64,000 nucleotides of DNA from Larkinella soli (lineage in GTDB: Bacteria > Bacteroidota > Bacteroidia > Cytophagales > Spirosomataceae): the NCBI RefSeq assembly GCF_003703975.1, contig NZ_QTJY01000008.1, positions 186,001-250,000 of the forward strand, given 5' to 3'. Below are positions 1 through 64,000 of this stretch, piece after piece. Every line of letters starts with the position of its first letter. Position 1 is the stretch's first letter. A model generated the notes under the pieces. The model had not been told where the DNA came from and made no database searches. It saw only the letters and a list, made by a program, of their open reading frames with translations. A program made the translations under genes and the position numbers.

Positions 1-188
1 GGGCTTCATACGATAAATATTCTCTTAAAAAACCGATACCTCTCTAAAGTATGTTAAAATCTGTTACTACTCGGGTAAAAATAGACAAATAGTTATTTCT
101 AAATATTTTTCCTTTGCATTGTTCAATTCCCCGATTCAGCCGAAGCCGGCCGAACCGGAGCCGATTTCTGATAGACAACCTGAGAACG

Positions 189-1208
189 ATGGAAATGCTG
201 GTCTGTACCACTCCCGGACAATTTGAATACCGACAGGGCGAAAAGCCGCAACCCGCGCCGGGAATGGCCATTCTCCGCATCCGCCGGATCGGCATCTGCG
301 GCACGGATCTTCACGCCTTCGAGGGCACGCAGCCTTATTTTCAATACCCGCGCATTCTGGGCCACGAGCTGGCCGGAGAACTGGTGGAAGCGGACGGCGC
401 CGACGGCTTTGAACCGGGCGAAACCGTGACCTTCATTCCCTATTTCAACTGCGGCACCTGCGTCGCCTGCCGGGCCGGCAAATCCAACTGCTGCGCCCGG
501 CTGGAGGTAGCGGGCGTCCACATCGACGGCGGGATGACCGAATACCTGTCGGTGCCCTCCTATTCGCTGGTCCACGGCGGGGGGCTGAGCTTCGACGAAC
601 TGGCGCTGGTGGAGCCGCTCGCCATCGGGGCGCACGGCGTCCGGCGGGCGGGCATCCAGCCCGGCGAGTTCGTGCTGGTGATCGGGGCCGGGCCGATCGG
701 GCTGGGCGTGATGGAGTTTGCCCGGATTGCCGGCGCCGAAGTCATCGCCATGGACCTTAATGAGAGCCGGCTGGCGTTCTGCGCCGAAAACCTCGGGATT
801 CCGCACACGGTGAACGCCCGTGCATCCGACGTCATGGAACGGCTCCGTACGCTGACCGGGGGCGACATGCCGACGGTGGTCATCGACGCCACCGGCAACC
901 TGACGGCCATCAACAACAGCTTTGCCTACCTGGCCCACGGTGCCCGCTACGTGCTGGTCGGCTTGCAGAAAGGCGACATTAGGCTGAGCCATCCGGAGTT
1001 TCATAAACGGGAAGCCACGCTGATGAGCAGCCGCAACGCCACCCGCCAGGACTTTGAACACGTGATCGGCTGTATGAAGCAGGGCCTCATCCGCCCGACC
1101 ACCTACATCACCCACCGGGTGCTGTTCGGGGAAGTGAAGGAGCAGTTCCGGAGCTGGCTGGACCCGGCCCGCGGAGTCATCAAGGCCATGATCGAGATCG
1201 ATACCTAA
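189..1208 (+). CDS. Zinc-dependent sugar/polyol dehydrogenase (MDR family)
   Basis: Medium-chain alcohol dehydrogenase of 339 residues. The catalytic-zinc motif GICGTD (Cys37) and GHE (His59, Glu60) are present. The structural-zinc cysteines are Cys88, Cys91, Cys94 and Cys102. The Rossmann nucleotide-binding motif GAGPIG is at 166-171. The family oxidises secondary alcohols of sugars or sugar acids with NAD(P). The closest-feeling relatives are L-fucose/L-galactonate type dehydrogenases, which would fit a deoxysugar-using region, but the substrate is inferred only. The ATG at 189 is preferred because the frame upstream of it (from 114) is low-complexity Arg/Ser/Pro sequence unlike the family. 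A second ATG at 195 is also possible. A sigma factor gene follows after 23 bp in the same direction. Confidence 0.85.
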   Translation: MEMLVCTTPGQFEYRQGEKPQPAPGMAILRIRRIGICGTDLHAFEGTQPYFQYPRILGHELAGELVEADGADGFEPGETVTFIPYFNCGTCVACRAGKSNCCARLEVAGVHIDGGMTEYLSVPSYSLVHGGGLSFDELALVEPLAIGAHGVRRAGIQPGEFVLVIGAGPIGLGVMEFARIAGAEVIAMDLNESRLAFCAENLGIPHTVNARASDVMERLRTLTGGDMPTVVIDATGNLTAINNSFAYLAHGARYVLVGLQKGDIRLSHPEFHKREATLMSSRNATRQDFEHVIGCMKQGLIRPTTYITHRVLFGEVKEQFRSWLDPARGVIKAMIEIDT

Positions 1209-1231
1209 CCCTTAATTCTCAGACGACACCG

Positions 1232-1822
1232 ATGAGCTACAGAACCGTTACCATGGCTGAAAACGAACAGTTGCTCTGGGCGCAGTTTCAGGAGGGCGAC
1301 CCGGCTGCGTTCGGATGTCTGATCAGGAAATACTACCGACCGCTGTTCCAGTATTCGACCCGGTTCACCCGCGACCGCGCCCAGATCGAAGACTGCATTC
1401 AGGACTGTTTCCTGTATCTCTGGGAACACCGCCAGGGCCTGAGCGTGCCGGTATCGGTGAAGCTGTATCTGCTGAAATCGCTCCGCAACCGCCTGCTGCT
1501 GGAGATCAAAAAGGCGTCGGGAACGGCCACCTCGACCCTTTCGGAGGCAGATGCCGAAACCGACAATGTCGAACAGTGGCTGATTCAGGAAGAAACCGGT
1601 CTGGAACACCTACAGCGGCTGAAGCACCTGGTGGCGCGGCTGCCCGAGCGCCAGCGGGAAGCACTATACCTGAAATACTTCGAAGACCTCTCCAACGACC
1701 AGATCGCCCAGGTGATGGGAATTAACAGGCAGTCGGCGGCCAATTTCCTGTTCCGCGCCCTCGGCGCCCTGCGCGAACACTGGTACCAGCTCCCCGCCCT
1801 GCTGGTCTGCTTCTTTTATTAG
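1232..1822 (+). CDS. ECF RNA polymerase sigma factor (FecI/SusC-associated type)
   Basis: A 196-residue ECF sigma factor. Region 2 lies at about 25-93 and includes the DCIQDCFLYLWEHR core-binding helix. Region 4 lies at about 130-178 (LPERQREALYLKYF followed by a helix-turn-helix). The protein ends in a short hydrophobic tail. In Bacteroidota such factors normally sit beside a FecR anti-sigma gene and a SusC/SusD pair. Here the next gene is a surface protein, and the FecR-SusC-SusD run begins 8.8 kb further on. An alternative ATG at 1253 (MAENEQ) is possible. The role in switching on a glycan-utilisation locus is inferred from family and context. Confidence 0.88.
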   Translation: MSYRTVTMAENEQLLWAQFQEGDPAAFGCLIRKYYRPLFQYSTRFTRDRAQIEDCIQDCFLYLWEHRQGLSVPVSVKLYLLKSLRNRLLLEIKKASGTATSTLSEADAETDNVEQWLIQEETGLEHLQRLKHLVARLPERQREALYLKYFEDLSNDQIAQVMGINRQSAANFLFRALGALREHWYQLPALLVCFFY

Positions 1823-1909
1823 ACCGGAAGTTACCCCTTCAAACCCTCCATTTATTCAGTCGAAAGCCCCGCGGGTTGATCTTCCCTCGTGTCCGGCCGG
1901 AGGCTGCCC

Positions 1910-1917
1910 TACATTTG
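1910..1917 (+). promoter_or_regulatory. Candidate Bacteroidota -7 element (TACATTTG)
   Basis: TACATTTG matches the TAnnTTTG -7 consensus of Bacteroidota primary sigma promoters and lies 43 bp upstream of the ATG at 1960. No convincing -33 TTTG was found at the usual spacing, so only the -7 half is supported. Confidence 0.4.
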
Positions 1918-1959
1918 CCGAACAGTTAGTTAACGAATCCACACCATTTTCCCTCTTGT

Positions 1960-3942
1960 ATGAAACACCTCTCTATCCGCATCCTGCTGGGGTGCTGGCT
2001 GTGCCTTGCGGGCGGCCTGGTCCGCGCCCAGAATCCGCTGGCCCTGAAAAACTTTCCGGGCGGTATCAATGAAATCATCAACCTGAACGGCACGATTTAC
2101 CTGAGCGCCAGCGACGGAACCAAGGGGATGGAACTCTGGAAGAGCGACGGTACGGCCGCCGGAACCGTCCTGGTCAAAGACATCAACCCCGACGCGGCCG
2201 GCTCCACCCCCGCCCGCCTGACGGTCAGCAACGGCCTCCTCTATTTCACGGCCACCAACGGCCAGAACGGCATCGAACTCTGGAAAAGCGACGGCACCGG
2301 CCCCGGCACGACGATGGTGAAAGACATCTGGACCGGCCTCAACTCCTCCACTCCGCTGCTGCTGACCGACGTAAACGGCACCCTCTACTTCCGGGCCGAC
2401 AACGGCCAGAACGGCATTGAACTCTGGAAGAGCAACGGCACCGATGCCGGCACGACGATGGTGCGCGACATCCGGTACGGCGCCAATTCCTCGGCCCCCA
2501 CCCTGCTAACCAACCTCAACGGCACGCTGTATTTCAAAGCCACCGACGGCGTCTACGGAAACGAACTCTGGAAAACCGACGGCACCTCACAGAATACGGT
2601 CATCGTCAAAGACATCAACCCCGGCGCCAACGAGTCGGTCATCGCCGGCCTGACCAACATCAACGGCACGCTTTATTTTACCGCCTGGACGTCGGCCACC
2701 GGCTCCGAACTCTGGAAAAGCGACGGCACGGCCGCCGGAACCAGTCTGGTGAAAGATATCTATACCGGCCCCACCTCCGGGGAGCCGTTCGGCCTGATCG
2801 GCCTCAACGGGCAGGTGTATTTTAAAGCCTACGACTTCAATTACGGGACGGAGTTCTGGAAGAGTAACGGCACGGCATTCGGTACGACCCTGGTCAAAGA
2901 TATTCTTCCGGGCAACGAGGGCCACGGGGTACCGGGCTTCTTCGTCAACGTGAACAACACGCTGTTCTTCACGGCCAACACCCCCAACGGCGGCCGGGAG
3001 CTGTACAAAAGCGACGGCACCACCAACGGGACGGTGCTGGTCAGGGACATCAACGGCACGGCGGAATCGTCCGAAATCGCCCACATGATCAATTTCAACG
3101 GGGTAGCCTATTTTGCCGCCAAAGACGCCGGCCACGGCATCGAACTCTGGAAAAGCAACGGCACCGACATCGGCACGGTCATGGTGGCCGACATCAACCC
3201 GGACGGCCCCGACTCGTCCCCCTCGAAGCTGACCCCCGTCAACGACGTGCTGTATTTTGCCGCCACCCAGAACGGCGTCGTCAAACTGTTCCGGCTGAAT
3301 CCCGGTGCCGTGCCGCCCCCTCCTCCGCCCCCGGCGGCCGCCAACTACGAAGGCTACCTCGAAAAGGCCGAATGCAGTTCGATCCGGGGCTGGGTCTGGG
3401 ACAAAAACCTGCCCAACGCGGCCGTGCCGGTGGAGATTTATGCCGACGGCAGCCTGATCGGGAAAGTGGACGCCAACATTTTCCGGCAGGATCTGAAAGA
3501 TGCAGGCAAGGGCAACGGGATTCACGGCTACAGCCTCCCGACGCCGGTGGCCCTGAAAAATAACCAGCCGCATACGATCAGCGCCAAAGTGCAGGGCAGC
3601 AATTATATCCTGAAGTGGGCACCCAAGACGCTGACCTGCCCCTCCGGCAGCCGGATGACGGCCGGGTCGGCGGAAACCGGGCCGGAACTGGAAGTGGTGG
3701 TGCTGGGCAACCCCGTGCGGGGGCCGCAGGTGGAGATCGAGGTGCGGGGAGCGGAAGGCCAGCCGCTGCGGCTTCTGCTCACCGACAGCCAGGGTCGGCT
3801 GCTGGCCGAACAGCAGGTGGCCCGGTCCGGCGCGACCGAACGCCGGCAGCTTCAGCTTGGAAATGCCGGGGACGGCATCCTGCTGCTGCGGATCGCCAGT
3901 CCGGAACAGAGCCGCACCGTCAAGCTGCTGAAAGTTGACTAA
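1960..3942 (+). CDS. Secreted ELWxxDGT-repeat surface protein with C-terminal sorting domain
   Basis: A 660-residue exported protein with a signal peptide (residues 1-23, ending near VRA). About eight tandem units of ~50 residues follow, each carrying ELWKSDGT or ELWKSNGT-like motifs; variants include EFWKSNGT and ELYKSDGT. A run of seven prolines near residue 450 separates the repeats from a domain with GWVWDKN and IYADG motifs (~455-555). This is followed by a ~70-residue C-terminal region resembling a type IX secretion sorting domain. ELWxxDGT proteins are predicted beta-propeller-like surface proteins of unknown ligand. The gene stands alone between a sigma factor and a convergent sulfatase, with strong terminators at its 3' end. 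Confidence 0.8.
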   Translation: MKHLSIRILLGCWLCLAGGLVRAQNPLALKNFPGGINEIINLNGTIYLSASDGTKGMELWKSDGTAAGTVLVKDINPDAAGSTPARLTVSNGLLYFTATNGQNGIELWKSDGTGPGTTMVKDIWTGLNSSTPLLLTDVNGTLYFRADNGQNGIELWKSNGTDAGTTMVRDIRYGANSSAPTLLTNLNGTLYFKATDGVYGNELWKTDGTSQNTVIVKDINPGANESVIAGLTNINGTLYFTAWTSATGSELWKSDGTAAGTSLVKDIYTGPTSGEPFGLIGLNGQVYFKAYDFNYGTEFWKSNGTAFGTTLVKDILPGNEGHGVPGFFVNVNNTLFFTANTPNGGRELYKSDGTTNGTVLVRDINGTAESSEIAHMINFNGVAYFAAKDAGHGIELWKSNGTDIGTVMVADINPDGPDSSPSKLTPVNDVLYFAATQNGVVKLFRLNPGAVPPPPPPPAAANYEGYLEKAECSSIRGWVWDKNLPNAAVPVEIYADGSLIGKVDANIFRQDLKDAGKGNGIHGYSLPTPVALKNNQPHTISAKVQGSNYILKWAPKTLTCPSGSRMTAGSAETGPELEVVVLGNPVRGPQVEIEVRGAEGQPLRLLLTDSQGRLLAEQQVARSGATERRQLQLGNAGDGILLLRIASPEQSRTVKLLKVD

Positions 3943-3958
3943 TCGTCAAATCGATGTT

Positions 3959-3983
3959 AAAACCGCTCCTTCGCAGCGGTTTT
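3959..3983. terminator. Hairpin terminator, inner
   Basis: A perfect 9-bp inverted repeat (AAAACCGCT / AGCGGTTTT, loop of 7) starts 16 bp after the stop codon at 3942. The 3' arm ends in four T residues. It probably terminates the plus-strand gene. Confidence 0.65.
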
Positions 3984-3988
3984 CCAAA

Positions 3989-4030
3989 CAAAAAGCTCCC
4001 CGGAACGTGATGCCGCCGGGGAGCTTTTTG
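3989..4030. terminator. Bidirectional hairpin terminator
   Basis: A perfect 15-bp stem (3989-4003 with 4016-4030) has A5/T5 ends on both sides, so each strand's transcript would carry a GC stem followed by a U-run. It lies between convergent genes ending at 3942 and 4041. Confidence 0.85.
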
Positions 4031-4040
4031 TTTACTGCGT

Positions 4041-5717
4041 TTACTGCGGGTCGCTTTCGAGCAGCTTCAGGGCTTCGTCGTCCTTATACCGGAGGATCTG
4101 CTGCCGAAGCTGGGCCTTCAGGTCGGCCGTGACTTTTTCGTAGCCCTTCTGTCCGTACAGGTTCTTCAGGTTCTGCGGGTCTTTCTGAATGTCGTACAGC
4201 TCCCAGAAACTGTCGGGGCCGTAGAACCGGGCGAGGGTGTAACGATCGGTGCGCAGGCCGAAGTGGGGCGCCACCCGGTGCGGTTCCGGGTATTCGTAGT
4301 AGTGGTAATAAGCCGCCGGACGAAAAGCCGCCTTCCGGTCGGTCAGTATCGGCAGGAAGGATTCGCCCTGGACGTAATCGGGAATTTTGGTTCCGGTCAG
4401 GTGCATCAGGGTCGGCGCCCAGTCGACGTTCGATACCACGTTCCGGACCTCCGTGCCGGGTTTGATCACGCCCGGATAGCGGATCACGAACGGCGTCTTC
4501 AGCGATTCCTCATAAATCCACCGCTTGTCGAACCAGCCGTGTTCGCCCAGATAAAAGCCCTGGTCGGAGGTGTAGACGACCACCGTGTTCTTCGCCAGCC
4601 CGGTTTTGTCCAGATAGTCGAGCAGCCGGCCGATGTTGCGGTCGAGGGAGTTGGCCGTCGCCAGATAATCCCGCATATACCGCTGGTATTTCCACTCCAC
4701 CAGTGCTTTGCCGCTGAGCTTCTTCTCGTCGAACTCCCGGCTGATGCGGTTGTAATAGCCGAAGAAGGCCTTCTTCTGGTCGGGGGTGAGCCGCCGGTAG
4801 GAGCTTTCGCGCACAAAATTCTCCAGTCGTTTATCCAGTTCCGGGGTCAGCGGCTGGGTGCTGAAATTTGCCTTTCTCAGCACTTCCTTCTCCCCGGCCA
4901 CCTTCGCTTCGTCGAGTTCGTAATCGACATGGACTTTGAGGTCTTCCTTGAGCCGCATGGTTTTCTCGATGCTCATGTCCTGCTTCTGCGCGGCCAGGCG
5001 GCCTTCGTAGTTGTCGTAGAAGGTCGGCGGCAGCGGGTAGGTGACGTTGTCGTAGGCACCCAGGTCCTCGAGGGCGGGCAGCCATTCACGATGCGTCGCC
5101 TTGTGGCCTACGACCAGAAAGAACGGCTTCGAGGGATCGCGCTTGTCGAGCCAGTCGGTCGACAGCTGCGTGACCACATCCGTGACGTAGCCGTTGTGCC
5201 GGGTGGTTTTTCCCTGCGAATCCACGAAGTCGGAATTGTAATAACTGCCGTGGCCGGGCAGAATGTTGAGATAGTCGAAGCCGTGGGGCAAGCTGCCGAG
5301 GTGCATCTTGCCGACCCAGGCGGTCTGGTAGCCGTTTTTCTGCAGCTCCTCGGAAAAGACCGGCTGATTGATGTCGAACACCTTCTCGTTGAATTTGTAG
5401 CCGTTCCGGTGGCTGAACTGCCCGGTCAGGAGCGTCGCCCGGCTCGGTCCGCAGATCGAGTTGGCCACCACGTTGTTAAACAGGATGGCGCCTTCCCGGG
5501 CAATCCGGTCGATGTGGGGCGTTTTCGCCAGCCGGCTGCCGTAGGCGCTGATGGCCTGCGAGGTGTGATCATCCGAGATGATGAAGATGACGTTGGGCCG
5601 GGCGGGCGCGGGCGCGGCCGTCTCCCCGATTTCGGGCGAAACGGCCGAAGCGCCGAGCAGGAAGAAACTTAGAAAACCCAGCCCTTTCAGGCCGTCGGGC
5701 AGGAAGCGGTTACGCAT
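4041..5717 (-). CDS. Secreted S1-family sulfatase
   Basis: A 558-residue sulfatase with an N-terminal hydrophobic export signal. Metal-binding Asp49-Asp50 lie in the IISDDH motif. The CGPSR motif (Cys89) is the site modified to formylglycine, and GKMHLG and TSDQGFYLGEHGWFDKRW motifs follow. The family hydrolyses sulfate esters of carbohydrates. Formylglycine formation would need a maturation enzyme not present in this window. It begins 33 bp after a GH106 gene on the same strand, so the two are probably cotranscribed, suggesting a sulfated or sulfate-decorated rhamnose glycan. The exact sulfatase subfamily cannot be assigned by eye. Confidence 0.9.
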   Translation of the reverse strand: MRNRFLPDGLKGLGFLSFFLLGASAVSPEIGETAAPAPARPNVIFIISDDHTSQAISAYGSRLAKTPHIDRIAREGAILFNNVVANSICGPSRATLLTGQFSHRNGYKFNEKVFDINQPVFSEELQKNGYQTAWVGKMHLGSLPHGFDYLNILPGHGSYYNSDFVDSQGKTTRHNGYVTDVVTQLSTDWLDKRDPSKPFFLVVGHKATHREWLPALEDLGAYDNVTYPLPPTFYDNYEGRLAAQKQDMSIEKTMRLKEDLKVHVDYELDEAKVAGEKEVLRKANFSTQPLTPELDKRLENFVRESSYRRLTPDQKKAFFGYYNRISREFDEKKLSGKALVEWKYQRYMRDYLATANSLDRNIGRLLDYLDKTGLAKNTVVVYTSDQGFYLGEHGWFDKRWIYEESLKTPFVIRYPGVIKPGTEVRNVVSNVDWAPTLMHLTGTKIPDYVQGESFLPILTDRKAAFRPAAYYHYYEYPEPHRVAPHFGLRTDRYTLARFYGPDSFWELYDIQKDPQNLKNLYGQKGYEKVTADLKAQLRQQILRYKDDEALKLLESDPQ

Positions 5718-5750
5718 GACTGAGAGTATTTACAGGGAAAATACATCGTT

Positions 5751-9074
<3,324 letters not shown>

Positions 9075-9104
9075 GAAGGTGAAAGGTTGGGAAAGGGGGA
9101 AGAT

Positions 9105-9144
9105 AAAAAAAGGCCCGGATGGAAGTGTCCTTGTCCATCCGGGC
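9105..9144 (-). terminator. Intrinsic terminator of the isomerase-like gene
   Basis: On the minus strand an 11-bp perfect stem (9113-9123 with 9134-9144) is followed by seven T residues. It sits 7 bp after the stop of the 9151-10008 gene. Confidence 0.85.
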
Positions 9145-9150
9145 TCCGGC

Positions 9151-10008
9151 TTACACGCTCAGTTTGCCGACGTTTTTGTAGCTGACGGCGATGGCTTCGA
9201 GGGGAGTGCCGCTCACGACGGCGTCCTGCTCCACAAAATAATGTTCGATCCCGGCGACCTTGCGGGCATCCAGAATGCGCTGGAAATCAATCGATCCGGT
9301 GCCGACTTCAGCAAATTCCTTCTTCTCGGTTTTCGCCATGTCCTTCAGGTGGACCAGAGGGAAGCGGCCGGGGTTCTGTTTGAACAGCTGAACGGGGTCC
9401 TGACCGGCCCGGACGGCCCAGTACAGGTCCAGTTCCATCTTCACCAGCTTCGGGTCGGTTCCCTTCAGCATTACGTCGTAAGGCACCTGCCCGTCAAGGG
9501 TCTGGAACTCGAAGTCGTGGTTGTGATACCCGAACTGGATACCGGCCTTGCGGCAGGTCTCACCGGCCTGGTTCAGCGTATCGCACAGTTTTTTGTAATC
9601 GTCGATGGTTTTACGGTCCTGCGGAAAGAGGAAAGCGCACATCATGAACTTCTGGCCGATGGCGGCCCCGTGTTCGACGGTCTGGGCCCAGTCCTGTTTC
9701 AGGTTGTTGGGCATGTAGTGGCCGCTGGGGGAGTTCAGACCCAGACCGGACAGCAGCGACCTGAATTCGGCGGGCGTTTTGCCGAAAAATTTACCGTTGC
9801 CGTAGCCGAAGGTTTCCACCTCCTTATAGCCGATGTCGGCCACTTTTTTCAGGGTGCCTTCCAGGTCTTTTCCCAGTTCGTTGCGGAGGGTATACAGCTG
9901 GAGGCCCACGTTTTTAATGGGTTTGGCAAAACCGGGAGCCCTGGTCAGGGCGGGCAGGGCCAGCGCCAGGGAGCTCGTTCTCAGAAATTCTTTACGGGAT
10001 ATTTTCAT
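9151..10008 (-). CDS. Exported sugar phosphate isomerase/epimerase-like TIM-barrel protein
   Basis: A 285-residue xylose-isomerase-like TIM barrel (AP endonuclease 2 family). The N-terminus, SRKEFLRTSSLALALPAL, resembles a Tat signal but has Arg-Lys instead of the twin arginine. Candidate metal ligands lie in YHNHDFEF, MELDLYW, HLKD and FVEQD. Members act on sugars in the periplasm, or are predicted to; the substrate here is unknown. A small secreted-protein gene lies 50 bp upstream on the same strand and a clear terminator follows. Its position between two glycan-degradation genes suggests processing of released sugars, which is inference. Confidence 0.8.
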   Translation of the reverse strand: MKISRKEFLRTSSLALALPALTRAPGFAKPIKNVGLQLYTLRNELGKDLEGTLKKVADIGYKEVETFGYGNGKFFGKTPAEFRSLLSGLGLNSPSGHYMPNNLKQDWAQTVEHGAAIGQKFMMCAFLFPQDRKTIDDYKKLCDTLNQAGETCRKAGIQFGYHNHDFEFQTLDGQVPYDVMLKGTDPKLVKMELDLYWAVRAGQDPVQLFKQNPGRFPLVHLKDMAKTEKKEFAEVGTGSIDFQRILDARKVAGIEHYFVEQDAVVSGTPLEAIAVSYKNVGKLSV

Positions 10009-10058
10009 GGGTAATCAGGATAAGCAAAAACAAACGGAATACGGCTCGGGAACCGCCC

Positions 10059-10430
10059 TCAGGACTCTTTCTTGCCTTCAAAGACCGCCCCCTGGGCTTC
10101 CAGCGTAATGCCGGTCACCTTCTTCTCCCCATCCCGGGTAAACGTCAGCGTGGCCTGGCCGGAAGCGTCGTATTTGTCGGGCTCCTTCATCGGGACCAGT
10201 TCCCCTTCCTGCGCCCCCGTACTGACGGTCAGCTTGCCGTCTTTCACCCCGATGGTCAGGAATTCAAACGGAAGCCCCTCGAACTTGTATTTTCCGGCAT
10301 ACTGGGTCAGGTCCGTAGAATCGGAAGCCACGACCCGGACCACCGGAGCCGGTGCCGAAGGAGAAGAAGAGGCCGCATACACGGCGGAAAGGGAAGCGAA
10401 ACAGGCCAGGGTCAACACAAGCTTTTTCAT
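10059..10430 (-). CDS. Small secreted DUF3471-like protein
   Basis: A protein of about 123 residues with a clear signal peptide (MKKLVLTLACFASLSAVYAA). A single beta-rich domain contains YAGKYKFEG and a GKLTVSTG-type strand, resembling the DUF3471 domain found at the C-terminus of some beta-lactamase-like proteins. It has no catalytic motif. The ATG at 10430 is preferred over the upstream GTG at 10439 because it directly precedes the signal peptide. It is probably cotranscribed with the isomerase-like gene. The function is unknown. Confidence 0.7.
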   Translation of the reverse strand: MKKLVLTLACFASLSAVYAASSSPSAPAPVVRVVASDSTDLTQYAGKYKFEGLPFEFLTIGVKDGKLTVSTGAQEGELVPMKEPDKYDASGQATLTFTRDGEKKVTGITLEAQGAVFEGKKES

Positions 10431-10492
10431 GCGATGCACAGATGGAATAGAAGGTACTATTGTATGATTTTAATACAATGATAAGCAAAGTT

Positions 10493-10521
10493 TTTTATTG
10501 CGTAAAATTTACGCAATAAAA
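10493..10521. promoter_or_regulatory. 29-bp perfect palindrome between divergent genes
   Basis: Arms of 14 bp (10493-10506 and 10508-10521) around a single central A contain the core TTGCGTAAA/TTTACGCAA. It lies in the 202-bp region between the divergent small secreted-protein gene and fecR. A smaller inverted repeat ATTGTAT/ATACAAT lies next to it, toward the secreted-protein gene. It could be an operator for a dimeric regulator or a cruciform-forming site, but no cognate regulator is visible. Confidence 0.5.
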
Positions 10522-10632
10522 TTTAAGAAAACCCTTCTTCATAAAGTCTATTTTTTTAAAAAATAACTTCAACTCCGGAGAGTATAACCGCCGATCCGCG
10601 CTCTAATCAGGGTAGAAGGGAATGGAGGCCTC

Positions 10633-11727
10633 ATGGATCGGTACCTGGATTTCGAAGCGGAAGATTTTATCGACGACCCGGACTTCCGGGACTGGGTGTT
10701 CCGGCCGTCGCCCGGGCTGGACCGGTTCTGGCGGGAGTGGCTGGCGGCCTTCCCCCACAAAGCCCCGGCGGTGGAGCGGGCCCGCATCCTTCTGACGGCC
10801 TTCCGGGGGGAGGAACTGCCGCTTTCCGAACGGCAGGAAAACACCAACATCGACCGCATTCTGGACCGCATGGCCGGAGACGAACCCCGGAGCAACCTCC
10901 GGCCGCTACCGGTCCGTCGGCTTCTGGCTGCGGCCGCGGTGGTGCTGGTGACCGGTCTGGCGGCTGCGCTCTTTCTCCGCACCCGCCGGCCCATCGTTCC
11001 CGAAACTGCCCGCGATACCCGGACCGCCCGGGCGGCCTCGCTCTTCCGTGAGGTGGTCAATTCCGGCCTGAAAACCCGGCTGGTGAGCCTCTCCGACGGC
11101 AGTTCGGTACTGCTCCGGCCTGGAAGCCGCCTGCATTTTGCGGAGAAGTTCACCGGCCGCCGTCGGGAAGTGTATCTGACGGGAGAGGCCTTCTTCGAGG
11201 TGGCCCGGGATGCCTCCCGGCCTTTCTTCGTCCATGCGGGGGGCCTGACGGCCCGCGTCGTCGGTACGAGCTTCCGGATTCGGTCGTATGCCAAAGACCG
11301 GGACGTGCTGGTATCGGTCAAAACCGGCCAGGTGGCGGTCTTTCCCCAGACGACCGGGGCGACGGCCGCCGACAACCGCCCGGAAGGCGGCCTGCTGCTG
11401 ACGCCCCACCGCCAGGCCACCTTCGACCGCGGGGAGAGCCGGCTCCGCGAAACCCGCGCCGAAACCCGGCAGCCTTCCGGATTCCTGATCGAAGAACAGC
11501 CCTTTATGTTCCGTCATACTCCGCTTGTCGAGGTGTTCGATTCGCTGGAGAAAGCCTACGGCATCGACCTCGTGTACGAGGCAGAGACCCTGGAAAACTG
11601 CACGCTCACGGCTTCCCTCGGCGACGAACCCCTGCCGGAAAAGATTCGGCTGATCTGCGCCGGGCTTGAACTGTCGTACGAGATGCAGGACGGGCAGATC
11701 CTGATCTCCGGACAGGGCTGCCGCTAA
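10633..11727 (+). CDS. FecR-family anti-sigma factor
   Basis: A 364-residue inner-membrane anti-sigma protein. The cytoplasmic N-terminal part spans about 1-93. A single transmembrane helix at about 96-116 (LLAAAAVVLVTGLAAALFL) is followed by the periplasmic FecR domain (~145-250). A C-terminal DUF4974/STN-like domain (~290-364, FMFRHTPLVEVFDSLEKAYG) follows. Such proteins relay substrate sensing from the SusC N-terminal domain to an ECF sigma factor. A GGAGG ribosome site lies 7 bp before the ATG. SusC/SusD follow, but no sigma factor gene is adjacent, which is unusual; the nearest is at 1232-1822. Confidence 0.92.
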   Translation: MDRYLDFEAEDFIDDPDFRDWVFRPSPGLDRFWREWLAAFPHKAPAVERARILLTAFRGEELPLSERQENTNIDRILDRMAGDEPRSNLRPLPVRRLLAAAAVVLVTGLAAALFLRTRRPIVPETARDTRTARAASLFREVVNSGLKTRLVSLSDGSSVLLRPGSRLHFAEKFTGRRREVYLTGEAFFEVARDASRPFFVHAGGLTARVVGTSFRIRSYAKDRDVLVSVKTGQVAVFPQTTGATAADNRPEGGLLLTPHRQATFDRGESRLRETRAETRQPSGFLIEEQPFMFRHTPLVEVFDSLEKAYGIDLVYEAETLENCTLTASLGDEPLPEKIRLICAGLELSYEMQDGQILISGQGCR

Positions 11728-11772
11728 CCGATCCGTTTCACCCACAATCCCATCCGCCTATGCAGCACCTTT

Positions 11773-11809
11773 AAAAAAAGAGCCGACAGTGTTGCAGCAC
11801 CGCCGACTC
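11773..11809 (-). terminator. Minus-strand hairpin with U-run in the fecR-susC gap
   Basis: Arms 11780-11791 and 11798-11809 pair well only in the minus-strand RNA, where three pairs become G-U; on the plus strand they are mismatches. On the minus strand the hairpin is followed by seven T residues. No minus-strand gene ends here, so it may stop antisense transcription, or be fortuitous. Confidence 0.35.
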
Positions 11810-11910
11810 CTGAATGCCTTCCTGTCCTGATGGTTTCGAGCCGATCCTTTGCAGAGGACGACAGGAAGAACCTTGCCGAGTACCAAGAACCCAACAAAGC
11901 GATCAAAGCT

Positions 11911-14900
11911 ATGAAAAAATGCCTATTTCTACCTGAAATTCGTATCCTTATGCGAATTAGCCTGGCCCATTTCCTGCTGCTTCTGCTCACCGGCTTTTCG
12001 TACGCCCGCCCCGTCCGGGCGCAGGAGGTGCTGAGTAAGAAGATCACCCTCTCCTACCGGAATACGCCGATCGAGCGTGTGCTGGAAAGCCTCGAAAAGG
12101 CCGCCGACGTCCGTTTTCTCTACAGCCCCGAGCTGATCGGCTCGGACCGGACCGTCAGCCTGGAAGTCTCGCGCGAGAAGTTTTCGGTCGTGCTCGAACA
12201 GCTCCTGAAACCGCTCCGGCTGCAATATGAAGTCTCCGGCCGGACCGTGGTGCTCCGGCGGGCCGCCGACGTCCTGCGTCCGGGCGAAACGCCGTCCGCT
12301 TTCCCAAAGGAGGGGCCGGCAGACCGTACCGTCGACGGAAAGGTAACGGGTGAGAACGGGGAAGCGCTGCCGGGTGTCAGCATTCAGATCAAGGGAACCA
12401 CGCGCGGCACTTCGACCGGAGCCGACGGCACATTCCGGCTTACGGTTCCCGACGAAAACGCCACGCTGGTGTTCTCCTTCATCGGCTACCTGCCGGAGGA
12501 GGTGGCCGTGGGCAACCGCAGCACCTTCAATATCTCGCTCAAACCCGACATCAAATCCCTCCAGGAAATCGTGGTCGTCGGGTACGGGACGGTGAAAAAA
12601 GCCGACCTGACCGGTGCGGTTTCCACCATCTCGTCCAAAGACTTTCAGAATACCATCACCACCAACGTGGGACAGGCGCTGCAGGGCCGCTCGACGGGCG
12701 TCCAGGTGACGCAGAACACCGGCCGGCCCGGCGACAACCCCATCGTGCGGGTGCGGGGCGTGGGCACGACGGGTAATAGTAATCCGCTCTACGTCATCGA
12801 CGGCGTCATCACCGACGGCGGTATCGCCAACATGAACCCGGACGACATCGAAACCATGACGGTGCTGAAGGATGCGGCTTCCTCGGCCATCTACGGCGCC
12901 CGGGCCGCCAACGGCGTGGTGCTGATCACGACCAAACGCGGCAAGGCCGGCCAGAGCCGCATCAGCTTCAACATGTATTACGGGACGCAGAAAGCCTGGC
13001 GCCTGCCCCGTATGGCCAACGCCACCGAGTTTGCCACCCTGCAGAACGAGGCCCGCACCAACGCCGGCCTGACCCCCTACTGGGGCCGCATCGACACGCT
13101 GGGCGTGGGCAACGACAAGGTGGCCGAAATCTTCCGGACCGCCCCCATCCAGGATTACCACCTGACCCTGTCGGGCGGTTCCGAAAAGTCGCAGTATTCG
13201 GTTTCTCTGGGGTATTTCGATCAGGTCGGGATCGGCATCGGGGTCAAATACAAGCGGTATTCGCTGAACGTCACTTCCGACCATCAGGTGGCGAAGAAAC
13301 TGCGGTTCGGCAACAGCCTGTCGCTGACGCGGGGCGCCGAAACCAGCGGGGTCTGGAACGAGACGTTCGTGAACGCCATCCGGTTTTCGCCGACCATTCC
13401 GAAATACATGCCCGACGGCAACTACGGCTACGGCTCCCGGCCGGGCGAGCAGGTGGGCTACCTCTCCTCCCTCGCCAACGCCTACCTGTTCCAGAACGAC
13501 CTGACCCGCTACCGGGTGCTGGGCAACCTCTACGGCGAATACCAGTTTACGCCCAACCTGAAGCTGCGGGCCACGCTCGGCGTCGACTTCCTGCTCGACA
13601 ACGGCATCAGCTTCGTGCCGACCTACGCTTTCGGGGGCCGGACCAATTCGGTCAACACCCTCGACCGCACCAACGTCATCAGCACCACCTGGCTAAACGA
13701 AAACCTGCTTTCCTACGATAAGACCTTCGGCTCACACAGCCTCTCGGCGCTGGTCGGGCTGACGCAGCAGGCCAACCGCTACGACAACTTCACGGCCCAC
13801 CGCGAGAGCTTCCCCAACAATGACATCCGGGTGCTGGACGCCGGGGCGCTCAACGACCGCGCCCGGGGCAGCGCGTCGGAGTGGTCGATCCGCTCGTTCA
13901 TCAGCCGGGTGAACTACAACTACCAGGAGAAATACCTGCTGTCGGCCAACCTGCGGGTCGACGGTTCGTCGCGCTTCGGGGCCGGCAACCGCTACGGGGT
14001 GTTCCCGTCCTTTGCAGCCGCCTGGCGGGTTTCGGGTGAGAAGTTCATGGAAAACCTGAAAGCCGTCTCCGATCTGAAGGTCCGGGCCAGCTGGGGCCAG
14101 CTGGGCAACCAGGAGATCGGTCTGTACTCGTTCACGACGGGCCTGAATCTCAGCCAGAACTACGTCATCGGTTCCGGGCAGGGCATCGCGCCGGGAGCCG
14201 CTCCGACCGCCCTCGGCAACCCGAACATCAAGTGGGAAACCACCACCATGCAGGACATCGGCATCGACCTGTCGCTGTTCAACAACCGGGTGTCGCTGAC
14301 GACCGACTACTTCGTCAAGAACACGAACGAAATGCTCGTGCAGGTGCCGATTCCGGGCACGACGGGCGTTTCCACGGCTCCCTTCCAGAACGTGGGCGCG
14401 GTGCGGAACTCCGGCTTCGAGCTGGCCCTGACCTACCGGCAGTCCGCCGGCGATTTCCGGTACGACGTCAGCGCCAACCTGACCACGATCAAAAACCGGG
14501 TGACCTCGCTGGCGGGCCTGCCGATCATCTCGGGCGTTTTCAAAACCGCCGAGGGCCAGCCGATCCAGTCCATCTTCGGCTATGTGCAGGAGGGCGTGTT
14601 CCAGACGCAGGAGGAAATCACCAGCCACGCCACCCAGCTCAACGCCAAACCGGGCGACATCAAGTGGAAGGACGTGAACAAAGACGGCGTCATCAACGAC
14701 CTCGACCGCGATTACATCGGCAACACCATCCCGCGCATCAGCTACGGTTTTACGGGGAACGCCAGCTACAAGGGCTTCGATTTCAGCCTGTTCATTCAGG
14801 GCATTCAGGGCCGGGAGGTGTATCTGGACGGCACCGGCGGACGGCGGCTGATGGATAACTTCGACAACACCACGGCCGAATACCTGAGCCGCTGGACCGG

Positions 14901-15213
14901 CCCCGGAACGAGCAACCGCGTGCCGCGGCTGGTCTGGGGCGACCCGAGCAACAACCGCCGGGTGTCGAGCTTCTGGGTGAGAGACGCCGGCTATATGCGG
15001 ATCAAGAACGTGCAGCTGGGGTATACGCTGCCGAAGGGTACGCTGGGCGTCGGCCGCATCCGGGTCTATGCAAGCTGCCAGAACCTGCTGACGATCACGC
15101 CCTATCCGTGGTTCGACCCGGAGGTGGGCGCCGGCATCGACAACAACTTCACCACCCTCATGACCTATCCGCAGCCCCGGACGATCCTGGGCGGTCTGAA
15201 CATCGACTTTTAA
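11911..15213 (+). CDS. SusC/RagA-family TonB-dependent outer-membrane transporter
   Basis: A TonB-linked glycan or oligosaccharide importer of about 1,100 residues. A signal segment (MKKCLFLPEIRILMRISLAHFL and a following hydrophobic stretch) ends near PVRAQ. An STN signalling domain (~40-110) is followed by a carboxypeptidase-D-regulatory-like domain (~140-225). The plug carries the SusC signature EIVVVGYGTVKKADLTGAV at about 225-245. The outer-membrane barrel runs to the end. The STN domain marks it as a transducer that signals through FecR. The ATG at 11911 is chosen because it starts the signal peptide; the open frame extends 81 bp further upstream. It is followed after 12 bp by susD. Confidence 0.95.
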   Translation: MKKCLFLPEIRILMRISLAHFLLLLLTGFSYARPVRAQEVLSKKITLSYRNTPIERVLESLEKAADVRFLYSPELIGSDRTVSLEVSREKFSVVLEQLLKPLRLQYEVSGRTVVLRRAADVLRPGETPSAFPKEGPADRTVDGKVTGENGEALPGVSIQIKGTTRGTSTGADGTFRLTVPDENATLVFSFIGYLPEEVAVGNRSTFNISLKPDIKSLQEIVVVGYGTVKKADLTGAVSTISSKDFQNTITTNVGQALQGRSTGVQVTQNTGRPGDNPIVRVRGVGTTGNSNPLYVIDGVITDGGIANMNPDDIETMTVLKDAASSAIYGARAANGVVLITTKRGKAGQSRISFNMYYGTQKAWRLPRMANATEFATLQNEARTNAGLTPYWGRIDTLGVGNDKVAEIFRTAPIQDYHLTLSGGSEKSQYSVSLGYFDQVGIGIGVKYKRYSLNVTSDHQVAKKLRFGNSLSLTRGAETSGVWNETFVNAIRFSPTIPKYMPDGNYGYGSRPGEQVGYLSSLANAYLFQNDLTRYRVLGNLYGEYQFTPNLKLRATLGVDFLLDNGISFVPTYAFGGRTNSVNTLDRTNVISTTWLNENLLSYDKTFGSHSLSALVGLTQQANRYDNFTAHRESFPNNDIRVLDAGALNDRARGSASEWSIRSFISRVNYNYQEKYLLSANLRVDGSSRFGAGNRYGVFPSFAAAWRVSGEKFMENLKAVSDLKVRASWGQLGNQEIGLYSFTTGLNLSQNYVIGSGQGIAPGAAPTALGNPNIKWETTTMQDIGIDLSLFNNRVSLTTDYFVKNTNEMLVQVPIPGTTGVSTAPFQNVGAVRNSGFELALTYRQSAGDFRYDVSANLTTIKNRVTSLAGLPIISGVFKTAEGQPIQSIFGYVQEGVFQTQEEITSHATQLNAKPGDIKWKDVNKDGVINDLDRDYIGNTIPRISYGFTGNASYKGFDFSLFIQGIQGREVYLDGTGGRRLMDNFDNTTAEYLSRWTGPGTSNRVPRLVWGDPSNNRRVSSFWVRDAGYMRIKNVQLGYTLPKGTLGVGRIRVYASCQNLLTITPYPWFDPEVGAGIDNNFTTLMTYPQPRTILGGLNIDF

Positions 15214-15225
15214 TCTGCCGAATCC

Positions 15226-16659
15226 ATGAAAAAGATCATCATAGCCGCGGGATTACTGCTGGCGGGCTGCCGGAACGATTTTCTGGAAAAACAGCCGCTG
15301 AGCGCCGTCACCCCCGATAATTTCTACCGAACCGCCGACGATGCCCTGCGGGCCGTCAATGCCGCCTACCGACCGCTGATGTCGAGCGGGGTCGGACAGT
15401 TCGGAATCGACCGTTACGGCAATTACATGGGCGGGGATGCGGTTTCGGCCGGCGACGACGCCAACTGGGTGCAGATCCAGAACTTCACCGTCACCTCCGA
15501 CAATGCCGCCATCCGCAATACCTGGAATGCCTTCTACCAGACCATCTTCCGGGCCAACCTCGTCCTGGACCGGGTGCCGGCCATCACCATGGACGCGACG
15601 CTGAAGAACCGGATTCTGGGCGAAGCCGCCTTCCTGAGGGCCATCTCCTACCACTACCTGATTCTGCTGTTCGGCGACGTGCCCCTGATTACCCGACCGC
15701 AGTTCGATCCGGGTGAGTTTCTGGTGCCCCGGACGCCGGCCGAGCAGGTCTATACGCAGATTATCCAGGACCTCCAGACCGCCGAGAAAAGCCTGCCGCT
15801 CACGTATGGAGCGGCTGATCTGGGCCGGGCCACGCAGGGGGCCGCCAAAGCCTTCCTGGCGAAGGTGTATCTGTACCGGAAGCAGTGGCCCGAAGCGGCC
15901 GCCAAAGCGAAGGAAGTGATCGACTCGAAGGTATACGGCCTCTTCGACCGGTATTTCGACAATTTCGAACTGACGACCGAAAACGGGAAGGAGTCGATTT
16001 TCGAGGTTCAGTATGCTTCGTTTTTGGGCGGGCTGGGCAACCAGACCAACAACTACGACGCCCCGCGCGGCTCGGGCTTCACGCTCGACGGTGGTTACGG
16101 CTACGGTTCACCCACGCAGAGCTTCGTCTCCTCGTTTCCTGCCGCCGACCCCCGCCTGGGGTACTCGGTGTTTCGGCAGGGTGACGTGTTTCAGGGCATC
16201 CCCTACAGCCCGGCCACCTCACCGACCGGGTACAGCCCGCGCAAATACGTGGTCGGAAAAGGAGCCGCCATCGGCAAGAGCGACGACCCGAAGAACTTCA
16301 TCCTGATGCGCTACGCCGACCTGCTGCTGATGTATGCCGAAGCCCTGAACGAGTCGGGCAAAACGGCGGAGGCCGCGGCCCCGATCAACCAGGTGCGGGC
16401 GCGGAAAGACGTGAACATGCCGCCCGTAGCCGCCGGGCTGACCCAGGCCCAGATGCGCCAGACCATCAAGGACGAGCGCCGGGTGGAGCTGGGGCTGGAA
16501 GGCCACCGCTGGTTCGACCTCCTGCGCTGGGGTGATGCGGCCGCGTTCCTGAAGTCGATCGGCAAAACCAGCTACCGGGAGGGCGTCAGCGAGCGCTTCC
16601 CGATCCCACAGGCCGAGCGCGACATCAACCCGAACCTGACGCAGAACCCGGGTTACTGA
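15226..16659 (+). CDS. SusD/RagB-family surface glycan-binding lipoprotein
   Basis: A 477-residue lipoprotein with lipobox LAGC (Cys15) and the typical start FLEKQPLS. The SusD N-terminal TPR-like part (NTWNAFYQTIFRANLVLDRV, FLRAISYHYLILLFGDVPL) is followed by the C-terminal RagB part (LLMYAEALNESGKTAEA, RRVELGLEGHRWFDLLRWG). It partners the preceding SusC to capture glycans at the cell surface and cap the transporter. A strong bidirectional terminator follows, so fecR-susC-susD is the transcription unit. Confidence 0.95.
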   Translation: MKKIIIAAGLLLAGCRNDFLEKQPLSAVTPDNFYRTADDALRAVNAAYRPLMSSGVGQFGIDRYGNYMGGDAVSAGDDANWVQIQNFTVTSDNAAIRNTWNAFYQTIFRANLVLDRVPAITMDATLKNRILGEAAFLRAISYHYLILLFGDVPLITRPQFDPGEFLVPRTPAEQVYTQIIQDLQTAEKSLPLTYGAADLGRATQGAAKAFLAKVYLYRKQWPEAAAKAKEVIDSKVYGLFDRYFDNFELTTENGKESIFEVQYASFLGGLGNQTNNYDAPRGSGFTLDGGYGYGSPTQSFVSSFPAADPRLGYSVFRQGDVFQGIPYSPATSPTGYSPRKYVVGKGAAIGKSDDPKNFILMRYADLLLMYAEALNESGKTAEAAAPINQVRARKDVNMPPVAAGLTQAQMRQTIKDERRVELGLEGHRWFDLLRWGDAAAFLKSIGKTSYREGVSERFPIPQAERDINPNLTQNPGY

Positions 16660-16679
16660 TCGGATTTCCAAAAAAGTAC

Positions 16680-16726
16680 AGGCCCCGGAATGTGTAGCGA
16701 TGTGCTACACATTCCGGGGCCTTTTT
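16680..16726. terminator. Strong bidirectional terminator
   Basis: A perfect 19-bp stem (16680-16698 with 16704-16722, loop of 5) is preceded by six A residues nearby and followed by a T5 run. It separates the convergent susD and GH9 genes. Confidence 0.92.
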
Positions 16727-16741
16727 CGTTCCGGCCGGAGC

Positions 16742-18523
16742 TTACTTCCCCTGCGTAGCTTCCAGCGCCCAGGCCAGATAGACCATCGGAGCGTTCCAGT
16801 TGATGGCGATCTCATTGGAGGCATACGAACATGACTGGTCGAGGAACATCTCGTCGGCCGAGGTGGCGGTATAGCCTTCACAGCGGTCCTGGCGCGGGGC
16901 GTTACCGTTCGGTCCGCCCGACAGCAGGCCCGGGACCGGCTCCGTGATGCCGTCGGCCACGGAGGGACGGTGGTGCGGGTTCATTACCGGTTTATCCCCG
17001 AAACCGGTCAGAAAGCAGAAACCGGTGGCATTCCGGCCGAGCAGAAAATCGAGGTTGGCGAGGGCGTTGTCCAGATACACTCTCCGTCGGGCCGGGTCGG
17101 TCGACACCCGCCAGGCCTGGATCAGCGCGATGCCCTGGTTGGCCGCTACGGCGCTGCTGCCCCAGATGTAATCGGCCGCCGTTTTGCCCATGACGGTCTG
17201 GTAAGCCTGCCGGTCTGCTCCCTGTACGAGGGCGTCGGCCGCGTCGATCAGGCGTTTTTTGAGGGCGGGCAGGTCTTTTTTCCCGGCCGGCGTCAGTGAT
17301 TTCTCAAAGCGGGCGAGGGTGTAATAGGCCAGCGTCCGCACCTGCGCCCAGGACGGCAGTGGGGTTTTGTCGTCCGGGAATAGATTGACGGCGGTGTAAT
17401 AGGCATCGTCGCCGGTGGTGACGTACAGTTCGGCCGCAGCCCAGATCCACTCATCGGACGCGTCCCGGTCGCCGTATTCGCCCGTCGCCACGTCGGGGTC
17501 GAACTGCTCGTTCATGGCGTTCTGGCGGTAGAGCTGGTCGGGATGCTGCTTCGCCCAGTTCCAGGCGCGGACGGCCGCACTCCGGCAGGAGTCGGCCAGA
17601 CCGGGCAATTCGCGCGGGTATTGCCGGACGATGCGCGACGCCTGGGCCATGACGGCGGCAAAGTCGAGGGCGGCCGTGACGCTTTTCTGTACGACATACC
17701 GCTCTTTGGTCGCCTTGTCGGGCATCACCATCCCGTCAAATCTCGGGTTGGTCAGTTTATGGTAAACGCCCCCGTCGGCCGGGTCCTGCATGGTCAGCAT
17801 CCAGCGCAGGTTCCAGAGCGTTTCGTCCAGCAGGTCCGGCACCCGGTTGCCCGACTCAGGCAGGTTGGCCTCCACCGTCCGGACGTACTCCGGAAAATCC
17901 TCATAGAGCGACAGCAGCGTCCCGACCGTAATGCCGGAATTGACGATATACTTGTTGTAGTCTCCGGCGTCATACCAGCCCCGGGGGGAGGAGATCACCG
18001 TTCCGGCCGGGCGCGAGGCCGAAGCCGCCGACGGATGCACCAGCACCTGCGTGTCGGGGTGGCCGGCCGGCCGTGCCCACTTCCCGGCATACCGGGCGGG
18101 CAGGTCCACCGACATCCGCTGGTAATAGAAGCCTTTCAGGGAGGCAATCGCCACCTCCCGATGGACGTTGGGCCGGATCTCGAACGGATACGACGCCCCC
18201 AGACCGGGCACCGCCACGACATAACTGCCGCTGGTTCTGAACGCCGAAAAATCGGCGGTGCGGGCGGTTCTGCCGGAGATGGCGTTGGTGCGCGGGGCGC
18301 TCAGCTTGCCGCGGAAAACCACCTTTTTCCGGTCGGGCGTCGTGATCTGAAATTCCGTACCGGCCTCCCCGACTACGATGGCGGTTTTGGGGGCGTTGGG
18401 ATAAAAACCGACCTGGTTAAGCCGGATGTCGGTGGAAAGGGACTGAGCCTGAGCAGAATGAAAACCGGCCAGACCGGTGATCAGGGCAAGGGAATAAAGC
18501 GTCGGAAGTTTAATTCGAAACAT
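16742..18523 (-). CDS. GH9-family endoglucanase-like glycoside hydrolase
   Basis: A 593-residue secreted enzyme with a signal peptide ending near AQAQ. A CelD_N-type immunoglobulin-like domain (~30-115) is followed by an (alpha/alpha)6 catalytic domain. The catalytic-base motif WYDAGDYNKYI has Asp185 and Asp188. NPHHRPS and the C-terminal acid Glu571 (SNEIAINWNAP) complete the GH9 active site. The family hydrolyses beta-1,4-glucans, xyloglucan or related polymers. The gene is convergent with the SusCD operon and shares its terminator, so it is probably regulated separately. No dockerin or carbohydrate-binding module is seen. Confidence 0.92.
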   Translation of the reverse strand: MFRIKLPTLYSLALITGLAGFHSAQAQSLSTDIRLNQVGFYPNAPKTAIVVGEAGTEFQITTPDRKKVVFRGKLSAPRTNAISGRTARTADFSAFRTSGSYVVAVPGLGASYPFEIRPNVHREVAIASLKGFYYQRMSVDLPARYAGKWARPAGHPDTQVLVHPSAASASRPAGTVISSPRGWYDAGDYNKYIVNSGITVGTLLSLYEDFPEYVRTVEANLPESGNRVPDLLDETLWNLRWMLTMQDPADGGVYHKLTNPRFDGMVMPDKATKERYVVQKSVTAALDFAAVMAQASRIVRQYPRELPGLADSCRSAAVRAWNWAKQHPDQLYRQNAMNEQFDPDVATGEYGDRDASDEWIWAAAELYVTTGDDAYYTAVNLFPDDKTPLPSWAQVRTLAYYTLARFEKSLTPAGKKDLPALKKRLIDAADALVQGADRQAYQTVMGKTAADYIWGSSAVAANQGIALIQAWRVSTDPARRRVYLDNALANLDFLLGRNATGFCFLTGFGDKPVMNPHHRPSVADGITEPVPGLLSGGPNGNAPRQDRCEGYTATSADEMFLDQSCSYASNEIAINWNAPMVYLAWALEATQGK

Positions 18524-18577
18524 GCGGGTTCAGGATTTCCGCAAAACTACCGTTTATTTCTTTTCCGGCGGGAAAGT

Positions 18578-19228
18578 TTATCCGGTTTCCGGTTCCTCCA
18601 CCGGCCGGAACCGGGGCGTAGAAGCTCCTTCGGGAACACACAGAACGCCGACGTACCCCCCGGGAACATCCAGAGGGTCATACCGCCAGCGCTGGGCATC
18701 CGGCCCGCTTCCGACAACCGCCCGGTCGCCGTCGAGCCGGATCGACCTGAAATCCAGCGACAGCCCCAGTCCCCTGGCTTTAGCCAGACTTTCCTTTCGG
18801 GTCCAGTAATGGAAAAACCGCGTCGGAGTGGTCAGAAGGTCTTCGTATTCCTCGGGCGTCAGCAGGTCGCGGAAATCGAGGAGGGAGACGCTGCGGCATT
18901 TTTCCAGATCGACGCCCACCGGCCCCTCGTCCGACACGGCCACCGCGACTACGTCTTCGGAGTGGGCAATGCTGAACTGCTGCGGCCCGGCCAGCACCGG
19001 CCTTCCGTAGCCGTCCAGCCGGATTTCTTCCAGGCAGGAAGGCGGCCGGCCAAGTTCCATGAGCAGTTGACGCAGCCCGATTTTGCCGAAAAGCGCCGTA
19101 TGCCGGTCCTGCCAGCGACGATAGCGCAGCACCCGCTCCCGGACGGCCGCCGGAACGGTCGCCAGCCGGTCCTGAAAGGCTTCAGCCGGCAAAGGCCGTT
19201 CGAACTGGAGCCACTGATAAAGAATCAT
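18578..19228 (-). CDS. 4'-phosphopantetheinyl transferase, Sfp type
   Basis: The enzyme attaches the phosphopantetheine arm of coenzyme A to carrier-protein serines. The family signatures GVDLEKCR and HYWTRKESLAKARGLGLS are intact, giving the magnesium-binding Asp/Glu residues. The best start is the ATG at 19228 (MILYQWLQF, 216 residues). An ATG at 19282 would add 18 residues. It is divergent from the NRPS gene starting at 19328, which carries two carrier domains, so it very likely activates that protein. The surface-acting Sfp type (rather than AcpS) fits secondary metabolism. Confidence 0.88.
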   Translation of the reverse strand: MILYQWLQFERPLPAEAFQDRLATVPAAVRERVLRYRRWQDRHTALFGKIGLRQLLMELGRPPSCLEEIRLDGYGRPVLAGPQQFSIAHSEDVVAVAVSDEGPVGVDLEKCRSVSLLDFRDLLTPEEYEDLLTTPTRFFHYWTRKESLAKARGLGLSLDFRSIRLDGDRAVVGSGPDAQRWRYDPLDVPGGYVGVLCVPEGASTPRFRPVEEPETG

Positions 19229-19327
19229 TCCGCTTTCGACCGATTGAACAAAACCGGTCGGAAAGTAGACGCTTTCCGCCATCTTTCCACTATCTTGACC
19301 CAAAAATCGCTATACCCGGCTTAAGGT

Positions 19328-22300
19328 ATGCCTTTTAGTTGCTATGTGGTGGGCGAGGGGCCTCTGCCGGTCGAATGCACACGAATCCTGCTGGAGCGGG
19401 GCTTTCAGGTCCGGGGACTGATCACCGCCGAGCCGACTCTCCGCCAGTTTGCCGACGAACACCAGCTTCCCTGCTTTCCGTATTCCGATCGCGCCATTGC
19501 CGAAATGGCCGCACAACCCTTTGATTTCCTGTTCAGTATCGTCAACGGCCAATTGCTGCCGGAAGCGGTTCTGAACCTGCCCCGGCGGCTGGCGGTCAAC
19601 TACCACGACAGCCTCCTGCCGGCCTATGCCGGCGTTCATGCCACGTTCTGGGCCATCCTCAACGGCGAATCCCGGCATGGCGTGACCTGGCACCGGATGG
19701 ACGCCGGCATCGACACCGGCGAGGTGCTGATGCAGCAGGCCGTTGCGGTTGCTCCGGACGAAACCTCCCTGAGCCTGAACCTGAAATGTTTTCAGGCCGG
19801 GCAGGAATCCTTCGCCCGGCTGCTCGACGCCCTTCTGTCGGAAACCGTTTCCGCCCGCCCGCAGAATCCGACGGGCCGGTCCTTTTATTCCCGGCGCCGG
19901 CGGCCCTCCACTTTCATCGACTGGCAACGGACGGCAGAGGAGATCTGGCGACAGCACCGGGCGCTGGAGTTCGGATTCCATCCAAATCCCTTCGGAAAAC
20001 TGAAACTCCGGCTGGAAAATGAGCTGTTTCTGGTCGAGAAAGCCGAACCGGCGGACCGTTCGGACGGCCTCGCTCCCGGAACCATCGAAGCCGTTGCCCT
20101 GGATCACCTCCGGGTCGCTGCCGCTTCCGGCGCCCTCAACATTTCCGCCCTACAAGCCCTTGATGGGCAACCGGTTGAGTTATCCATACTGATTCAACGA
20201 TTTACTCTAAAACCGGGAGTCCGGCTGCTTTCTCCTGAACCGGCCGTCCAGGAAGCCCTGCGGCAGGCCGATGCCGAAAGCGCTCCTTACCGTACCGTCT
20301 GGACCGACCGGCTGGCCCGCTTCGAAGCCACCGAGCCGCCCTTTACAAGTACTGCCGTGGCTGAAGGCAGCCCGGAATGGATGACCCTGGACCTTCCGGC
20401 GCCCGGCTTTTCCTCCGGGCAGCAGATCGGTGCCTGGATCGTGTACCTGAGCCGGGTCTGCGGAACCGCAACCGTGGGCACAGGCTACCGGACCCACCGC
20501 CTGATGCAAACCGCAGCCGCTACCGGCAAGCTGTTCGGCGATGTTCTGCCGAACCGGCTGGAAATCGACCCGGATGCCGGTTTTCGAACGGTCTGTGCCT
20601 CCGTCGACGGGCAGCTTCAGGACCTGGAAACCCTGCCGCCCTTTCCGCTCGATCTGATTGCCTGTGAACCGGCCCTGCGGGGCAAATCCTTCCGGTCGGT
20701 TCCGGTCATCCTGACCCGGCTGACGGAGCCGGAGGGCTACCGGCCCGCCGAACCGGAGGCTCTGCACTTTGTGATCCACGAAACCGGAAGCGCCCGGCTG
20801 GTCTTTTCGCCCCGTTGGTGGAATCCGCGGCTGCTCGCTCATGTTCCCGACCACTGGCAGGCCCTTCTGAACGACATTACCCGCCACCCCGACCGCCCGG
20901 TCGGGAGCCTGAGCCTGCTTACCGACGAACAGCGACACCGCCAACTGGTCGAGTGGAACCGGACGCCAACGCCCTATCCCGATCACCGGTCGCTTCCCCG
21001 ACTGGTGGAGCAGCAGGCCGGCCTCCGGCCGGAGGCCGTTGCCCTCCGCTTTGAAACGGAAAGCTGGACCTATCGGCAACTGAACGAAAAAGCCGACCTC
21101 CTCGCCGACCGGCTTCAACTCCGGGGCATCGGCCCCGGCCAACCGGTCGGTATCTGTCTGGAGCGGTCGCCCGAACTGGTTTGCAGCCTGCTGGCCGTCC
21201 TGAAAAACGGAAGCGTCTGCGTTCCCCTCGATCCGGACTACCCCCAGGCACGTCTGGCAGAGATGGCCGCCGATGCGGGTCTCAGCGGCATCCTGGCCCG
21301 GCCCTCCTTCCGGGACCGGCTTTCCTCCCTCGGAATACCGCTCATCGACCCAGAAACCGACCTGATTCCGGAAGGGAAAATCCAGACCCGGCGACCGCAT
21401 CACCCGAAACCCGAAGACCCGGCCTATTTGCTGTATACCTCCGGCTCGACCGGTCGGCCGAAAGCCGTGGTGATCCCGCACCGGGGCATCATCCGGCTGG
21501 TGCAGCAGCCGGATTACGCCGTTCTGGATGCCTCGACGGTACTGCTCATGCACTCGTCGATTTCCTTCGATGCTTCTCTGTTCGAGATCTGGGGCAGTCT
21601 GACCAACGGCGGCCGGCTGGTTCTTTTACCGGGCCGGCACCCCGGGCCGGGAGACTATCGGCAGATGATCCGGGAAGAAGCCATCAACACCCTGTTCCTG
21701 ACCACCGCCCTGTTCAACGTCCTGATTGACACCGGCCTGCTGCAGGGGCATTCCAGTCTGAAATATCTGCTGACCGGAGGGGAAGCCGCTTCGGTTCGGT
21801 CCATGCGGGCGGCCCGGGAGCAACTCCCCTCCTGCCGCATTCTGAACGTTTATGGGCCGACGGAAAACACCACCTTCTCCACCTGGTTCGAGGAGGCCGA
21901 TCTGGCTCCCGACGCCGAAACCGTACCGATCGGGCGGCCGGTTTCGCAGACGCGCGTTTACCTGCTGGACGGTTCCCGAAACCCGGTTCCGGTCGGGGTG
22001 CCGGGTGAGCTGTTCGTGGGGGGCGCCGGGCTGGCCGACGGGTATCTGAACCGGCCGGACCTAACTGCCGACCGGTTTGTACCGGACCCTTTCCGGCCCG
22101 GCACCGGCGAGCGGCTGTACCGAACCGGCGATCTGGGTCGCTACCGCCCCGACGGCGCCATCGACTTTCTGGGACGGATGGACCAGCAGGTCAAAATCAG
22201 GGGTTACCGGATCGAACCGGGCGAAATTGAAAACGTGTTGCGGGCTCATCCCAACGTCCGGGAAGCACTGGTCACCGTCCGCGAACCGGTGCCGGGCGAC

Positions 22301-25228
22301 AAGCGGCTCGTCGCATATCTGATCCCGGGAAGTGGCTCCCTATCGACGGAATCCGTCCGGGAATTTCTCCGGGAACGGCTGCCGGAATACCTGGTTCCCT
22401 CGGCCTGGGTGACGCTGTCCGCCTTCCCGCTGACCCCGAACGGAAAAATCGACCGGAATGCCCTGCCGGCTCCGAACCGGCAGGGCGACCTCAGCGAAAC
22501 CGGATGGACTCCGACCGAAAAGACCCTGGCCGGACTCTGGGCGGACCTGCTGAAAACACCGGTCGGCGGGCGCGACGATCACTTTTTCGACGCAGGCGGC
22601 CATTCGCTGCTGGCGATGCAGCTCGTAAGCCGGATCAACCGCCGGTGGGCGGTCAGCCTGCGCGTCGGTGAGGTGTTCGACCACCCCACCCTCTCAGGTC
22701 TGGCGGCCCGCATCGACCGGCCTCCAGCCGGGCCAGGGGACCTGCCGGCGCCGATTCCCTCCCGGGTCGAAGGCCCCATTCCGCTCTCGTTCGCCCAGAA
22801 ACGACTGTGGATGCTGCACCGGCTGTACGAACTCGGCGGCACCTACAACGTACCGCTCGCCCTCCGGCTGACGGGCCCGCCCGACCTCCCTGCGCTCGAA
22901 CGGAGCCTGACCGAACTGGTCCGTCGCCACCCGGCGCTGCGGCTGATCCTGACCGAAACCGACGCCCTTCCCCGGCAGCAGGTAGAAGCGCCCTGGTTAA
23001 TTTCACTCCCGGTAGTCGATTTATCCGGTTCGGCCGAACCGGCGCGGAATGAATGGCTTTCGGCGGAGGTGGAACGCCCGTTTCTCCTTGGCGGAGACCG
23101 GCTGTTCCGGGCGGCTCTGGTCCGGCTCGACGCCGACCGGCATCTGCTTCTGCTGGTCATTCACCATCTGATCGTGGACGGCTGGTCGTTGCAGATACTG
23201 ACCTCCGACCTGATCACCCTGTACGAGACTTTTCGGCAAGGCCGGCCGTCCTCCCTGCCGGAACTCCGGTTCCAATACGGCGATTACTGCCGCTGGCAGG
23301 AACAGGTCCTGACGCCCGGCATGCTGGCACCGGAGGCCGTCTACTGGCAGGAGAAGCTGGCCGGGCTGCCGACGCTGCTGCCCCTGCCCACCGACCGGCC
23401 CCGTCCCCGGGTGCAGTCCTTCGCGGGCGCGGAACACGGCTTTCTGCTTCCCGGCCCGCTCTGGCGCCGGCTGCGGTCGGTCACTTCCGGCCAGACCGCC
23501 TTCATGCACCTGCTGGCCGTTTTTGCGGTGCTGCTTCACCGCTTTGCCCAAACGGAAGACGTGGTGGTGGGAAGCCCGGTGGCCGGGCGGGATCGCCCCG
23601 AATGGGAGCCGCTGGTCGGATTTTTCGTCAATACGCTGGTCTTCCGGATTTCGGTAAACGGCCGCCGGACGTTCCGGCAGGTGCTGGAAGAGGTCCGGCG
23701 GGTAACGCTGGATGCCTTTTCCCACCGGACCTATCCGTTCGAACAGCTGGTCGAGCGGCTGAACCCGCCCCGCGACCTCGCCTATAGCCCTGTCGTTCAG
23801 GTGGTGATGGATCTGGACGAAACCGCCGGGCGACCCGGAACGCCGGGGCATCCGGGGTTTGAGCCGGTTCCTGTCCCCCGGAAAACCGCCAAATTCGACC
23901 TGCACCTTTCCTTCCGGGAAACGCCGGAGGGAATGGAGGGCACCTTCAGCTATCCCGTCGCGCTGTTTGGGCCGGAAACCATCGCCCGCCTGGCGGAAAC
24001 GTATGTGTCGATCTGCCGCCGGGTTACCGCCCGGCCGGACCGGCCGCTGGCGGAGGTTCTGGGACCGGCTCTTTCCGAATCAGGCATTCATTCGGCTCCA
24101 CCGGGGGTGTTACTGCCTGCGGAGGTCATTCCGGCCGAAGGCAATGCCCCCGAACCGACGGAACAGGAGGCCTTGCTGGCCGAACTTTGGAAGGACCTGT
24201 TTGGTGTTTCGTCCGTGGGGCCGGATGACCATTTTTTCGAACTGGGCGGCCATTCCCTGCTGGCGATCCGGCTGGTGGCGGAGATTCAGACCCGAACCGG
24301 AATCCGGCTGCCCGTGGCCGATCTGTTCGCTCACCCGACGCTCCGGGCACTGGCCGGCTGCCTGCGGTCCGCATCCCCCGACCGGCTTCGGCAGACGCTG
24401 GTTCCCCTCCGGCCCGGGAAGGGGGCGGCCGCGCTGTATTTTATTCACCCGGTTACCGGCACGGTCGATTATGTGCACGCACTGGCCTCCGCCTTCCCGG
24501 AAAGCCACCCGGTTTATGCTTTTCAGGCGGTCGGGCTGGACGGCGAAACCCCGCCCCTGACCCGAATCGAAGACATGGCCGAACGGTATCTGGAAGCCCT
24601 GCTGGCCCGGCAGCCGACAGGCCCTTACCACCTGATCGGCTACTCCATGGGGGGCACGATTGCCTACGAAATGGCGGGGCGTCTGAAGGCGATGGGGAAG
24701 GAAGTGGGGCTGATCGCGCTGCTGGACAGCTACCCGCTCCGGCAGCACGAGAATATCGTGTATGACCTGCCGCTGAGCCTGATGCTGCGGAACTACTGGA
24801 ACTATGCCCGGCGGATGGAAGTACGCCCGCAGTCGCTCTGGAAGGTGGCGACCCGCAAGCTGCCGGCCGCGACCCGGCATTTCATCAACCGGTTCCGATA
24901 TTACATTGAAAATCAACTGAAAACGGAACGAAATGCGCCGGTCGCCGATCCTGTCCCGGGCAGCAGCGACCCGGTTTTCAGGGCCAATCTTCAGGCTTAC
25001 CATGCCTACGTCTTCCGGCCCGCACCGGTAAAAATCGTCTTTTTCCGGGCCACGGAAACCCTGGCCGACCTGACGAAAAATCTTCCCGACTCCGATTTCG
25101 GCTGGAAGGTCTACGCTCAGGCGGGGGTGGACGTCTTTACTGTTCCCGGCGACCACCTATCCCTGATTCAGAACCGGGAGTCCATTCGGTTCATGGCCGG
25201 AATCCTGAATAAATACCTTACTTCCTGA
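19328..25228 (+). CDS. Formyltransferase-NRPS hybrid: F-(half C)-A-PCP-C-PCP-TE
   Basis: A 1,966-residue megasynthase. Residues 1-290 are a formyltransferase with the catalytic triad Asn91, His93, Asp129 (NYHDSLLP and DAGIDTGEV). Residues ~310-530 match only the C-terminal half of a condensation domain and have no HHxxxDG. The adenylation domain (~555-1045) has LYTSGSTGRPK at 702-712, YRTGD at 931-935 and Lys1040. The by-eye specificity code is D-A-F-F-L-G-V-T-F-K, which suggests an aliphatic or other hydrophobic residue (low confidence). Carrier 1 has Ser1093 and carrier 2 has Ser1643. A complete condensation domain (~1150-1580) has HHLIVDG at 1279-1285. The thioesterase has GYSMGG (Ser1773). 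The second module has no adenylation domain. The product is unknown, perhaps an N-formyl acyl-amino-acid or short peptide. Confidence 0.92.
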   Translation: MPFSCYVVGEGPLPVECTRILLERGFQVRGLITAEPTLRQFADEHQLPCFPYSDRAIAEMAAQPFDFLFSIVNGQLLPEAVLNLPRRLAVNYHDSLLPAYAGVHATFWAILNGESRHGVTWHRMDAGIDTGEVLMQQAVAVAPDETSLSLNLKCFQAGQESFARLLDALLSETVSARPQNPTGRSFYSRRRRPSTFIDWQRTAEEIWRQHRALEFGFHPNPFGKLKLRLENELFLVEKAEPADRSDGLAPGTIEAVALDHLRVAAASGALNISALQALDGQPVELSILIQRFTLKPGVRLLSPEPAVQEALRQADAESAPYRTVWTDRLARFEATEPPFTSTAVAEGSPEWMTLDLPAPGFSSGQQIGAWIVYLSRVCGTATVGTGYRTHRLMQTAAATGKLFGDVLPNRLEIDPDAGFRTVCASVDGQLQDLETLPPFPLDLIACEPALRGKSFRSVPVILTRLTEPEGYRPAEPEALHFVIHETGSARLVFSPRWWNPRLLAHVPDHWQALLNDITRHPDRPVGSLSLLTDEQRHRQLVEWNRTPTPYPDHRSLPRLVEQQAGLRPEAVALRFETESWTYRQLNEKADLLADRLQLRGIGPGQPVGICLERSPELVCSLLAVLKNGSVCVPLDPDYPQARLAEMAADAGLSGILARPSFRDRLSSLGIPLIDPETDLIPEGKIQTRRPHHPKPEDPAYLLYTSGSTGRPKAVVIPHRGIIRLVQQPDYAVLDASTVLLMHSSISFDASLFEIWGSLTNGGRLVLLPGRHPGPGDYRQMIREEAINTLFLTTALFNVLIDTGLLQGHSSLKYLLTGGEAASVRSMRAAREQLPSCRILNVYGPTENTTFSTWFEEADLAPDAETVPIGRPVSQTRVYLLDGSRNPVPVGVPGELFVGGAGLADGYLNRPDLTADRFVPDPFRPGTGERLYRTGDLGRYRPDGAIDFLGRMDQQVKIRGYRIEPGEIENVLRAHPNVREALVTVREPVPGDKRLVAYLIPGSGSLSTESVREFLRERLPEYLVPSAWVTLSAFPLTPNGKIDRNALPAPNRQGDLSETGWTPTEKTLAGLWADLLKTPVGGRDDHFFDAGGHSLLAMQLVSRINRRWAVSLRVGEVFDHPTLSGLAARIDRPPAGPGDLPAPIPSRVEGPIPLSFAQKRLWMLHRLYELGGTYNVPLALRLTGPPDLPALERSLTELVRRHPALRLILTETDALPRQQVEAPWLISLPVVDLSGSAEPARNEWLSAEVERPFLLGGDRLFRAALVRLDADRHLLLLVIHHLIVDGWSLQILTSDLITLYETFRQGRPSSLPELRFQYGDYCRWQEQVLTPGMLAPEAVYWQEKLAGLPTLLPLPTDRPRPRVQSFAGAEHGFLLPGPLWRRLRSVTSGQTAFMHLLAVFAVLLHRFAQTEDVVVGSPVAGRDRPEWEPLVGFFVNTLVFRISVNGRRTFRQVLEEVRRVTLDAFSHRTYPFEQLVERLNPPRDLAYSPVVQVVMDLDETAGRPGTPGHPGFEPVPVPRKTAKFDLHLSFRETPEGMEGTFSYPVALFGPETIARLAETYVSICRRVTARPDRPLAEVLGPALSESGIHSAPPGVLLPAEVIPAEGNAPEPTEQEALLAELWKDLFGVSSVGPDDHFFELGGHSLLAIRLVAEIQTRTGIRLPVADLFAHPTLRALAGCLRSASPDRLRQTLVPLRPGKGAAALYFIHPVTGTVDYVHALASAFPESHPVYAFQAVGLDGETPPLTRIEDMAERYLEALLARQPTGPYHLIGYSMGGTIAYEMAGRLKAMGKEVGLIALLDSYPLRQHENIVYDLPLSLMLRNYWNYARRMEVRPQSLWKVATRKLPAATRHFINRFRYYIENQLKTERNAPVADPVPGSSDPVFRANLQAYHAYVFRPAPVKIVFFRATETLADLTKNLPDSDFGWKVYAQAGVDVFTVPGDHLSLIQNRESIRFMAGILNKYLTS

Positions 25229-25239
25229 CAGGGTCCGGC

Positions 25240-26466
25240 CTATTCGACGATCCAGCGGTTGAGCTGGTTGTGACGTCCTTCCAGCACGATTTTGTAAAAA
25301 CCGGACGGCAGCTTCGATACGTCCAGAACGGCCTGCCCCTGCCCGACCGGCACCTCGTCCATGAGCCGGTAGAGGTCGCGCCTGCCCTCCTCGAAATGAT
25401 TGGTCGTTGCCAGCCAGAGCTTTACCCGGCCTTCCGTTTCGGCCGGTTTCCAGGTGACGGTCAGTTTCCCGCCTTCCTTTTTCACCCCGGCCCCGGTCAG
25501 AGACAGCCGGCCCGTCAGCGGGATGCCGTCAATTTCGAAAGCCTGTTCTTTGGGGAGGCTGACCTGTAAATGCCGGGCCAGGGTGGGCATGATGTCGACG
25601 ACGGCGGGGATCGATTTCCGGAAATGATCGTTCAGATTTCGGGCGTTGGTCACGATCCAGGTCAGACGCTCACGGTCCGACTGCCCGCCGTGGTTGCGGC
25701 CGGTCTGGGCGTCGCGGCCGTGGTCGGTGGTGATGATGATCTGCCAGTCTTCGCCGAAGGTTTTCCTGCGGTATTGAATTGCCTTCCAGAGCCGCCCCAT
25801 CTGGTCGTCCATCAACGTCACCGCTTTGTAAAACGGCTCACTGTCGCCGAATTTATGACCCATGTCGTCGGTGTATTCCAGGTAGACCCAACTCAGGTCG
25901 GGGGCCTGCTCCCGGAGCCGCGAGGCCGCTTCGTCGGTGACGATTTCGTCGATGCGGTGAATGTAGTCGGCGTTCCGGTCGTGCGGGAACCGCAGCGTAT
26001 CCAGCTCGAAGCCGTCGAAGGGGTAGTCGACCCGCAGCCGGTCGGTTTCGGGCAGGCCCTCCCCGATGAGCCTGGTCCGGTTGTCGAGCCAGGTGGAAAA
26101 GACCGCGCAGGTTTTATGCGGATACTGCTGTTTGAAAAACCGGAAGAGGGTCCAGTAGTGGTAGTTGGGGGCTTTGATAGCGTTGTCCCAGACATTGTGT
26201 TTATTGACCCAGGTGCCGGTGAGCAGGCTGTTGTACCCCACGGCCGAGATCGTGGGCGTCTGGGAGTAGGTTCCTTTATCCCCGCCGACGTAGGCCCGCA
26301 CGTACCCGCCTTCCCGGGCGATGGCGTCGAGGCTCGGGGTAGGCTGTTTTTCGATGACGTCGGCCGGAATGCCGTCGACGATGACGAATACGGCTTTTTT
26401 CGGACCCGATTGCGGGAGGGCTTCCGCAGCGATCAGGAACAGACAGAGCAGGAGAAACGGGCGCAT
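25240..26466 (-). CDS. Exported alkaline-phosphatase-superfamily phosphodiesterase (NPP-like)
   Basis: A 408-residue protein with a signal peptide (MRPFLLLCLFLIAAEALPQ). The metal-binding Asp is in FVIVDGIPADV, and the nucleophile Thr region is TYSQTPTISAVGYNSLLTG. Downstream motifs are DDMGHKFG and ITTDHGRD plus a NHGGQ histidine, the pattern of nucleotide pyrophosphatase/phosphodiesterases. The substrate is unknown. The ATG at 26466 starts the signal peptide. The same frame stays open upstream through the intergenic repeat and out of frame across rhaT, but that part is not coding. It ends 11 bp from the convergent NRPS gene with no terminator visible. Confidence 0.85.
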   Translation of the reverse strand: MRPFLLLCLFLIAAEALPQSGPKKAVFVIVDGIPADVIEKQPTPSLDAIAREGGYVRAYVGGDKGTYSQTPTISAVGYNSLLTGTWVNKHNVWDNAIKAPNYHYWTLFRFFKQQYPHKTCAVFSTWLDNRTRLIGEGLPETDRLRVDYPFDGFELDTLRFPHDRNADYIHRIDEIVTDEAASRLREQAPDLSWVYLEYTDDMGHKFGDSEPFYKAVTLMDDQMGRLWKAIQYRRKTFGEDWQIIITTDHGRDAQTGRNHGGQSDRERLTWIVTNARNLNDHFRKSIPAVVDIMPTLARHLQVSLPKEQAFEIDGIPLTGRLSLTGAGVKKEGGKLTVTWKPAETEGRVKLWLATTNHFEEGRRDLYRLMDEVPVGQGQAVLDVSKLPSGFYKIVLEGRHNQLNRWIVE

Positions 26467-26563
26467 GAGGCAGCGTACGGGGGTTCTGCCGCAAAGAAAA
26501 GCATTTCTCCGAAGTGCGGGGTACCGGGAGGAGAAAGTTAAACGAAAGGTAACGTACTCGGGA

Positions 26564-26666
26564 GACCACCCCCCGGCCCCCTCCTTGCTAAGGAGGGGGA
26601 GAGCGCTGCCTTGTATAACAATCTGCGGAGCCCCCTCCTTGCTAAGGAGGGGGATGGGGGGTGGTC
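26564..26666. repeat. Intergenic palindromic repeat, copy 1
   Basis: A 103-bp element has terminal inverted repeats GACCACCCCCC / GGGGGGTGGTC. Inside are two palindromes of the form CCCCCTCCTTGCTAAGGAGG flanking a unique centre (AGAGCGCTGCCTTGTATAAC and onward). It abuts the rhaT stop codon exactly. Copy 2 (36266-36367) is nearly identical and copy 3 (63197-63300) is diverged. Confidence 0.9.
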
Positions 26667-27749
26667 TCACTCCGCCAGGTAATTCCCGATTCCGACGATC
26701 ACCGTCGAGAAGACCACCGTCATGATGCCGAGGGTAATGGTGCGCATGGTCGGGCGGTTGGCGCCCCGCCATTCGTGCAGGTACAGGCCCCAGAAACTGC
26801 TGAAGGCGATGATGAAGGCCATATGAAGCGTCCAGCCCGAGAACCGGTATTCCCCCATTTTGCTGTCGCCCATGCCGTAGAAAAAGAACTGGAGATACCA
26901 GGTTACCCCGGCCATCGCGCAGAAGAGGATGTTCCGCAGAATCGGGGTTGAATAATTGGTATAGTCGGTATAGGTTTTGTTCCTGATATTCAGATAAATA
27001 GACCAGATGGCGTTCGTCGTCAGGCCGCCCAGCAGGATAATCACCAGCGGGGCGTTGTTCATGTAGAGCGGGTCGGCGCCGTTCCGGACCGCCAGTTCGG
27101 AGATGGGCTGCCCGGCCGTCAGGCCGAAGGAGAAACAGGCGCTCATGATGCCGGAGAACACGGCGACCATGACGCCCTTTTTCAGGTCGAATTCGGAGAT
27201 CGTGGCCCGCTTGGCTTCTTCCGGCATGGATCGCTCCTTCATGATACCGGCCCGTCCGCAGATGGCGATACCGAGCACGCAGACCGCCAGACCCAGGATG
27301 ATGACCTTGCCGGAGGTGGTGCTGAGGAGGTCGTCGAACTGCCCGAGCCAGATGGGCGGCACCACCGTCCCGAACACGGCGCAGAGGCCCAGCACCACGG
27401 CCATGCCGAGCGACAGGCCGAGGTAGCGCATGGTGAGGCCGAAGGTCAGACCGCCGAAGCCCCAGAGGACGCCCCAGAAATACGACCACCAGAGGGTTTC
27501 GGACGGAGCCTCGGCCAGCACGCCGAACAGGTTCGGCACCGTCAGCGACCCGAGCACGAGCGGGGCCACCACCCAGGAGAAAATACCACCGGCCAGCCAG
27601 TAGCTTTCCCAGGCCCAGCCCTCGACTTTCTTATACGGAAGATAAAAACTGCCGGAAGCGAAGCCTCCCAGCGCGTGCAGAATAACTCCCCAGATTACAG
27701 CCACTTGTAAGGATTTTTTTAACAAAAATGTTTTTTTAATCTTCGCCAA
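26667..27749 (-). CDS. rhaT: L-rhamnose/proton symporter RhaT
   Basis: A 360-residue inner-membrane permease with about ten hydrophobic helices. It matches RhaT features: SGSFYLPYKKVEGWAWESYW near the N-terminus, LTMRYLGLSLGMAVVLG, and WYLQFFFYGMG near the C-terminus. It imports L-rhamnose with a proton. The start is unclear. The longest frame begins with TTG at 27749 directly after AGGAAGG. A GTG at 27704 (VAVIWGVILHALGG) corresponds better to the N-terminus of known RhaT. It is divergent from the rhamnulose-1-phosphate aldolase fusion gene, so the two probably share a control region. Confidence 0.9.
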   Translation of the reverse strand: MAKIKKTFLLKKSLQVAVIWGVILHALGGFASGSFYLPYKKVEGWAWESYWLAGGIFSWVVAPLVLGSLTVPNLFGVLAEAPSETLWWSYFWGVLWGFGGLTFGLTMRYLGLSLGMAVVLGLCAVFGTVVPPIWLGQFDDLLSTTSGKVIILGLAVCVLGIAICGRAGIMKERSMPEEAKRATISEFDLKKGVMVAVFSGIMSACFSFGLTAGQPISELAVRNGADPLYMNNAPLVIILLGGLTTNAIWSIYLNIRNKTYTDYTNYSTPILRNILFCAMAGVTWYLQFFFYGMGDSKMGEYRFSGWTLHMAFIIAFSSFWGLYLHEWRGANRPTMRTITLGIMTVVFSTVIVGIGNYLAE

Positions 27750-27940
27750 CCTTCCTGCTCTCTCCTGACGCCCGGCCCCCGTGAGACCTCCGGCGACCCG
27801 GGGAATCGTTCCTGAAGATTCTCTTTCCTAAAGGCGGTAAATACGGGGTTTTACCTGCTTTGTGTGAGTAGCCGAAAATTTATAGGAATTTCTACGGAAT
27901 GGCAGGAGAGTACATGATTTTTATCTGGATCATTCCGGTG

Positions 27941-27947
27941 TAATTTG
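27941..27947 (+). promoter_or_regulatory. Candidate promoter element in the rhaT/rhaD control region
   Basis: TAATTTG, one base short of TAnnTTTG, lies 44 bp upstream of the aldolase ATG. It is in a 242-bp AT-richer stretch between divergent rhamnose genes. A regulator-binding site is expected here, but no clean palindrome was found. Confidence 0.25.
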
Positions 27948-27991
27948 CTCATCATCCTGAAGTCTTCCATTGTGAGAAAATCAACTATGTT

Positions 27992-30094
27992 ATGAATAAT
28001 ACGCTAAGCTTTCAGCACGTCAGCTATTTGTGGGACGAGAAAAAGGCCCTTGAATTGAGCGGGGACGAAGTTGCTCTGTTCATCTATCGTTCCAATCTGC
28101 TGGGGGCGGATCTTCGGCTGACCAACTACGCGGGCGGTAACACCTCGGTCAAGATCATGGAAACCGACCCCGTCACCGGGGAGCAGGTGCCGGTCATGTG
28201 GGTGAAGGGTTCGGGCGGTGACATCGGTACCCTGACCAAAGCCGGTTGCGCCAACCTGTACGTGGACCGCCTGCGGGCGCTGAAAAACCGGTACCGGGGG
28301 CTGGAGTTCGAGGACGAGATGGTCGAGCTGTTCAATCACTGCCTGTTCGACCCCAAGTGCGCGGCTCCGTCCATCGACACCCCGCTGCACGGGCTTCTGC
28401 CGTATAAGCACATCGACCACCTGCACCCCGACGCGCTGATTGCCATTGCCGCCAGCCGCGACGGCGAAGCCATCATGAAGGAAATCTGGGGTAACCAGAT
28501 GGCCTGGGTGCCCTGGCAGCGCCCCGGTTTCGACCTCGGCCTCAAGCTGGAGCAGACCATTCAGGAAAACCCGAACCTCCGGGGCATCATCCTCGGCGGA
28601 CACGGCCTCTTCACCTGGGGCGACACCTCCTACGAATCGTATATCAACACGCTGGAAGTCATCGAACAGGCTTCCATCTACCTGCATAACCATTACGGAA
28701 AAAAACGCCCGGTATTCGGAGGTGCCCGCCTGGAAAGCCCGGATGCCGAAACGCGCCGGAAAGCCGCAGCCGACCTCATGCCGACCCTGCGCGGGCTGGC
28801 GTCGAGCTACCGCCGGATGCTCGGCCACTTCACCGACGACGCCCGGGTGCTGGAGTTCATCAACTCCCACGACCTCGACAAGCTGGCGCCCCTCGGCACA
28901 AGCTGTCCCGACCACTTCCTGCGCACCAAAATCCGCCCGCTGGTGCTGAAGCCGTACGATGCGCAGAACCCGCAGCTCGACACCCAGTACCTGACGGAGC
29001 AGTTCGAAGCCTACCGCGCCGACTACACCGCCTACTACGAACGCTGCAAACACCCCAACAGCCCCGCCGTCCGCGACACCAATCCCGTCGTGATTCTCTG
29101 GCCGGGGATCGGGATGTTCACCTTCTCGAAAGACAAACAGACCGCGCGGGTGGCGTCCGAGTTCTACATCAACGCCATCAACGTGATGAAGGGCGCCGAA
29201 GCCGTCTCGGAATACGTCGGGCTGCCCGAGCAGGAAGCCTTCGACATCGAATACTGGCTGCTGGAAGAAGCCAAGCTGCAGCGCATGCCGAAACCCAAGT
29301 CGCTGTCCGGCAAAATCGCCTATGTCACCGGCGGCACGGGCGGCATCGGCAAGGCCATCTGTGAAGTGCTGCTGCAGAACGGCGCCTGCGTCGTGGCCGC
29401 CGACCGCGACCGGCTCGAAGAAACACAGACCGAGCTCCGGAAAACGTATGGCAAGGACAACTCGCTGTCGGTCAGCATCGACGTGACCAGCGCCGGGATC
29501 ATCGAGGAGTCCCTGCGCCAGTCGGTACTTCAGTTCGGCGGGGTCGATATCATCGTCAACTGTGCCGGCCTCTCGATCTCGAAACCCATCTCCGAAACCA
29601 CCGAAGCCGACTGGGATCTGCTTCAGGATGTGCTGGTGAAAGGCCAGTTCCTGGTGACGCAGCAGGCGCTGAAAATCCAGCGGAAACAGAAACTGGACGG
29701 CGACGTCGTCAATATCGCCAGCAAGAACGGCCTCGTGGCCGGCCCGAACAACGTCGGTTACGGCACGGCCAAAGCCGCCCAGCTGCATATGTCGCGGCTG
29801 CTGGCCGCGGAGTTAGGTCCCGATAGAATCCGGGTTAACACCGTTAACCCCGACGCCGTACTGCGCGGCAGCAAAATCTGGGAAGGCGAGTGGGCACAGG
29901 GCCGGGCCAAAGCATACGGCATTGCGGTGGAAGACCTGCCCGCTCACTACGCCAAGCGGACGCTGCTCAACGAGGAGATTCTGGCCGAGGACATCGCCAG
30001 AGCGGTGCTGGTGTTCGTCGACGGCAGTCTGGCCAAATCGACCGGCAACGTGCTGAACGTCGACGGCGGGGTGGCCATGGCCTTTGTCCGATAA
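27992..30094 (+). CDS. rhaDA-type fusion: Bifunctional rhamnulose-1-phosphate aldolase / lactaldehyde dehydrogenase
   Basis: A 700-residue fusion. The class II aldolase half (~1-425) carries NYAGGNTSVKI and GGHGLFTWG metal-binding histidine motifs. The short-chain dehydrogenase half (~435-700) has TGGTGGIG for nucleotide binding and YGTAKAAQ (Tyr-x3-Lys). The aldolase splits L-rhamnulose-1-phosphate into dihydroxyacetone phosphate and L-lactaldehyde. The dehydrogenase oxidises lactaldehyde to lactate. This fusion is a known variant that couples the last steps of rhamnose catabolism. It is divergent from rhaT. Rhamnose isomerase and rhamnulokinase are not in the window. Confidence 0.93.
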   Translation: MNNTLSFQHVSYLWDEKKALELSGDEVALFIYRSNLLGADLRLTNYAGGNTSVKIMETDPVTGEQVPVMWVKGSGGDIGTLTKAGCANLYVDRLRALKNRYRGLEFEDEMVELFNHCLFDPKCAAPSIDTPLHGLLPYKHIDHLHPDALIAIAASRDGEAIMKEIWGNQMAWVPWQRPGFDLGLKLEQTIQENPNLRGIILGGHGLFTWGDTSYESYINTLEVIEQASIYLHNHYGKKRPVFGGARLESPDAETRRKAAADLMPTLRGLASSYRRMLGHFTDDARVLEFINSHDLDKLAPLGTSCPDHFLRTKIRPLVLKPYDAQNPQLDTQYLTEQFEAYRADYTAYYERCKHPNSPAVRDTNPVVILWPGIGMFTFSKDKQTARVASEFYINAINVMKGAEAVSEYVGLPEQEAFDIEYWLLEEAKLQRMPKPKSLSGKIAYVTGGTGGIGKAICEVLLQNGACVVAADRDRLEETQTELRKTYGKDNSLSVSIDVTSAGIIEESLRQSVLQFGGVDIIVNCAGLSISKPISETTEADWDLLQDVLVKGQFLVTQQALKIQRKQKLDGDVVNIASKNGLVAGPNNVGYGTAKAAQLHMSRLLAAELGPDRIRVNTVNPDAVLRGSKIWEGEWAQGRAKAYGIAVEDLPAHYAKRTLLNEEILAEDIARAVLVFVDGSLAKSTGNVLNVDGGVAMAFVR

Positions 30095-30100
30095 GCAGGA

Positions 30101-30127
30101 CAGTCCAGAAGAGTTTCTTCTGGACTG
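30101..30127 (+). terminator. Hairpin after the rhamnulose-1-P aldolase gene
   Basis: A perfect 12-bp stem (30101-30112 with 30116-30127, loop GTT) starts 6 bp after the stop codon. It lacks a T-run, so it may stabilise the 3' end rather than terminate alone. Confidence 0.5.
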
Positions 30128-30175
30128 CAACGTATATTCGTCCTTAGAAATACTGTTTCATCATAGGTTGGTAGG

Positions 30176-30205
30176 ATAAGCCCATTAGGATTCTAATGGG
30201 CTTAT
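30176..30205 (+). terminator. Hairpin terminator upstream of GH106 copy 2
   Basis: A perfect 13-bp stem (30176-30188 with 30193-30205, loop GATT) is followed by TTCG. It lies between the aldolase gene and the next GH106 gene and may separate the two units. Confidence 0.6.
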
Positions 30206-30236
30206 TTCGTATCGGCCGGTTCTGCGTCCTTCCTTC

Positions 30237-33137
30237 ATGCGCCTGCTTCCGATTCCCCTGTTCGCCCTGCTCCTTTCGTTGTTCTCGGGAAACATCCCCC
30301 CGGCCGCCCCGCCGGATCGCCGTCCGGGACTCCGGACGGCGGCTCTTTCCGAAGCGGTGTTCCGAAAGCCGCCCATGCGTTACGGCATCCGGTGCTGGTG
30401 GTGGTGGCTGAACGGCAACGTGACCAAAGAAGCCATCACCCGCGATCTGGAGGCCATGAAAGCCAAAGGCTTCAGCGGGGCCTGTATCTTCGACGCGGGC
30501 GGGGCCGAGCAGCGCGGCAACGCCCAGGTGCCGGAAGGGCCGATGTTCGGCAGTCCGGCCTGGCGGGAACTGTATCTCCACGCCGTGCGCGAAGCCGACC
30601 GCCTGGGTCTGGTCCTGAGCCTGAGCATTCAGAGCGGCTGGAATCTGGGCGGCCCGGACATTACGCCCGCCGAAGCCGCCAAACATCTGACCTGGTCGGA
30701 GACGAAGGTGACCGGCCCGACGACTTTCCGGCAGGCCCTCCCTCAGCCGAAAACCACCGATGACTACTACCGTGATATTGCCGTGCTGGCCCTTCCGGCC
30801 AAAGCCACCTCCCGCCCGCCCGTCCGCGACCTGGCGGCCAAGGCCGTTTTCAGGGAACTGGGCGGCTCCGCCCCCGACACCCGCTACCTGCTGACCGATG
30901 TGCCCGCAACGCCGGGTGAGGAGGATGCCACGGTTGCCCAGGTGCAGAACCTCAGCGGTCGGATGAACGCCGGGGGAGTGCTCGAATGGATGGTCCCGGC
31001 GGGCGAGTGGGTGATCCTGCGGTTCGGCTACACGCCGACCGAAGCGGAGGTTTCGACCTCCAGCGGAAAGTGGCAGGGCCGTGTGCTGGACCCGCTGAAC
31101 GCCCCGATTTTCAACCGGTATTGGGATACGCACGTCGAACCCCTGCTGACGATGATCGGACCGATGGCGGGGAAAACCCTCCGTTACCTCCAGACCGACA
31201 GCTGGGAAGCCGGGGGCTGCAACTGGACCGAACGGTTTGCGGAAGAATTCCGGAAACGGCGCGGCTACGACCCGATCGACTTCCTGCCCGTCGTGTCCGG
31301 GCGGATCATCGGGAACCGCGACGTCACTAACCGCTTCCTGGCCGACCTGCGCAAGACGGTCAGCGACTGCGTGGCCGAAAACCACTACGGCGTCTTTGCC
31401 GAACGGGCCCGGCGCTTCGGCATCGGCCTGCAACCCGAGTCGGCCGGACCGCACGCGGGTCCGTTCGACGGTCTGAAGAATTACGGGTACAGCGACATCA
31501 TGATGAGCGAGTTCTGGTCGCCCTCGCCCCACCGCCCGACGCCCGTCAACCGGTTTTTCGTTAAACAGGCCGCCAGTGCGGCTCACATCTACAACAAACC
31601 GCTGGTGGGCGCCGAGTCGTTCACGACCATCGGCCCGCACTGGAACGACGTCATCTGGGCGGACATGAAGCCGAGCGTCGACCACGAGTTCTGCGCCGGC
31701 CTGAACCTGGTGTATCTGCACACCTTCACCTGTTCCCCGAAGGAAATGGGCCAGCCGGGGCAGGAATACTTCGCCGGAACGCACTTCAACCCCAATGTGA
31801 CCTGGTGGGAAATGGCCGATGGTTTCATCGACTACCTCAAACGCTGTCACTACCTGCTCCAGCAGGGCGAGTCGGTGTCCGACGTGCTGTATTACTACGG
31901 CGACCACGTCCCGAACGTCGCCCGCCAGAAAGCCGACGACCCCGCCGGGTCACTGCCCGGTTTCGACTACGATGTGATCAACGAAGACCGGCTGAAGGCG
32001 CTGAGTGTGCGGAACGGCAGAATTACGCTTCCCCACGGGCTCTCCTACCGGGTGCTGGTGCTGCCCGACCACAAGATCCTTTCACTGACCGCGCTCGAAA
32101 AAGTGGAGCAGCTTGTCCAGGCCGGGGCCACCGTGATCGGGCCTAAACCGGAGTCCACAGCCGGCCTGACGGGTTTTCCGGCGAGTGAATCCCGGCGACA
32201 GGCCCTCGCCGACGCCCTCTGGGGAACGGAGGAAAAACCCGCCGGCGACCGAAAAGTCGGGGCCGGGCGGGTCGTCTGGGGCATGAAAGCCCGGCCGTTT
32301 TTATTGTCCACCGGTTTAAAACCGGATTTTGAAGCGACCGGCGGCCAACCGGCGCAGGCATTCGATTACCTGCACAAAAAGCTGGGCGGCACGGATTATT
32401 ATTTCGTCAGCAACCAGAACCCGGAACCCGTGCGTCTGACGGCGACGTTCCGGGTCAGCGGCAAACAGCCCGAACTTTGGGATGCGGTTACGGGCGAGGT
32501 GCGGCCCGCCAAAGCCTTCCGGCAGGCCGACGGCCGGACCGTCTTGCCGCTGGAACTCAACCCCAACGGCTCGGTTTTCGTGGTATTCCGCAAGCCGATA
32601 CCGGCTTCTCAGCAGGGTATCGCTCCCGCCAACCACCCCGAATTTGAACCCATGACGACCCTGAGCGGACCCTGGCAGGTCGACTTTGACCCGAAATGGA
32701 CCGGGGGAGGGCCGGCTTCCGTCCGGTTCGATCAACTGGTCAGCTGGACCGACCGGCCCGAAGAAGGAATAAAATATTATTCAGGAAAAGCCGTCTACCG
32801 CCAGACCTTCGACGCCCCGGCCGCCCCCAAAACCGGCCGGCTTTTCCTCGACCTGGGGACGGTGAAGGATGTGGGCCTCGCCCGCATCCGGCTGAACGGC
32901 AAAGACCTCGGCATCGTCTGGGCACCGCCCTTCCGGGTGGCCCTGGACGGCGTGATTCAGCCGAAGGGAAACCGGCTGGAAGTCGAAGTGATCAACACCT
33001 GGCGGAACCGGCTCGTCGGGGACCGGGGTAAACCGCAGGACCAGCGCCTGACCCGCACCAACATCACCATCCGCAGGGAGTGGGAATTGCTGCCCTCCGG
33101 CCTGCTCGGCCCGGTGCAGCTTGTGGTGGCCCGGTAG
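30237..33137 (+). CDS. GH106-family alpha-L-rhamnosidase-like hydrolase (copy 2)
   Basis: A 966-residue exported protein with a signal peptide of about 20 residues. GH106 signatures are YGIRCWWWWLNGNVTKEAI, LSIQSGWNLGGP and LQTDSWEAGGCNW in the catalytic barrel. A C-terminal beta-sandwich holds GRLFLDLGTVKDVGLARIRL. It follows the rhamnose aldolase gene in the same direction 142 bp downstream, which supports rhamnose release as its job. The catalytic pair is inferred by family resemblance. It differs clearly in length and sequence from the copies at 5751-9074 and 51915-54767, so these are old paralogs rather than recent duplicates. Confidence 0.85.
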   Translation: MRLLPIPLFALLLSLFSGNIPPAAPPDRRPGLRTAALSEAVFRKPPMRYGIRCWWWWLNGNVTKEAITRDLEAMKAKGFSGACIFDAGGAEQRGNAQVPEGPMFGSPAWRELYLHAVREADRLGLVLSLSIQSGWNLGGPDITPAEAAKHLTWSETKVTGPTTFRQALPQPKTTDDYYRDIAVLALPAKATSRPPVRDLAAKAVFRELGGSAPDTRYLLTDVPATPGEEDATVAQVQNLSGRMNAGGVLEWMVPAGEWVILRFGYTPTEAEVSTSSGKWQGRVLDPLNAPIFNRYWDTHVEPLLTMIGPMAGKTLRYLQTDSWEAGGCNWTERFAEEFRKRRGYDPIDFLPVVSGRIIGNRDVTNRFLADLRKTVSDCVAENHYGVFAERARRFGIGLQPESAGPHAGPFDGLKNYGYSDIMMSEFWSPSPHRPTPVNRFFVKQAASAAHIYNKPLVGAESFTTIGPHWNDVIWADMKPSVDHEFCAGLNLVYLHTFTCSPKEMGQPGQEYFAGTHFNPNVTWWEMADGFIDYLKRCHYLLQQGESVSDVLYYYGDHVPNVARQKADDPAGSLPGFDYDVINEDRLKALSVRNGRITLPHGLSYRVLVLPDHKILSLTALEKVEQLVQAGATVIGPKPESTAGLTGFPASESRRQALADALWGTEEKPAGDRKVGAGRVVWGMKARPFLLSTGLKPDFEATGGQPAQAFDYLHKKLGGTDYYFVSNQNPEPVRLTATFRVSGKQPELWDAVTGEVRPAKAFRQADGRTVLPLELNPNGSVFVVFRKPIPASQQGIAPANHPEFEPMTTLSGPWQVDFDPKWTGGGPASVRFDQLVSWTDRPEEGIKYYSGKAVYRQTFDAPAAPKTGRLFLDLGTVKDVGLARIRLNGKDLGIVWAPPFRVALDGVIQPKGNRLEVEVINTWRNRLVGDRGKPQDQRLTRTNITIRREWELLPSGLLGPVQLVVAR

Positions 33138-33173
33138 GCGGTTTTCGGCGCAAGAGAAACGCCTTGCCTTCTT

Positions 33174-34319
33174 TCAGAGGGAAGAATATAACGGCCGTCG
33201 GTGGAGGATCAGCTTGGTGGTTTTGGCCAGATAGGCTTCTTCGGCCTGTTCCCAGTAGGCCAGGAGAGTAGTTACCTTCTGGGGTTGGAACCCCTTGTGC
33301 ATCATGAGGTCCAGCGCTTTCGGGATATCCCGGAGCGGATGCGAAATCCCTACTTTCAGGGTGGCGCTTTTGAGATACATCTCCCACAAGGGCAGGGGCG
33401 TTCCGCTCCGGAAAAAGAACCCGGTGCTCGTGCAGGTCCCGCCGAAGGCCAGCGATTTGATGGCATACTGAAGGCGACGGACGGAGTTACTGGCATCGAC
33501 AGTTACCGGGTAGCCATCTTTGAGCAGTGGCACGTTGCTTTTAAACAGGACCGACCCCTCCGGCACCTCCACGGCGTTGGCTCCAAACGATTCGGCAATT
33601 TCCAGCCTTTCCCGGTCATGATCGACGTAATCGACCTGGGCGGACCCCAGCGCCTTTGCCATCCCGACCGCATACAACCCAATGCTTTTGCAGGAACCGC
33701 CCATCACCAGCACCGGGGATTTTTCTCCGTTTTCCAGGAACGGGCCGACGGTTCGATACGCATCGGTTATATTATCACTCAGGGAGGCTGCATGGAGCGG
33801 GTCGACCCCGGCGGGAAGGCGCGTCAGCATACGATCCGCAAACGGAACCAGCACGTAATCACTGACCATACCGCCCCATCCGCCGGTAGCCTCCCCAAAC
33901 CCGTAAGCCGCCACCGGCGTCGGATGCGGGTTGTTCCGACAATGGGAATACAGGTGGTCACTGCAAACGGGACAGGTCCCACAGGAAATGGCCCACGGAA
34001 CTACTACTACATCCCCCTTTTGAAATCGGGTAACGGCCTCGCCCGTCTCCACCACTTCCGCGATGCATTCATGCCCAACCGGGATCGGGCCTTGAAAGGG
34101 GCGCTTTCCGAAGACGGACAGGACTTTCGGGTCGAGAAAATGAACGGCTACTCCGATCCGGATCGCCCGGGTGTAGTTATGAAACAGAAAAACGCTGTCG
34201 CCGTCGCACCGGCCCGCCACGAACGGCCGGACAATGGCCGCATCGGGTGATTTGATGGTCGGTTCCGCGGCTTCCTGCCATTTTACTGTTTCCTTGCGGA
34301 GGAAGGTGAGTTGTTTCAT
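33174..34319 (-). CDS. Zinc-dependent dehydrogenase (MDR family)
   Basis: A 381-residue medium-chain dehydrogenase. It has VGHECIAEVVETG for catalytic zinc and proton relay. The structural cysteines lie in SCGTCPVCSDHLYSHC. A modified nucleotide motif, VMGGSCKSIGLYAVG, replaces the usual GxGxxG. The N-terminal 45 residues (MKQLTFLRKETVKWQEAAEP) match the glucose dehydrogenase-like subgroup. The ATG at 34319 is chosen because the extension above it is unlike the family. The substrate is unknown. It is convergent with GH106 copy 2 (36 bp) and divergent from the Wzi-like gene. Confidence 0.82.
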   Translation of the reverse strand: MKQLTFLRKETVKWQEAAEPTIKSPDAAIVRPFVAGRCDGDSVFLFHNYTRAIRIGVAVHFLDPKVLSVFGKRPFQGPIPVGHECIAEVVETGEAVTRFQKGDVVVVPWAISCGTCPVCSDHLYSHCRNNPHPTPVAAYGFGEATGGWGGMVSDYVLVPFADRMLTRLPAGVDPLHAASLSDNITDAYRTVGPFLENGEKSPVLVMGGSCKSIGLYAVGMAKALGSAQVDYVDHDRERLEIAESFGANAVEVPEGSVLFKSNVPLLKDGYPVTVDASNSVRRLQYAIKSLAFGGTCTSTGFFFRSGTPLPLWEMYLKSATLKVGISHPLRDIPKALDLMMHKGFQPQKVTTLLAYWEQAEEAYLAKTTKLILHRRPLYSSL

Positions 34320-34601
34320 AAGTGACTGGTATAAAGCAGTGGCTTCCACGACGAATTCGGTCGGCGGACCAGCCGGGGACACCGCCGTCAGCGTGCCGGA
34401 AGATAACTGAAATACATCATATCAGCATTTCGTGTGGATATTTGCAAGGCTCCGATCCAAAGCCGGATCCTCCTGTTCAGCAAGCGCAGACAGGAAAGTC
34501 CGGCCGGGGGTGGGTCGATACCGGGCGGTGCCGGGAAAAGGCCCGGCCGGATTTTGAGCAGAAACGGTGCGGTATTACTTTGGTGAAAGATCACGGTCGT
34601 T

Positions 34602-36104
34602 ATGGCTTTTCCGATTCGGACTTTATGGGGAACAGGCTGCCTGCTGGCGACCGTCCTGCTTTCGCCCACCCTCAGCCGCGGGCAGGCGCCCGGGTCCGAA
34701 CGGCCCGTCTCGATCGAGGCCGAAGCCGGCGGGTTTGCCGCTAATACGAAAACGCTTCCCTTCTGGCTGCGGTCCAACCGGTTCGGCATCGTTCCGGCCA
34801 CCGCTCCGGCGGCCACCTTCCGGGCCGGTGCCTACAGGAATTACACCCGGCCCGACTCGGCTTCGGTCCGGCCCCGGCGGTTCGATTGGGGATTCGGTTT
34901 TCAGACGGTTGCCAACCTCGGGGCCTCCGCCCGCCTGCTGCTGCCGGAGGCTTATGTTAAGGTGAAATACCGGGCGCTGGAGTTCTCCGGCGGACGCCGG
35001 CGCGAACTGATCGGGCTGGGCGATTCGACGCTGTCGTCGGGTTTTATCATCGGCTCCGGCAATGCGCTGCCGATTCCCAAGATTCAACTGGCTACCCTGG
35101 GGTATGTGCCGCTGCGGTTTCTCAGGAATTTCATTTCCATTAAAGCCGCTTTTGCTCACGGCTGGTTCAATGTGCCGTATATTCAGGGGGTGCATCTCCA
35201 CCAGAAGTACCTGTATTTCAGGCTGGGGCAGCCGGGCCGCAGGGTCAATTTCCAGTTTGGGCTGAACCACCAGGTGCAGTGGGGCGGCCACGCCGATTAC
35301 CTGAAAGGCTCCTCCGTCGCCGTCGACGGCCGGCTTCCCTCCTCTTTCAAATATTTCGGCCACGTCATTCTGGCGACCATTCCCAACAACTGGGGCACGG
35401 GGGATTATTCCAGTTTCGACGGGGATTACCGGGTCGGCAACCACCTTGGAAGCTGGGATTTTGCGGTGGAAATTGCCGCCCCCGGAGCGCAGATGCTGGT
35501 GTATCATCAGCACCCGTTCGAGGATGTATCCGGCCTGATTTTCAAGAACATTCCGGACGGGCTGACGGGATTCAGCTGGTCCCGGAAGGCGGCAGCGGCT
35601 TCCTCAGGCTTCGGTTTGCAACGGGTGGTGGTTGAAGTGCTGAGTACGATGGACCAGAGCGGTGCCACCTTCTGGATTCCCGGTTCGAGTTATCAGGGGG
35701 CGGATAATTATTTCAACCACGGGCAATACCGGGAAGGATGGTCGTATTTCGGGCGGACGATCGGCACGCCCTTCATTGCCCCACGGGCGGACCTGAAACG
35801 GGACGTCCGCGAAAACCCGGGGGGCGGTTTTTTCCCCAACAACCGGATCAATGCCGGATATGTAGGACTGGAAGGTCGGCTGAGCCGCGTAATCTGGACG
35901 GCCCGGGCGTCCTGGAGCCGCCATTTCGGCAACTATACTGTGCCTTATACCACCCCGCTCAACCAGTTTTCCGCGCTGGTTTCGGCGCAGGTTCCCCTGT
36001 TCAGCCGGCAACGGACCTTCCTGAACGCGTCCGTCGCCTTCGACCGGGGCGACCTTCTCCCCACCTCGACCGGCGGCTTTCTCAGCGTTCGGAAGACCTT
36101 TTAG
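34602..36104 (+). CDS. Wzi-like capsule-assembly outer-membrane protein
   Basis: A 500-residue beta-barrel protein with a signal peptide ending near LSRGQ. It has Wzi-family features: LPFWLRSNRFGIVP near the N-terminus, repeated amphipathic strands, and a closing FLSVRKTF with terminal aromatic. Wzi proteins help attach capsular or exopolysaccharide to the cell surface. No capsule biosynthesis genes are adjacent, so the partner polysaccharide is unknown. Upstream, TTACTTTG (one mismatch to TAnnTTTG) lies about 27 bp before the ATG. Confidence 0.75.
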   Translation: MAFPIRTLWGTGCLLATVLLSPTLSRGQAPGSERPVSIEAEAGGFAANTKTLPFWLRSNRFGIVPATAPAATFRAGAYRNYTRPDSASVRPRRFDWGFGFQTVANLGASARLLLPEAYVKVKYRALEFSGGRRRELIGLGDSTLSSGFIIGSGNALPIPKIQLATLGYVPLRFLRNFISIKAAFAHGWFNVPYIQGVHLHQKYLYFRLGQPGRRVNFQFGLNHQVQWGGHADYLKGSSVAVDGRLPSSFKYFGHVILATIPNNWGTGDYSSFDGDYRVGNHLGSWDFAVEIAAPGAQMLVYHQHPFEDVSGLIFKNIPDGLTGFSWSRKAAAASSGFGLQRVVVEVLSTMDQSGATFWIPGSSYQGADNYFNHGQYREGWSYFGRTIGTPFIAPRADLKRDVRENPGGGFFPNNRINAGYVGLEGRLSRVIWTARASWSRHFGNYTVPYTTPLNQFSALVSAQVPLFSRQRTFLNASVAFDRGDLLPTSTGGFLSVRKTF

Positions 36105-36109
36105 ACTTG

Positions 36110-36265
36110 TTTGGGAAGGGATTTGTCATCTCGACGCAGAAGGGGGTCTCGAATCTGGGCGGCTTTTACTCCCAACCGCACCGGCAGACCTGCCTTTAGA
36201 AGTGGTTTGAGGCAGCGATTTTGTCCTTCCGGGTGGTTTGTCATCCCGAGGAACGAGGTGCGCCA
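36110..36265. repeat. Second interspersed repeat-like stretch (TTTGTCATCYCGA)
   Basis: The motif TTTGTCATCTCGACG near 36122 and TTTGTCATCCCGAGG near 36237 frame a ~100-bp non-coding stretch with no good reading frame. Similar GTCATCYCGA sequences are remembered as common intergenic repeats in Bacteroidota genomes, so this may be a second repeat family beside the palindromic repeat. With the next feature it fills the 320-bp gap between genes ending at 36104 and 36425. Confidence 0.4.
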
Positions 36266-36367
36266 GACCACCCCCAACCCCCTCCTTGCTAAGGAGGGGG
36301 AGAGCGCTGCCTTGTATAACAATCTGCGGAGCCCCCTCCTTAGCAAGGAGGGGGCCGGGGGGTGGTC
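36266..36367. repeat. Intergenic palindromic repeat, copy 2
   Basis: A 102-bp element nearly identical to 26564-26666, with the same terminal inverted repeats and the same centre. The second palindrome reads CTCCTTAGCAAGGAG instead of CTCCTTGCTAAGGAG. It lies between the convergent Wzi-like and NTF2-like genes. Confidence 0.9.
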
Positions 36368-36424
36368 GGCGGCCCGGCAAACCGGTCAGAAAAGCATTTT
36401 TCTTTTCGACCAATCTGTTAAAGA

Positions 36425-36862
36425 TCAGATTTTTACGGCCTGACGGGCCAGCAGTCTCCAGTCGCCTTTCTGTTTGACGAAGACGAGCAGCACGGCCAGT
36501 TTCGCCTGGCCCGGAACGCCTTTATTGTTGGTTTCGGCCATCAGTTTATGGCGCACCATCGCCGTGTTGTCGATGATGGAAACCGACTGTTCGGACAGGT
36601 CGATGGTTTTGAAATCGTTGTCTCCGCTCAGCAGGGCCTTCATGAAGGCGGATTTGTCTTCGATCAGTCCGTTGGAGTGGCCGTAGCTCAACTGATCGGC
36701 GGCAATGGCGTCGAGCGAGGTCTGGGTCGGATCGATCATGGCTTTCCGCAGCTTCTCGACGGCACCCTCGACGGCCTGTTTTTCGTCTTTTTTACCGGGT
36801 CCGGCGGCCGCCAGGGATCCGGAAACCACCAGCGCGAGCGCGAGTAACTTCAACATTTTCAT
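36425..36862 (-). CDS. Secreted NTF2-like (DUF4440) protein
   Basis: A 145-residue protein with a signal peptide (MKMLKLLALALVVSGSLAAA). A SnoaL/NTF2-like fold domain follows, with an initial helix (EKLRKAMIDPTQTSLDAIAADQLSYGHSNG in part) and a C-terminal strand pair ending WRLLARQAVKI. Such domains form cone-shaped pockets and bind or isomerise small molecules. No catalytic residue can be assigned here. It lies 66 bp upstream, on its own strand, of... nothing transcribed into it: the neighbouring GH95 gene starts further along the same strand at 39487, so the two may share a transcript. Confidence 0.75.
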   Translation of the reverse strand: MKMLKLLALALVVSGSLAAAGPGKKDEKQAVEGAVEKLRKAMIDPTQTSLDAIAADQLSYGHSNGLIEDKSAFMKALLSGDNDFKTIDLSEQSVSIIDNTAMVRHKLMAETNNKGVPGQAKLAVLLVFVKQKGDWRLLARQAVKI

Positions 36863-36928
36863 ACGAAATGGTTTTAACAGGGTTTGGAATCAGGAAGCCG
36901 CAAGTTAAGGCATTGCCCGAATTTTCCA

Positions 36929-39487
36929 TCATTTCGCCCCCACCAGCACGTATTCTTTCCCCGCCTGGGTCGCAAAGTCGTAGACCATCGCCCTCCCGCC
37001 GGCGGTTTCCGGCGTTGCGGTACGGTAGCGGTTTTCCGGAAGAGCATAAAAGGGATTCGGATTGTTGCCCCGGGCCGCCTGGAGCCGGACGTTCGACTCG
37101 CCTTTAAGACCCGAAGGCACCCGCAGGCGACAGTTGCCGCCCAGCGCCGAGCGTATTACGACGCGGGTCAGTCTGCCCTCTTTCCAACTCATATCCAGCT
37201 CATAGCCGCCCCGGGCTTTCAGCCCTTTCACCTCTCCGTTCGCCCAGGTGTCGGGCCGGGCCGGCAGCAGGTGGATCAGGCCGTCGTGGCTCTGAAGCAG
37301 CATTTCACCAATGCCGGACGTGCCCCCGAAGTTCCCGTCGATCTGGAAGGGCGGGTGGGCGCAGAGCAGGTTCGGGTAGGTCCCTCCGGCGTTGGCGTAG
37401 TTGGTGCCTTCCATGCCGGTCAGCCGCAGCAGTTCGCGCAGGAGTTTGTAGGCATGATTGCCGTCGTGCAGACGCGCCCAGAAGTTGATCTTCCAGGATT
37501 TGGACCATCCGGTACCGCCGTCGCCCCGCAGTTCCAGCGACTTCCGGGCGGCTTCAGCCAACCGGGGCGTCGTCAGCGGGGATACTTCCCGGCCCGGATG
37601 CAGCACATACAGGTGCGAAACGTGCCGATGCTGGGGGTCCTGATCCTCCCAGTCCTTAAACCACTCCTGCAGGTTGCCTTTCCGGCCAATCTGGAGCGGG
37701 AACAGGCTGCTTTTCTTTTCCGCCAACAGCTTCCGGAACTCCGCATCGACGCCCAGCCGATCGGAAGCCTCGATCACGTTGGTGAACAGGTCCCAGATCA
37801 AGCCCAGGTCCATGGTAGTCGCCACGGAAACCGACTCTTTTTCCCCTTTTTCCGTCACGAAAATATTCTCCGGTGAAGTCGCCGGTGCCGTAACCAGACG
37901 GCCCTGCCGGTCTTCCACCAGCCAGTCGAGACAGAAAAGGGCTGCCTCCTTCATCAGCGGATACGCGTAGGTTTGCAGGTATCGGCGGTCGCCCGTAAAC
38001 CGGTAATGGTCGTAGAGATGCTGACAGAGCCACGGCCCGCCCAGCGCCCAGTTGGCCCAGGAGGGACTGCCCTTGCCCCGGTCTCCGACCGGATTGGAGG
38101 TTCCCCAGAGGTCGGAGTTGTGGTGGACGGTCCAGCCGCGGGCATTGTAAAAATGCTTTGTCGTTTCGCGGCCGGTGGCGGCCATGTAGCCGATCCAGTC
38201 GAGAAAAGGCGTGTGCAGTTCCGACAGGTTGGTCATCTCGGCCAGCCAGTAGTTCATCTGGGCGTTGATGTTGGTCGTAAAGTTGCTGCTCCAGGGCGGG
38301 CGCACCATCGGGTTCCAGATACCCTGGAGGTTAGCGGGGGTGCCGCCGGGCCGCGAACTGGAGATGAGCAGATACCGGCCGAACTGAAAATACAGGCTTT
38401 CCAGCGCCGGGTCGGCGGCCCCTTCGGCATACCGCATCAGCCGCTGGTCGGTCGGCAGGGCGGTATTGCCGTTGTCGGACGGCCCGCCCAGCGACAGGCT
38501 CATCCGGTTAAAATACGTCCGGTAGTCGGCCAGGTGATCCCGGTGCAGACCGTCGAATGGTTTTGTCAGGGCTTTGCTCAGGTAGTTTTCAGCCAGTCTT
38601 CTTTCATCCTTCCCGTCCCGGTCGGGGCATTTGTCGAAGCCGTTGAAGCTGGTGGCGGCCGTCATCAGCAACACCGCTTCCGATGCATTCTGAATTTGAA
38701 TCCCGGCGGTATCGGCCGATACGGTTCCGTCCGTCGTCCCGACCCGGATACGCCAGTCGAACCGCATCCCCCGACAGCCGGCCGAATCTTCATAGAAAAC
38801 CGGCCTCGGGTTGTAGTTGACATAGTTCGGATCACTGTGGGCGGGTGCTTTCCCCCGGACGATCAGCTGGTTCTGACCCGACGCGGTTTTGGTGAGCGGG
38901 TGCGGGCTGCGGGCGGCCGCCGTCAGGTTGAGGGCCCCCTTCCGGTCGGCCGTCAGGCGAAGCACGATCACCTGATCGGGGGCCGACACGAACAGTTCCC
39001 GGGTATAGGTGACGCCGGCCACCTTAAACCGTGTGGTGGCGACGGCGCTGGAAACATCCAGACCGCGGTAGTAGTCGGTGGCTTCGCCGGAAAGGTTCTG
39101 TTTCAGGATCAGGTCGCCGAGCGGCTGGTAGGCTTCGGTATAGAGGCCCTGCATTTTCTGGGTCAGCGCGGCCGCCTGGGCATAGTCCTCGCGGAACAGA
39201 GCCGCCCGGATTTCCGGCAGGTGGCGGGCCGCATCGGGGTTGGGATTCCGGTTTACCGGCCCGCCCGACCAGAGCGACGACTCGTTTAGTTGGAGCAGTT
39301 CTTCGCCGGTGCGCCCGAAGGTCATCACGCCGAGCCGGCCGTTGCCGACGGGCAGGGCCTCATTCCAGTTGCGGGCGGGCTGCCGGTACCAGAGCGTGGT
39401 GGCCGGCGACGGATTTTGGGCAAAAACCGCCTGAACCGTCATCGAAACGATGACGATCCGGGCGGCTTGTTTCAACAGGTGGTACAT
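36929..39487 (-). CDS. GH95-family alpha-L-fucosidase/galactosidase-like hydrolase
   Basis: An 852-residue exported enzyme. The N-terminal beta-sandwich carries TLWYRQPARNWNEALPVGNG and LQLNESSLWSGGP. The (alpha/alpha)6 domain carries NLQGIWNP, NINAQMNYW (the asparagine pair that activates water in GH95) and QIDGNFGGTSGIGEML (the aspartate region). The family removes alpha-1,2-linked L-fucose or L-galactose from plant or host glycans. Fucose and galactose side chains also occur on rhamnogalacturonans and xyloglucan, so it fits the region. The substrate between the two sugars cannot be told by eye. Confidence 0.9.
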   Translation of the reverse strand: MYHLLKQAARIVIVSMTVQAVFAQNPSPATTLWYRQPARNWNEALPVGNGRLGVMTFGRTGEELLQLNESSLWSGGPVNRNPNPDAARHLPEIRAALFREDYAQAAALTQKMQGLYTEAYQPLGDLILKQNLSGEATDYYRGLDVSSAVATTRFKVAGVTYTRELFVSAPDQVIVLRLTADRKGALNLTAAARSPHPLTKTASGQNQLIVRGKAPAHSDPNYVNYNPRPVFYEDSAGCRGMRFDWRIRVGTTDGTVSADTAGIQIQNASEAVLLMTAATSFNGFDKCPDRDGKDERRLAENYLSKALTKPFDGLHRDHLADYRTYFNRMSLSLGGPSDNGNTALPTDQRLMRYAEGAADPALESLYFQFGRYLLISSSRPGGTPANLQGIWNPMVRPPWSSNFTTNINAQMNYWLAEMTNLSELHTPFLDWIGYMAATGRETTKHFYNARGWTVHHNSDLWGTSNPVGDRGKGSPSWANWALGGPWLCQHLYDHYRFTGDRRYLQTYAYPLMKEAALFCLDWLVEDRQGRLVTAPATSPENIFVTEKGEKESVSVATTMDLGLIWDLFTNVIEASDRLGVDAEFRKLLAEKKSSLFPLQIGRKGNLQEWFKDWEDQDPQHRHVSHLYVLHPGREVSPLTTPRLAEAARKSLELRGDGGTGWSKSWKINFWARLHDGNHAYKLLRELLRLTGMEGTNYANAGGTYPNLLCAHPPFQIDGNFGGTSGIGEMLLQSHDGLIHLLPARPDTWANGEVKGLKARGGYELDMSWKEGRLTRVVIRSALGGNCRLRVPSGLKGESNVRLQAARGNNPNPFYALPENRYRTATPETAGGRAMVYDFATQAGKEYVLVGAK

Positions 39488-39580
39488 ATCCTTTCCGTAT
39501 CGTTCAGGGAATTGGGGTTTACCTGATAAGAACCGTTCCTGAACGGCATACTCTCCGGAAAGAAAAAAGGGTGCTTTCGG

Positions 39581-40132
39581 CTATTTGACCAGTCGAATGG
39601 TCCGGGATTCGGCCCCGGCCTCGATCCGGTAAATATACACTCCCTCCAGCCAGAAGCCGGTGTTCAGCCGAAGGCTGTGCGGGCCGGCCTTCTCAGCCTC
39701 GGCACCACCCCAGGACCGCAGCACCCGACCCTGAAGATCAGTAACCGAATGGCGGGCGCGGGCCGTCCGGGGCAGCACGTACTCGATGCGGACCTGATCG
39801 ACAACGGGGTTCGGAAAGGCTTTCGCGGACAGATGCAGGCGGCCCTCCGCAGCCAAGTCATCGGGCACCTCGCCCACGGAAGCCCGGAATACCGAGCCGA
39901 AGCGGGCCGCAAAACCGGGCCGGAGCGCCACCGCCCTTCCAGCCAGATAGTCGGCTCTACCACCGGCATGAACCGTATTTGATGCGGAAAGGTACCCGGC
40001 ATCCCGGTGGTTGTCCTCCTGCCCGGGTTCGACCGGGTCCGCGATCTGCCGGTATTCTGCAAGCGATTGTGCGTGAGATACTATTCCACAAAAGCATAGA
40101 ACTAAGATCAAAAGGTTCTTCATTGTCGTCAT
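39581..40132 (-). CDS. Small secreted protein with type IX sorting domain
   Basis: A 183-residue protein with a signal peptide (MKNLLILVLCFCGIVSHAQ). A short three-strand repeat-like part (~45-90, HAGGRADYLAGRAVALRPGF) of the kind often next to sorting domains follows. The C-terminal T9SS type A sorting domain (~103-183) has AFPNPVVDQVRIEY and GVYIYRI motifs. There is no enzymatic domain. An ATG at 40123 would remove three residues and is equally good. It begins 4 bp after the stop of the upstream surface-protein gene, so the two are cotranscribed. It would be surface-anchored or released through the type IX system. Confidence 0.75.
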   Translation of the reverse strand: MTTMKNLLILVLCFCGIVSHAQSLAEYRQIADPVEPGQEDNHRDAGYLSASNTVHAGGRADYLAGRAVALRPGFAARFGSVFRASVGEVPDDLAAEGRLHLSAKAFPNPVVDQVRIEYVLPRTARARHSVTDLQGRVLRSWGGAEAEKAGPHSLRLNTGFWLEGVYIYRIEAGAESRTIRLVK

Positions 40133-40136
40133 GAAA

Positions 40137-41480
40137 TTATCGGGTCTTGACGGTAGGAGATTTGTAACCTGAAGGTTTCCGCTGATCCCGGATCATTTTT
40201 TCGAGCCGGGCGATTTTCTTATCCTGACGGATGCGATTGTCTTCCTGCCGGATCAGATAGAGGGTCAGTTCCTCGATCTTTTCCAGCAGCCGGGCGTCCA
40301 TTTTGGCCACATCCAGCCCTTCCTTCACGACGGTTTCGGCGGAGGGGATTCCCGGCAGATGTCCATGCGCCCGAACAAAGCCGGCCACTTCCTTCAGGCT
40401 GCGGAGTTGATAACCGGGAGCCAGCACTTTGTCGCGCCAGTCGTCGGTGCTGCGTACGGCTACTTGTACCTTTTCGGTCAGGATGCCGTCGGCCACGTAA
40501 AGCCGGTAGCCCTCCGGCGTCCGGGCAATGTCGGATCCGATCACCACCCCGCCGGTATTGGTATTGACGAGGTGGCTGCCCCGCGTTTGCCAGAGGGCTC
40601 CGTCGGACTCGTCAGCCCCCACCCGGGCAGTGGAATTGATACTCGCAAGAATGACGTTGCCCAAGGCGTCGATGGTGAGGAACTTGGTTTTATTCAAAAC
40701 CGTGGCGGGTGAAGCGCTCGTCAGATTCGCCAGCCGCAGGCCGGACTGGTTGGCCGCTCCGCTGACAAGATGAAGTCGGGCCTGGGGTGCATCCGTCCCG
40801 ATGCCGACGTTGACCCCGGTAGTTCCGAGCACCAGAGCATTGCTGACCGAGACTTTGGCATTGGCGCCGATGGCGGTGGCATTGTTGAGGCTGGCGCTGT
40901 TCGGGCCGGTCACGTCGGCTTCCGAGCCGAGGAAGGTGTTGGTCTGGCCGGTTTTGTTGTTGTAACCGGACCGGTATCCGAGGAATGTATTGCGGTTTCC
41001 GGTATCATTTAAATACCCGGCATGATAACCTAAAAATGCGTTATTAGCCCCTTTGTTAGTCCATCCCGTCCCGGCACCGATAAAGGTATTGTACCCACCG
41101 GTCGCGCCGGCACCTGCCTGGGTGCCGATAAAGGTATTGTAGCTTTCAATGGTCATAGCACTTCCTGCGCCATACCCCATATATACATTATGGGTACCCG
41201 TCGTATTTTTATATCCGGCAGAGTGACCTACAAAGGAGTTTCGGTATCCACTTGTCGTGTTATAACCGGAGGCAAATCCAAAAAAGGAGTTATCGGAACT
41301 GGTGGATAGTAGAGATTTACCTGAAAAATATCCTACACAATTTGAAGACCTTCCTATAGAATGCAGGAATCGAATGGTGTCGACTTTGATAAACTCCTGC
41401 CCGTTGATCGAAATGGGAAGTGTCTGGGCAAAAACGGCCTGGCCAATCAGCCAGAAGCCGACAACTAATCGTTTGTTCAT
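40137..41480 (-). CDS. Secreted head-repeat/tail-fibre-like surface protein
   Basis: A 447-residue protein with a signal peptide ending near VFAQ. Residues ~50-190 hold about nine short repeats of the form NTFLGYxAG or NSFVGHSAGY, like the trimeric head repeats of adhesins. A C-terminal region (~345-447) has WRDKVLAPGYQLRSLKEV, HLPGIPSAE and a coiled-coil tail. This resembles the tail-fibre-type ends of many Bacteroidota surface proteins. It probably forms trimers on the cell surface; a role in adhesion is inferred. The 5' part is AT-richer than the 3' part. Confidence 0.7.
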   Translation of the reverse strand: MNKRLVVGFWLIGQAVFAQTLPISINGQEFIKVDTIRFLHSIGRSSNCVGYFSGKSLLSTSSDNSFFGFASGYNTTSGYRNSFVGHSAGYKNTTGTHNVYMGYGAGSAMTIESYNTFIGTQAGAGATGGYNTFIGAGTGWTNKGANNAFLGYHAGYLNDTGNRNTFLGYRSGYNNKTGQTNTFLGSEADVTGPNSASLNNATAIGANAKVSVSNALVLGTTGVNVGIGTDAPQARLHLVSGAANQSGLRLANLTSASPATVLNKTKFLTIDALGNVILASINSTARVGADESDGALWQTRGSHLVNTNTGGVVIGSDIARTPEGYRLYVADGILTEKVQVAVRSTDDWRDKVLAPGYQLRSLKEVAGFVRAHGHLPGIPSAETVVKEGLDVAKMDARLLEKIEELTLYLIRQEDNRIRQDKKIARLEKMIRDQRKPSGYKSPTVKTR

Positions 41481-41512
41481 GTTCGATGGATTTTATACTG
41501 TGATCTATTGAT

Positions 41513-44500
41513 CTATTTAGGAAAAACGAGACCCGCTTTATTTAGAGGAATTAGATACCCCGATGCGCAGGTGAGCAGACGGGTACTGCCGTTGGCTTTC
41601 AGCGTTACCGCATGCCGAAGCAGGACCGAGTCGGTCAGCGTCGGTATCCGGCCGCAGCTCCAGGTGGCGGGGTCGTGCCAGTCACCGGCTTTCAACGTAG
41701 TCAGGACGGTTCCCGGCGGGCAGGTTACTGGCAGAATAGTGACTGTAGCCGAACCATAAACCGTCCCACCGGTGCAGCCGTTGCGAAGGTTTGAAATGGA
41801 ATAGGTTTTTGTTCCGGAGGGACTTACAGAAAACACAAAGGGCGTAGTGACCGTCGAGAAGCTTTGAACTACCGAAACACCGTCAGAAACCGTAAAACTC
41901 CAGGGACTGTTGCCGGTCAGGGCTACGCTCAGACTGGCCGATTGTCCGGCGGTGATGGTCCGGCTTCCCGATAAGGTTGCCGTCGGTGGGCTACACACCG
42001 TTACCGTGGCAGAGCCGGTTCCATTTGCACTGCCGCAGGTGTTGGCCACCCGGGATATACTGTAGGTGGTCGTGGTGGCCGGAGTGACGGGGATCGAATA
42101 AGGAGAGGTGGTGACGTTGCTGAATGTTCGCCCATCCGAGAGGGTCAGGCTCCAGGGGCCGGTTCCTGTCAGGGCCACATTCAGGCTCGCACTTTGACCA
42201 GCAATGATGGTCTGGCTTCCGCTCAGGATAGCGCCGGGAGCTGAACAGACGGATATCGTCGCTGCGCCCGAAGCGGTTCCAATCCCACAAGCATTGCTCA
42301 CCCGCGTGATGGTATAGGTGGTGGTGCTGGTGGGACTGACCACTATCGAATGAGGGGAATTGGTCAGGCCAGAAAACACCTGCCCATCCGACAGGGTTAG
42401 GCTCCACGGACTTGTGCCCGTCAACGCCACACTCAGGGTAGTACTTTGCCCTGGGCTGATCGTCCGGCTCCCCGTCAGGGTGGCCGCAGCGGTGGTGCAG
42501 GGCGGCACTACCGTCAGCGTGGCCGAACCATTCCCCGCAGCGCTGCCGCAGGCATTGCCTACCCGGGCGACCGAATAGGTAGTCGTGCCGGCGGGGGTGA
42601 CGCTGAGGGCGGCCGGTGAACTGGTCAGGTTCGTAAACACCTGTCCTGTCGACAAGGTCAGACTCCAGGGGCTATTTCCCGATAAGGCCGGTGTTAACAC
42701 TGCACTCTGCCCCGCTAAGACGGTCTGGCTGCCGCTCAGCGTAGCTCCGGGAGCCACACAGGCCGGTAGAACCGTCACATTGGCCACCCCTGAACCGGTA
42801 CCTTCCCCACAGGTGTTGGCCACCCGGGTAATGGTGTAGACCGTACTGCTGGTGGGCCTTATTCCCAACCGCCAGAGCGAGCTGGTAATATTACTGTAGT
42901 TCTGCCCGGTAGATAGCGTCACACTCCAGGGACCAGAACCAGTAAACGCAAAGTTCAAATAAGCGTATTGCCCCAAAGTAATGGTCTGGCTGCCCGTCAG
43001 TGTAGCGGTAGGCGTAGCACACGGGGGTGGTGCCACCGTCACCGTGGCCGAACCGGTTCCTGCCGCACTGCCGCAGGCATTGGCCACCCGACTGATGGTG
43101 TAGGTGGTCGTAGTAGCCGGAGTAACGGGGATGAAAAAGGGAGAGGTAGTGACGTTGCTGAAGCTGTGTCCGTCGGACAAGGTAAAACTCCAGGGGCCTG
43201 TGCCCGTCAAAGAAACGCCCAGACTCGCACTCTGCCCAGTCGTGACGGTCTGACTGCCTGATAGGCTGGCAGCGGGAGCAGTACAAACCGGAATTACCGT
43301 CACCGTGGCCGAACCATTGCCCGCAGCACTGCCGCAGGCGTTACTTACCGTTTCAACGGAGTAGGTTGTGGTTGTCGTCGGATTTAACCCGACATTGACG
43401 GTCGGATTGGTAAGATTGCGCACAAAAGATCCGTCTGAAAAAGTAACATTCCATGGATAACTTCCAGTAAGTGACAATTTTATCGAGGCAGTTTGCCCTG
43501 CAGTAATTGTCTGGTTGCCGGAAACGGTGACGGTCGGGGGCATACATTGGGATAATACGGTTACCGTTGCCGTCCCTGAAGTCGTTCCGGTAGCACAGGC
43601 ATTGCTGACTTTCGTGATGGTATAAGAGGTGGTTATTGCCGGACTGACCGGAATTTCCAAAGAAGAAGGGGAAACATTGGTGAAGGACTGGCCGTCGGAT
43701 AAGGTCAGATTCCAGGGTCCTCCAAAGAATAAAAAGGCGGTCAGGGTAGTACTCTGGCCAGCGGTGATAGTGGAGTTACCGGATAGGGAAGCACTCGGTT
43801 TGCCTTGAACGACGAATTGCGAACTTTCGGTTCCGATAATAGAAAGATCCTTTAAGGCAACTCGAACTTTATAATTTCCAGTGGGAAAATTAGAAGGCAA
43901 AACGCCTGAAACCGGGCTGGCCGGCCCACTGCCAACCGAACTTGAAACCAGTTGATTGGACGAATTTAATACCTGAACAACAAAAGGATTTGCCGGATCA
44001 AAAATGCCAGTCTTTTGAAAACTAACCTGAATACTATCTCCGGCGCAAAACTTCATTTTGTTCGGGGCTGCTGCGGAAATGGAGGAGGAAGTAAACTGTG
44101 AGACGATGTTGCTGTAGGCATTGATGGAATTAGATGCCTTGACCCGATAGAAATAGGTGGTATTTGCGGCCTCCAGATCGGTGAACCTTTTTTCAACAGG
44201 ACCCACCCCACCTATCGTAATAAAATTGACGCCGTCTGTAGACCTTTCAATAAAATAACCTGTCTCACTTATATTTCCCTCCCAGGCTAAAGTCACTGTG
44301 GAGCCGTTTTTTGACCCGATTAAGTTTATTGGACCAATGGAGACGGGAGCGGCACAGTCATATTTCCAGTTCCAGAAGTCTCCTATAGGTGGCTTTTGAG
44401 CCCAAAGCTGTTGATCGTTATACTCCCGCTTAATTCTCTGAGTCTGCCCCTCCGTCAATGTTTTAATATAATTCTTACCAAAAGAATAACTCATAAGATT

Positions 44501-45280
44501 GAGGTTATCCGGTGCAAAGGGTTCTCCGTTATCATCTACTTTTGGATCGAGGCCAATACTTGCCCTCCCATTCGGATCAGCAGGTGTATCGCATAAGGAA
44601 TCCCCGGCGGTTTCGCAATTGCGTCCGGTACCTCTGGTAACTAATTCACGTAAGGCCGGATTGGTATTATCGCTGTTTTCGAAGGTATGAAGCAAACCAA
44701 AATAGTGGCCTAACTCATGCGCCAGCGTATATTCTGCACCGATGCTGTTAGGAATATCGTTACTCATAAGGATCATGTTTTTCCTGTTATAAGAATTGAA
44801 GGCATACCCCCCTCTTACAAACCGACTTCCATCCGTACTGAATGTATTGAAGTAATAAACATTGATCGTATTCCTCTTACTAAAAGTGCTTAAGGAGTCA
44901 GCTTCCGTTTTTAAATCGAAATCATAATACTTATCGCTGTTTATATAGTGAGGTGTTGCATTACAGAAATAAAATTGAATTTGAGATTTGAGGAAGGCTT
45001 TATTGGTCAGCGCAAGCCCATGATTTATTTCTTTCAATGTTGCCCCTCCCGTACCATCGCTTTTTTGCACAATATGTACCTGAACTGGAATATAGGATAT
45101 CCCATTAACCACCGAGGTGGAACTAGCGGAAGCGATTTTTGCTGCTTTTAACCTTATCCGTCTCATCAACTCCTTTTCACCTGCAGATGGCTCATAGGTT
45201 TCACACCGAAACTGCCCGAAGACAAACGAATTGACACACAGCAGCATCGCCACTGCGAATAGTCTTACAAATGGTCTCAT
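41513..45280 (-). CDS. Secreted pappalysin/M43-like metalloprotease with eight Ig-like repeats
   Basis: A protein of about 1,255 residues with a signal peptide ending near VFGQ. The metzincin zinc motif HELGHYFGLLH is at 188-198, with a Met-turn LMSYSFG further on. A fibronectin type III-like domain (~300-390) is followed by a beta domain (~410-490). Eight tandem ~85-residue repeats then run to about residue 1190. The C-terminal ~70 residues contain AGDWHDPATWSCGRIPT, seen in surface-displayed proteins. It probably cleaves extracellular proteins. The ATG at 45280 precedes the signal peptide; an upstream TTG at 45304 is rejected. The protease half is visibly AT-richer than neighbouring genes. 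Confidence 0.85.
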   Translation of the reverse strand: MRPFVRLFAVAMLLCVNSFVFGQFRCETYEPSAGEKELMRRIRLKAAKIASASSTSVVNGISYIPVQVHIVQKSDGTGGATLKEINHGLALTNKAFLKSQIQFYFCNATPHYINSDKYYDFDLKTEADSLSTFSKRNTINVYYFNTFSTDGSRFVRGGYAFNSYNRKNMILMSNDIPNSIGAEYTLAHELGHYFGLLHTFENSDNTNPALRELVTRGTGRNCETAGDSLCDTPADPNGRASIGLDPKVDDNGEPFAPDNLNLMSYSFGKNYIKTLTEGQTQRIKREYNDQQLWAQKPPIGDFWNWKYDCAAPVSIGPINLIGSKNGSTVTLAWEGNISETGYFIERSTDGVNFITIGGVGPVEKRFTDLEAANTTYFYRVKASNSINAYSNIVSQFTSSSISAAAPNKMKFCAGDSIQVSFQKTGIFDPANPFVVQVLNSSNQLVSSSVGSGPASPVSGVLPSNFPTGNYKVRVALKDLSIIGTESSQFVVQGKPSASLSGNSTITAGQSTTLTAFLFFGGPWNLTLSDGQSFTNVSPSSLEIPVSPAITTSYTITKVSNACATGTTSGTATVTVLSQCMPPTVTVSGNQTITAGQTASIKLSLTGSYPWNVTFSDGSFVRNLTNPTVNVGLNPTTTTTYSVETVSNACGSAAGNGSATVTVIPVCTAPAASLSGSQTVTTGQSASLGVSLTGTGPWSFTLSDGHSFSNVTTSPFFIPVTPATTTTYTISRVANACGSAAGTGSATVTVAPPPCATPTATLTGSQTITLGQYAYLNFAFTGSGPWSVTLSTGQNYSNITSSLWRLGIRPTSSTVYTITRVANTCGEGTGSGVANVTVLPACVAPGATLSGSQTVLAGQSAVLTPALSGNSPWSLTLSTGQVFTNLTSSPAALSVTPAGTTTYSVARVGNACGSAAGNGSATLTVVPPCTTAAATLTGSRTISPGQSTTLSVALTGTSPWSLTLSDGQVFSGLTNSPHSIVVSPTSTTTYTITRVSNACGIGTASGAATISVCSAPGAILSGSQTIIAGQSASLNVALTGTGPWSLTLSDGRTFSNVTTSPYSIPVTPATTTTYSISRVANTCGSANGTGSATVTVCSPPTATLSGSRTITAGQSASLSVALTGNSPWSFTVSDGVSVVQSFSTVTTPFVFSVSPSGTKTYSISNLRNGCTGGTVYGSATVTILPVTCPPGTVLTTLKAGDWHDPATWSCGRIPTLTDSVLLRHAVTLKANGSTRLLTCASGYLIPLNKAGLVFPK
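41721..43797 (-). repeat. Eight tandem ~85-residue coding repeats
   Basis: Each unit follows the plan SGSQTITAGQSASL, ALTGTGPWSLTLSDG, TTTYTITRVANACGSA and a short ATVTV strand. At the DNA level units 3 and 7 share long near-identical stretches, suggesting recent unit copying. Boundaries are approximate. Confidence 0.85.
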
Positions 45281-45430
45281 CGATTTTGGAAGGATTCGGC
45301 GCAACGGGTGGCCCAGCCGTTTAACCTTTTGGATTGGTTTTCGAATGCGTAATACACCGGCCGACCCCGAATCATAGGTTGGGATTGGGAATAATTTATA
45401 ACCCAGTGCCGACTACAGCACCTAATTATC

Positions 45431-46051
45431 TCACATAAAGAGACTTAGAGAAGTCAGTAGAATAACCGGGGCCTGCCTGAGGAGCTTTTCCATTTCTCTC
45501 CGGATGAAGACATTCGCTTTGACGATGTGGTCGTTGACGGTGCCGCGCGAGATGCCGAACCGCCGGGCCACCTCCTCGTAGGAACAGCCTTCCAGCTTGC
45601 AGAGCCGGAAGATGGTTTGCCGCCGGGACGGCAGGGCACCGATCACCCGGTCCAGCAGGGGCTCCAGCTCCCCGTAAAAATCGGAAACGGTCGGGTCGAG
45701 GCTTTCAAAATCGGAAAGCAGGTCGGACCGGTACCGTTCTTCCAAGGCCGCCCGACGCCGGTCGTTGAGCATCTGATTTTTACAAACCCGGTAGAGATAA
45801 GCCCGCAGGTTCTGGGTGGGGTCCAGCTGAAGGCGGCTTTCCCAGACCTTCAGAAACACATCGTGCAGCACATCTTCCGTGCCGGCCGCCGACCGTACGA
45901 ACCGCAGCACAAACCGGTGCAGTTCCCCATAATAATCGTGGTACAGCCGCCGAAAGGCCCGTTCATCCCCGCAGGCAATCCCGTCGGCCAGTTCGCTTTC
46001 CTGCGAGAACTCTACTAAATTGTTACCATTTTCGGATAGATAGTTCATCAT
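45431..46051 (-). CDS. ECF RNA polymerase sigma factor
   Basis: A 206-residue ECF sigma factor. Region 2 contains FRRLYHDYYGELHRFVLRFV and VLHDVFLKVWESR. Region 4 contains LPSRRQTIFRLCKLEGCSYEEVARRFGISRGTVNDHI. A short hydrophobic C-terminal tail resembles that of the factor at 1232. The ATG at 46051 (MMNYLSENG) starts the homologous part; the frame upstream is the antisense of the next sigma gene. No FecR or SusC gene follows it. It is divergent from the sigma gene at 46235. Confidence 0.9.
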   Translation of the reverse strand: MMNYLSENGNNLVEFSQESELADGIACGDERAFRRLYHDYYGELHRFVLRFVRSAAGTEDVLHDVFLKVWESRLQLDPTQNLRAYLYRVCKNQMLNDRRRAALEERYRSDLLSDFESLDPTVSDFYGELEPLLDRVIGALPSRRQTIFRLCKLEGCSYEEVARRFGISRGTVNDHIVKANVFIRREMEKLLRQAPVILLTSLSLFM

Positions 46052-46064
46052 AGGCTTAACATAT

Positions 46065-46080
46065 ATTTGTATATACAAAT
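46065..46080. promoter_or_regulatory. 16-bp palindrome between divergent sigma genes
   Basis: ATTTGTATATACAAAT is a perfect palindrome 14 bp upstream of the minus-strand sigma ATG. The plus-strand sequence TATATTTG at 46062-46069 also matches the TAnnTTTG -7 element. It may be an operator overlapping a promoter. Confidence 0.4.
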
Positions 46081-46234
46081 CACCGCAATCTAAACGTTCT
46101 GTCTGAATAATCCGGAACGGCGTACTTTTTTTGAGCTTTATCCGCCGGCGAAAATTTTTCCGGCTGGTTCCGTAACCTTCCCGGATTCCGGGAGTTTTCA
46201 CGTCCGAATTCGCTGAACCCAAACGCACACTCGC

Positions 46235-46783
46235 TTGAACGCTCTGACGGACAACGCATTGATGACTCAGGTAAGAGACGGGAATCTGGAAAAGATGGGC
46301 CTGCTCTTCGAGCGGTATCATCGGCCCCTGTTCGGTTTCCTGTACCACATGACCGGGCAGGCCGACGCCAGCGAGGACCTGGTCCAGAACGTCTTTTATC
46401 GGATGCTGAAATACCGGCACACGTTCACCGGCGAGGGCGAATTCCGGACCTGGATGTACCATCTGGCCCGCAACGTGCTGGCCGACCATGTTCGGAAGGC
46501 CAAACCGTCCGCCCGGCATTATGACCTGGCCGACTTCGTGGACCGCATCGGCGGGGGCGCGCCGGCCGACGAACGGATGCAGAAGGAACAGGAACTGGCT
46601 TCGCTGCACGACGCCCTGCGAAAGCTCAGCCCCGACCACCGCGAAATCCTGATTCTGAGCCGGTTTCAGGAGCTTAAATACGAGGAGATCGCCCGCATCC
46701 TGAACCTGACGGAAGGGGCCGTGAAGGTGCGGGTTCACCGGGCCATGAATGAATTGAAAACCTTATTTCTGAAGCGACAATGA
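46235..46783 (+). CDS. ECF RNA polymerase sigma factor, operon leader
   Basis: A 182-residue ECF sigma factor. Region 2 has LLFERYHRPLFGFLYHMTG and DLVQNVFYRMLKY. Region 4 has LSPDHREILILSRFQELKYEEIARIL. The longest frame starts with TTG at 46235; the first ATG is at 46262 (MTQVRDGN) and would lose nine residues. Its stop overlaps the start of the next gene by 4 bp (ATGA), so translation is coupled to the anti-sigma factor. This sigma/anti-sigma/DUF4097 arrangement resembles envelope-stress or metal-response units, which is inference. Confidence 0.9.
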   Translation: MNALTDNALMTQVRDGNLEKMGLLFERYHRPLFGFLYHMTGQADASEDLVQNVFYRMLKYRHTFTGEGEFRTWMYHLARNVLADHVRKAKPSARHYDLADFVDRIGGGAPADERMQKEQELASLHDALRKLSPDHREILILSRFQELKYEEIARILNLTEGAVKVRVHRAMNELKTLFLKRQ

Positions 46784-47601
46784 ATTGTGAACATAGCCGG
46801 AACCAACTGGTCGACCTGCTGGGAAATCAGCTTGCGGAGGCCGAACGAATCACCTTGGAAGTACACCTGGCGCAATGCCCGGACTGCCGGGAAGAACTGG
46901 CCGCCACCCGCCGGCTCTGGCAGGCGATGGGCCGGATGCCGGTGCCTGAGCCGACCGAAAAGATGCGGGTGCGGTTTTACGCCATGGTCGAAACCTACAA
47001 AGACGCCGAAGCGGCCAAACGCCGGCGCTCCCTGAAAAGCGTATTCCGCCGGATACGAAGGGCCCTAACGCCCCAACTGGCGCTCCGGCTGGCCTACAGC
47101 CTCCTCCTGGTCGGCGCCGGCCTCGCCGGTGGCTACTGGCTCAGCGCCCGCAATGCCCCGGCCGTGGCCTACGAGCGGCAGATCGACGCGCTCTCCACCC
47201 AGGTGCAGGAGATGCACCAGACGGTGCTGCTTTCGCTGCTCGAAAACCCTTCGGCCTCCGAGCGGCTCCGCGCCATCGGCTACACCCGCGAAATCGGGCA
47301 GGTTGACCGGAAGGTGACCGAAGCGTTGCTCAGCACCCTTAACAACGACCCAAACGTCAACGTGCGATTAGTAACGCTGGAAGCCCTCGCCCAACTGGCC
47401 GACGACCCCAAAGTTCGGGAAGGGCTGGTGCAGTCGATCACGCAGCAGGACTCCCCGCTGGTGCAGGCGGCCCTGGCGGACGTAATGGTTAAACTTCAGG
47501 AAAAACGGTCGGTCCGGCCCCTGAAGCAGCTGCTCCATCAGGAGAATGTAGACGATCTGGTCAAAACCAAGATCAAGGAGAGTATCAAAGCCCTGTCATA
47601 A
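46780..47601 (+). CDS. Zinc-finger anti-sigma factor with HEAT-repeat periplasmic domain
   Basis: A 273-residue membrane protein. The cytoplasmic anti-sigma zinc finger (~1-45) has HLAQCPDC, the HxxxCxxC core. A transmembrane helix lies at about 105-125 (LAYSLLLVGAGLAGGYWL). A coiled segment (~132-155) and two to three HEAT-like helical repeats (~160-273, VNVRLVTLEALAQLADDPKVREGLV) follow on the periplasmic side. It would hold the preceding sigma factor inactive until a periplasmic signal is sensed. HEAT repeats in place of the usual sensor domain suggest protein-protein recognition. Confidence 0.85.
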   Translation: MNCEHSRNQLVDLLGNQLAEAERITLEVHLAQCPDCREELAATRRLWQAMGRMPVPEPTEKMRVRFYAMVETYKDAEAAKRRRSLKSVFRRIRRALTPQLALRLAYSLLLVGAGLAGGYWLSARNAPAVAYERQIDALSTQVQEMHQTVLLSLLENPSASERLRAIGYTREIGQVDRKVTEALLSTLNNDPNVNVRLVTLEALAQLADDPKVREGLVQSITQQDSPLVQAALADVMVKLQEKRSVRPLKQLLHQENVDDLVKTKIKESIKALS

Positions 47602-47613
47602 CAACAAATTGCC

Positions 47614-48471
47614 ATGAAAACACCCCTCCTCCTCGGGACCCTGCTCCTGCTCGGCACCCAGACGTTTGCCCAGAGACTGGAAGACAAACGACACATCAGC
47701 AAGGAATTTTCCCTGTCCAAACCGGCCGGGTCCAGCACCCTGGCGATCTACAACATCAGCGGCTTCATCAAGGTCGAAGGGTATGCAGGCGATAAGGTCG
47801 TACTGGAAATCGACCAGACGCTGTCGGCGAAGGAGAGCAGTGTGCTGGAGCAGGGCAAACAGGAGTTCAAACTGGCCTTCGACCAGAACGCCGACAGCCT
47901 GATCGCCTACATCGCCGAGCCGTTCGATACGCGCCCCAAACGCAACTGGAACAACCGGAACGACCGGCATATCGACTACCACTTCGATCTGGATTTCACG
48001 GTGAAGGTGCCTTACGCGATGAACCTGCACGTCTCGACGGTCAACGGCGGGCAGGTGACCATCAAGGACGTCACGGGCAACCTCAACGCCCATAACGTCA
48101 ACGGGGCCATCACGCTGACGAACGTAAAGGGCACTTCGGTCGTCCGGACCATCAACGGCAACGTCGAGGCCAATTATCTGTCCACCCCGCCGGAAAAATC
48201 CTCGTACTATACATTGAACGGCGACATCAAAATCAGCTACCCGGCCGACCTCTCGGCCGACCTCCAGTTCAAGAGCTTCCAGGGTGAGTTTTATACCGAT
48301 TTTCCGAATGCGGAACTCCTGCCGGTCAAGGCCATCAAAACCGAGGAGCGCCGGGGTGACGGCACGGTCTACAAACTCAGCAAGGATACCTCCATCCGGA
48401 TCGGCAACGGCGGACGGACACTCCGGTTCGAAACCTTCAACGGCAACGTCTACATCAAAAAACAGTCCTGA
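47614..48471 (+). CDS. Secreted DUF4097-family beta-helix-like protein (copy 1)
   Basis: A 285-residue protein with a signal peptide (MKTPLLLGTLLLLGTQTFAQ). DUF4097-type strands are rich in NGxxT and NVNGAITLTNV motifs, which wind into a right-handed beta structure. It starts 12 bp after the anti-sigma gene, so it belongs to the same operon. It is a distant paralog of the next gene. The function is unknown; in such operons the protein is a candidate output or sensor partner of the anti-sigma factor. Confidence 0.8.
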   Translation: MKTPLLLGTLLLLGTQTFAQRLEDKRHISKEFSLSKPAGSSTLAIYNISGFIKVEGYAGDKVVLEIDQTLSAKESSVLEQGKQEFKLAFDQNADSLIAYIAEPFDTRPKRNWNNRNDRHIDYHFDLDFTVKVPYAMNLHVSTVNGGQVTIKDVTGNLNAHNVNGAITLTNVKGTSVVRTINGNVEANYLSTPPEKSSYYTLNGDIKISYPADLSADLQFKSFQGEFYTDFPNAELLPVKAIKTEERRGDGTVYKLSKDTSIRIGNGGRTLRFETFNGNVYIKKQS

Positions 48472-48530
48472 TCAAACCACCTGCAACCGGCGGCTCCCGA
48501 AACAACCGGACCGCCGTCAACCTGAAGATT

Positions 48531-49382
48531 ATGAAAACCAATGCATTGACTATCTCCGTATGCCTCCTGCTGGGTACCCTCTGGGCCGGCCCGCTGCTGG
48601 CCCAGAACGAGAATCAGAATGAAGTGAAGGAACAACTGGTCGTGCCGCTGACCGACCCGGGCAAAGCGGGCACGCTGGAAGTTCACCTCATCAACGGGTC
48701 GATTCACGTGATCGGCACCAACGCGAAGGAAGTGACCGTCGAAGCCGTTACCGACTCAGGGTCGGGCGGCCGGAAAGACGGCAGGGACGACGAACTCGCC
48801 GGCGGCATGAAACGGATCAACTCCCGGGGCGGCATCGAACTGACCGCCGTCGAACGCAACAACACCGTCAAGGTCGAGTCCAGCTTCATGAAACGGGCCG
48901 TCCGGCTGACTATCCGGGTGCCTCAGCGGTTTGCGCTCAAGGTCGGAACCGTCAACCAGGGCAACATTACGGTCGAGAACATCACCGGGGCCGTGGAAGT
49001 GTCGAACGTCAACGGAAAGATCACGCTCACGAACATCGCCGGGTCGGCGGTCGCCAACACGGTCAACGGTCAGCTGACGGCCACCTTCCGGGAGGTCAGC
49101 CCCAACACGCCGATGGCCTTCTCGACGCTTAACGGCAATGTGGACGTCACCTTCCCGGCCAACGTCAAATCCAGCCTGAAGATGAAGTCCGACCGGGGCG
49201 ACATCTACAGCGACTTCGACATCGACGTCGACAAAACGGAGCCGAAAACCTCCCGCTCCAAAGAAGAAGGGATGTACCGGGTGGCCGTGGAAGACTGGGT
49301 CTACGGCAAGATCAACGGCGGAGGCCCCGAAGTGATGATGAAGAACATGCACGGCAACATCTACATCCGCAAGGCGAAGTAA
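48531..49382 (+). CDS. Secreted DUF4097-family beta-helix-like protein (copy 2)
   Basis: A 283-residue protein with a signal peptide (MKTNALTISVCLLLGTLWA and following residues, cleaved near LLAQ). It shares with the preceding gene the motifs VSNVNGKITLTNI, STLNGNVDVTFPA and the ending MHGNIYIRKA. It is the last gene of the sigma/anti-sigma operon and is followed by an intrinsic terminator. The pair probably arose by duplication; only the central repeat region is well conserved. Confidence 0.8.
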   Translation: MKTNALTISVCLLLGTLWAGPLLAQNENQNEVKEQLVVPLTDPGKAGTLEVHLINGSIHVIGTNAKEVTVEAVTDSGSGGRKDGRDDELAGGMKRINSRGGIELTAVERNNTVKVESSFMKRAVRLTIRVPQRFALKVGTVNQGNITVENITGAVEVSNVNGKITLTNIAGSAVANTVNGQLTATFREVSPNTPMAFSTLNGNVDVTFPANVKSSLKMKSDRGDIYSDFDIDVDKTEPKTSRSKEEGMYRVAVEDWVYGKINGGGPEVMMKNMHGNIYIRKAK

Positions 49383-49404
49383 AAGAACCAGGATAACTGT
49401 ATGG

Positions 49405-49436
49405 ATACCCGGCCGATTCCGGCTGGGTATTTTTTA
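49405..49436 (+). terminator. Intrinsic terminator of the DUF4097 operon
   Basis: An 11-bp stem (49405-49415 with 49420-49430, one G-U pair, loop ATTC) is followed by T6. Its T-run overlaps the -7 element of the fic gene. Confidence 0.85.
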
Positions 49437-49442
49437 TATTTG
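49435..49442 (+). promoter_or_regulatory. -7 element of fic (TATATTTG)
   Basis: TATATTTG fits TAnnTTTG exactly and lies only 4 bp before the fic ATG at 49447. Transcription would start at or just inside the start codon, predicting a leaderless or near-leaderless message. Confidence 0.5.
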
Positions 49443-49446
49443 CCGC

Positions 49447-50028
49447 ATGGGATCTGAAACTTCCTGGACACCCTCTCCGGAGGAAAACCTTCCTGGCATC
49501 ACCGACCAGAATCGCATCAATGAATTGGAAGCCCAGGGAATGGCAACCGCTGAACTATTTATTCTTCAGCTGGAATTTGAAACCGAAATCTCAACAGGGC
49601 TGATTCTGGAAATTCATAAAACCGCCTTTGGCAAACTATATGACTGGGCGGGCAAATGGCGTACCACAGAAGTCATTGTCGGACAATTTACTCCTCCTGC
49701 ACCACATCTTGTTCTCCAACTCATGTATCAATTTGTGGATACCTTAAATTTCAAGTTATCCATTGCTGAAAACAGGCGGGATCACCTGGAGTGTCTCTTC
49801 TATTGCCACTATGAATTCATTAGAATACATCCTTTCAATAACGGAAATGGCCGAACCGGGAGAATGCTGATGAATTTGGTGGCTTTAAAGTTAGGCTATC
49901 AGTTTTTGAAATAATACCACCGGGAAGGCGACGCCAGAAAAATTTATATCGATGCCATGAAGGAGGCCGACCTGGGGAACGTTGCGCCTTTACTAAATTT
50001 AATCGACAATGAAATGGCCGCCTTTTGA
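49447..50028 (+). pseudogene. Fic-domain protein, interrupted by an in-frame stop
   Basis: Fic proteins transfer AMP or other groups to target proteins. Here 155 residues are followed by TAA at 49912-49914. The same frame then continues for 37 more residues (YHREGDARKIYIDAMKEADL and onward) to TGA at 50026, matching the usual Fic C-terminal helices. The active-site motif is HPFNNGNGRTGR (His128), with Asn132 where most Fic enzymes have Asp or Glu. That substitution also occurs in some Fic-like mobile proteins. The gene is AT-richer than its neighbours. The truncated 155-residue form may still fold, so activity cannot be excluded. Confidence 0.75.
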
Positions 50029-50184
50029 GGTCTTCTCTTTCATTACTTCTGCCACAATCCTCTCCACTTTTGCCCTGGCAACCTCCTGATTCTCCAAAGC
50101 CATTGTAGAAAAAACAGTATCTGTCAACATCCTCGTCAGGTAGGCCCGCTCACGAAGGAGAGGATATTTTTCATAAAATTTCAT
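49999..50184 (-). CDS. Small Fic-antitoxin-like protein, convergent with fic
   Basis: A 61-residue helical protein. Residues 27-32 (TMALEN) match the [S/T]xxxE[G/N] inhibitory motif of Fic antitoxins, whose Glu blocks ATP in the Fic pocket. The helix after it (VERIVAEVMKEK) also resembles class I antitoxins such as VbhA. Known class I antitoxins lie just upstream of fic on the same strand; here the gene faces fic and overlaps its read-through tail by 30 bp. It has its own AGGA ribosome site and -7 element. It could instead be an unrelated small protein. Confidence 0.45.
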   Translation of the reverse strand: MKFYEKYPLLRERAYLTRMLTDTVFSTMALENQEVARAKVERIVAEVMKEKTSKGGHFIVD

Positions 50185-50191
50185 ATTCCTG

Positions 50192-50199
50192 CAAAAATA
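50192..50199 (-). promoter_or_regulatory. -7 element of the antitoxin-like gene
   Basis: On the minus strand TATTTTTG (TAnnTTTG) ends 7 bp before the ATG at 50184, with AGGA between. It supports independent expression of the 61-residue ORF. Confidence 0.4.
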
Positions 50200-50311
50200 G
50201 AGGCAATAAGTTAATAACTAACCATTAACACCAGCCTTTTTATTTTGTTTAATCCGTATAACTCCCGGTCGATCAAAATGTTATAGTCTTTGAAACCTTC
50301 AACCGCATTGT

Positions 50312-50776
50312 ATGAAACCTGTGGTATCTTACCTGAGCCGTGTCCTCGTAATAGCCATCCTTTCTTCGTGTCAGTCGGCTAAAAACAGCAGTCCCGCAGA
50401 CGGCACCGGAGCGGCCGGAACGGCGGAAGGCATCACCGAAAAGTACTGGAAACTGACCGAACTGAGAGGAAAAGCCGTTCCGGTTTTTGAAGGGCCGGGC
50501 CGGGAGCCGCACTTCATCCTTAAAAACCAGGACAACCGGCTGTCGGGCAGCGGAGGCTGCAACCGGCTGATGGGCGGCTACGAATTGCAGCCCAACAACC
50601 GCATCCGGTTTACGAAGGTAGCCTCCACCCGCATGGCCTGCCCCGACATGACCGTCGAGCAGGAATTTATGCAGGTGCTGAACACCGCCGACAGCTACGT
50701 TCAGAAAGGCGATACGCTGATCCTGAACCGCGCCCGCATCGCCCCGCTGGCCCGCTTCGTGGCGGTTTATTTCTAA
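50312..50776 (+). CDS. META-domain lipoprotein (HslJ-like)
   Basis: A 154-residue lipoprotein with lipobox LSSC (Cys20) and a low-complexity linker. A META domain (~40-150) has YWKLTELRGKAV, GSGGCNRLMGGYE and a C-terminal strand pair. META/HslJ proteins are small beta-proteins linked to stress resistance and antibiotic tolerance, with unclear mechanism. It is convergent with the toxin-antitoxin locus; a 77-bp remnant of the rhaM 3' end lies 10 bp after its stop. Confidence 0.8.
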   Translation: MKPVVSYLSRVLVIAILSSCQSAKNSSPADGTGAAGTAEGITEKYWKLTELRGKAVPVFEGPGREPHFILKNQDNRLSGSGGCNRLMGGYELQPNNRIRFTKVASTRMACPDMTVEQEFMQVLNTADSYVQKGDTLILNRARIAPLARFVAVYF

Positions 50777-50786
50777 AGCCGCTCAG

Positions 50787-50863
50787 TCCATATGAAATAC
50801 CGGCTCAAGGGCCGTCACCAGGGGCGAATGGTCCGGGTGGGTGTCCATCAGGTCGGCCATGTA
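50787..50863 (-). repeat. Orphan copy of the rhaM 3' end (77-bp direct repeat, left)
   Basis: It is identical to 51576-51652 except for one base. It encodes the last ~25 codons of rhamnose mutarotase and keeps a stop codon (TGA) directly after. With the right copy it flanks the PIN toxin-antitoxin pair. Confidence 0.92.
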
Positions 50864-50873
50864 GAAATCTGCG

Positions 50874-51302
50874 TTATTTTAGCCGAAAACGCCGATAGAA
50901 CTCCTTCATGGTCAAAATGATTGTAGAACCAAAGCCCTGAAGTTCACAAACATCCGGGTCGCCTGAGATCAGATAATGAGCCCGGCAATCCTGAGAAAGT
51001 GCCAGAAGATAATCATCTTTCGGATCACGACAGACCTCCACTTTCGACCAGGGAACAAACCGGATTATTTTGATTTCCAGCCAGTTCAGAAATCGTTCAG
51101 CCTGATGGATACTCACATACCGACGCATTTTCGGCCGGTTGATGACCATCTGGTATTCACTGATCAATTCGGGCGACATAACCACCCGGAATCGTTCGTC
51201 GGTCAGAATTCGAAACAGGGTGCGACGGGAGCGTTCATTGATGGTAGCACTGATATACCAATTGACATCAATCACTACCAGATAGTTACGCCTGACCGGC
51301 AC
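50874..51302 (-). CDS. PIN-domain toxin (COG1569 type)
   Basis: A 142-residue PIN-domain ribonuclease toxin. The acidic metal-binding residues are Asp12 (VVIDVN), Glu45 (SPELISEY), Asp93 and Asp97 (CRDPKDDYLLAL) and Asp115 (SGDPDV). The family cleaves RNA and is held inactive by a co-expressed antitoxin. It starts with GTG at 51302, overlapping the antitoxin gene by 17 bp, which implies translational coupling. The pair sits inside a 77-bp direct repeat of the rhaM tail and is AT-richer than the flanking operon, consistent with recent acquisition. Confidence 0.88.
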   Translation of the reverse strand: MPVRRNYLVVIDVNWYISATINERSRRTLFRILTDERFRVVMSPELISEYQMVINRPKMRRYVSIHQAERFLNWLEIKIIRFVPWSKVEVCRDPKDDYLLALSQDCRAHYLISGDPDVCELQGFGSTIILTMKEFYRRFRLK

Positions 51303-51486
51303 GACGTGCGGCTTTCACTTCCGAAATAATTTCCTGCATCGATATTTCTACGTTGGGCAGATCACGATTGAGTTGTTCGAACTCCGTTTCCCAATCCGTA
51401 CGGTTCAATTCCCGTAAAACTGCCCTCCGGTCGTCGGAAGACAACTGACGAAACTGGCTGATGATTTTTTGCGCACCTGCTGTCAT
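51286..51486 (-). CDS. Antitoxin of the PIN toxin
   Basis: A 66-residue helical protein (MTAGAQKIISQFRQLSSDD and onward) ending in a charged tail (SEVKAARRAGQA) that overlaps the toxin gene. An upstream ATG at 51522 would put the -7 element inside the coding sequence, so the ATG at 51486 is preferred. No AbrB or ribbon-helix-helix motif is obvious; it resembles the small helical antitoxins next to COG1569 toxins. Role inferred from overlap and position. Confidence 0.75.
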   Translation of the reverse strand: MTAGAQKIISQFRQLSSDDRRAVLRELNRTDWETEFEQLNRDLPNVEISMQEIISEVKAARRAGQA

Positions 51487-51508
51487 AGGATCACCATCAT
51501 TTGATGTA

Positions 51509-51516
51509 CAAAAGTA
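51509..51516 (-). promoter_or_regulatory. -7 element of the toxin-antitoxin operon
   Basis: On the minus strand TACTTTTG (TAnnTTTG) lies 22 bp before the ATG at 51486. An 8-bp inverted repeat ATCATTCT/AGAATGAT (51525-51532, 51553-51560) just upstream could be an autoregulatory operator. Confidence 0.5.
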
Positions 51517-51571
51517 ACGCATTTATCATTCTCCGACATGATCCGAGGGAGTAGAATGATCACGGGTTCTT

Positions 51572-51886
51572 CTACTCCATATGAAACACCGGCTCAAGGG
51601 CCGTCACCAGGGGCGAATGGTCCGGGTGGGTGTCCATCAGGTCGGCCATGTAAGCCCACCATTTTTGCATGACCGGCAGGCCGGGGAGCGCGTCGGCCGT
51701 ATGGCCGTCGACCCGTTTCTGCACCGCGAACAGGGTGCCGCTCGCCCGGTCGAGGTAAATAGAGTAATCCCGGATGCCGGCTTCGGTCAGCGCGGCCGCC
51801 AGTTCGGGCCAGATCTCGTCGTGCCGGCGTTTGTACTCGGCTTCGACACCGGGCTTCAGCTTCATCGTAAAGGCGATTTCCTGCAT
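51572..51886 (-). CDS. rhaM: L-rhamnose mutarotase
   Basis: A 104-residue protein of the RhaM family (MKLKPGVEAEYKRRHDEIWPEL, YSIYLDRASGTLFAV, MQKWWAYMADLMDTHPD). It interconverts alpha and beta anomers of L-rhamnose, feeding the isomerase. It starts 28 bp after the GH106 gene and is the last gene of the MFS-GH39-GH106-rhaM operon. Its last 25 codons form the right copy of the 77-bp direct repeat; the stop is TAG, whereas the orphan copy ends in TGA. Confidence 0.93.
   Translation of the reverse strand: MQEIAFTMKLKPGVEAEYKRRHDEIWPELAAALTEAGIRDYSIYLDRASGTLFAVQKRVDGHTADALPGLPVMQKWWAYMADLMDTHPDHSPLVTALEPVFHME
51576..51652 (-). repeat. Right copy of the 77-bp rhaM-tail direct repeat
   Basis: It is the functional 3' end of rhaM. 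It differs from 50787-50863 at one base. The repeat unit plus the enclosed PIN module is 789 bp. Confidence 0.92.
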
Positions 51887-51914
51887 GGTCTGAGTGTCTT
51901 CGATGGGTTGAACG

Positions 51915-54767
51915 TTACTGGCTAAGCCCCGAAACCGGCGTCAGCGTCACCGGCCCCAGCAGACCCGATTCGCGCGGCACCCACTTTTCGGCCGTGAAGT
52001 TGCCGTCCGGCCCCCGGTTCTCCCGAAGCCGGGCCGACATGTTGATGTTGTAGAAAATCCTCCAGGGCTGGTGGTTCCGGTCCATGTCGGCGATGCGGTT
52101 CGCCATGCCGTTGGAGACGCTGACGGTCAGGGTGTTGGTGGTTGTCAAAAAATTGCCGGGAATCTTCATCTGAAACGTCGGACCGATGAGCGTACCAAGG
52201 TCTTTGCCGTTCAGCCGGACGCGGGCGCTTTCGGCCACCCGCCCGAGGTCGAGCAGCCAGTCGGCGGCCGGGCCGTCGGGTTTCGGGAAGGCGATCGTGT
52301 AGTCGGCGGTACCGGCAAACTTTTTGACCGCATCTCCCGCCCACCCGGTCCAGGAACCCAGTTGGGCGGTGCTGACGGGTGACGGCAGTTCCGGCCCGCC
52401 CGACACGAACCGGACCTCCCAGGGGCCTTTGAGTTCAAGTGCCGGACCGGCGGCTTTCCGGTAGGCGTAGGCCGTGCCGTGCACCGCCGGTGCGCCAGCC
52501 GCCTGGTCGTAGGTTTCCAGAAGGCAGGTTTCGCCGGGTGCCAGTTGCAGGTAGACTTCCGTTCCTGCGCCGGTGGTCCGGACCTGGGCCATCCCGGCGG
52601 TTTCCGTCATCGGGTTATAAAGCGCCACGGCCTTTGTCGGGGTCTGGATCGGCACCCAGCCGTCCACCGGTTTCGATGCCTGGTTGGCGATAAAATACAG
52701 CTTGCCCCGGTCGTGGCTCCGTCGCATCATCTGAAGACCGCCGTCGACGAGCGTCTCGCGCTTCACCCCGGCCGTACGCAGCAGCGGGTCCACGTCCGGG
52801 CCGACCCAGACGGCCCCTTTCCCGACGGCGGCTTTCCGGACGCCGTTCCCGGCGTCGGTAAATTTCAGGGCATCGACCAGTTTTCTGAAAGCTGCCTGCC
52901 GGTTTTCAAGATCGGCCAGCCCCGGAACGCTCTCGGGCAGGGTTCCGGCAAACACCACCGTGGCCCCGGCTCCGGCCAGCTTCATCAGTTGCTGCATCGT
53001 CGGAAGTGGGATAAACCGGGCGTCGGGCACCAGCACGGTTCGGTAGCCGACCCCGCCGGTTTGCAGACTGCCGTTTACGGCTTTCACGTTCAGAAGCTGT
53101 TTGTCGGAAATGAAATCGAAGCCGTAGCCTTTTTCCCAGAGGGTTTCGGCCTGGCCCTCCACCGGCATCCCCTTGAAACCGTGTTCGATGCCGTCGTAAT
53201 GCTGAAGCAGCACTTTACCGGGCCGGGTGAAGGAGTCGAAAATGGGCAGGTAGACCAGCACGTCGTTGTCGGGGCGGCCGGTTTGCAGGAACGACTGGCA
53301 GCGGGCCACATACTGGTTCAGCTTCCCGAAGTCCGTCCAGAACGTATTGTTCGGGTTGAAATGGACGGCGGCATAGAACAGCCAGCCCGGCCAGGCCGCC
53401 CCCTGCGGGGAGTAGTTGGTGCCGTGATAAAAGGTGTGATTGACCCCGCCGAGCAGAAAGCGGTCCATGTCCTTTTTGATGTCGGCCAGGGTGGAGAGGA
53501 AATGTTCGTTGTCCCAGGTCGCCGACTCCGAGGAAGCCAGCTTTTTGCCCGTAACATGAGCCGCCGAGGAAGCAAATTTGATCCGCAGGATTTCAGTACC
53601 CTCGATTTCGGGAATGTCCGTGACGGCGTAGAGGTCGAGGATGTTGGCTGGGGAGCCGTGGGCCTGGTTGCGGATGATCTTGCCCTTCGACTTCGCCCAC
53701 TCGCTCCAGGTGCGGGTATAGTTTTCCAGCAGCAGTTCGGAGATGGTTTCGCGGTAGTCGCTCAGCACCCGCCGGTTTTGGTCGTCGGCGGCTTTGCCGA
53801 ACAGAGCCGGAAGGTGGTTTTTCAGGTCGTACCCCTGCCGTTTTCGGAACTCGTCGAACAGGGCCGGGGTCCAGTTGCCCTCTCCCTGGGCATCGTCCAC
53901 CTCATAGGAATCGTTGAAAAAGGCCCGCAGCGACTGGATATTCCGCCCTTTGAAGGCCTCATCGAAGCGTTTCAGATAGTTAAGGGCAGCGGTTCGGGAG
54001 AAGTGGTCGATCACGTCCCCCTCCCCACCCGGTCCGGCCCGCTCGACCATCTTGCCGTGCCAGCCCTGAAATACCGCGTAGAGGGTCCAGTTACCGGCGG
54101 GGGCGGTCCAGTCCAGCCGCCCGTTCGCGTCCACCTGCTTCGTCAGATCGACGGCCGGCCCCTGCTGCGGATAGGCCATCAGCGTCTGTAAAGGCAGCGG
54201 CTTTTCGAACCGGACCTGATCGAAGGCATGAAGCTGAAGGTCAGGGTTTTTCGTGATCGGTTCGACCAGCTTACTAAGGTCGATCTTCTCCCCGACCGTC
54301 CGGACGATGGGCTGCTGCACATACGTAACCGTTTCCGAAAGCCGTTCCCCGCCCTTCAGGCTAAAGGTCTTGTAGGCTACATACTTACAGGCATCCTCCG
54401 ACCACACCCACGGCCCGCCGAACGGCCAGCCCGACGCCTGCGCCAGATCGACGCCCATGCCCAGCCGGCCGGCTTCCTTCAGGGTGTGGTCCAGCCGGTC
54501 CATCCAGGTCGGCGACAAAAACTCGATAAACTGATTCTCAGAACCTTTCACGCCGTAGATGGGCGTAATCTCCACCCCGCCCAGACCCGCCTTCCGGTAT
54601 TGTTCCAGCAGACTCGTCAGGTCTTTGGGGTCGACGGCGCTGCCCATCCACCACCAGCGCGTCCACGGCCGGGCCTGTTGGGTAATTTCCGGCCAGCGGG
54701 GCTGCGCATCGGCCATTCCGGTGACCATCAGGGTTACTAAAAGACCCGAAATCAGAATCCGTTTCAT
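51915..54767 (-). CDS. GH106-family alpha-L-rhamnosidase-like hydrolase (copy 3)
   Basis: A 950-residue exported protein with a signal peptide (MKRILISGLLVTLMVTGMADAQ). GH106-type signatures are RPWTRWWWMGSAVDP, VDLAQASGWPFGGP and FFNDSYEVDDAQG (Glu in the barrel). The C-terminal beta-sandwich has DWLLDLGRVAESARVRLNG. The ATG at 54767 starts the signal peptide; the frame above it to a GTG at 54815 is rejected. It lies between GH39 and rhaM in one operon, so release of rhamnose from a uronate-containing glycan is a reasonable inference. Confidence 0.87.
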   Translation of the reverse strand: MKRILISGLLVTLMVTGMADAQPRWPEITQQARPWTRWWWMGSAVDPKDLTSLLEQYRKAGLGGVEITPIYGVKGSENQFIEFLSPTWMDRLDHTLKEAGRLGMGVDLAQASGWPFGGPWVWSEDACKYVAYKTFSLKGGERLSETVTYVQQPIVRTVGEKIDLSKLVEPITKNPDLQLHAFDQVRFEKPLPLQTLMAYPQQGPAVDLTKQVDANGRLDWTAPAGNWTLYAVFQGWHGKMVERAGPGGEGDVIDHFSRTAALNYLKRFDEAFKGRNIQSLRAFFNDSYEVDDAQGEGNWTPALFDEFRKRQGYDLKNHLPALFGKAADDQNRRVLSDYRETISELLLENYTRTWSEWAKSKGKIIRNQAHGSPANILDLYAVTDIPEIEGTEILRIKFASSAAHVTGKKLASSESATWDNEHFLSTLADIKKDMDRFLLGGVNHTFYHGTNYSPQGAAWPGWLFYAAVHFNPNNTFWTDFGKLNQYVARCQSFLQTGRPDNDVLVYLPIFDSFTRPGKVLLQHYDGIEHGFKGMPVEGQAETLWEKGYGFDFISDKQLLNVKAVNGSLQTGGVGYRTVLVPDARFIPLPTMQQLMKLAGAGATVVFAGTLPESVPGLADLENRQAAFRKLVDALKFTDAGNGVRKAAVGKGAVWVGPDVDPLLRTAGVKRETLVDGGLQMMRRSHDRGKLYFIANQASKPVDGWVPIQTPTKAVALYNPMTETAGMAQVRTTGAGTEVYLQLAPGETCLLETYDQAAGAPAVHGTAYAYRKAAGPALELKGPWEVRFVSGGPELPSPVSTAQLGSWTGWAGDAVKKFAGTADYTIAFPKPDGPAADWLLDLGRVAESARVRLNGKDLGTLIGPTFQMKIPGNFLTTTNTLTVSVSNGMANRIADMDRNHQPWRIFYNINMSARLRENRGPDGNFTAEKWVPRESGLLGPVTLTPVSGLSQ

Positions 54768-54808
54768 AAAGCGGTAAGAATTAGTCGAATAGCGACGATG
54801 CGCCTGGC

Positions 54809-56518
54809 TCACCACGACAGCGTGAACAGCGAGATGCCCTGCCGCGGAAGGTTGGTTTTGAGCCGGACGGCGCCGTCGGCCACCCGAACCCGCTCCGGCT
54901 TTCCGATCATCGCCAGCTGCCCGGCCTTTTCCAGCTGGGTGATCTGCTCCGGCGTCGGGTTCTGCGGAGAACCCATTTTCAGCCAGAGCGTATAGGAATT
55001 GCTGTGTTCCTGATCGATGCGGTAATGGCGTACGTGAACGGTTTTGGCCGACAGGCCCCGGATGGTCAGGTCGACGGGCGAAGCCGGGGCGGGCCGGTTG
55101 TCGTCGTGGTAGTTCCAGACCATGACGGCAGCCGCATTCGACGCGGTATCGCGGGTGGCCAGGGCGTTGACGTCCGGCTCGGCCCGACGCACGCTCGAAT
55201 CACGGACGGTCAGGGCGTCGTAGGCGGTATTTCCGCTCACGGCCACCCGCTTCCCCCGCATCATGCCGTACATCCGGAAGACGTTCAGGACCGGTTTGTC
55301 GACGCCGTTGGTCGCCAGGTCGCGGAAGCCGTAAAACCAGGGCTGGTTTTCAAATTCGAACGACCACGACACCGCCCCTTTGAGGTTCACCCGGTGATAA
55401 TCGGCCAGTTCGTATTTCCGGGCGAAGGCCGCAGCCGTATAGCTTGAATATAGCGTGCCGTTGCGGTAGGCGTTCTCCGGGTTGGTTTTCATGCCGCAGG
55501 CCGCGCAGCCCTCCGGGTCCGACTCCCCGATGATGATCGGCAGCCGGGCGAACTCCGGGTAGGAGGCCACGATCTGAAAGCCGTTCGAAATGTCCCGCAG
55601 CTGGGTGCCGAGGTTCATCCGGACGTGCCCGTCCACGAGCCGGGGCGCCCCTTTGGCGTGGAAAGCGATGAAGTCGAGCGGGGAGCCGATCTTCCCGGTG
55701 ACGTAGTTTTTGCCACTGCGGCAATGCTCCAGAAAGGCCTTCAGAAATGCCTGGGAGCTTTTTCCGGTCGGCCCGGTCACGTGCGGACCTCCCACCTTCG
55801 CGGTCGGCAGGGCCCGGCGGACGGCGTCCATCGAGTAGTCGTACAGTTTCTGATATTCTTCGGGCGTGCCGCCCCAGTAGCCGCTGTTGGGCTCGTTCCA
55901 GAGTTCCCAGTACCAGCTTTCCACCTCCGCTTTTCCGTAGCGGTCGATGGAATGTCTGACCCACTGGTAAATCAGCTCGGCCCACTTTTCGTAGTCTTTG
56001 GGGGGATACCGCCAGCCGCCGAAAATTCCTTCGTACGACTGCCCCGGCTGCCAGCTGTGGCGGTAGGGCTGCGGTTTAATGGAGAGGGCTTCGGGCATGA
56101 ACCCGAGTTGCGCCAGCGGTTTCATTTTCCGTTCGATGTAGGTATCGAAAATACGGTCGATGATCGTCCAGTCGTAGACGGGCCGCCCCTGGGCATCTTC
56201 GGTGTAGACGTTGGTCGAGCCCCACTTCAGGGCGGCCGTTCCGTCGCCGGACGACAGCAGGCTGTGGGTGCGGACAAACACCGGAACCGGGCTGAGCGCG
56301 GCCAGTTCGGACAGCAGTTTTTTACCGTCCTTCATGTAGGTATAATTCGGCTCATCGTAGCCGAACCAGGCCCAGATCGGCTCCATCGGGCCTTTTTCCT
56401 TCGTTAAATCTACCTGAAGCGATACCGTCGGCGCGACGGTATTCTGGACCGCCTGCGCCCGGCCTTCCGGCCGAATGCACAGAAAGAGCAGTAGACAGAA
56501 AAATTGAAACCGCTTCAT
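54809..56518 (-). CDS. GH39-family glycoside hydrolase
   Basis: A 569-residue exported enzyme with a signal peptide ending near GRAQ. A GH39-type TIM barrel carries the acid/base Glu209 (ELWNEPNSGYW) and the nucleophile Glu332 (IIIGESDPEG). A C-terminal beta-domain follows. Known GH39 enzymes are beta-xylosidases and alpha-L-iduronidases, and other activities on plant glycans occur. It starts 3 bp after the stop of the MFS gene, so the two are translated from one message. Confidence 0.88.
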   Translation of the reverse strand: MKRFQFFCLLLFLCIRPEGRAQAVQNTVAPTVSLQVDLTKEKGPMEPIWAWFGYDEPNYTYMKDGKKLLSELAALSPVPVFVRTHSLLSSGDGTAALKWGSTNVYTEDAQGRPVYDWTIIDRIFDTYIERKMKPLAQLGFMPEALSIKPQPYRHSWQPGQSYEGIFGGWRYPPKDYEKWAELIYQWVRHSIDRYGKAEVESWYWELWNEPNSGYWGGTPEEYQKLYDYSMDAVRRALPTAKVGGPHVTGPTGKSSQAFLKAFLEHCRSGKNYVTGKIGSPLDFIAFHAKGAPRLVDGHVRMNLGTQLRDISNGFQIVASYPEFARLPIIIGESDPEGCAACGMKTNPENAYRNGTLYSSYTAAAFARKYELADYHRVNLKGAVSWSFEFENQPWFYGFRDLATNGVDKPVLNVFRMYGMMRGKRVAVSGNTAYDALTVRDSSVRRAEPDVNALATRDTASNAAAVMVWNYHDDNRPAPASPVDLTIRGLSAKTVHVRHYRIDQEHSNSYTLWLKMGSPQNPTPEQITQLEKAGQLAMIGKPERVRVADGAVRLKTNLPRQGISLFTLSW

Positions 56519-56521
56519 GGC

Positions 56522-57859
56522 TCAGGCCACCGGGGAGACTTTGGCCGGGCCCGCCTGCTCCGACAGATCGACCATCCGGTGTTTCGGCACCAGCAGGTGC
56601 ATCAGACCCCAGGCCAGCAGATAGGCCACCCCGCAGATGATGAACATGATGTAATACCCGGTTTCGATATGTCCGAGGCCCTTGTAGTGATCGAACAGTT
56701 TGCCGGCCAGCGACGAGATGATGATCCCGCCGAAACCGCCGGCCATCCCGCCGATCCCGGTCACGGAGGCCACGGCCTTCTTGGGAAACATATCGGAGAC
56801 CGTCGTGAAGATGTTGGCGCTCCAGGCCTGATGGGCCGAAGCCGCAAACCCGATGCTCAGCACGGCCAGCCAGAGGCCCATGCTCCCCAGATACTGGGCG
56901 AACACGACCGGCACGGCACAGATGGCGTAGAGCAGCATGGAGGTCTTCCGGGCCTTGAAAACCGGCATTCCCTTTTTGATGAAATTCAGCGGCAGCCAGC
57001 CCCCGAAAATACTGCCCACGCTGGCGATGGTGTAGACGATGGCGACGGGCAGGGCGGCATCCGTTCCGGTGATACCGTACTGGGCCTTCAGGAAGGCGGG
57101 CAGCCAGAAGAGGTAAAACCACCAGATGGGGTCGGTCAGCATTTTGCCCAGCACGAAGGCCCAGGTCTGGCGGTAGGTCAGCAGCCGGGTCCAGGAAACT
57201 TTCTCGTGCCCGCTCTGCTCTTCGATCAGCTGCTCGTCGCGGTCACTGCGGATGTAGGCCAGCTCCTCGGCGGAAACGCGTTTGTTGGTCTGGGGCGATT
57301 CGTAGATGGTGAGCCAGAGAACGAGCCAGATGACGCCGGTGGCCCCGGTCAGAATGAAGGCCCACTGCCAGCCCATGTATTCGGCGATGTAGGGCACCGA
57401 CAGGGGAGCGAGGATGGCGCCCACGTTGGTGCCTGAATTGAAAATACCGGTTGCCAGGGCGCGTTCCTTTTTCGGGAACCACTCGGCGGTGGTTTTGATG
57501 GCGGCCGGGAAGTTGCCGGCTTCGCTCAGGCCGAGGGCGGCCCGGGCCACGCCGAACCCGAAGGTGGTTTTAGCCAGGGCGGTGAGAATCCCGACGATGC
57601 TCCAGGCCGTCAGGGAGAGGGCGTAACCCATTTTCGACCCCAGCTTATCGACCAGCCGGCCCGCGCCCAGCATCCCGAGGGCATACGCACTCTGAAAGAC
57701 CACGACCAGATTGGAATAGTCGGTTTCGGTCCAGTTGAACTCTTTTTCCAGGTCTCCCTTCAGCAGGCTGATGACCACGCGGTCGAGGTAGTTGACGGTG
57801 GTTGCAAAAAACACCAGACTGCAGATCGTCCAGCGGTAGTTACCGATTGACTTATTCAT
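56522..57859 (-). CDS. MFS permease, hexuronate transporter-like (ACS family)
   Basis: A 445-residue inner-membrane protein with about 12 hydrophobic helices. ACS-family motifs are VNYLDRVVISLL near the N-terminus, RAALGLSEAGNFPAAIKTTAEWFPKKERALATGIFNSGTN in part, and HQAWSANIFTTVSDMFPKKAVASV. Relatives import galacturonate or glucuronate with protons. It is the first gene of the MFS-GH39-GH106-rhaM operon, so uronate or aldobiouronate uptake is likely (inference). Confidence 0.9.
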   Translation of the reverse strand: MNKSIGNYRWTICSLVFFATTVNYLDRVVISLLKGDLEKEFNWTETDYSNLVVVFQSAYALGMLGAGRLVDKLGSKMGYALSLTAWSIVGILTALAKTTFGFGVARAALGLSEAGNFPAAIKTTAEWFPKKERALATGIFNSGTNVGAILAPLSVPYIAEYMGWQWAFILTGATGVIWLVLWLTIYESPQTNKRVSAEELAYIRSDRDEQLIEEQSGHEKVSWTRLLTYRQTWAFVLGKMLTDPIWWFYLFWLPAFLKAQYGITGTDAALPVAIVYTIASVGSIFGGWLPLNFIKKGMPVFKARKTSMLLYAICAVPVVFAQYLGSMGLWLAVLSIGFAASAHQAWSANIFTTVSDMFPKKAVASVTGIGGMAGGFGGIIISSLAGKLFDHYKGLGHIETGYYIMFIICGVAYLLAWGLMHLLVPKHRMVDLSEQAGPAKVSPVA

Positions 57860-57908
57860 AATACAGGGCGAGTCATTTCATCAATAGAAAGCAGGCCCCA
57901 TTCAATAT

Positions 57909-58838
57909 CTACCTTTCGATTACGGTATTATACGAAGCGGGGGAAAGATACCGGCGGAGGGACAGTTCCTTCATTTTGGTTTCGAGCATGATGTCCACCT
58001 CCCGGCCGTAGGTCCTGACGCGGCCGTAGACCCAGTCGGAATGGGCTTCCTTCCGGGCGGAGGGATCCTCGTTTTCGCGCCGGGAGTCGGAGTAGTGAAA
58101 CACGGGCCGCAGGTCCCAGGTGGAAAAGGCCATTTCGAAGGCTTCCCGCTCGGTCTGAAAGCCGGGGTACAGCGAATGGTGAAAATAATCGAAAACCAGC
58201 GGGATGCCGGTCATTTCGTGCAGCGGGAAGAGTTCGGCGATGGTATACAGGCCCGACTTGTCGTCGTTCTCCACGGTCAGGCGCTTCCGGAGGTTTTCCG
58301 ACAGTAGCGGGAAATTGCGGGCAAAGCGCCGGAGCGTCTCGTTCTTATCCCCATACGCCCCGCCCACGTGGATGTTGATCTTGTTCCAGTGAGAGGGCGT
58401 CAGGCCCATCAGGTCGAACAGGCCGGAGTGCTGTTCCAGGTCGATGATGGTATTGGTGAGGGTGGCGCCTTCTCCGGCCATTTTATTGAACGGTCCCGGA
58501 TGCACGGTCAGCCGGATCGGCTTTTTCCCGATCTCCTCCAGCAGCGAACGAATCTCGAAAAAGTCGGGCAGCGACTCGAAGCGATATTCCGACCACCAGG
58601 GAAATACCTCCGACGAGATGCGGAACAGCCGCACTCCGTTTTCGAGGTTCCAGTCGACAACCTGAAGCAGATCCCGGACGTTCTGAAGGGCCAGCTGCGA
58701 GGCATACTGGATGCCTTTTTCCTGGAAGGTGCGTTTGATCATGCCGCGGTTCGTGGTGATCCCTACCTCATGGAGGGTCAGGTTGATGCAGGCATACCCC
58801 AGGTTGACGGTCGGCTCGGTCGGATTGAATTCACTCAT
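57909..58838 (-). CDS. uvsE: UV damage endonuclease UvdE/UvsE
   Basis: A 309-residue TIM-barrel DNA-repair enzyme that nicks DNA 5' to UV lesions. Family motifs are NLGYACINLTL at the start, RLFRISSEVFPW, RLTVHPGPFN, HVGGAYGDK, LTVENDD and VFDYFHH (metal-binding His, Glu and Asp). The length is normal for the family. It lies 49 bp upstream of the MFS gene on the same strand but is functionally unrelated to the glycan genes. Confidence 0.93.
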   Translation of the reverse strand: MSEFNPTEPTVNLGYACINLTLHEVGITTNRGMIKRTFQEKGIQYASQLALQNVRDLLQVVDWNLENGVRLFRISSEVFPWWSEYRFESLPDFFEIRSLLEEIGKKPIRLTVHPGPFNKMAGEGATLTNTIIDLEQHSGLFDLMGLTPSHWNKINIHVGGAYGDKNETLRRFARNFPLLSENLRKRLTVENDDKSGLYTIAELFPLHEMTGIPLVFDYFHHSLYPGFQTEREAFEMAFSTWDLRPVFHYSDSRRENEDPSARKEAHSDWVYGRVRTYGREVDIMLETKMKELSLRRYLSPASYNTVIER

Positions 58839-58991
58839 CGGTTGGATTAACCGGAAAGCAGTGGAAAAGTTATGTGGCGTCCCGGCGGATAACTTCTCCC
58901 GGTGGTTTTATAACCTATTCCAAACAGGTCGGTTTAACAGTCGGTTGCCGGTATTCTCTGTCTCCGGGCCCCATTAACTGACTATATCAAT

Positions 58992-61265
58992 ATGAAAGCT
59001 GATCCGGGACGTTTTTCGTCGGAGGCTCACCCGACGGAAGAGGTGTCACAATGGGTGCCGGGCATCCGCGAGGCCCTCGCCGGAGACCGGGAAGAAGTCC
59101 CGATGGCCCTGGCCTTCGGGCGACTTGAAGCCTGCGCCGACAGCCATTCGCTCTGGCTGATCTTCCGGTTCCCGAAAGGGGCCGGCATTGCCCTCCGGAC
59201 GAGTTACGACCCGCTGGCCTCGGGCCGGTACAGCCTCCACCGGAAGAACGACCGGCAATTCGAATTTCAGACCGAAGGGTCGCTCGGGACCGTCCGGGTG
59301 CTGATCGAATGTCTGGACACCGACGGTCTGGTGCTGCATTATACCACCCGGCTCACTCCGGCCCACGGTTTCCGGCCCGGCGCTTTCCCCCGCGACCTCT
59401 GTGTGCTCGATAAAAAAGGCGACCCGATGGGAACGGAAGGAACCGTGTTCGTCACCCAGAACGGACCGACCGCCGGTCTGGCCTACTTCACGATCACCCG
59501 CCCGGAAGCCGGGACGGTCCTCTATTTCCAGAATCTGACGGCGCTGAACCCCTATTGCCAGACCACCGGAACCGAACCTTCGGGGGTAGTATCGGCCGAC
59601 TGGCCTGAACTGGGGCTGGCCCTGCCGGAAGCCCATAAACCGCTCCGGGCCGGAACCGAGGTGGTGCTGTCCGACGCCTATATCGCCCTCACGGAGCAAA
59701 TACCGTCCGGTGACGGAGAAGTGGCCGACCGCTTTCTGGAAGCCCTGGCCTCCCTGTATCCCTTTCTTCCGAAGCCCGAAACCGGTTATCTCGACTGGCC
59801 GCTGGCCGCCGACCAGACCCTGCGCTCCCTGACCCGCTCGAAAGCCTGCGCCCGCACGATCAAGGGTCATTTCTACCTGAATGCCTACGTCGGATCGTCG
59901 GAGAAACCGCCCGAAAGCATGGTACAGTTCGCCATCCTGGTTCCGCTGCTGGAATACGAAAACTGGAAAGGCGGAAAAACGAAGATTTCAGACCGGCTCG
60001 GGAAGAACGTCATCACCTTTTATAATGAAGACCTCGGCGTCATCGTACGCTGGCTGCCGGGCGAGCCGTTCCGGACCTCCCAGCCGAGCGAGGAAGAGGA
60101 CCGCCGGAAAATCGATTCATGGTATCTGTTCCACATCCTGCTCAATCTCGGGCGGCTGGCGGAACTGGGGCATCAGGACGCCGGGAAGATGTTCCTGAAA
60201 TCGCTGGATTTCGCCATCAAAACCGCCCACCATTTCGATTATGAATGGCCGGTCTTTTACGACGCCCGGACGCTGAAGGTGTACAAGGCCGAAACCGAAC
60301 CCGGTAAAGGCGGGGAACAGGACGTTCCGGGTCTGTATGCCCACGTCATGCTCCAGGCCTACACCATGACGAAGGAACCCCGGTATCTGGAGGAAGCCGA
60401 AACTTCGGCCCGGCGGCTGAAGGGCAAGGGGTTTCAACTGCTTTACCAGACCAACAACACGATCATGAGCGCCGTGGCGCTGGCCCGGCTCTGGCAGGTC
60501 ACCGGCAACCGGCAGTATTACGATCTGAGCCGGGTCTGCGTCGCCAACGTGGTCGCCCGGATGTGGATCTGGGACTGCGACTACGGCAACGCCCGGTATT
60601 ACAATACGTTCATGGGAGTGGCTCCGCTCCAGAACGCCGAATACATTGCCGCCTACGAGGAAGCCGAATCGTTTGCAACGGTCAAAACCTACCTGAATCT
60701 AACGGTCGGCGACCCGTCTCCGGCGATTCACCTGCTGCTGTCGGAATACAATAAATACCTGCTGCATCGCGGGCGGTTTTATTTCCCGTCGGAGCTGCCT
60801 GAGAAAGTCATCTCGACCGAACCGCGGGAGGGCCACATCCGACGGGACCTGACCGTTCCGCTGGAAGACATCTACACCGGCTGGAAACCGGCCGGGCAGG
60901 TCGGGCAGGAGGTGTACGGCAGCGCGAACGCCCTCGTGCTCTGCACCCACGCCTATTTCCGACACAAAAAGGTGCCGATCATGGTTTTCTCGGAGTACCC
61001 GTATCTCAATGCCGATTTTATGGCCGTCGGCCCGAACAAAGGCGAGATCACCCTGCGTCTGGCGGGGTCGCCCGGACTGAACTGCCGGCTGCGGGTGCTG
61101 CCCCGGGACGGAAGCCTGCCGGTGGTGCGGGTAACCCAGCTCCTCGAGAGCGGAGAGGAAACCCTGCCGATCCGGAAGCGGGCGGGCGAGTTCATCGAAC
61201 TGACGGTGCCGGGCGGATGTCGCCTGCGCATCAACTGGGAGATTCCCAACCGGAGAAAAAAGTGA
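58992..61265 (+). CDS. Cytosolic (alpha/alpha)-barrel-like protein of unknown function
   Basis: A 757-residue protein with no signal peptide. Residues 1-240 look like a beta-sandwich. Residues ~300-600 have regular paired helices with HILLNLGRLAELGHQDAGKMF, YAHVMLQAYTMTKEPRYLEEAE and CDYGNARYYNTFMGVAPLQNAEY, suggestive of a six-hairpin glycosidase-like fold. A C-terminal beta domain (~680-750) follows. No catalytic residue can be assigned. It is followed by an SDR (24 bp) and a GH130 (14 bp), so it probably acts with them on an imported oligosaccharide. Confidence 0.75.
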   Translation: MKADPGRFSSEAHPTEEVSQWVPGIREALAGDREEVPMALAFGRLEACADSHSLWLIFRFPKGAGIALRTSYDPLASGRYSLHRKNDRQFEFQTEGSLGTVRVLIECLDTDGLVLHYTTRLTPAHGFRPGAFPRDLCVLDKKGDPMGTEGTVFVTQNGPTAGLAYFTITRPEAGTVLYFQNLTALNPYCQTTGTEPSGVVSADWPELGLALPEAHKPLRAGTEVVLSDAYIALTEQIPSGDGEVADRFLEALASLYPFLPKPETGYLDWPLAADQTLRSLTRSKACARTIKGHFYLNAYVGSSEKPPESMVQFAILVPLLEYENWKGGKTKISDRLGKNVITFYNEDLGVIVRWLPGEPFRTSQPSEEEDRRKIDSWYLFHILLNLGRLAELGHQDAGKMFLKSLDFAIKTAHHFDYEWPVFYDARTLKVYKAETEPGKGGEQDVPGLYAHVMLQAYTMTKEPRYLEEAETSARRLKGKGFQLLYQTNNTIMSAVALARLWQVTGNRQYYDLSRVCVANVVARMWIWDCDYGNARYYNTFMGVAPLQNAEYIAAYEEAESFATVKTYLNLTVGDPSPAIHLLLSEYNKYLLHRGRFYFPSELPEKVISTEPREGHIRRDLTVPLEDIYTGWKPAGQVGQEVYGSANALVLCTHAYFRHKKVPIMVFSEYPYLNADFMAVGPNKGEITLRLAGSPGLNCRLRVLPRDGSLPVVRVTQLLESGEETLPIRKRAGEFIELTVPGGCRLRINWEIPNRRKK

Positions 61266-61289
61266 TTCAACAACCAATTCGAATACGTT

Positions 61290-62057
61290 ATGGAAAACAG
61301 AAATGCGCATACCGCCGTCGAACCGCTGGAAGGGAAACGGGTTCTGATTACGGGTGGAACCACCGGCATCGGCCGGGCCACGGCGATCCTGCTGGCCTCC
61401 TACGGAGCCAGCATTTTCACCTTCGGACGCGACGCGCAGGCGCTGGAGGAGGCCCTGGCCGACATCCGGAAGGCCAACCCCACCATCATCGCCGAAGGCA
61501 TCACGGCCGACGTCTCGCGGCCCGAGGACATCAAACGCATCTTCGACCGGTCGTTCGAGGTGCTGGGCGGGCTCGACATTCTGGTCAACAACGCGGCCCT
61601 CGGCGGGGGCAGCATCAGCGAAGAGTCGGAGGAAAGCTGGCGCAATATCGTCGAAATCAACCTGTTGGGTTATATGGCCTGCGCGAAGGAGGCCGTCGGC
61701 CGCATGGTGCAGCAGGGCCGCGGCCACATCGTGATGGTCGGGTCGATGAGCGCCGAGACGAAGGAAGCCGGCAGTTCGGTGTATGTCGCCACCAAATCAG
61801 GCATTCAGGGATTTGCGGAAGCGCTGCGGAAAGAGGTCAACGGACAGGGCATCAAGGTCAGCCTGATCGAGCCCGGCAAGACCGGCAGCGACATGCAGCT
61901 CGAAAAGGCCGACACGGACGAGCAGCAACGTCAGATTGAGGCCCTGGAAATGCTGCGGGCGGAAGACATCGCCGTCTGCGTCCACTATATTCTCACCCAA
62001 CCCCTCCGCTGCGATGTCGTGGAGGTTAAGATCCGTCCTCACCTTCAGGCCATCTGA
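61290..62057 (+). CDS. Short-chain dehydrogenase/reductase
   Basis: A 255-residue classical SDR with a TGGTTGIG nucleotide motif (21-28), NNAAL, and the catalytic Tyr165-x3-Lys169 (VYVATKSG). The substrate is unknown; in this operon it may oxidise or reduce a sugar or sugar acid released by the neighbouring GH130. It is tightly spaced with both flanking genes. Confidence 0.9.
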   Translation: MENRNAHTAVEPLEGKRVLITGGTTGIGRATAILLASYGASIFTFGRDAQALEEALADIRKANPTIIAEGITADVSRPEDIKRIFDRSFEVLGGLDILVNNAALGGGSISEESEESWRNIVEINLLGYMACAKEAVGRMVQQGRGHIVMVGSMSAETKEAGSSVYVATKSGIQGFAEALRKEVNGQGIKVSLIEPGKTGSDMQLEKADTDEQQRQIEALEMLRAEDIAVCVHYILTQPLRCDVVEVKIRPHLQAI

Positions 62058-62071
62058 CCACCGGTTTACCC

Positions 62072-63193
62072 ATGGAATTCGAAACCGATCTGCTTGTCCT
62101 TCGTCCGGACGATATCGATCTTCGTTTTTCTCCCCTCCGGGGGTCCGTGCAGGCGGAAACCTACATTCTGGGGGCTTTCAATCCCGGCATGACCCGGCTG
62201 CCGAACGGCAATCTGCTGCTGATGGTCCGGGTGGCGGAAGCGCTTCGTCAGCCCATCGTCGGCACGGAGATTCACGCGGTCCGCTGGGACCCGGAGGCCG
62301 GGTACGTCCTCGACGCCTATCTGCTCGATCAGGTCAACGCGGCCGACCCGCGCAAGTTCCAGCTCCTGACGCACCATTACAAGACGATGGCGCTTACCTC
62401 GCTCTCCTGGATTCTGCCTGTCGAGCTGACTGCCGACGGCACGGAAGTGGTTCAGATTCATTACGATAAAATCATCGCTCCGCAGAAATCCTATCAGGAA
62501 TACGGCGTGGAGGACGCCCGCGTCTCGAAGATCGGCGACACCTGGTACATGACGACCTGCTCGGTGAGTTCGGAGCGCCATTCCACCACGCTCTACACCT
62601 CCGACGACGGGCTGAACTATACGCTTCAGGGCATCATCCTGGACCACCAGAACAAGGATATGCTGCTGTTCGAGGGGAAGGTGGACGGGCGGTTCTACGC
62701 GCTCACGCGCCCGCTCGGCGACCTGTATTTCACCTATCCGCCCGGTAGCCCGTTCCACGCGGGGCCGTCGATCAACCTGGCGCGTTCGCCGGACGGCCTG
62801 CACTGGAAGCCGCTCGACGAGCCGTTCATCCGCGCCCGGAAAGGCTCCACCTCGACCATGAAAATCGGCGGAGGCACCCAGCCCATCCTGACGGACGACG
62901 GCTGGCTGATGCTGTATCACGGGGTGGAACTGAAAGGGCTGGTGGGGATCTACCGCACGTTCTGGGCGCTGCTGGATCGCGACGACCCGGTCCGCATCCT
63001 GCGGCTGGAAGACCGGACGCCGATTCTGGAAGCCCGCCCGGCACTGACCCAACCCATCGAAGACCAGATGTACCTGAGCGACGTGGTATTCTCGACGGGC
63101 ATCGTCGACGCCGGCGACCATTACATCGTGGCCTCGGGCGAAGCGGACCTCGCCTGTCGGATCACCCACATCCCCAAAACCGCCTTCCGGTGA
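62072..63193 (+). CDS. GH130-family beta-mannoside phosphorylase/hydrolase
   Basis: A 373-residue five-bladed beta-propeller of the GH130 family. NPGMTRLPNGNLLLMVRV opens the first blade, and VEDARV carries the catalytic Asp148. There is no signal peptide, so it acts in the cytosol. The family phosphorolyses or hydrolyses beta-mannosides such as mannosyl-glucose or mannosyl-GlcNAc. It is the last gene of the three-gene operon, followed by palindromic repeat copy 3. Confidence 0.88.
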   Translation: MEFETDLLVLRPDDIDLRFSPLRGSVQAETYILGAFNPGMTRLPNGNLLLMVRVAEALRQPIVGTEIHAVRWDPEAGYVLDAYLLDQVNAADPRKFQLLTHHYKTMALTSLSWILPVELTADGTEVVQIHYDKIIAPQKSYQEYGVEDARVSKIGDTWYMTTCSVSSERHSTTLYTSDDGLNYTLQGIILDHQNKDMLLFEGKVDGRFYALTRPLGDLYFTYPPGSPFHAGPSINLARSPDGLHWKPLDEPFIRARKGSTSTMKIGGGTQPILTDDGWLMLYHGVELKGLVGIYRTFWALLDRDDPVRILRLEDRTPILEARPALTQPIEDQMYLSDVVFSTGIVDAGDHYIVASGEADLACRITHIPKTAFR

Positions 63194-63196
63194 CCG

Positions 63197-63300
63197 GACC
63201 ACCCCCCGGCCCCCTCCTAAAACAGGAGGGGGAGGGCGCTGCTACTTTTCCTTCCTGCGAAGCCACCCCCTCCTTACCAAGGAGGGGGCCGGGGGTGGTT
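63197..63300. repeat. Intergenic palindromic repeat, copy 3 (diverged)
   Basis: A 104-bp element with the same GACCACCCCCC start and GGGGGTGGTT end and two internal C5TCC/GGAG5 hairpins. The central part differs (GCTACTTTTCCTTCC in place of the sequence in copies 1 and 2). It lies between the convergent GH130 and glpD genes and could act as a bidirectional terminator. Confidence 0.8.
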
Positions 63301-63304
63301 TAAT

Positions 63305-64000
63305 TCAGACCGTCGCCGACGGCAGAATCAGGCCGGCGGATTTGCGGAACCAGTCGATTTCGGCGTGGTAGTCGCGGACGGCTTTCCGGCGGTCGTCGTC
63401 GGACCAGTTCAACTCGGCGGCCATCAGGTCGGCGACGGTTTCGGCAATCCGGTCGGAGGTGCGCCAGTCGGTCAGTTCGAGGCCGAACCGGCGGGCCAGC
63501 ACGTCCTTCAGGGTCTGCGCCATCTCGGCCCGCACCACGAACACCACCTCCGCCGGGGTGTGGGGCAGCCCCTCCCACAGCGGCTCCCGCCACTCGGGCC
63601 GCTCGACCATCAGACGGGCGATTTCGAGGCTTTCGGTGCCGTACTGCCGGTTCAGGTGCTGGGCCACCAGTTCAGGCACTTCGTACTTCTGACACAGCAC
63701 CTTCCAGAAATCCTCGGCGTAGCCATCGGCGCCGACGAGTCTGATGGTGTCGGTCACGCAGGGCGTGCGTTCCCGGCCGAGAAGTTCGTAGCTTTTATCG
63801 ATGGTATCCATCGCCATCAGCCGGTAGGTCGTCCACTTGCCGCCCAGGATGCTGACCAGCCCGGAGGTGGGATCGACCTCCACCTCGTGGTCACGGACCA
63901 GCTCTTTGGAGTTGGCGTTCGGGTCGGCCTGGAGCAGCGGGCGCAGGCCGGCAAATCCGGCGATGACCTGGTCGGCGCTGAGGGGTATTTCGAAATACCG
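63305..64000 (-). CDS. glpD: Glycerol-3-phosphate dehydrogenase, C-terminal part (cut by window end)
   Basis: Partial gene; the 5' end lies beyond 64000. The visible 231 residues include FAGLRPLL, SGLVSILGGKWTTYRLMA and the C-terminal alpha-helical cap, matching FAD-dependent GlpD/GlpA. The enzyme oxidises glycerol-3-phosphate to dihydroxyacetone phosphate at the membrane. The frame is open to the window edge. Confidence 0.88.
   Translation of the reverse strand, partial: RYFEIPLSADQVIAGFAGLRPLLQADPNANSKELVRDHEVEVDPTSGLVSILGGKWTTYRLMAMDTIDKSYELLGRERTPCVTDTIRLVGADGYAEDFWKVLCQKYEVPELVAQHLNRQYGTESLEIARLMVERPEWREPLWEGLPHTPAEVVFVVRAEMAQTLKDVLARRFGLELTDWRTSDRIAETVADLMAAELNWSDDDRRKAVRDYHAEIDWFRKSAGLILPSATV

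What the first reader, a model, noticed from the sequence alone, without database searches (positions are those of the whole stretch)
19328..25228. Single-gene NRPS with formyltransferase start and unusual domain order, paired with its own PPTase
The gene encodes F-(half C)-A-PCP-C-PCP-TE in one 1,966-residue protein, divergent from an Sfp-type PPTase. N-formylating loading modules are known (for example linear gramicidin), but this order with a TE and only one A domain looks like a compact, self-contained pathway for a formylated or acylated amino-acid product. No other biosynthetic or export gene is nearby.
Basis: partly seen in the sequence, partly recalled or inferred. Interest (0 to 1): 0.72.

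Follow-up and report, generated by a model that had tools for sequence, protein, structure and literature searches.

The report
Compact formylating peptide synthetase with activator
A Larkinella bacterium carries one giant enzyme that probably formylates an amino acid, joins it to a second unit and releases it, next to the small enzyme that switches it on; it belongs to a small family for which I found no description, in which a formylating domain sits where half of a peptide-bond-forming domain should be.

Summary
Window 19328-25228 encodes a 1,966-aa NRPS, F (Fmt/ArnA type) - half C - A - PCP - C - PCP - TE, divergent from a PPTase; active-site residues are present. The "half C" is the C-terminal lobe of a condensation domain, so F stands in place of the N-lobe. 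F plus half C is not unique: a GTDB scan gave 48 related loci, the half C recognised at 39, over many phyla. The full order with an A-less C-PCP-TE end was found only in Cytophagales: the focal gene, three other Larkinella and two Spirosoma (one split by a frame break). The focal gene branches outside the other Larkinella and Spirosoma copies (about 40% identity, against 71-79% for two flanking core genes). It holds the only C domain and only NRPS-type A domain found in its genome. A sister group in another Cytophagales family is F-halfC-A-PCP-TE with a Cys-like code; two of its five loci also have a divergent PPTase. Most likely product: an N-formyl branched-chain dipeptide, one A loading both PCPs. 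This is inferred; a free-amine acceptor or loading in trans remain open. New variant of a known kind.

The parts
19328..19837 (+). F domain, catalytic part (aa 1-170); N91, H93, D129
   Evidence: Pfam Formyl_trans_N 65-162; fold match of the F part to Fmt and ArnA; N91, H93 and D129 invariant in the 39-row alignment A3. That these are the catalytic residues of Fmt is recalled.
19880..20227 (+). F domain, C-terminal domain of Fmt/ArnA type (aa 185-300)
   Evidence: Pfam Formyl_trans_C 195-289; ArnA alignment 57-305
20279..20947 (+). half C: C-terminal lobe of a condensation domain, no HHxxxDG (aa 318-540)
   Evidence: HHalign probability 99.3 to columns 187-430 of a C profile; in relative L159 Pfam Condensation matches positions 153-455 of 456; no Pfam hit in the focal piece itself; model mean pLDDT 93.2 for aa 1-552
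20990..22462 (+). A domain (aa 555-1045), specificity residues DAFFLGVTFK
   Evidence: Pfam, TIGR01733 443.6 bits; code
22505..22717 (+). PCP1, S1093
   Evidence: Pfam PP-binding, two stretches in the protein; alignment
22769..24058 (+). C domain, HHLIVDG (H1279, H1280, D1284)
   Evidence: Pfam 316.9 bits; alignment
24149..24379 (+). PCP2, S1643, joined to C by a short variable linker; no A remnant seen
   Evidence: Pfam best PP-binding stretch 1616-1679; linker read from the alignment
24410..25219 (+). TE domain, S1773, D1800, H1943
   Evidence: Pfam Thioesterase 1703-1952; the three residues kept in 6 of 6 compared copies
18578..19303 (-). Sfp-type phosphopantetheinyl transferase, likely true start at 19228
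   Evidence: Pfam ACPS 48.1 bits, cut-off 25; start reading
19229..19327 (.). upstream region shared by the two divergent genes
   Evidence: sequence; promoter not searched

Best explanation
A two-gene, probably horizontally acquired unit for an N-formylated dipeptide. The PPTase primes PCP1 and PCP2 (inferred). The A domain activates one branched-chain amino acid (Val/Ile type, inferred from its code) and, being the only NRPS-type A domain found in the genome, loads both carriers (inferred). The F domain uses formyl-tetrahydrofolate to formylate the amino acid on PCP1 (inferred from Fmt-type residues and from LgrA). The half C lacks the catalytic histidines; it is best read as the surviving floor of a C-A platform that holds F beside A (inferred). 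The C domain joins formyl-aminoacyl-PCP1 to aminoacyl-PCP2, and the TE releases the formyl dipeptide (inferred). Shown: domains, order, conserved active-site residues, C-lobe nature of the half C, one A and one C domain in the genome, related loci. Not shown: substrate, loading of PCP2, product.
For: Domains and order. Active-site residues kept in every copy that holds the domain: F in 8 of 8; C, PCP1, PCP2 and TE in 6 of 6 (the Spirosoma G213 copy read as two separate pieces). One Condensation match and one A domain above the TIGR01733 cut-off in the focal genome; at E<=1e-40 the L. humicola stand-alone A finds in the focal genome only this gene's own A. The A-less end is shared by 6 of 6 copies that cover it, so it is old. 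A code DAFFLGVTFK in focal and L. humicola; DALFIGGTFK, DALFVGGTFK and DALFAGGTFK in the others; reading these as Val/Ile type is recalled. NRPS and PPTase have the two lowest GC3 values of 16 window genes that I picked (0.754 and 0.727; the others 0.787-0.859). The focal copy branches outside the other Larkinella and Spirosoma copies (those six hold together at 100 SH-aLRT). The GH9 and phosphodiesterase flanks are 77-79% and 71-74% identical in 8 of 8 congeners, but 36-49 kb apart there.
Against: No biochemistry. L. humicola has a separate A gene 44 bp downstream whose code differs from A1, so at least there PCP2 may be loaded in trans. Adenylating enzymes below the TIGR01733 cut-off exist in the focal genome (for example ORFs of 824 and 607 aa at 189.6 and 171.9 bits) and were not examined as possible loaders. 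Glidonin synthetase shows that a terminal C domain can take a free amine although PCP and TE follow (PMC10587159, section 9, part 1 of 2). The codon-usage distance of the NRPS (0.118) lies within the range of the 14 other genes (0.066-0.135), so the compositional signal is weak; very old paralogy is not excluded.
Confidence: 0.45

Rival explanations
1. The terminal C domain uses a soluble amine (for example a polyamine) as acceptor and releases a formyl-aminoacyl amide; PCP2 and TE are structural or clear stalled intermediates.
For: Glidonin module 13 (C-A*-T-TE) works this way, and the paper lists C-T, C-A-T-TE and lone C endings among putrescine-adding synthetases (PMC10587159, section 9 part 1 of 2). 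The focal last module lacks any A.
Against: PCP2 serine and the TE residues are kept in 6 of 6 copies at 39-73% pairwise identity, although glidonin, where T is needed and TE still hydrolyses, shows that this does not exclude it.
Confidence: 0.25
2. PCP2 is loaded in trans by a separate adenylating enzyme, as in SyrE/SyrB1, giving a mixed formyl dipeptide.
For: L. humicola has a stand-alone A gene (555 aa, AMP-binding 290.7 bits) 44 bp downstream in the same direction. SyrE ends in C-T-Te and gets its last residue from SyrB1 through SyrC (PMC8949500, section 14 read in full).
Against: No A domain above the TIGR01733 cut-off outside large synthetases in the focal, L. terrae, L. knui or Spirosoma G227 genomes. 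Ligases below the cut-off (focal 824 and 607 aa; G227 494 and 513 aa at 185.9 and 187.6 bits) were not examined.
Confidence: 0.2
3. The gene is decaying or inactive, a leftover of a larger cluster.
For: No other biosynthetic gene among the scanned neighbours; one Spirosoma copy (G213) lies in two frames; the half C is weakly conserved (21-24% against 36-51% for the other domains).
Against: Open over 1,966 codons with all active-site residues; five other colinear copies, four of them in one open frame.
Confidence: 0.07

Closest known systems
Linear gramicidin synthetase LgrA (F-A-PCP initiation module)
   Same: F at the N-terminus that formylates the PCP-bound first residue, valine (PMC5053139, passages); best solved relative (912 bits in all, best stretch 551-1559)
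   Different: Its F matches only residues 62-181 of this F, and only about 40 residues separate that match from its A domain, so there is no half C. That LgrA continues into further full modules and has no TE-ended A-less module is recalled.
Fmt and ArnA formyltransferases
   Same: The two-part F domain matches by sequence (ArnA over 57-305) and by fold (TM-score by target length up to 0.87 among the 50 rows shown)
   Different: Fused to an NRPS; presumably acts on aminoacyl-PCP instead of tRNA or a sugar nucleotide
SyrE terminal C-T-Te module (syringomycin)
   Same: Terminal module without A (PMC8949500)
   Different: SyrE is served in trans by SyrB1 and SyrC; no counterpart above the cut-off in the focal genome
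Glidonin termination module 13 (C-A*-T-TE)
   Same: Terminal C, T and TE without a working A (PMC10587159)
   Different: Glidonin keeps a partial A; here only a linker is left
F-halfC-A-PCP-TE single-module genes of another Cytophagales family (L159-L163)
   Same: Same F-halfC unit, sister group (97 SH-aLRT for both together); in 2 of 5 a divergent PPTase
   Different: No C-PCP; A code DLYNFSLVWK in 5 of 5, Cys-like by recall

Membership tests
Formylating NRPS initiation module (LgrA kind) | N-terminal formyltransferase domain with N, H, D residues | tested here: met
Formylating NRPS initiation module (LgrA kind) | F joined directly to A (F-A-PCP) | tested here: not met
   a C-lobe of about 220 aa lies between F and A (in relative L159)
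Formylating NRPS initiation module (LgrA kind) | formylates aminoacyl-PCP | not testable with these tools
   needs biochemistry
NRPS with TE release | A core, PCP serines, C HHxxxDG, TE Ser-Asp-His present | tested here: met
SyrE-type split terminal module | A-less C-T-TE end | tested here: met
SyrE-type split terminal module | separate A or A-T partner encoded in the genome | tested here: not met
   none above the TIGR01733 cut-off in the focal genome, which is 99.98% complete in 82 contigs; ligases below it not examined; one lies beside the L. humicola copy
Amine-adding termination module (glidonin kind) | C domain accepts a free amine | not tested
   the glidonin C13 sequence was not at hand, so its acceptor residues were not aligned
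Sfp-type PPTase | ACPS superfamily domain preceded by its N-terminal half | tested here: met
   ACPS 48.1 bits over cut-off 25; N-terminal half AASDHPPT_N 22.8 bits, E 1.1e-4, below its cut-off 27

The most novel reading that the evidence does not exclude
Cytophagales carry a family of minimal stand-alone formyl-peptide factories: F grafted onto the C-lobe of a beheaded condensation domain, one A domain, a TE, and at some loci a PPTase of their own. The single-module branch makes N-formylcysteine; the Larkinella/Spirosoma branch uses one A domain to load two carriers and makes a formyl homodipeptide, a one-A, two-residue logic inside one protein.
Probability: 0.3. Interest if true: 0.65.

Novelty: new variant of a known kind. 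Interest (0 to 1): 0.48.

Why it matters
A 2022 review counts three peptides formylated by an NRPS F domain and says F is always in the initiation module (PMC8949500, passages). Here is a one-protein formylating system small enough to test; a natural fusion in which a formyltransferase sits on half a condensation domain, a model for how a tailoring domain can be grafted onto a module; and a direct test of whether one A domain can serve two carriers in cis.

Tried and rejected
Rejected: that the half C is a full or catalytic C (it aligns to the C-lobe only). Rejected: that an A domain was lost recently in this strain (A-less in 6 of 6 copies). Rejected: the adjacent PPTase as the genome's only one (two matches). 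My first reading of the A code had position 278 one column off; the corrected anchor returns DILQLGLIWK and DAFWLGGTFK for two modules of L073, close to or equal to the Gly and Val codes that I recall.

Results that did not help or went against: the fold search lists only formyltransferases in its 50 rows, so it neither supports nor opposes the C-lobe reading. Pfam does not report the half C in the focal protein, L161 or L163, scores it below the cut-off in L081 (23.1 against 30.6) and above it in L159 (51.3). My half-C model was silent at 9 of the 48 GTDB loci: L098, L099, L101, L102, L107, L110, L112, L113, L117. Viral contigs: 81 pattern hits, no relative. Near DNA match in plasmids: none.

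Literature: combined searches for half, partial or truncated condensation domain with formyltransferase and NRPS and for Bacteroidetes formyltransferase NRPS gave no paper; Larkinella with gene cluster gave two unrelated listings; no paper holds N-formylcysteine (either spelling tested) together with both 'nonribosomal' and 'thioesterase' (by the ranking of the six rows shown). Most listed papers were not opened, and the library lacks most subscription journals.

Full report
WHAT IS THERE. The ORF 19328-25228 (+) encodes 1,966 aa. Pfam finds Formyl_trans_N and _C, AMP-binding and its C-terminal domain, two PP-binding stretches, one Condensation and one Thioesterase domain. The order is F-Fc-halfC-A-PCP-C-PCP-TE. 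The piece between F and A gives no Pfam hit in this protein. A profile of 36 half-C pieces (35 used by the program) aligned with a profile of 38 full C domains at probability 99.3, E 1.3e-20, over columns 187-430 of 430, the C-terminal lobe only; the rows were those that my own domain models picked out of the fetched loci above score limits. In the related protein of L159 Pfam itself matches Condensation positions 153-455 of 456 there (51.3 bits); in L081 the same region scores 23.1 bits, under the cut-off of 30.6. The active-site motif HHxxxD (C3) belongs to the N-subdomain (PMC10212144, passages), which is the part missing here. The F domain matches ArnA (aa 57-305) and Fmt by sequence and by fold over alignments of about 300-320 columns; LgrA's F matches only aa 62-181.

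THE NEIGHBOUR. 18578-19303 (-) is an ACPS/PPTase-family protein. The genome holds a second one on contig C6, which is 74-77% identical to a PPTase in 8 of 8 other Larkinella; the adjacent one shows 27-35% local identity to the 15 other Larkinella PPTases compared (of the 17 matches one, L056, was not extracted). So the adjacent one is an extra. The neighbours I scanned are SusC-like, GH9, a type I phosphodiesterase, a RhaT-like transporter and an aldolase-dehydrogenase; other window ORFs were only listed.

HOW COMMON. In the focal genome (99.98% complete, 82 contigs) there is one Condensation match and one A domain above the TIGR01733 cut-off. Of 9 Larkinella genomes 4, the focal one included, have the F-halfC gene; of 222 genomes of the family 7 (4 Larkinella and 3 of a genus that a matching contig names Spirosoma). 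In samples drawn from larger groups, 6 of 390 genomes of the order and 2 of 395 of the phylum, each count including the focal genome. The GTDB scan returned 48 loci with a relative of the F-halfC query; my half-C model was found at 39 of them. Only L070, L071 and L074 (L. terrae, L. knui, L. humicola) show A-PCP-C-PCP-TE behind it; L072, L077, L078 and some others run off their contigs and cannot be judged. Spirosoma G227 has the whole order in one ORF, and G213 the same order in two frames. The 6 copies keep the C, PCP and TE active-site residues; the F residues are kept in 8 of 8.

HISTORY. In a 60-row F-halfC tree (quick search, SH-aLRT only; L114, L116, L117 and the duplicate L153 left out) the C-PCP-TE copies lie on one side of a branch with one contig-truncated Spirosoma copy among them; focal is sister to the other six (96), which hold together at 100. 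In the first tree (57 rows) the focal fork had 92. Focal identity to the three Larkinella copies is 40-42%, against 77-79% for GH9 and 71-74% for the phosphodiesterase. In the 8 congeners these two flanks are 36-49 kb apart; here they enclose the PPTase-NRPS pair. The pair has the two lowest GC3 values of 16 genes chosen by me, while the codon-usage distance of the NRPS is not outside the others' range. I read this as acquisition of the pair by transfer; very old paralogy is not excluded.

SISTER GROUP. The search of 390 genomes of the order brought 5 loci in 4 genomes of another family (f5): F-halfC-A-PCP-TE, one module, 1,491-1,519 aa. 5 of 5 have the code DLYNFSLVWK, close to the Cys code DLYNLSLIWK that I recall. 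Two (L159, L160) have a PPTase gene divergent just upstream, confirmed by Pfam, and an ORF downstream that in L159 matches DUF418 (the L160 ORF was not scanned). A Spirosoma contig (L153, the same as L077) has a PPTase directly upstream in the same direction. So a PPTase beside the gene was seen at 4 of 13 Cytophagales loci looked at (focal, L027, L029, L030, L031, L150, L151, L153, L159-L163). For L027, L029 and L030 one search places the PPTases of those genomes on other contigs; for the rest absence was judged by eye from ORF lists, and L031 and L163 are short contigs.

HOW IT LIKELY WORKS. The A code DAFFLGVTFK suggests Val or Ile (recalled). With a single NRPS-type A domain in the genome, PCP2 must be loaded by it, by an unrelated ligase, or not at all. 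I favour loading by the same A, giving formyl-Xaa-Xaa released by the TE (0.45). The free-amine route shown for glidonins (PMC10587159, section 9 part 1 of 2) and trans loading as in SyrE (PMC8949500, section 14) are real rivals; the extra A gene of L. humicola, whose aligned residues read DIVQMCLIYK with the corrected column (alignment printed), speaks for the second in that species. The half C probably keeps the C-A platform on which F sits; the structure job that might have tested the halfC-A packing was not accepted.

NOVELTY. A 2022 review names three F-domain products and says F is always in the initiation module (PMC8949500, passages). Discodermin clusters are reported with a formyltransferase loading module and calyxamides have a formyl starter (PMC12858407, passages); the listings of phthoxazolin and conglobatin papers also hold the words 'formylation domain' (PMC5764310, PMC4504003, search listing only). 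My searches showed no description of the F-half-C fusion or of this order; they cover an open-access library, and I opened passages or sections of only six papers. Whether the known anabaenopeptilide or kolossin F modules also hold a half C was not tested; a cyanobacterial relative (L073) does. I file it as a new variant of a known kind.

Noticed in passing
L081:9947-14677 and 14681-21271; by domain gaps also L083, L087, L088, L091, L095, L096, L097, L101, L104, L106, L109, L114: F-(half C)-A-PCP with a luciferase-like monooxygenase inserted in the A domain, in L081 followed by a PKS gene with KS-AT-KR-DH-ACP-TE (Pfam run for L081 only; the other 12 loci show a similar gap inside A, content not checked).
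   Followed up: partly
L079, L085, L115 (cyanobacteria); L108, L110, L111, L112 (Verrucomicrobiota/Kiritimatiellota): F unit in the middle of an assembly line, directly after a C domain, against the statement in PMC8949500 that F is always in the initiation module (Pfam run for L115). In L110 and L112 my half-C model was silent.
   Followed up: partly
L159-L163: Single-module F-halfC-A-PCP-TE genes with one shared Cys-like A code; two have a divergent PPTase and, downstream, a membrane-protein-like ORF (DUF418 in L159).
   Followed up: partly
L022, L023, L024, L026 and L025: F-halfC-A starts of large NRPSs on plasmids typed as conjugative in Bradyrhizobium, Rhizobium and Paraburkholderia from legumes, and on a Mycetohabitans megaplasmid typed as non-mobilizable.
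   Followed up: no
G001-G008 (other Larkinella genomes): 8 of 8 have further large ORFs with NRPS-type A domains (about 1,370-2,260 aa) that the focal genome lacks.
   Followed up: no
L084:13480-18585: NRPS in bacterium UASB270 ending in an A-less C-PCP after a full module, directly behind an F-halfC-A-PCP gene.
   Followed up: no
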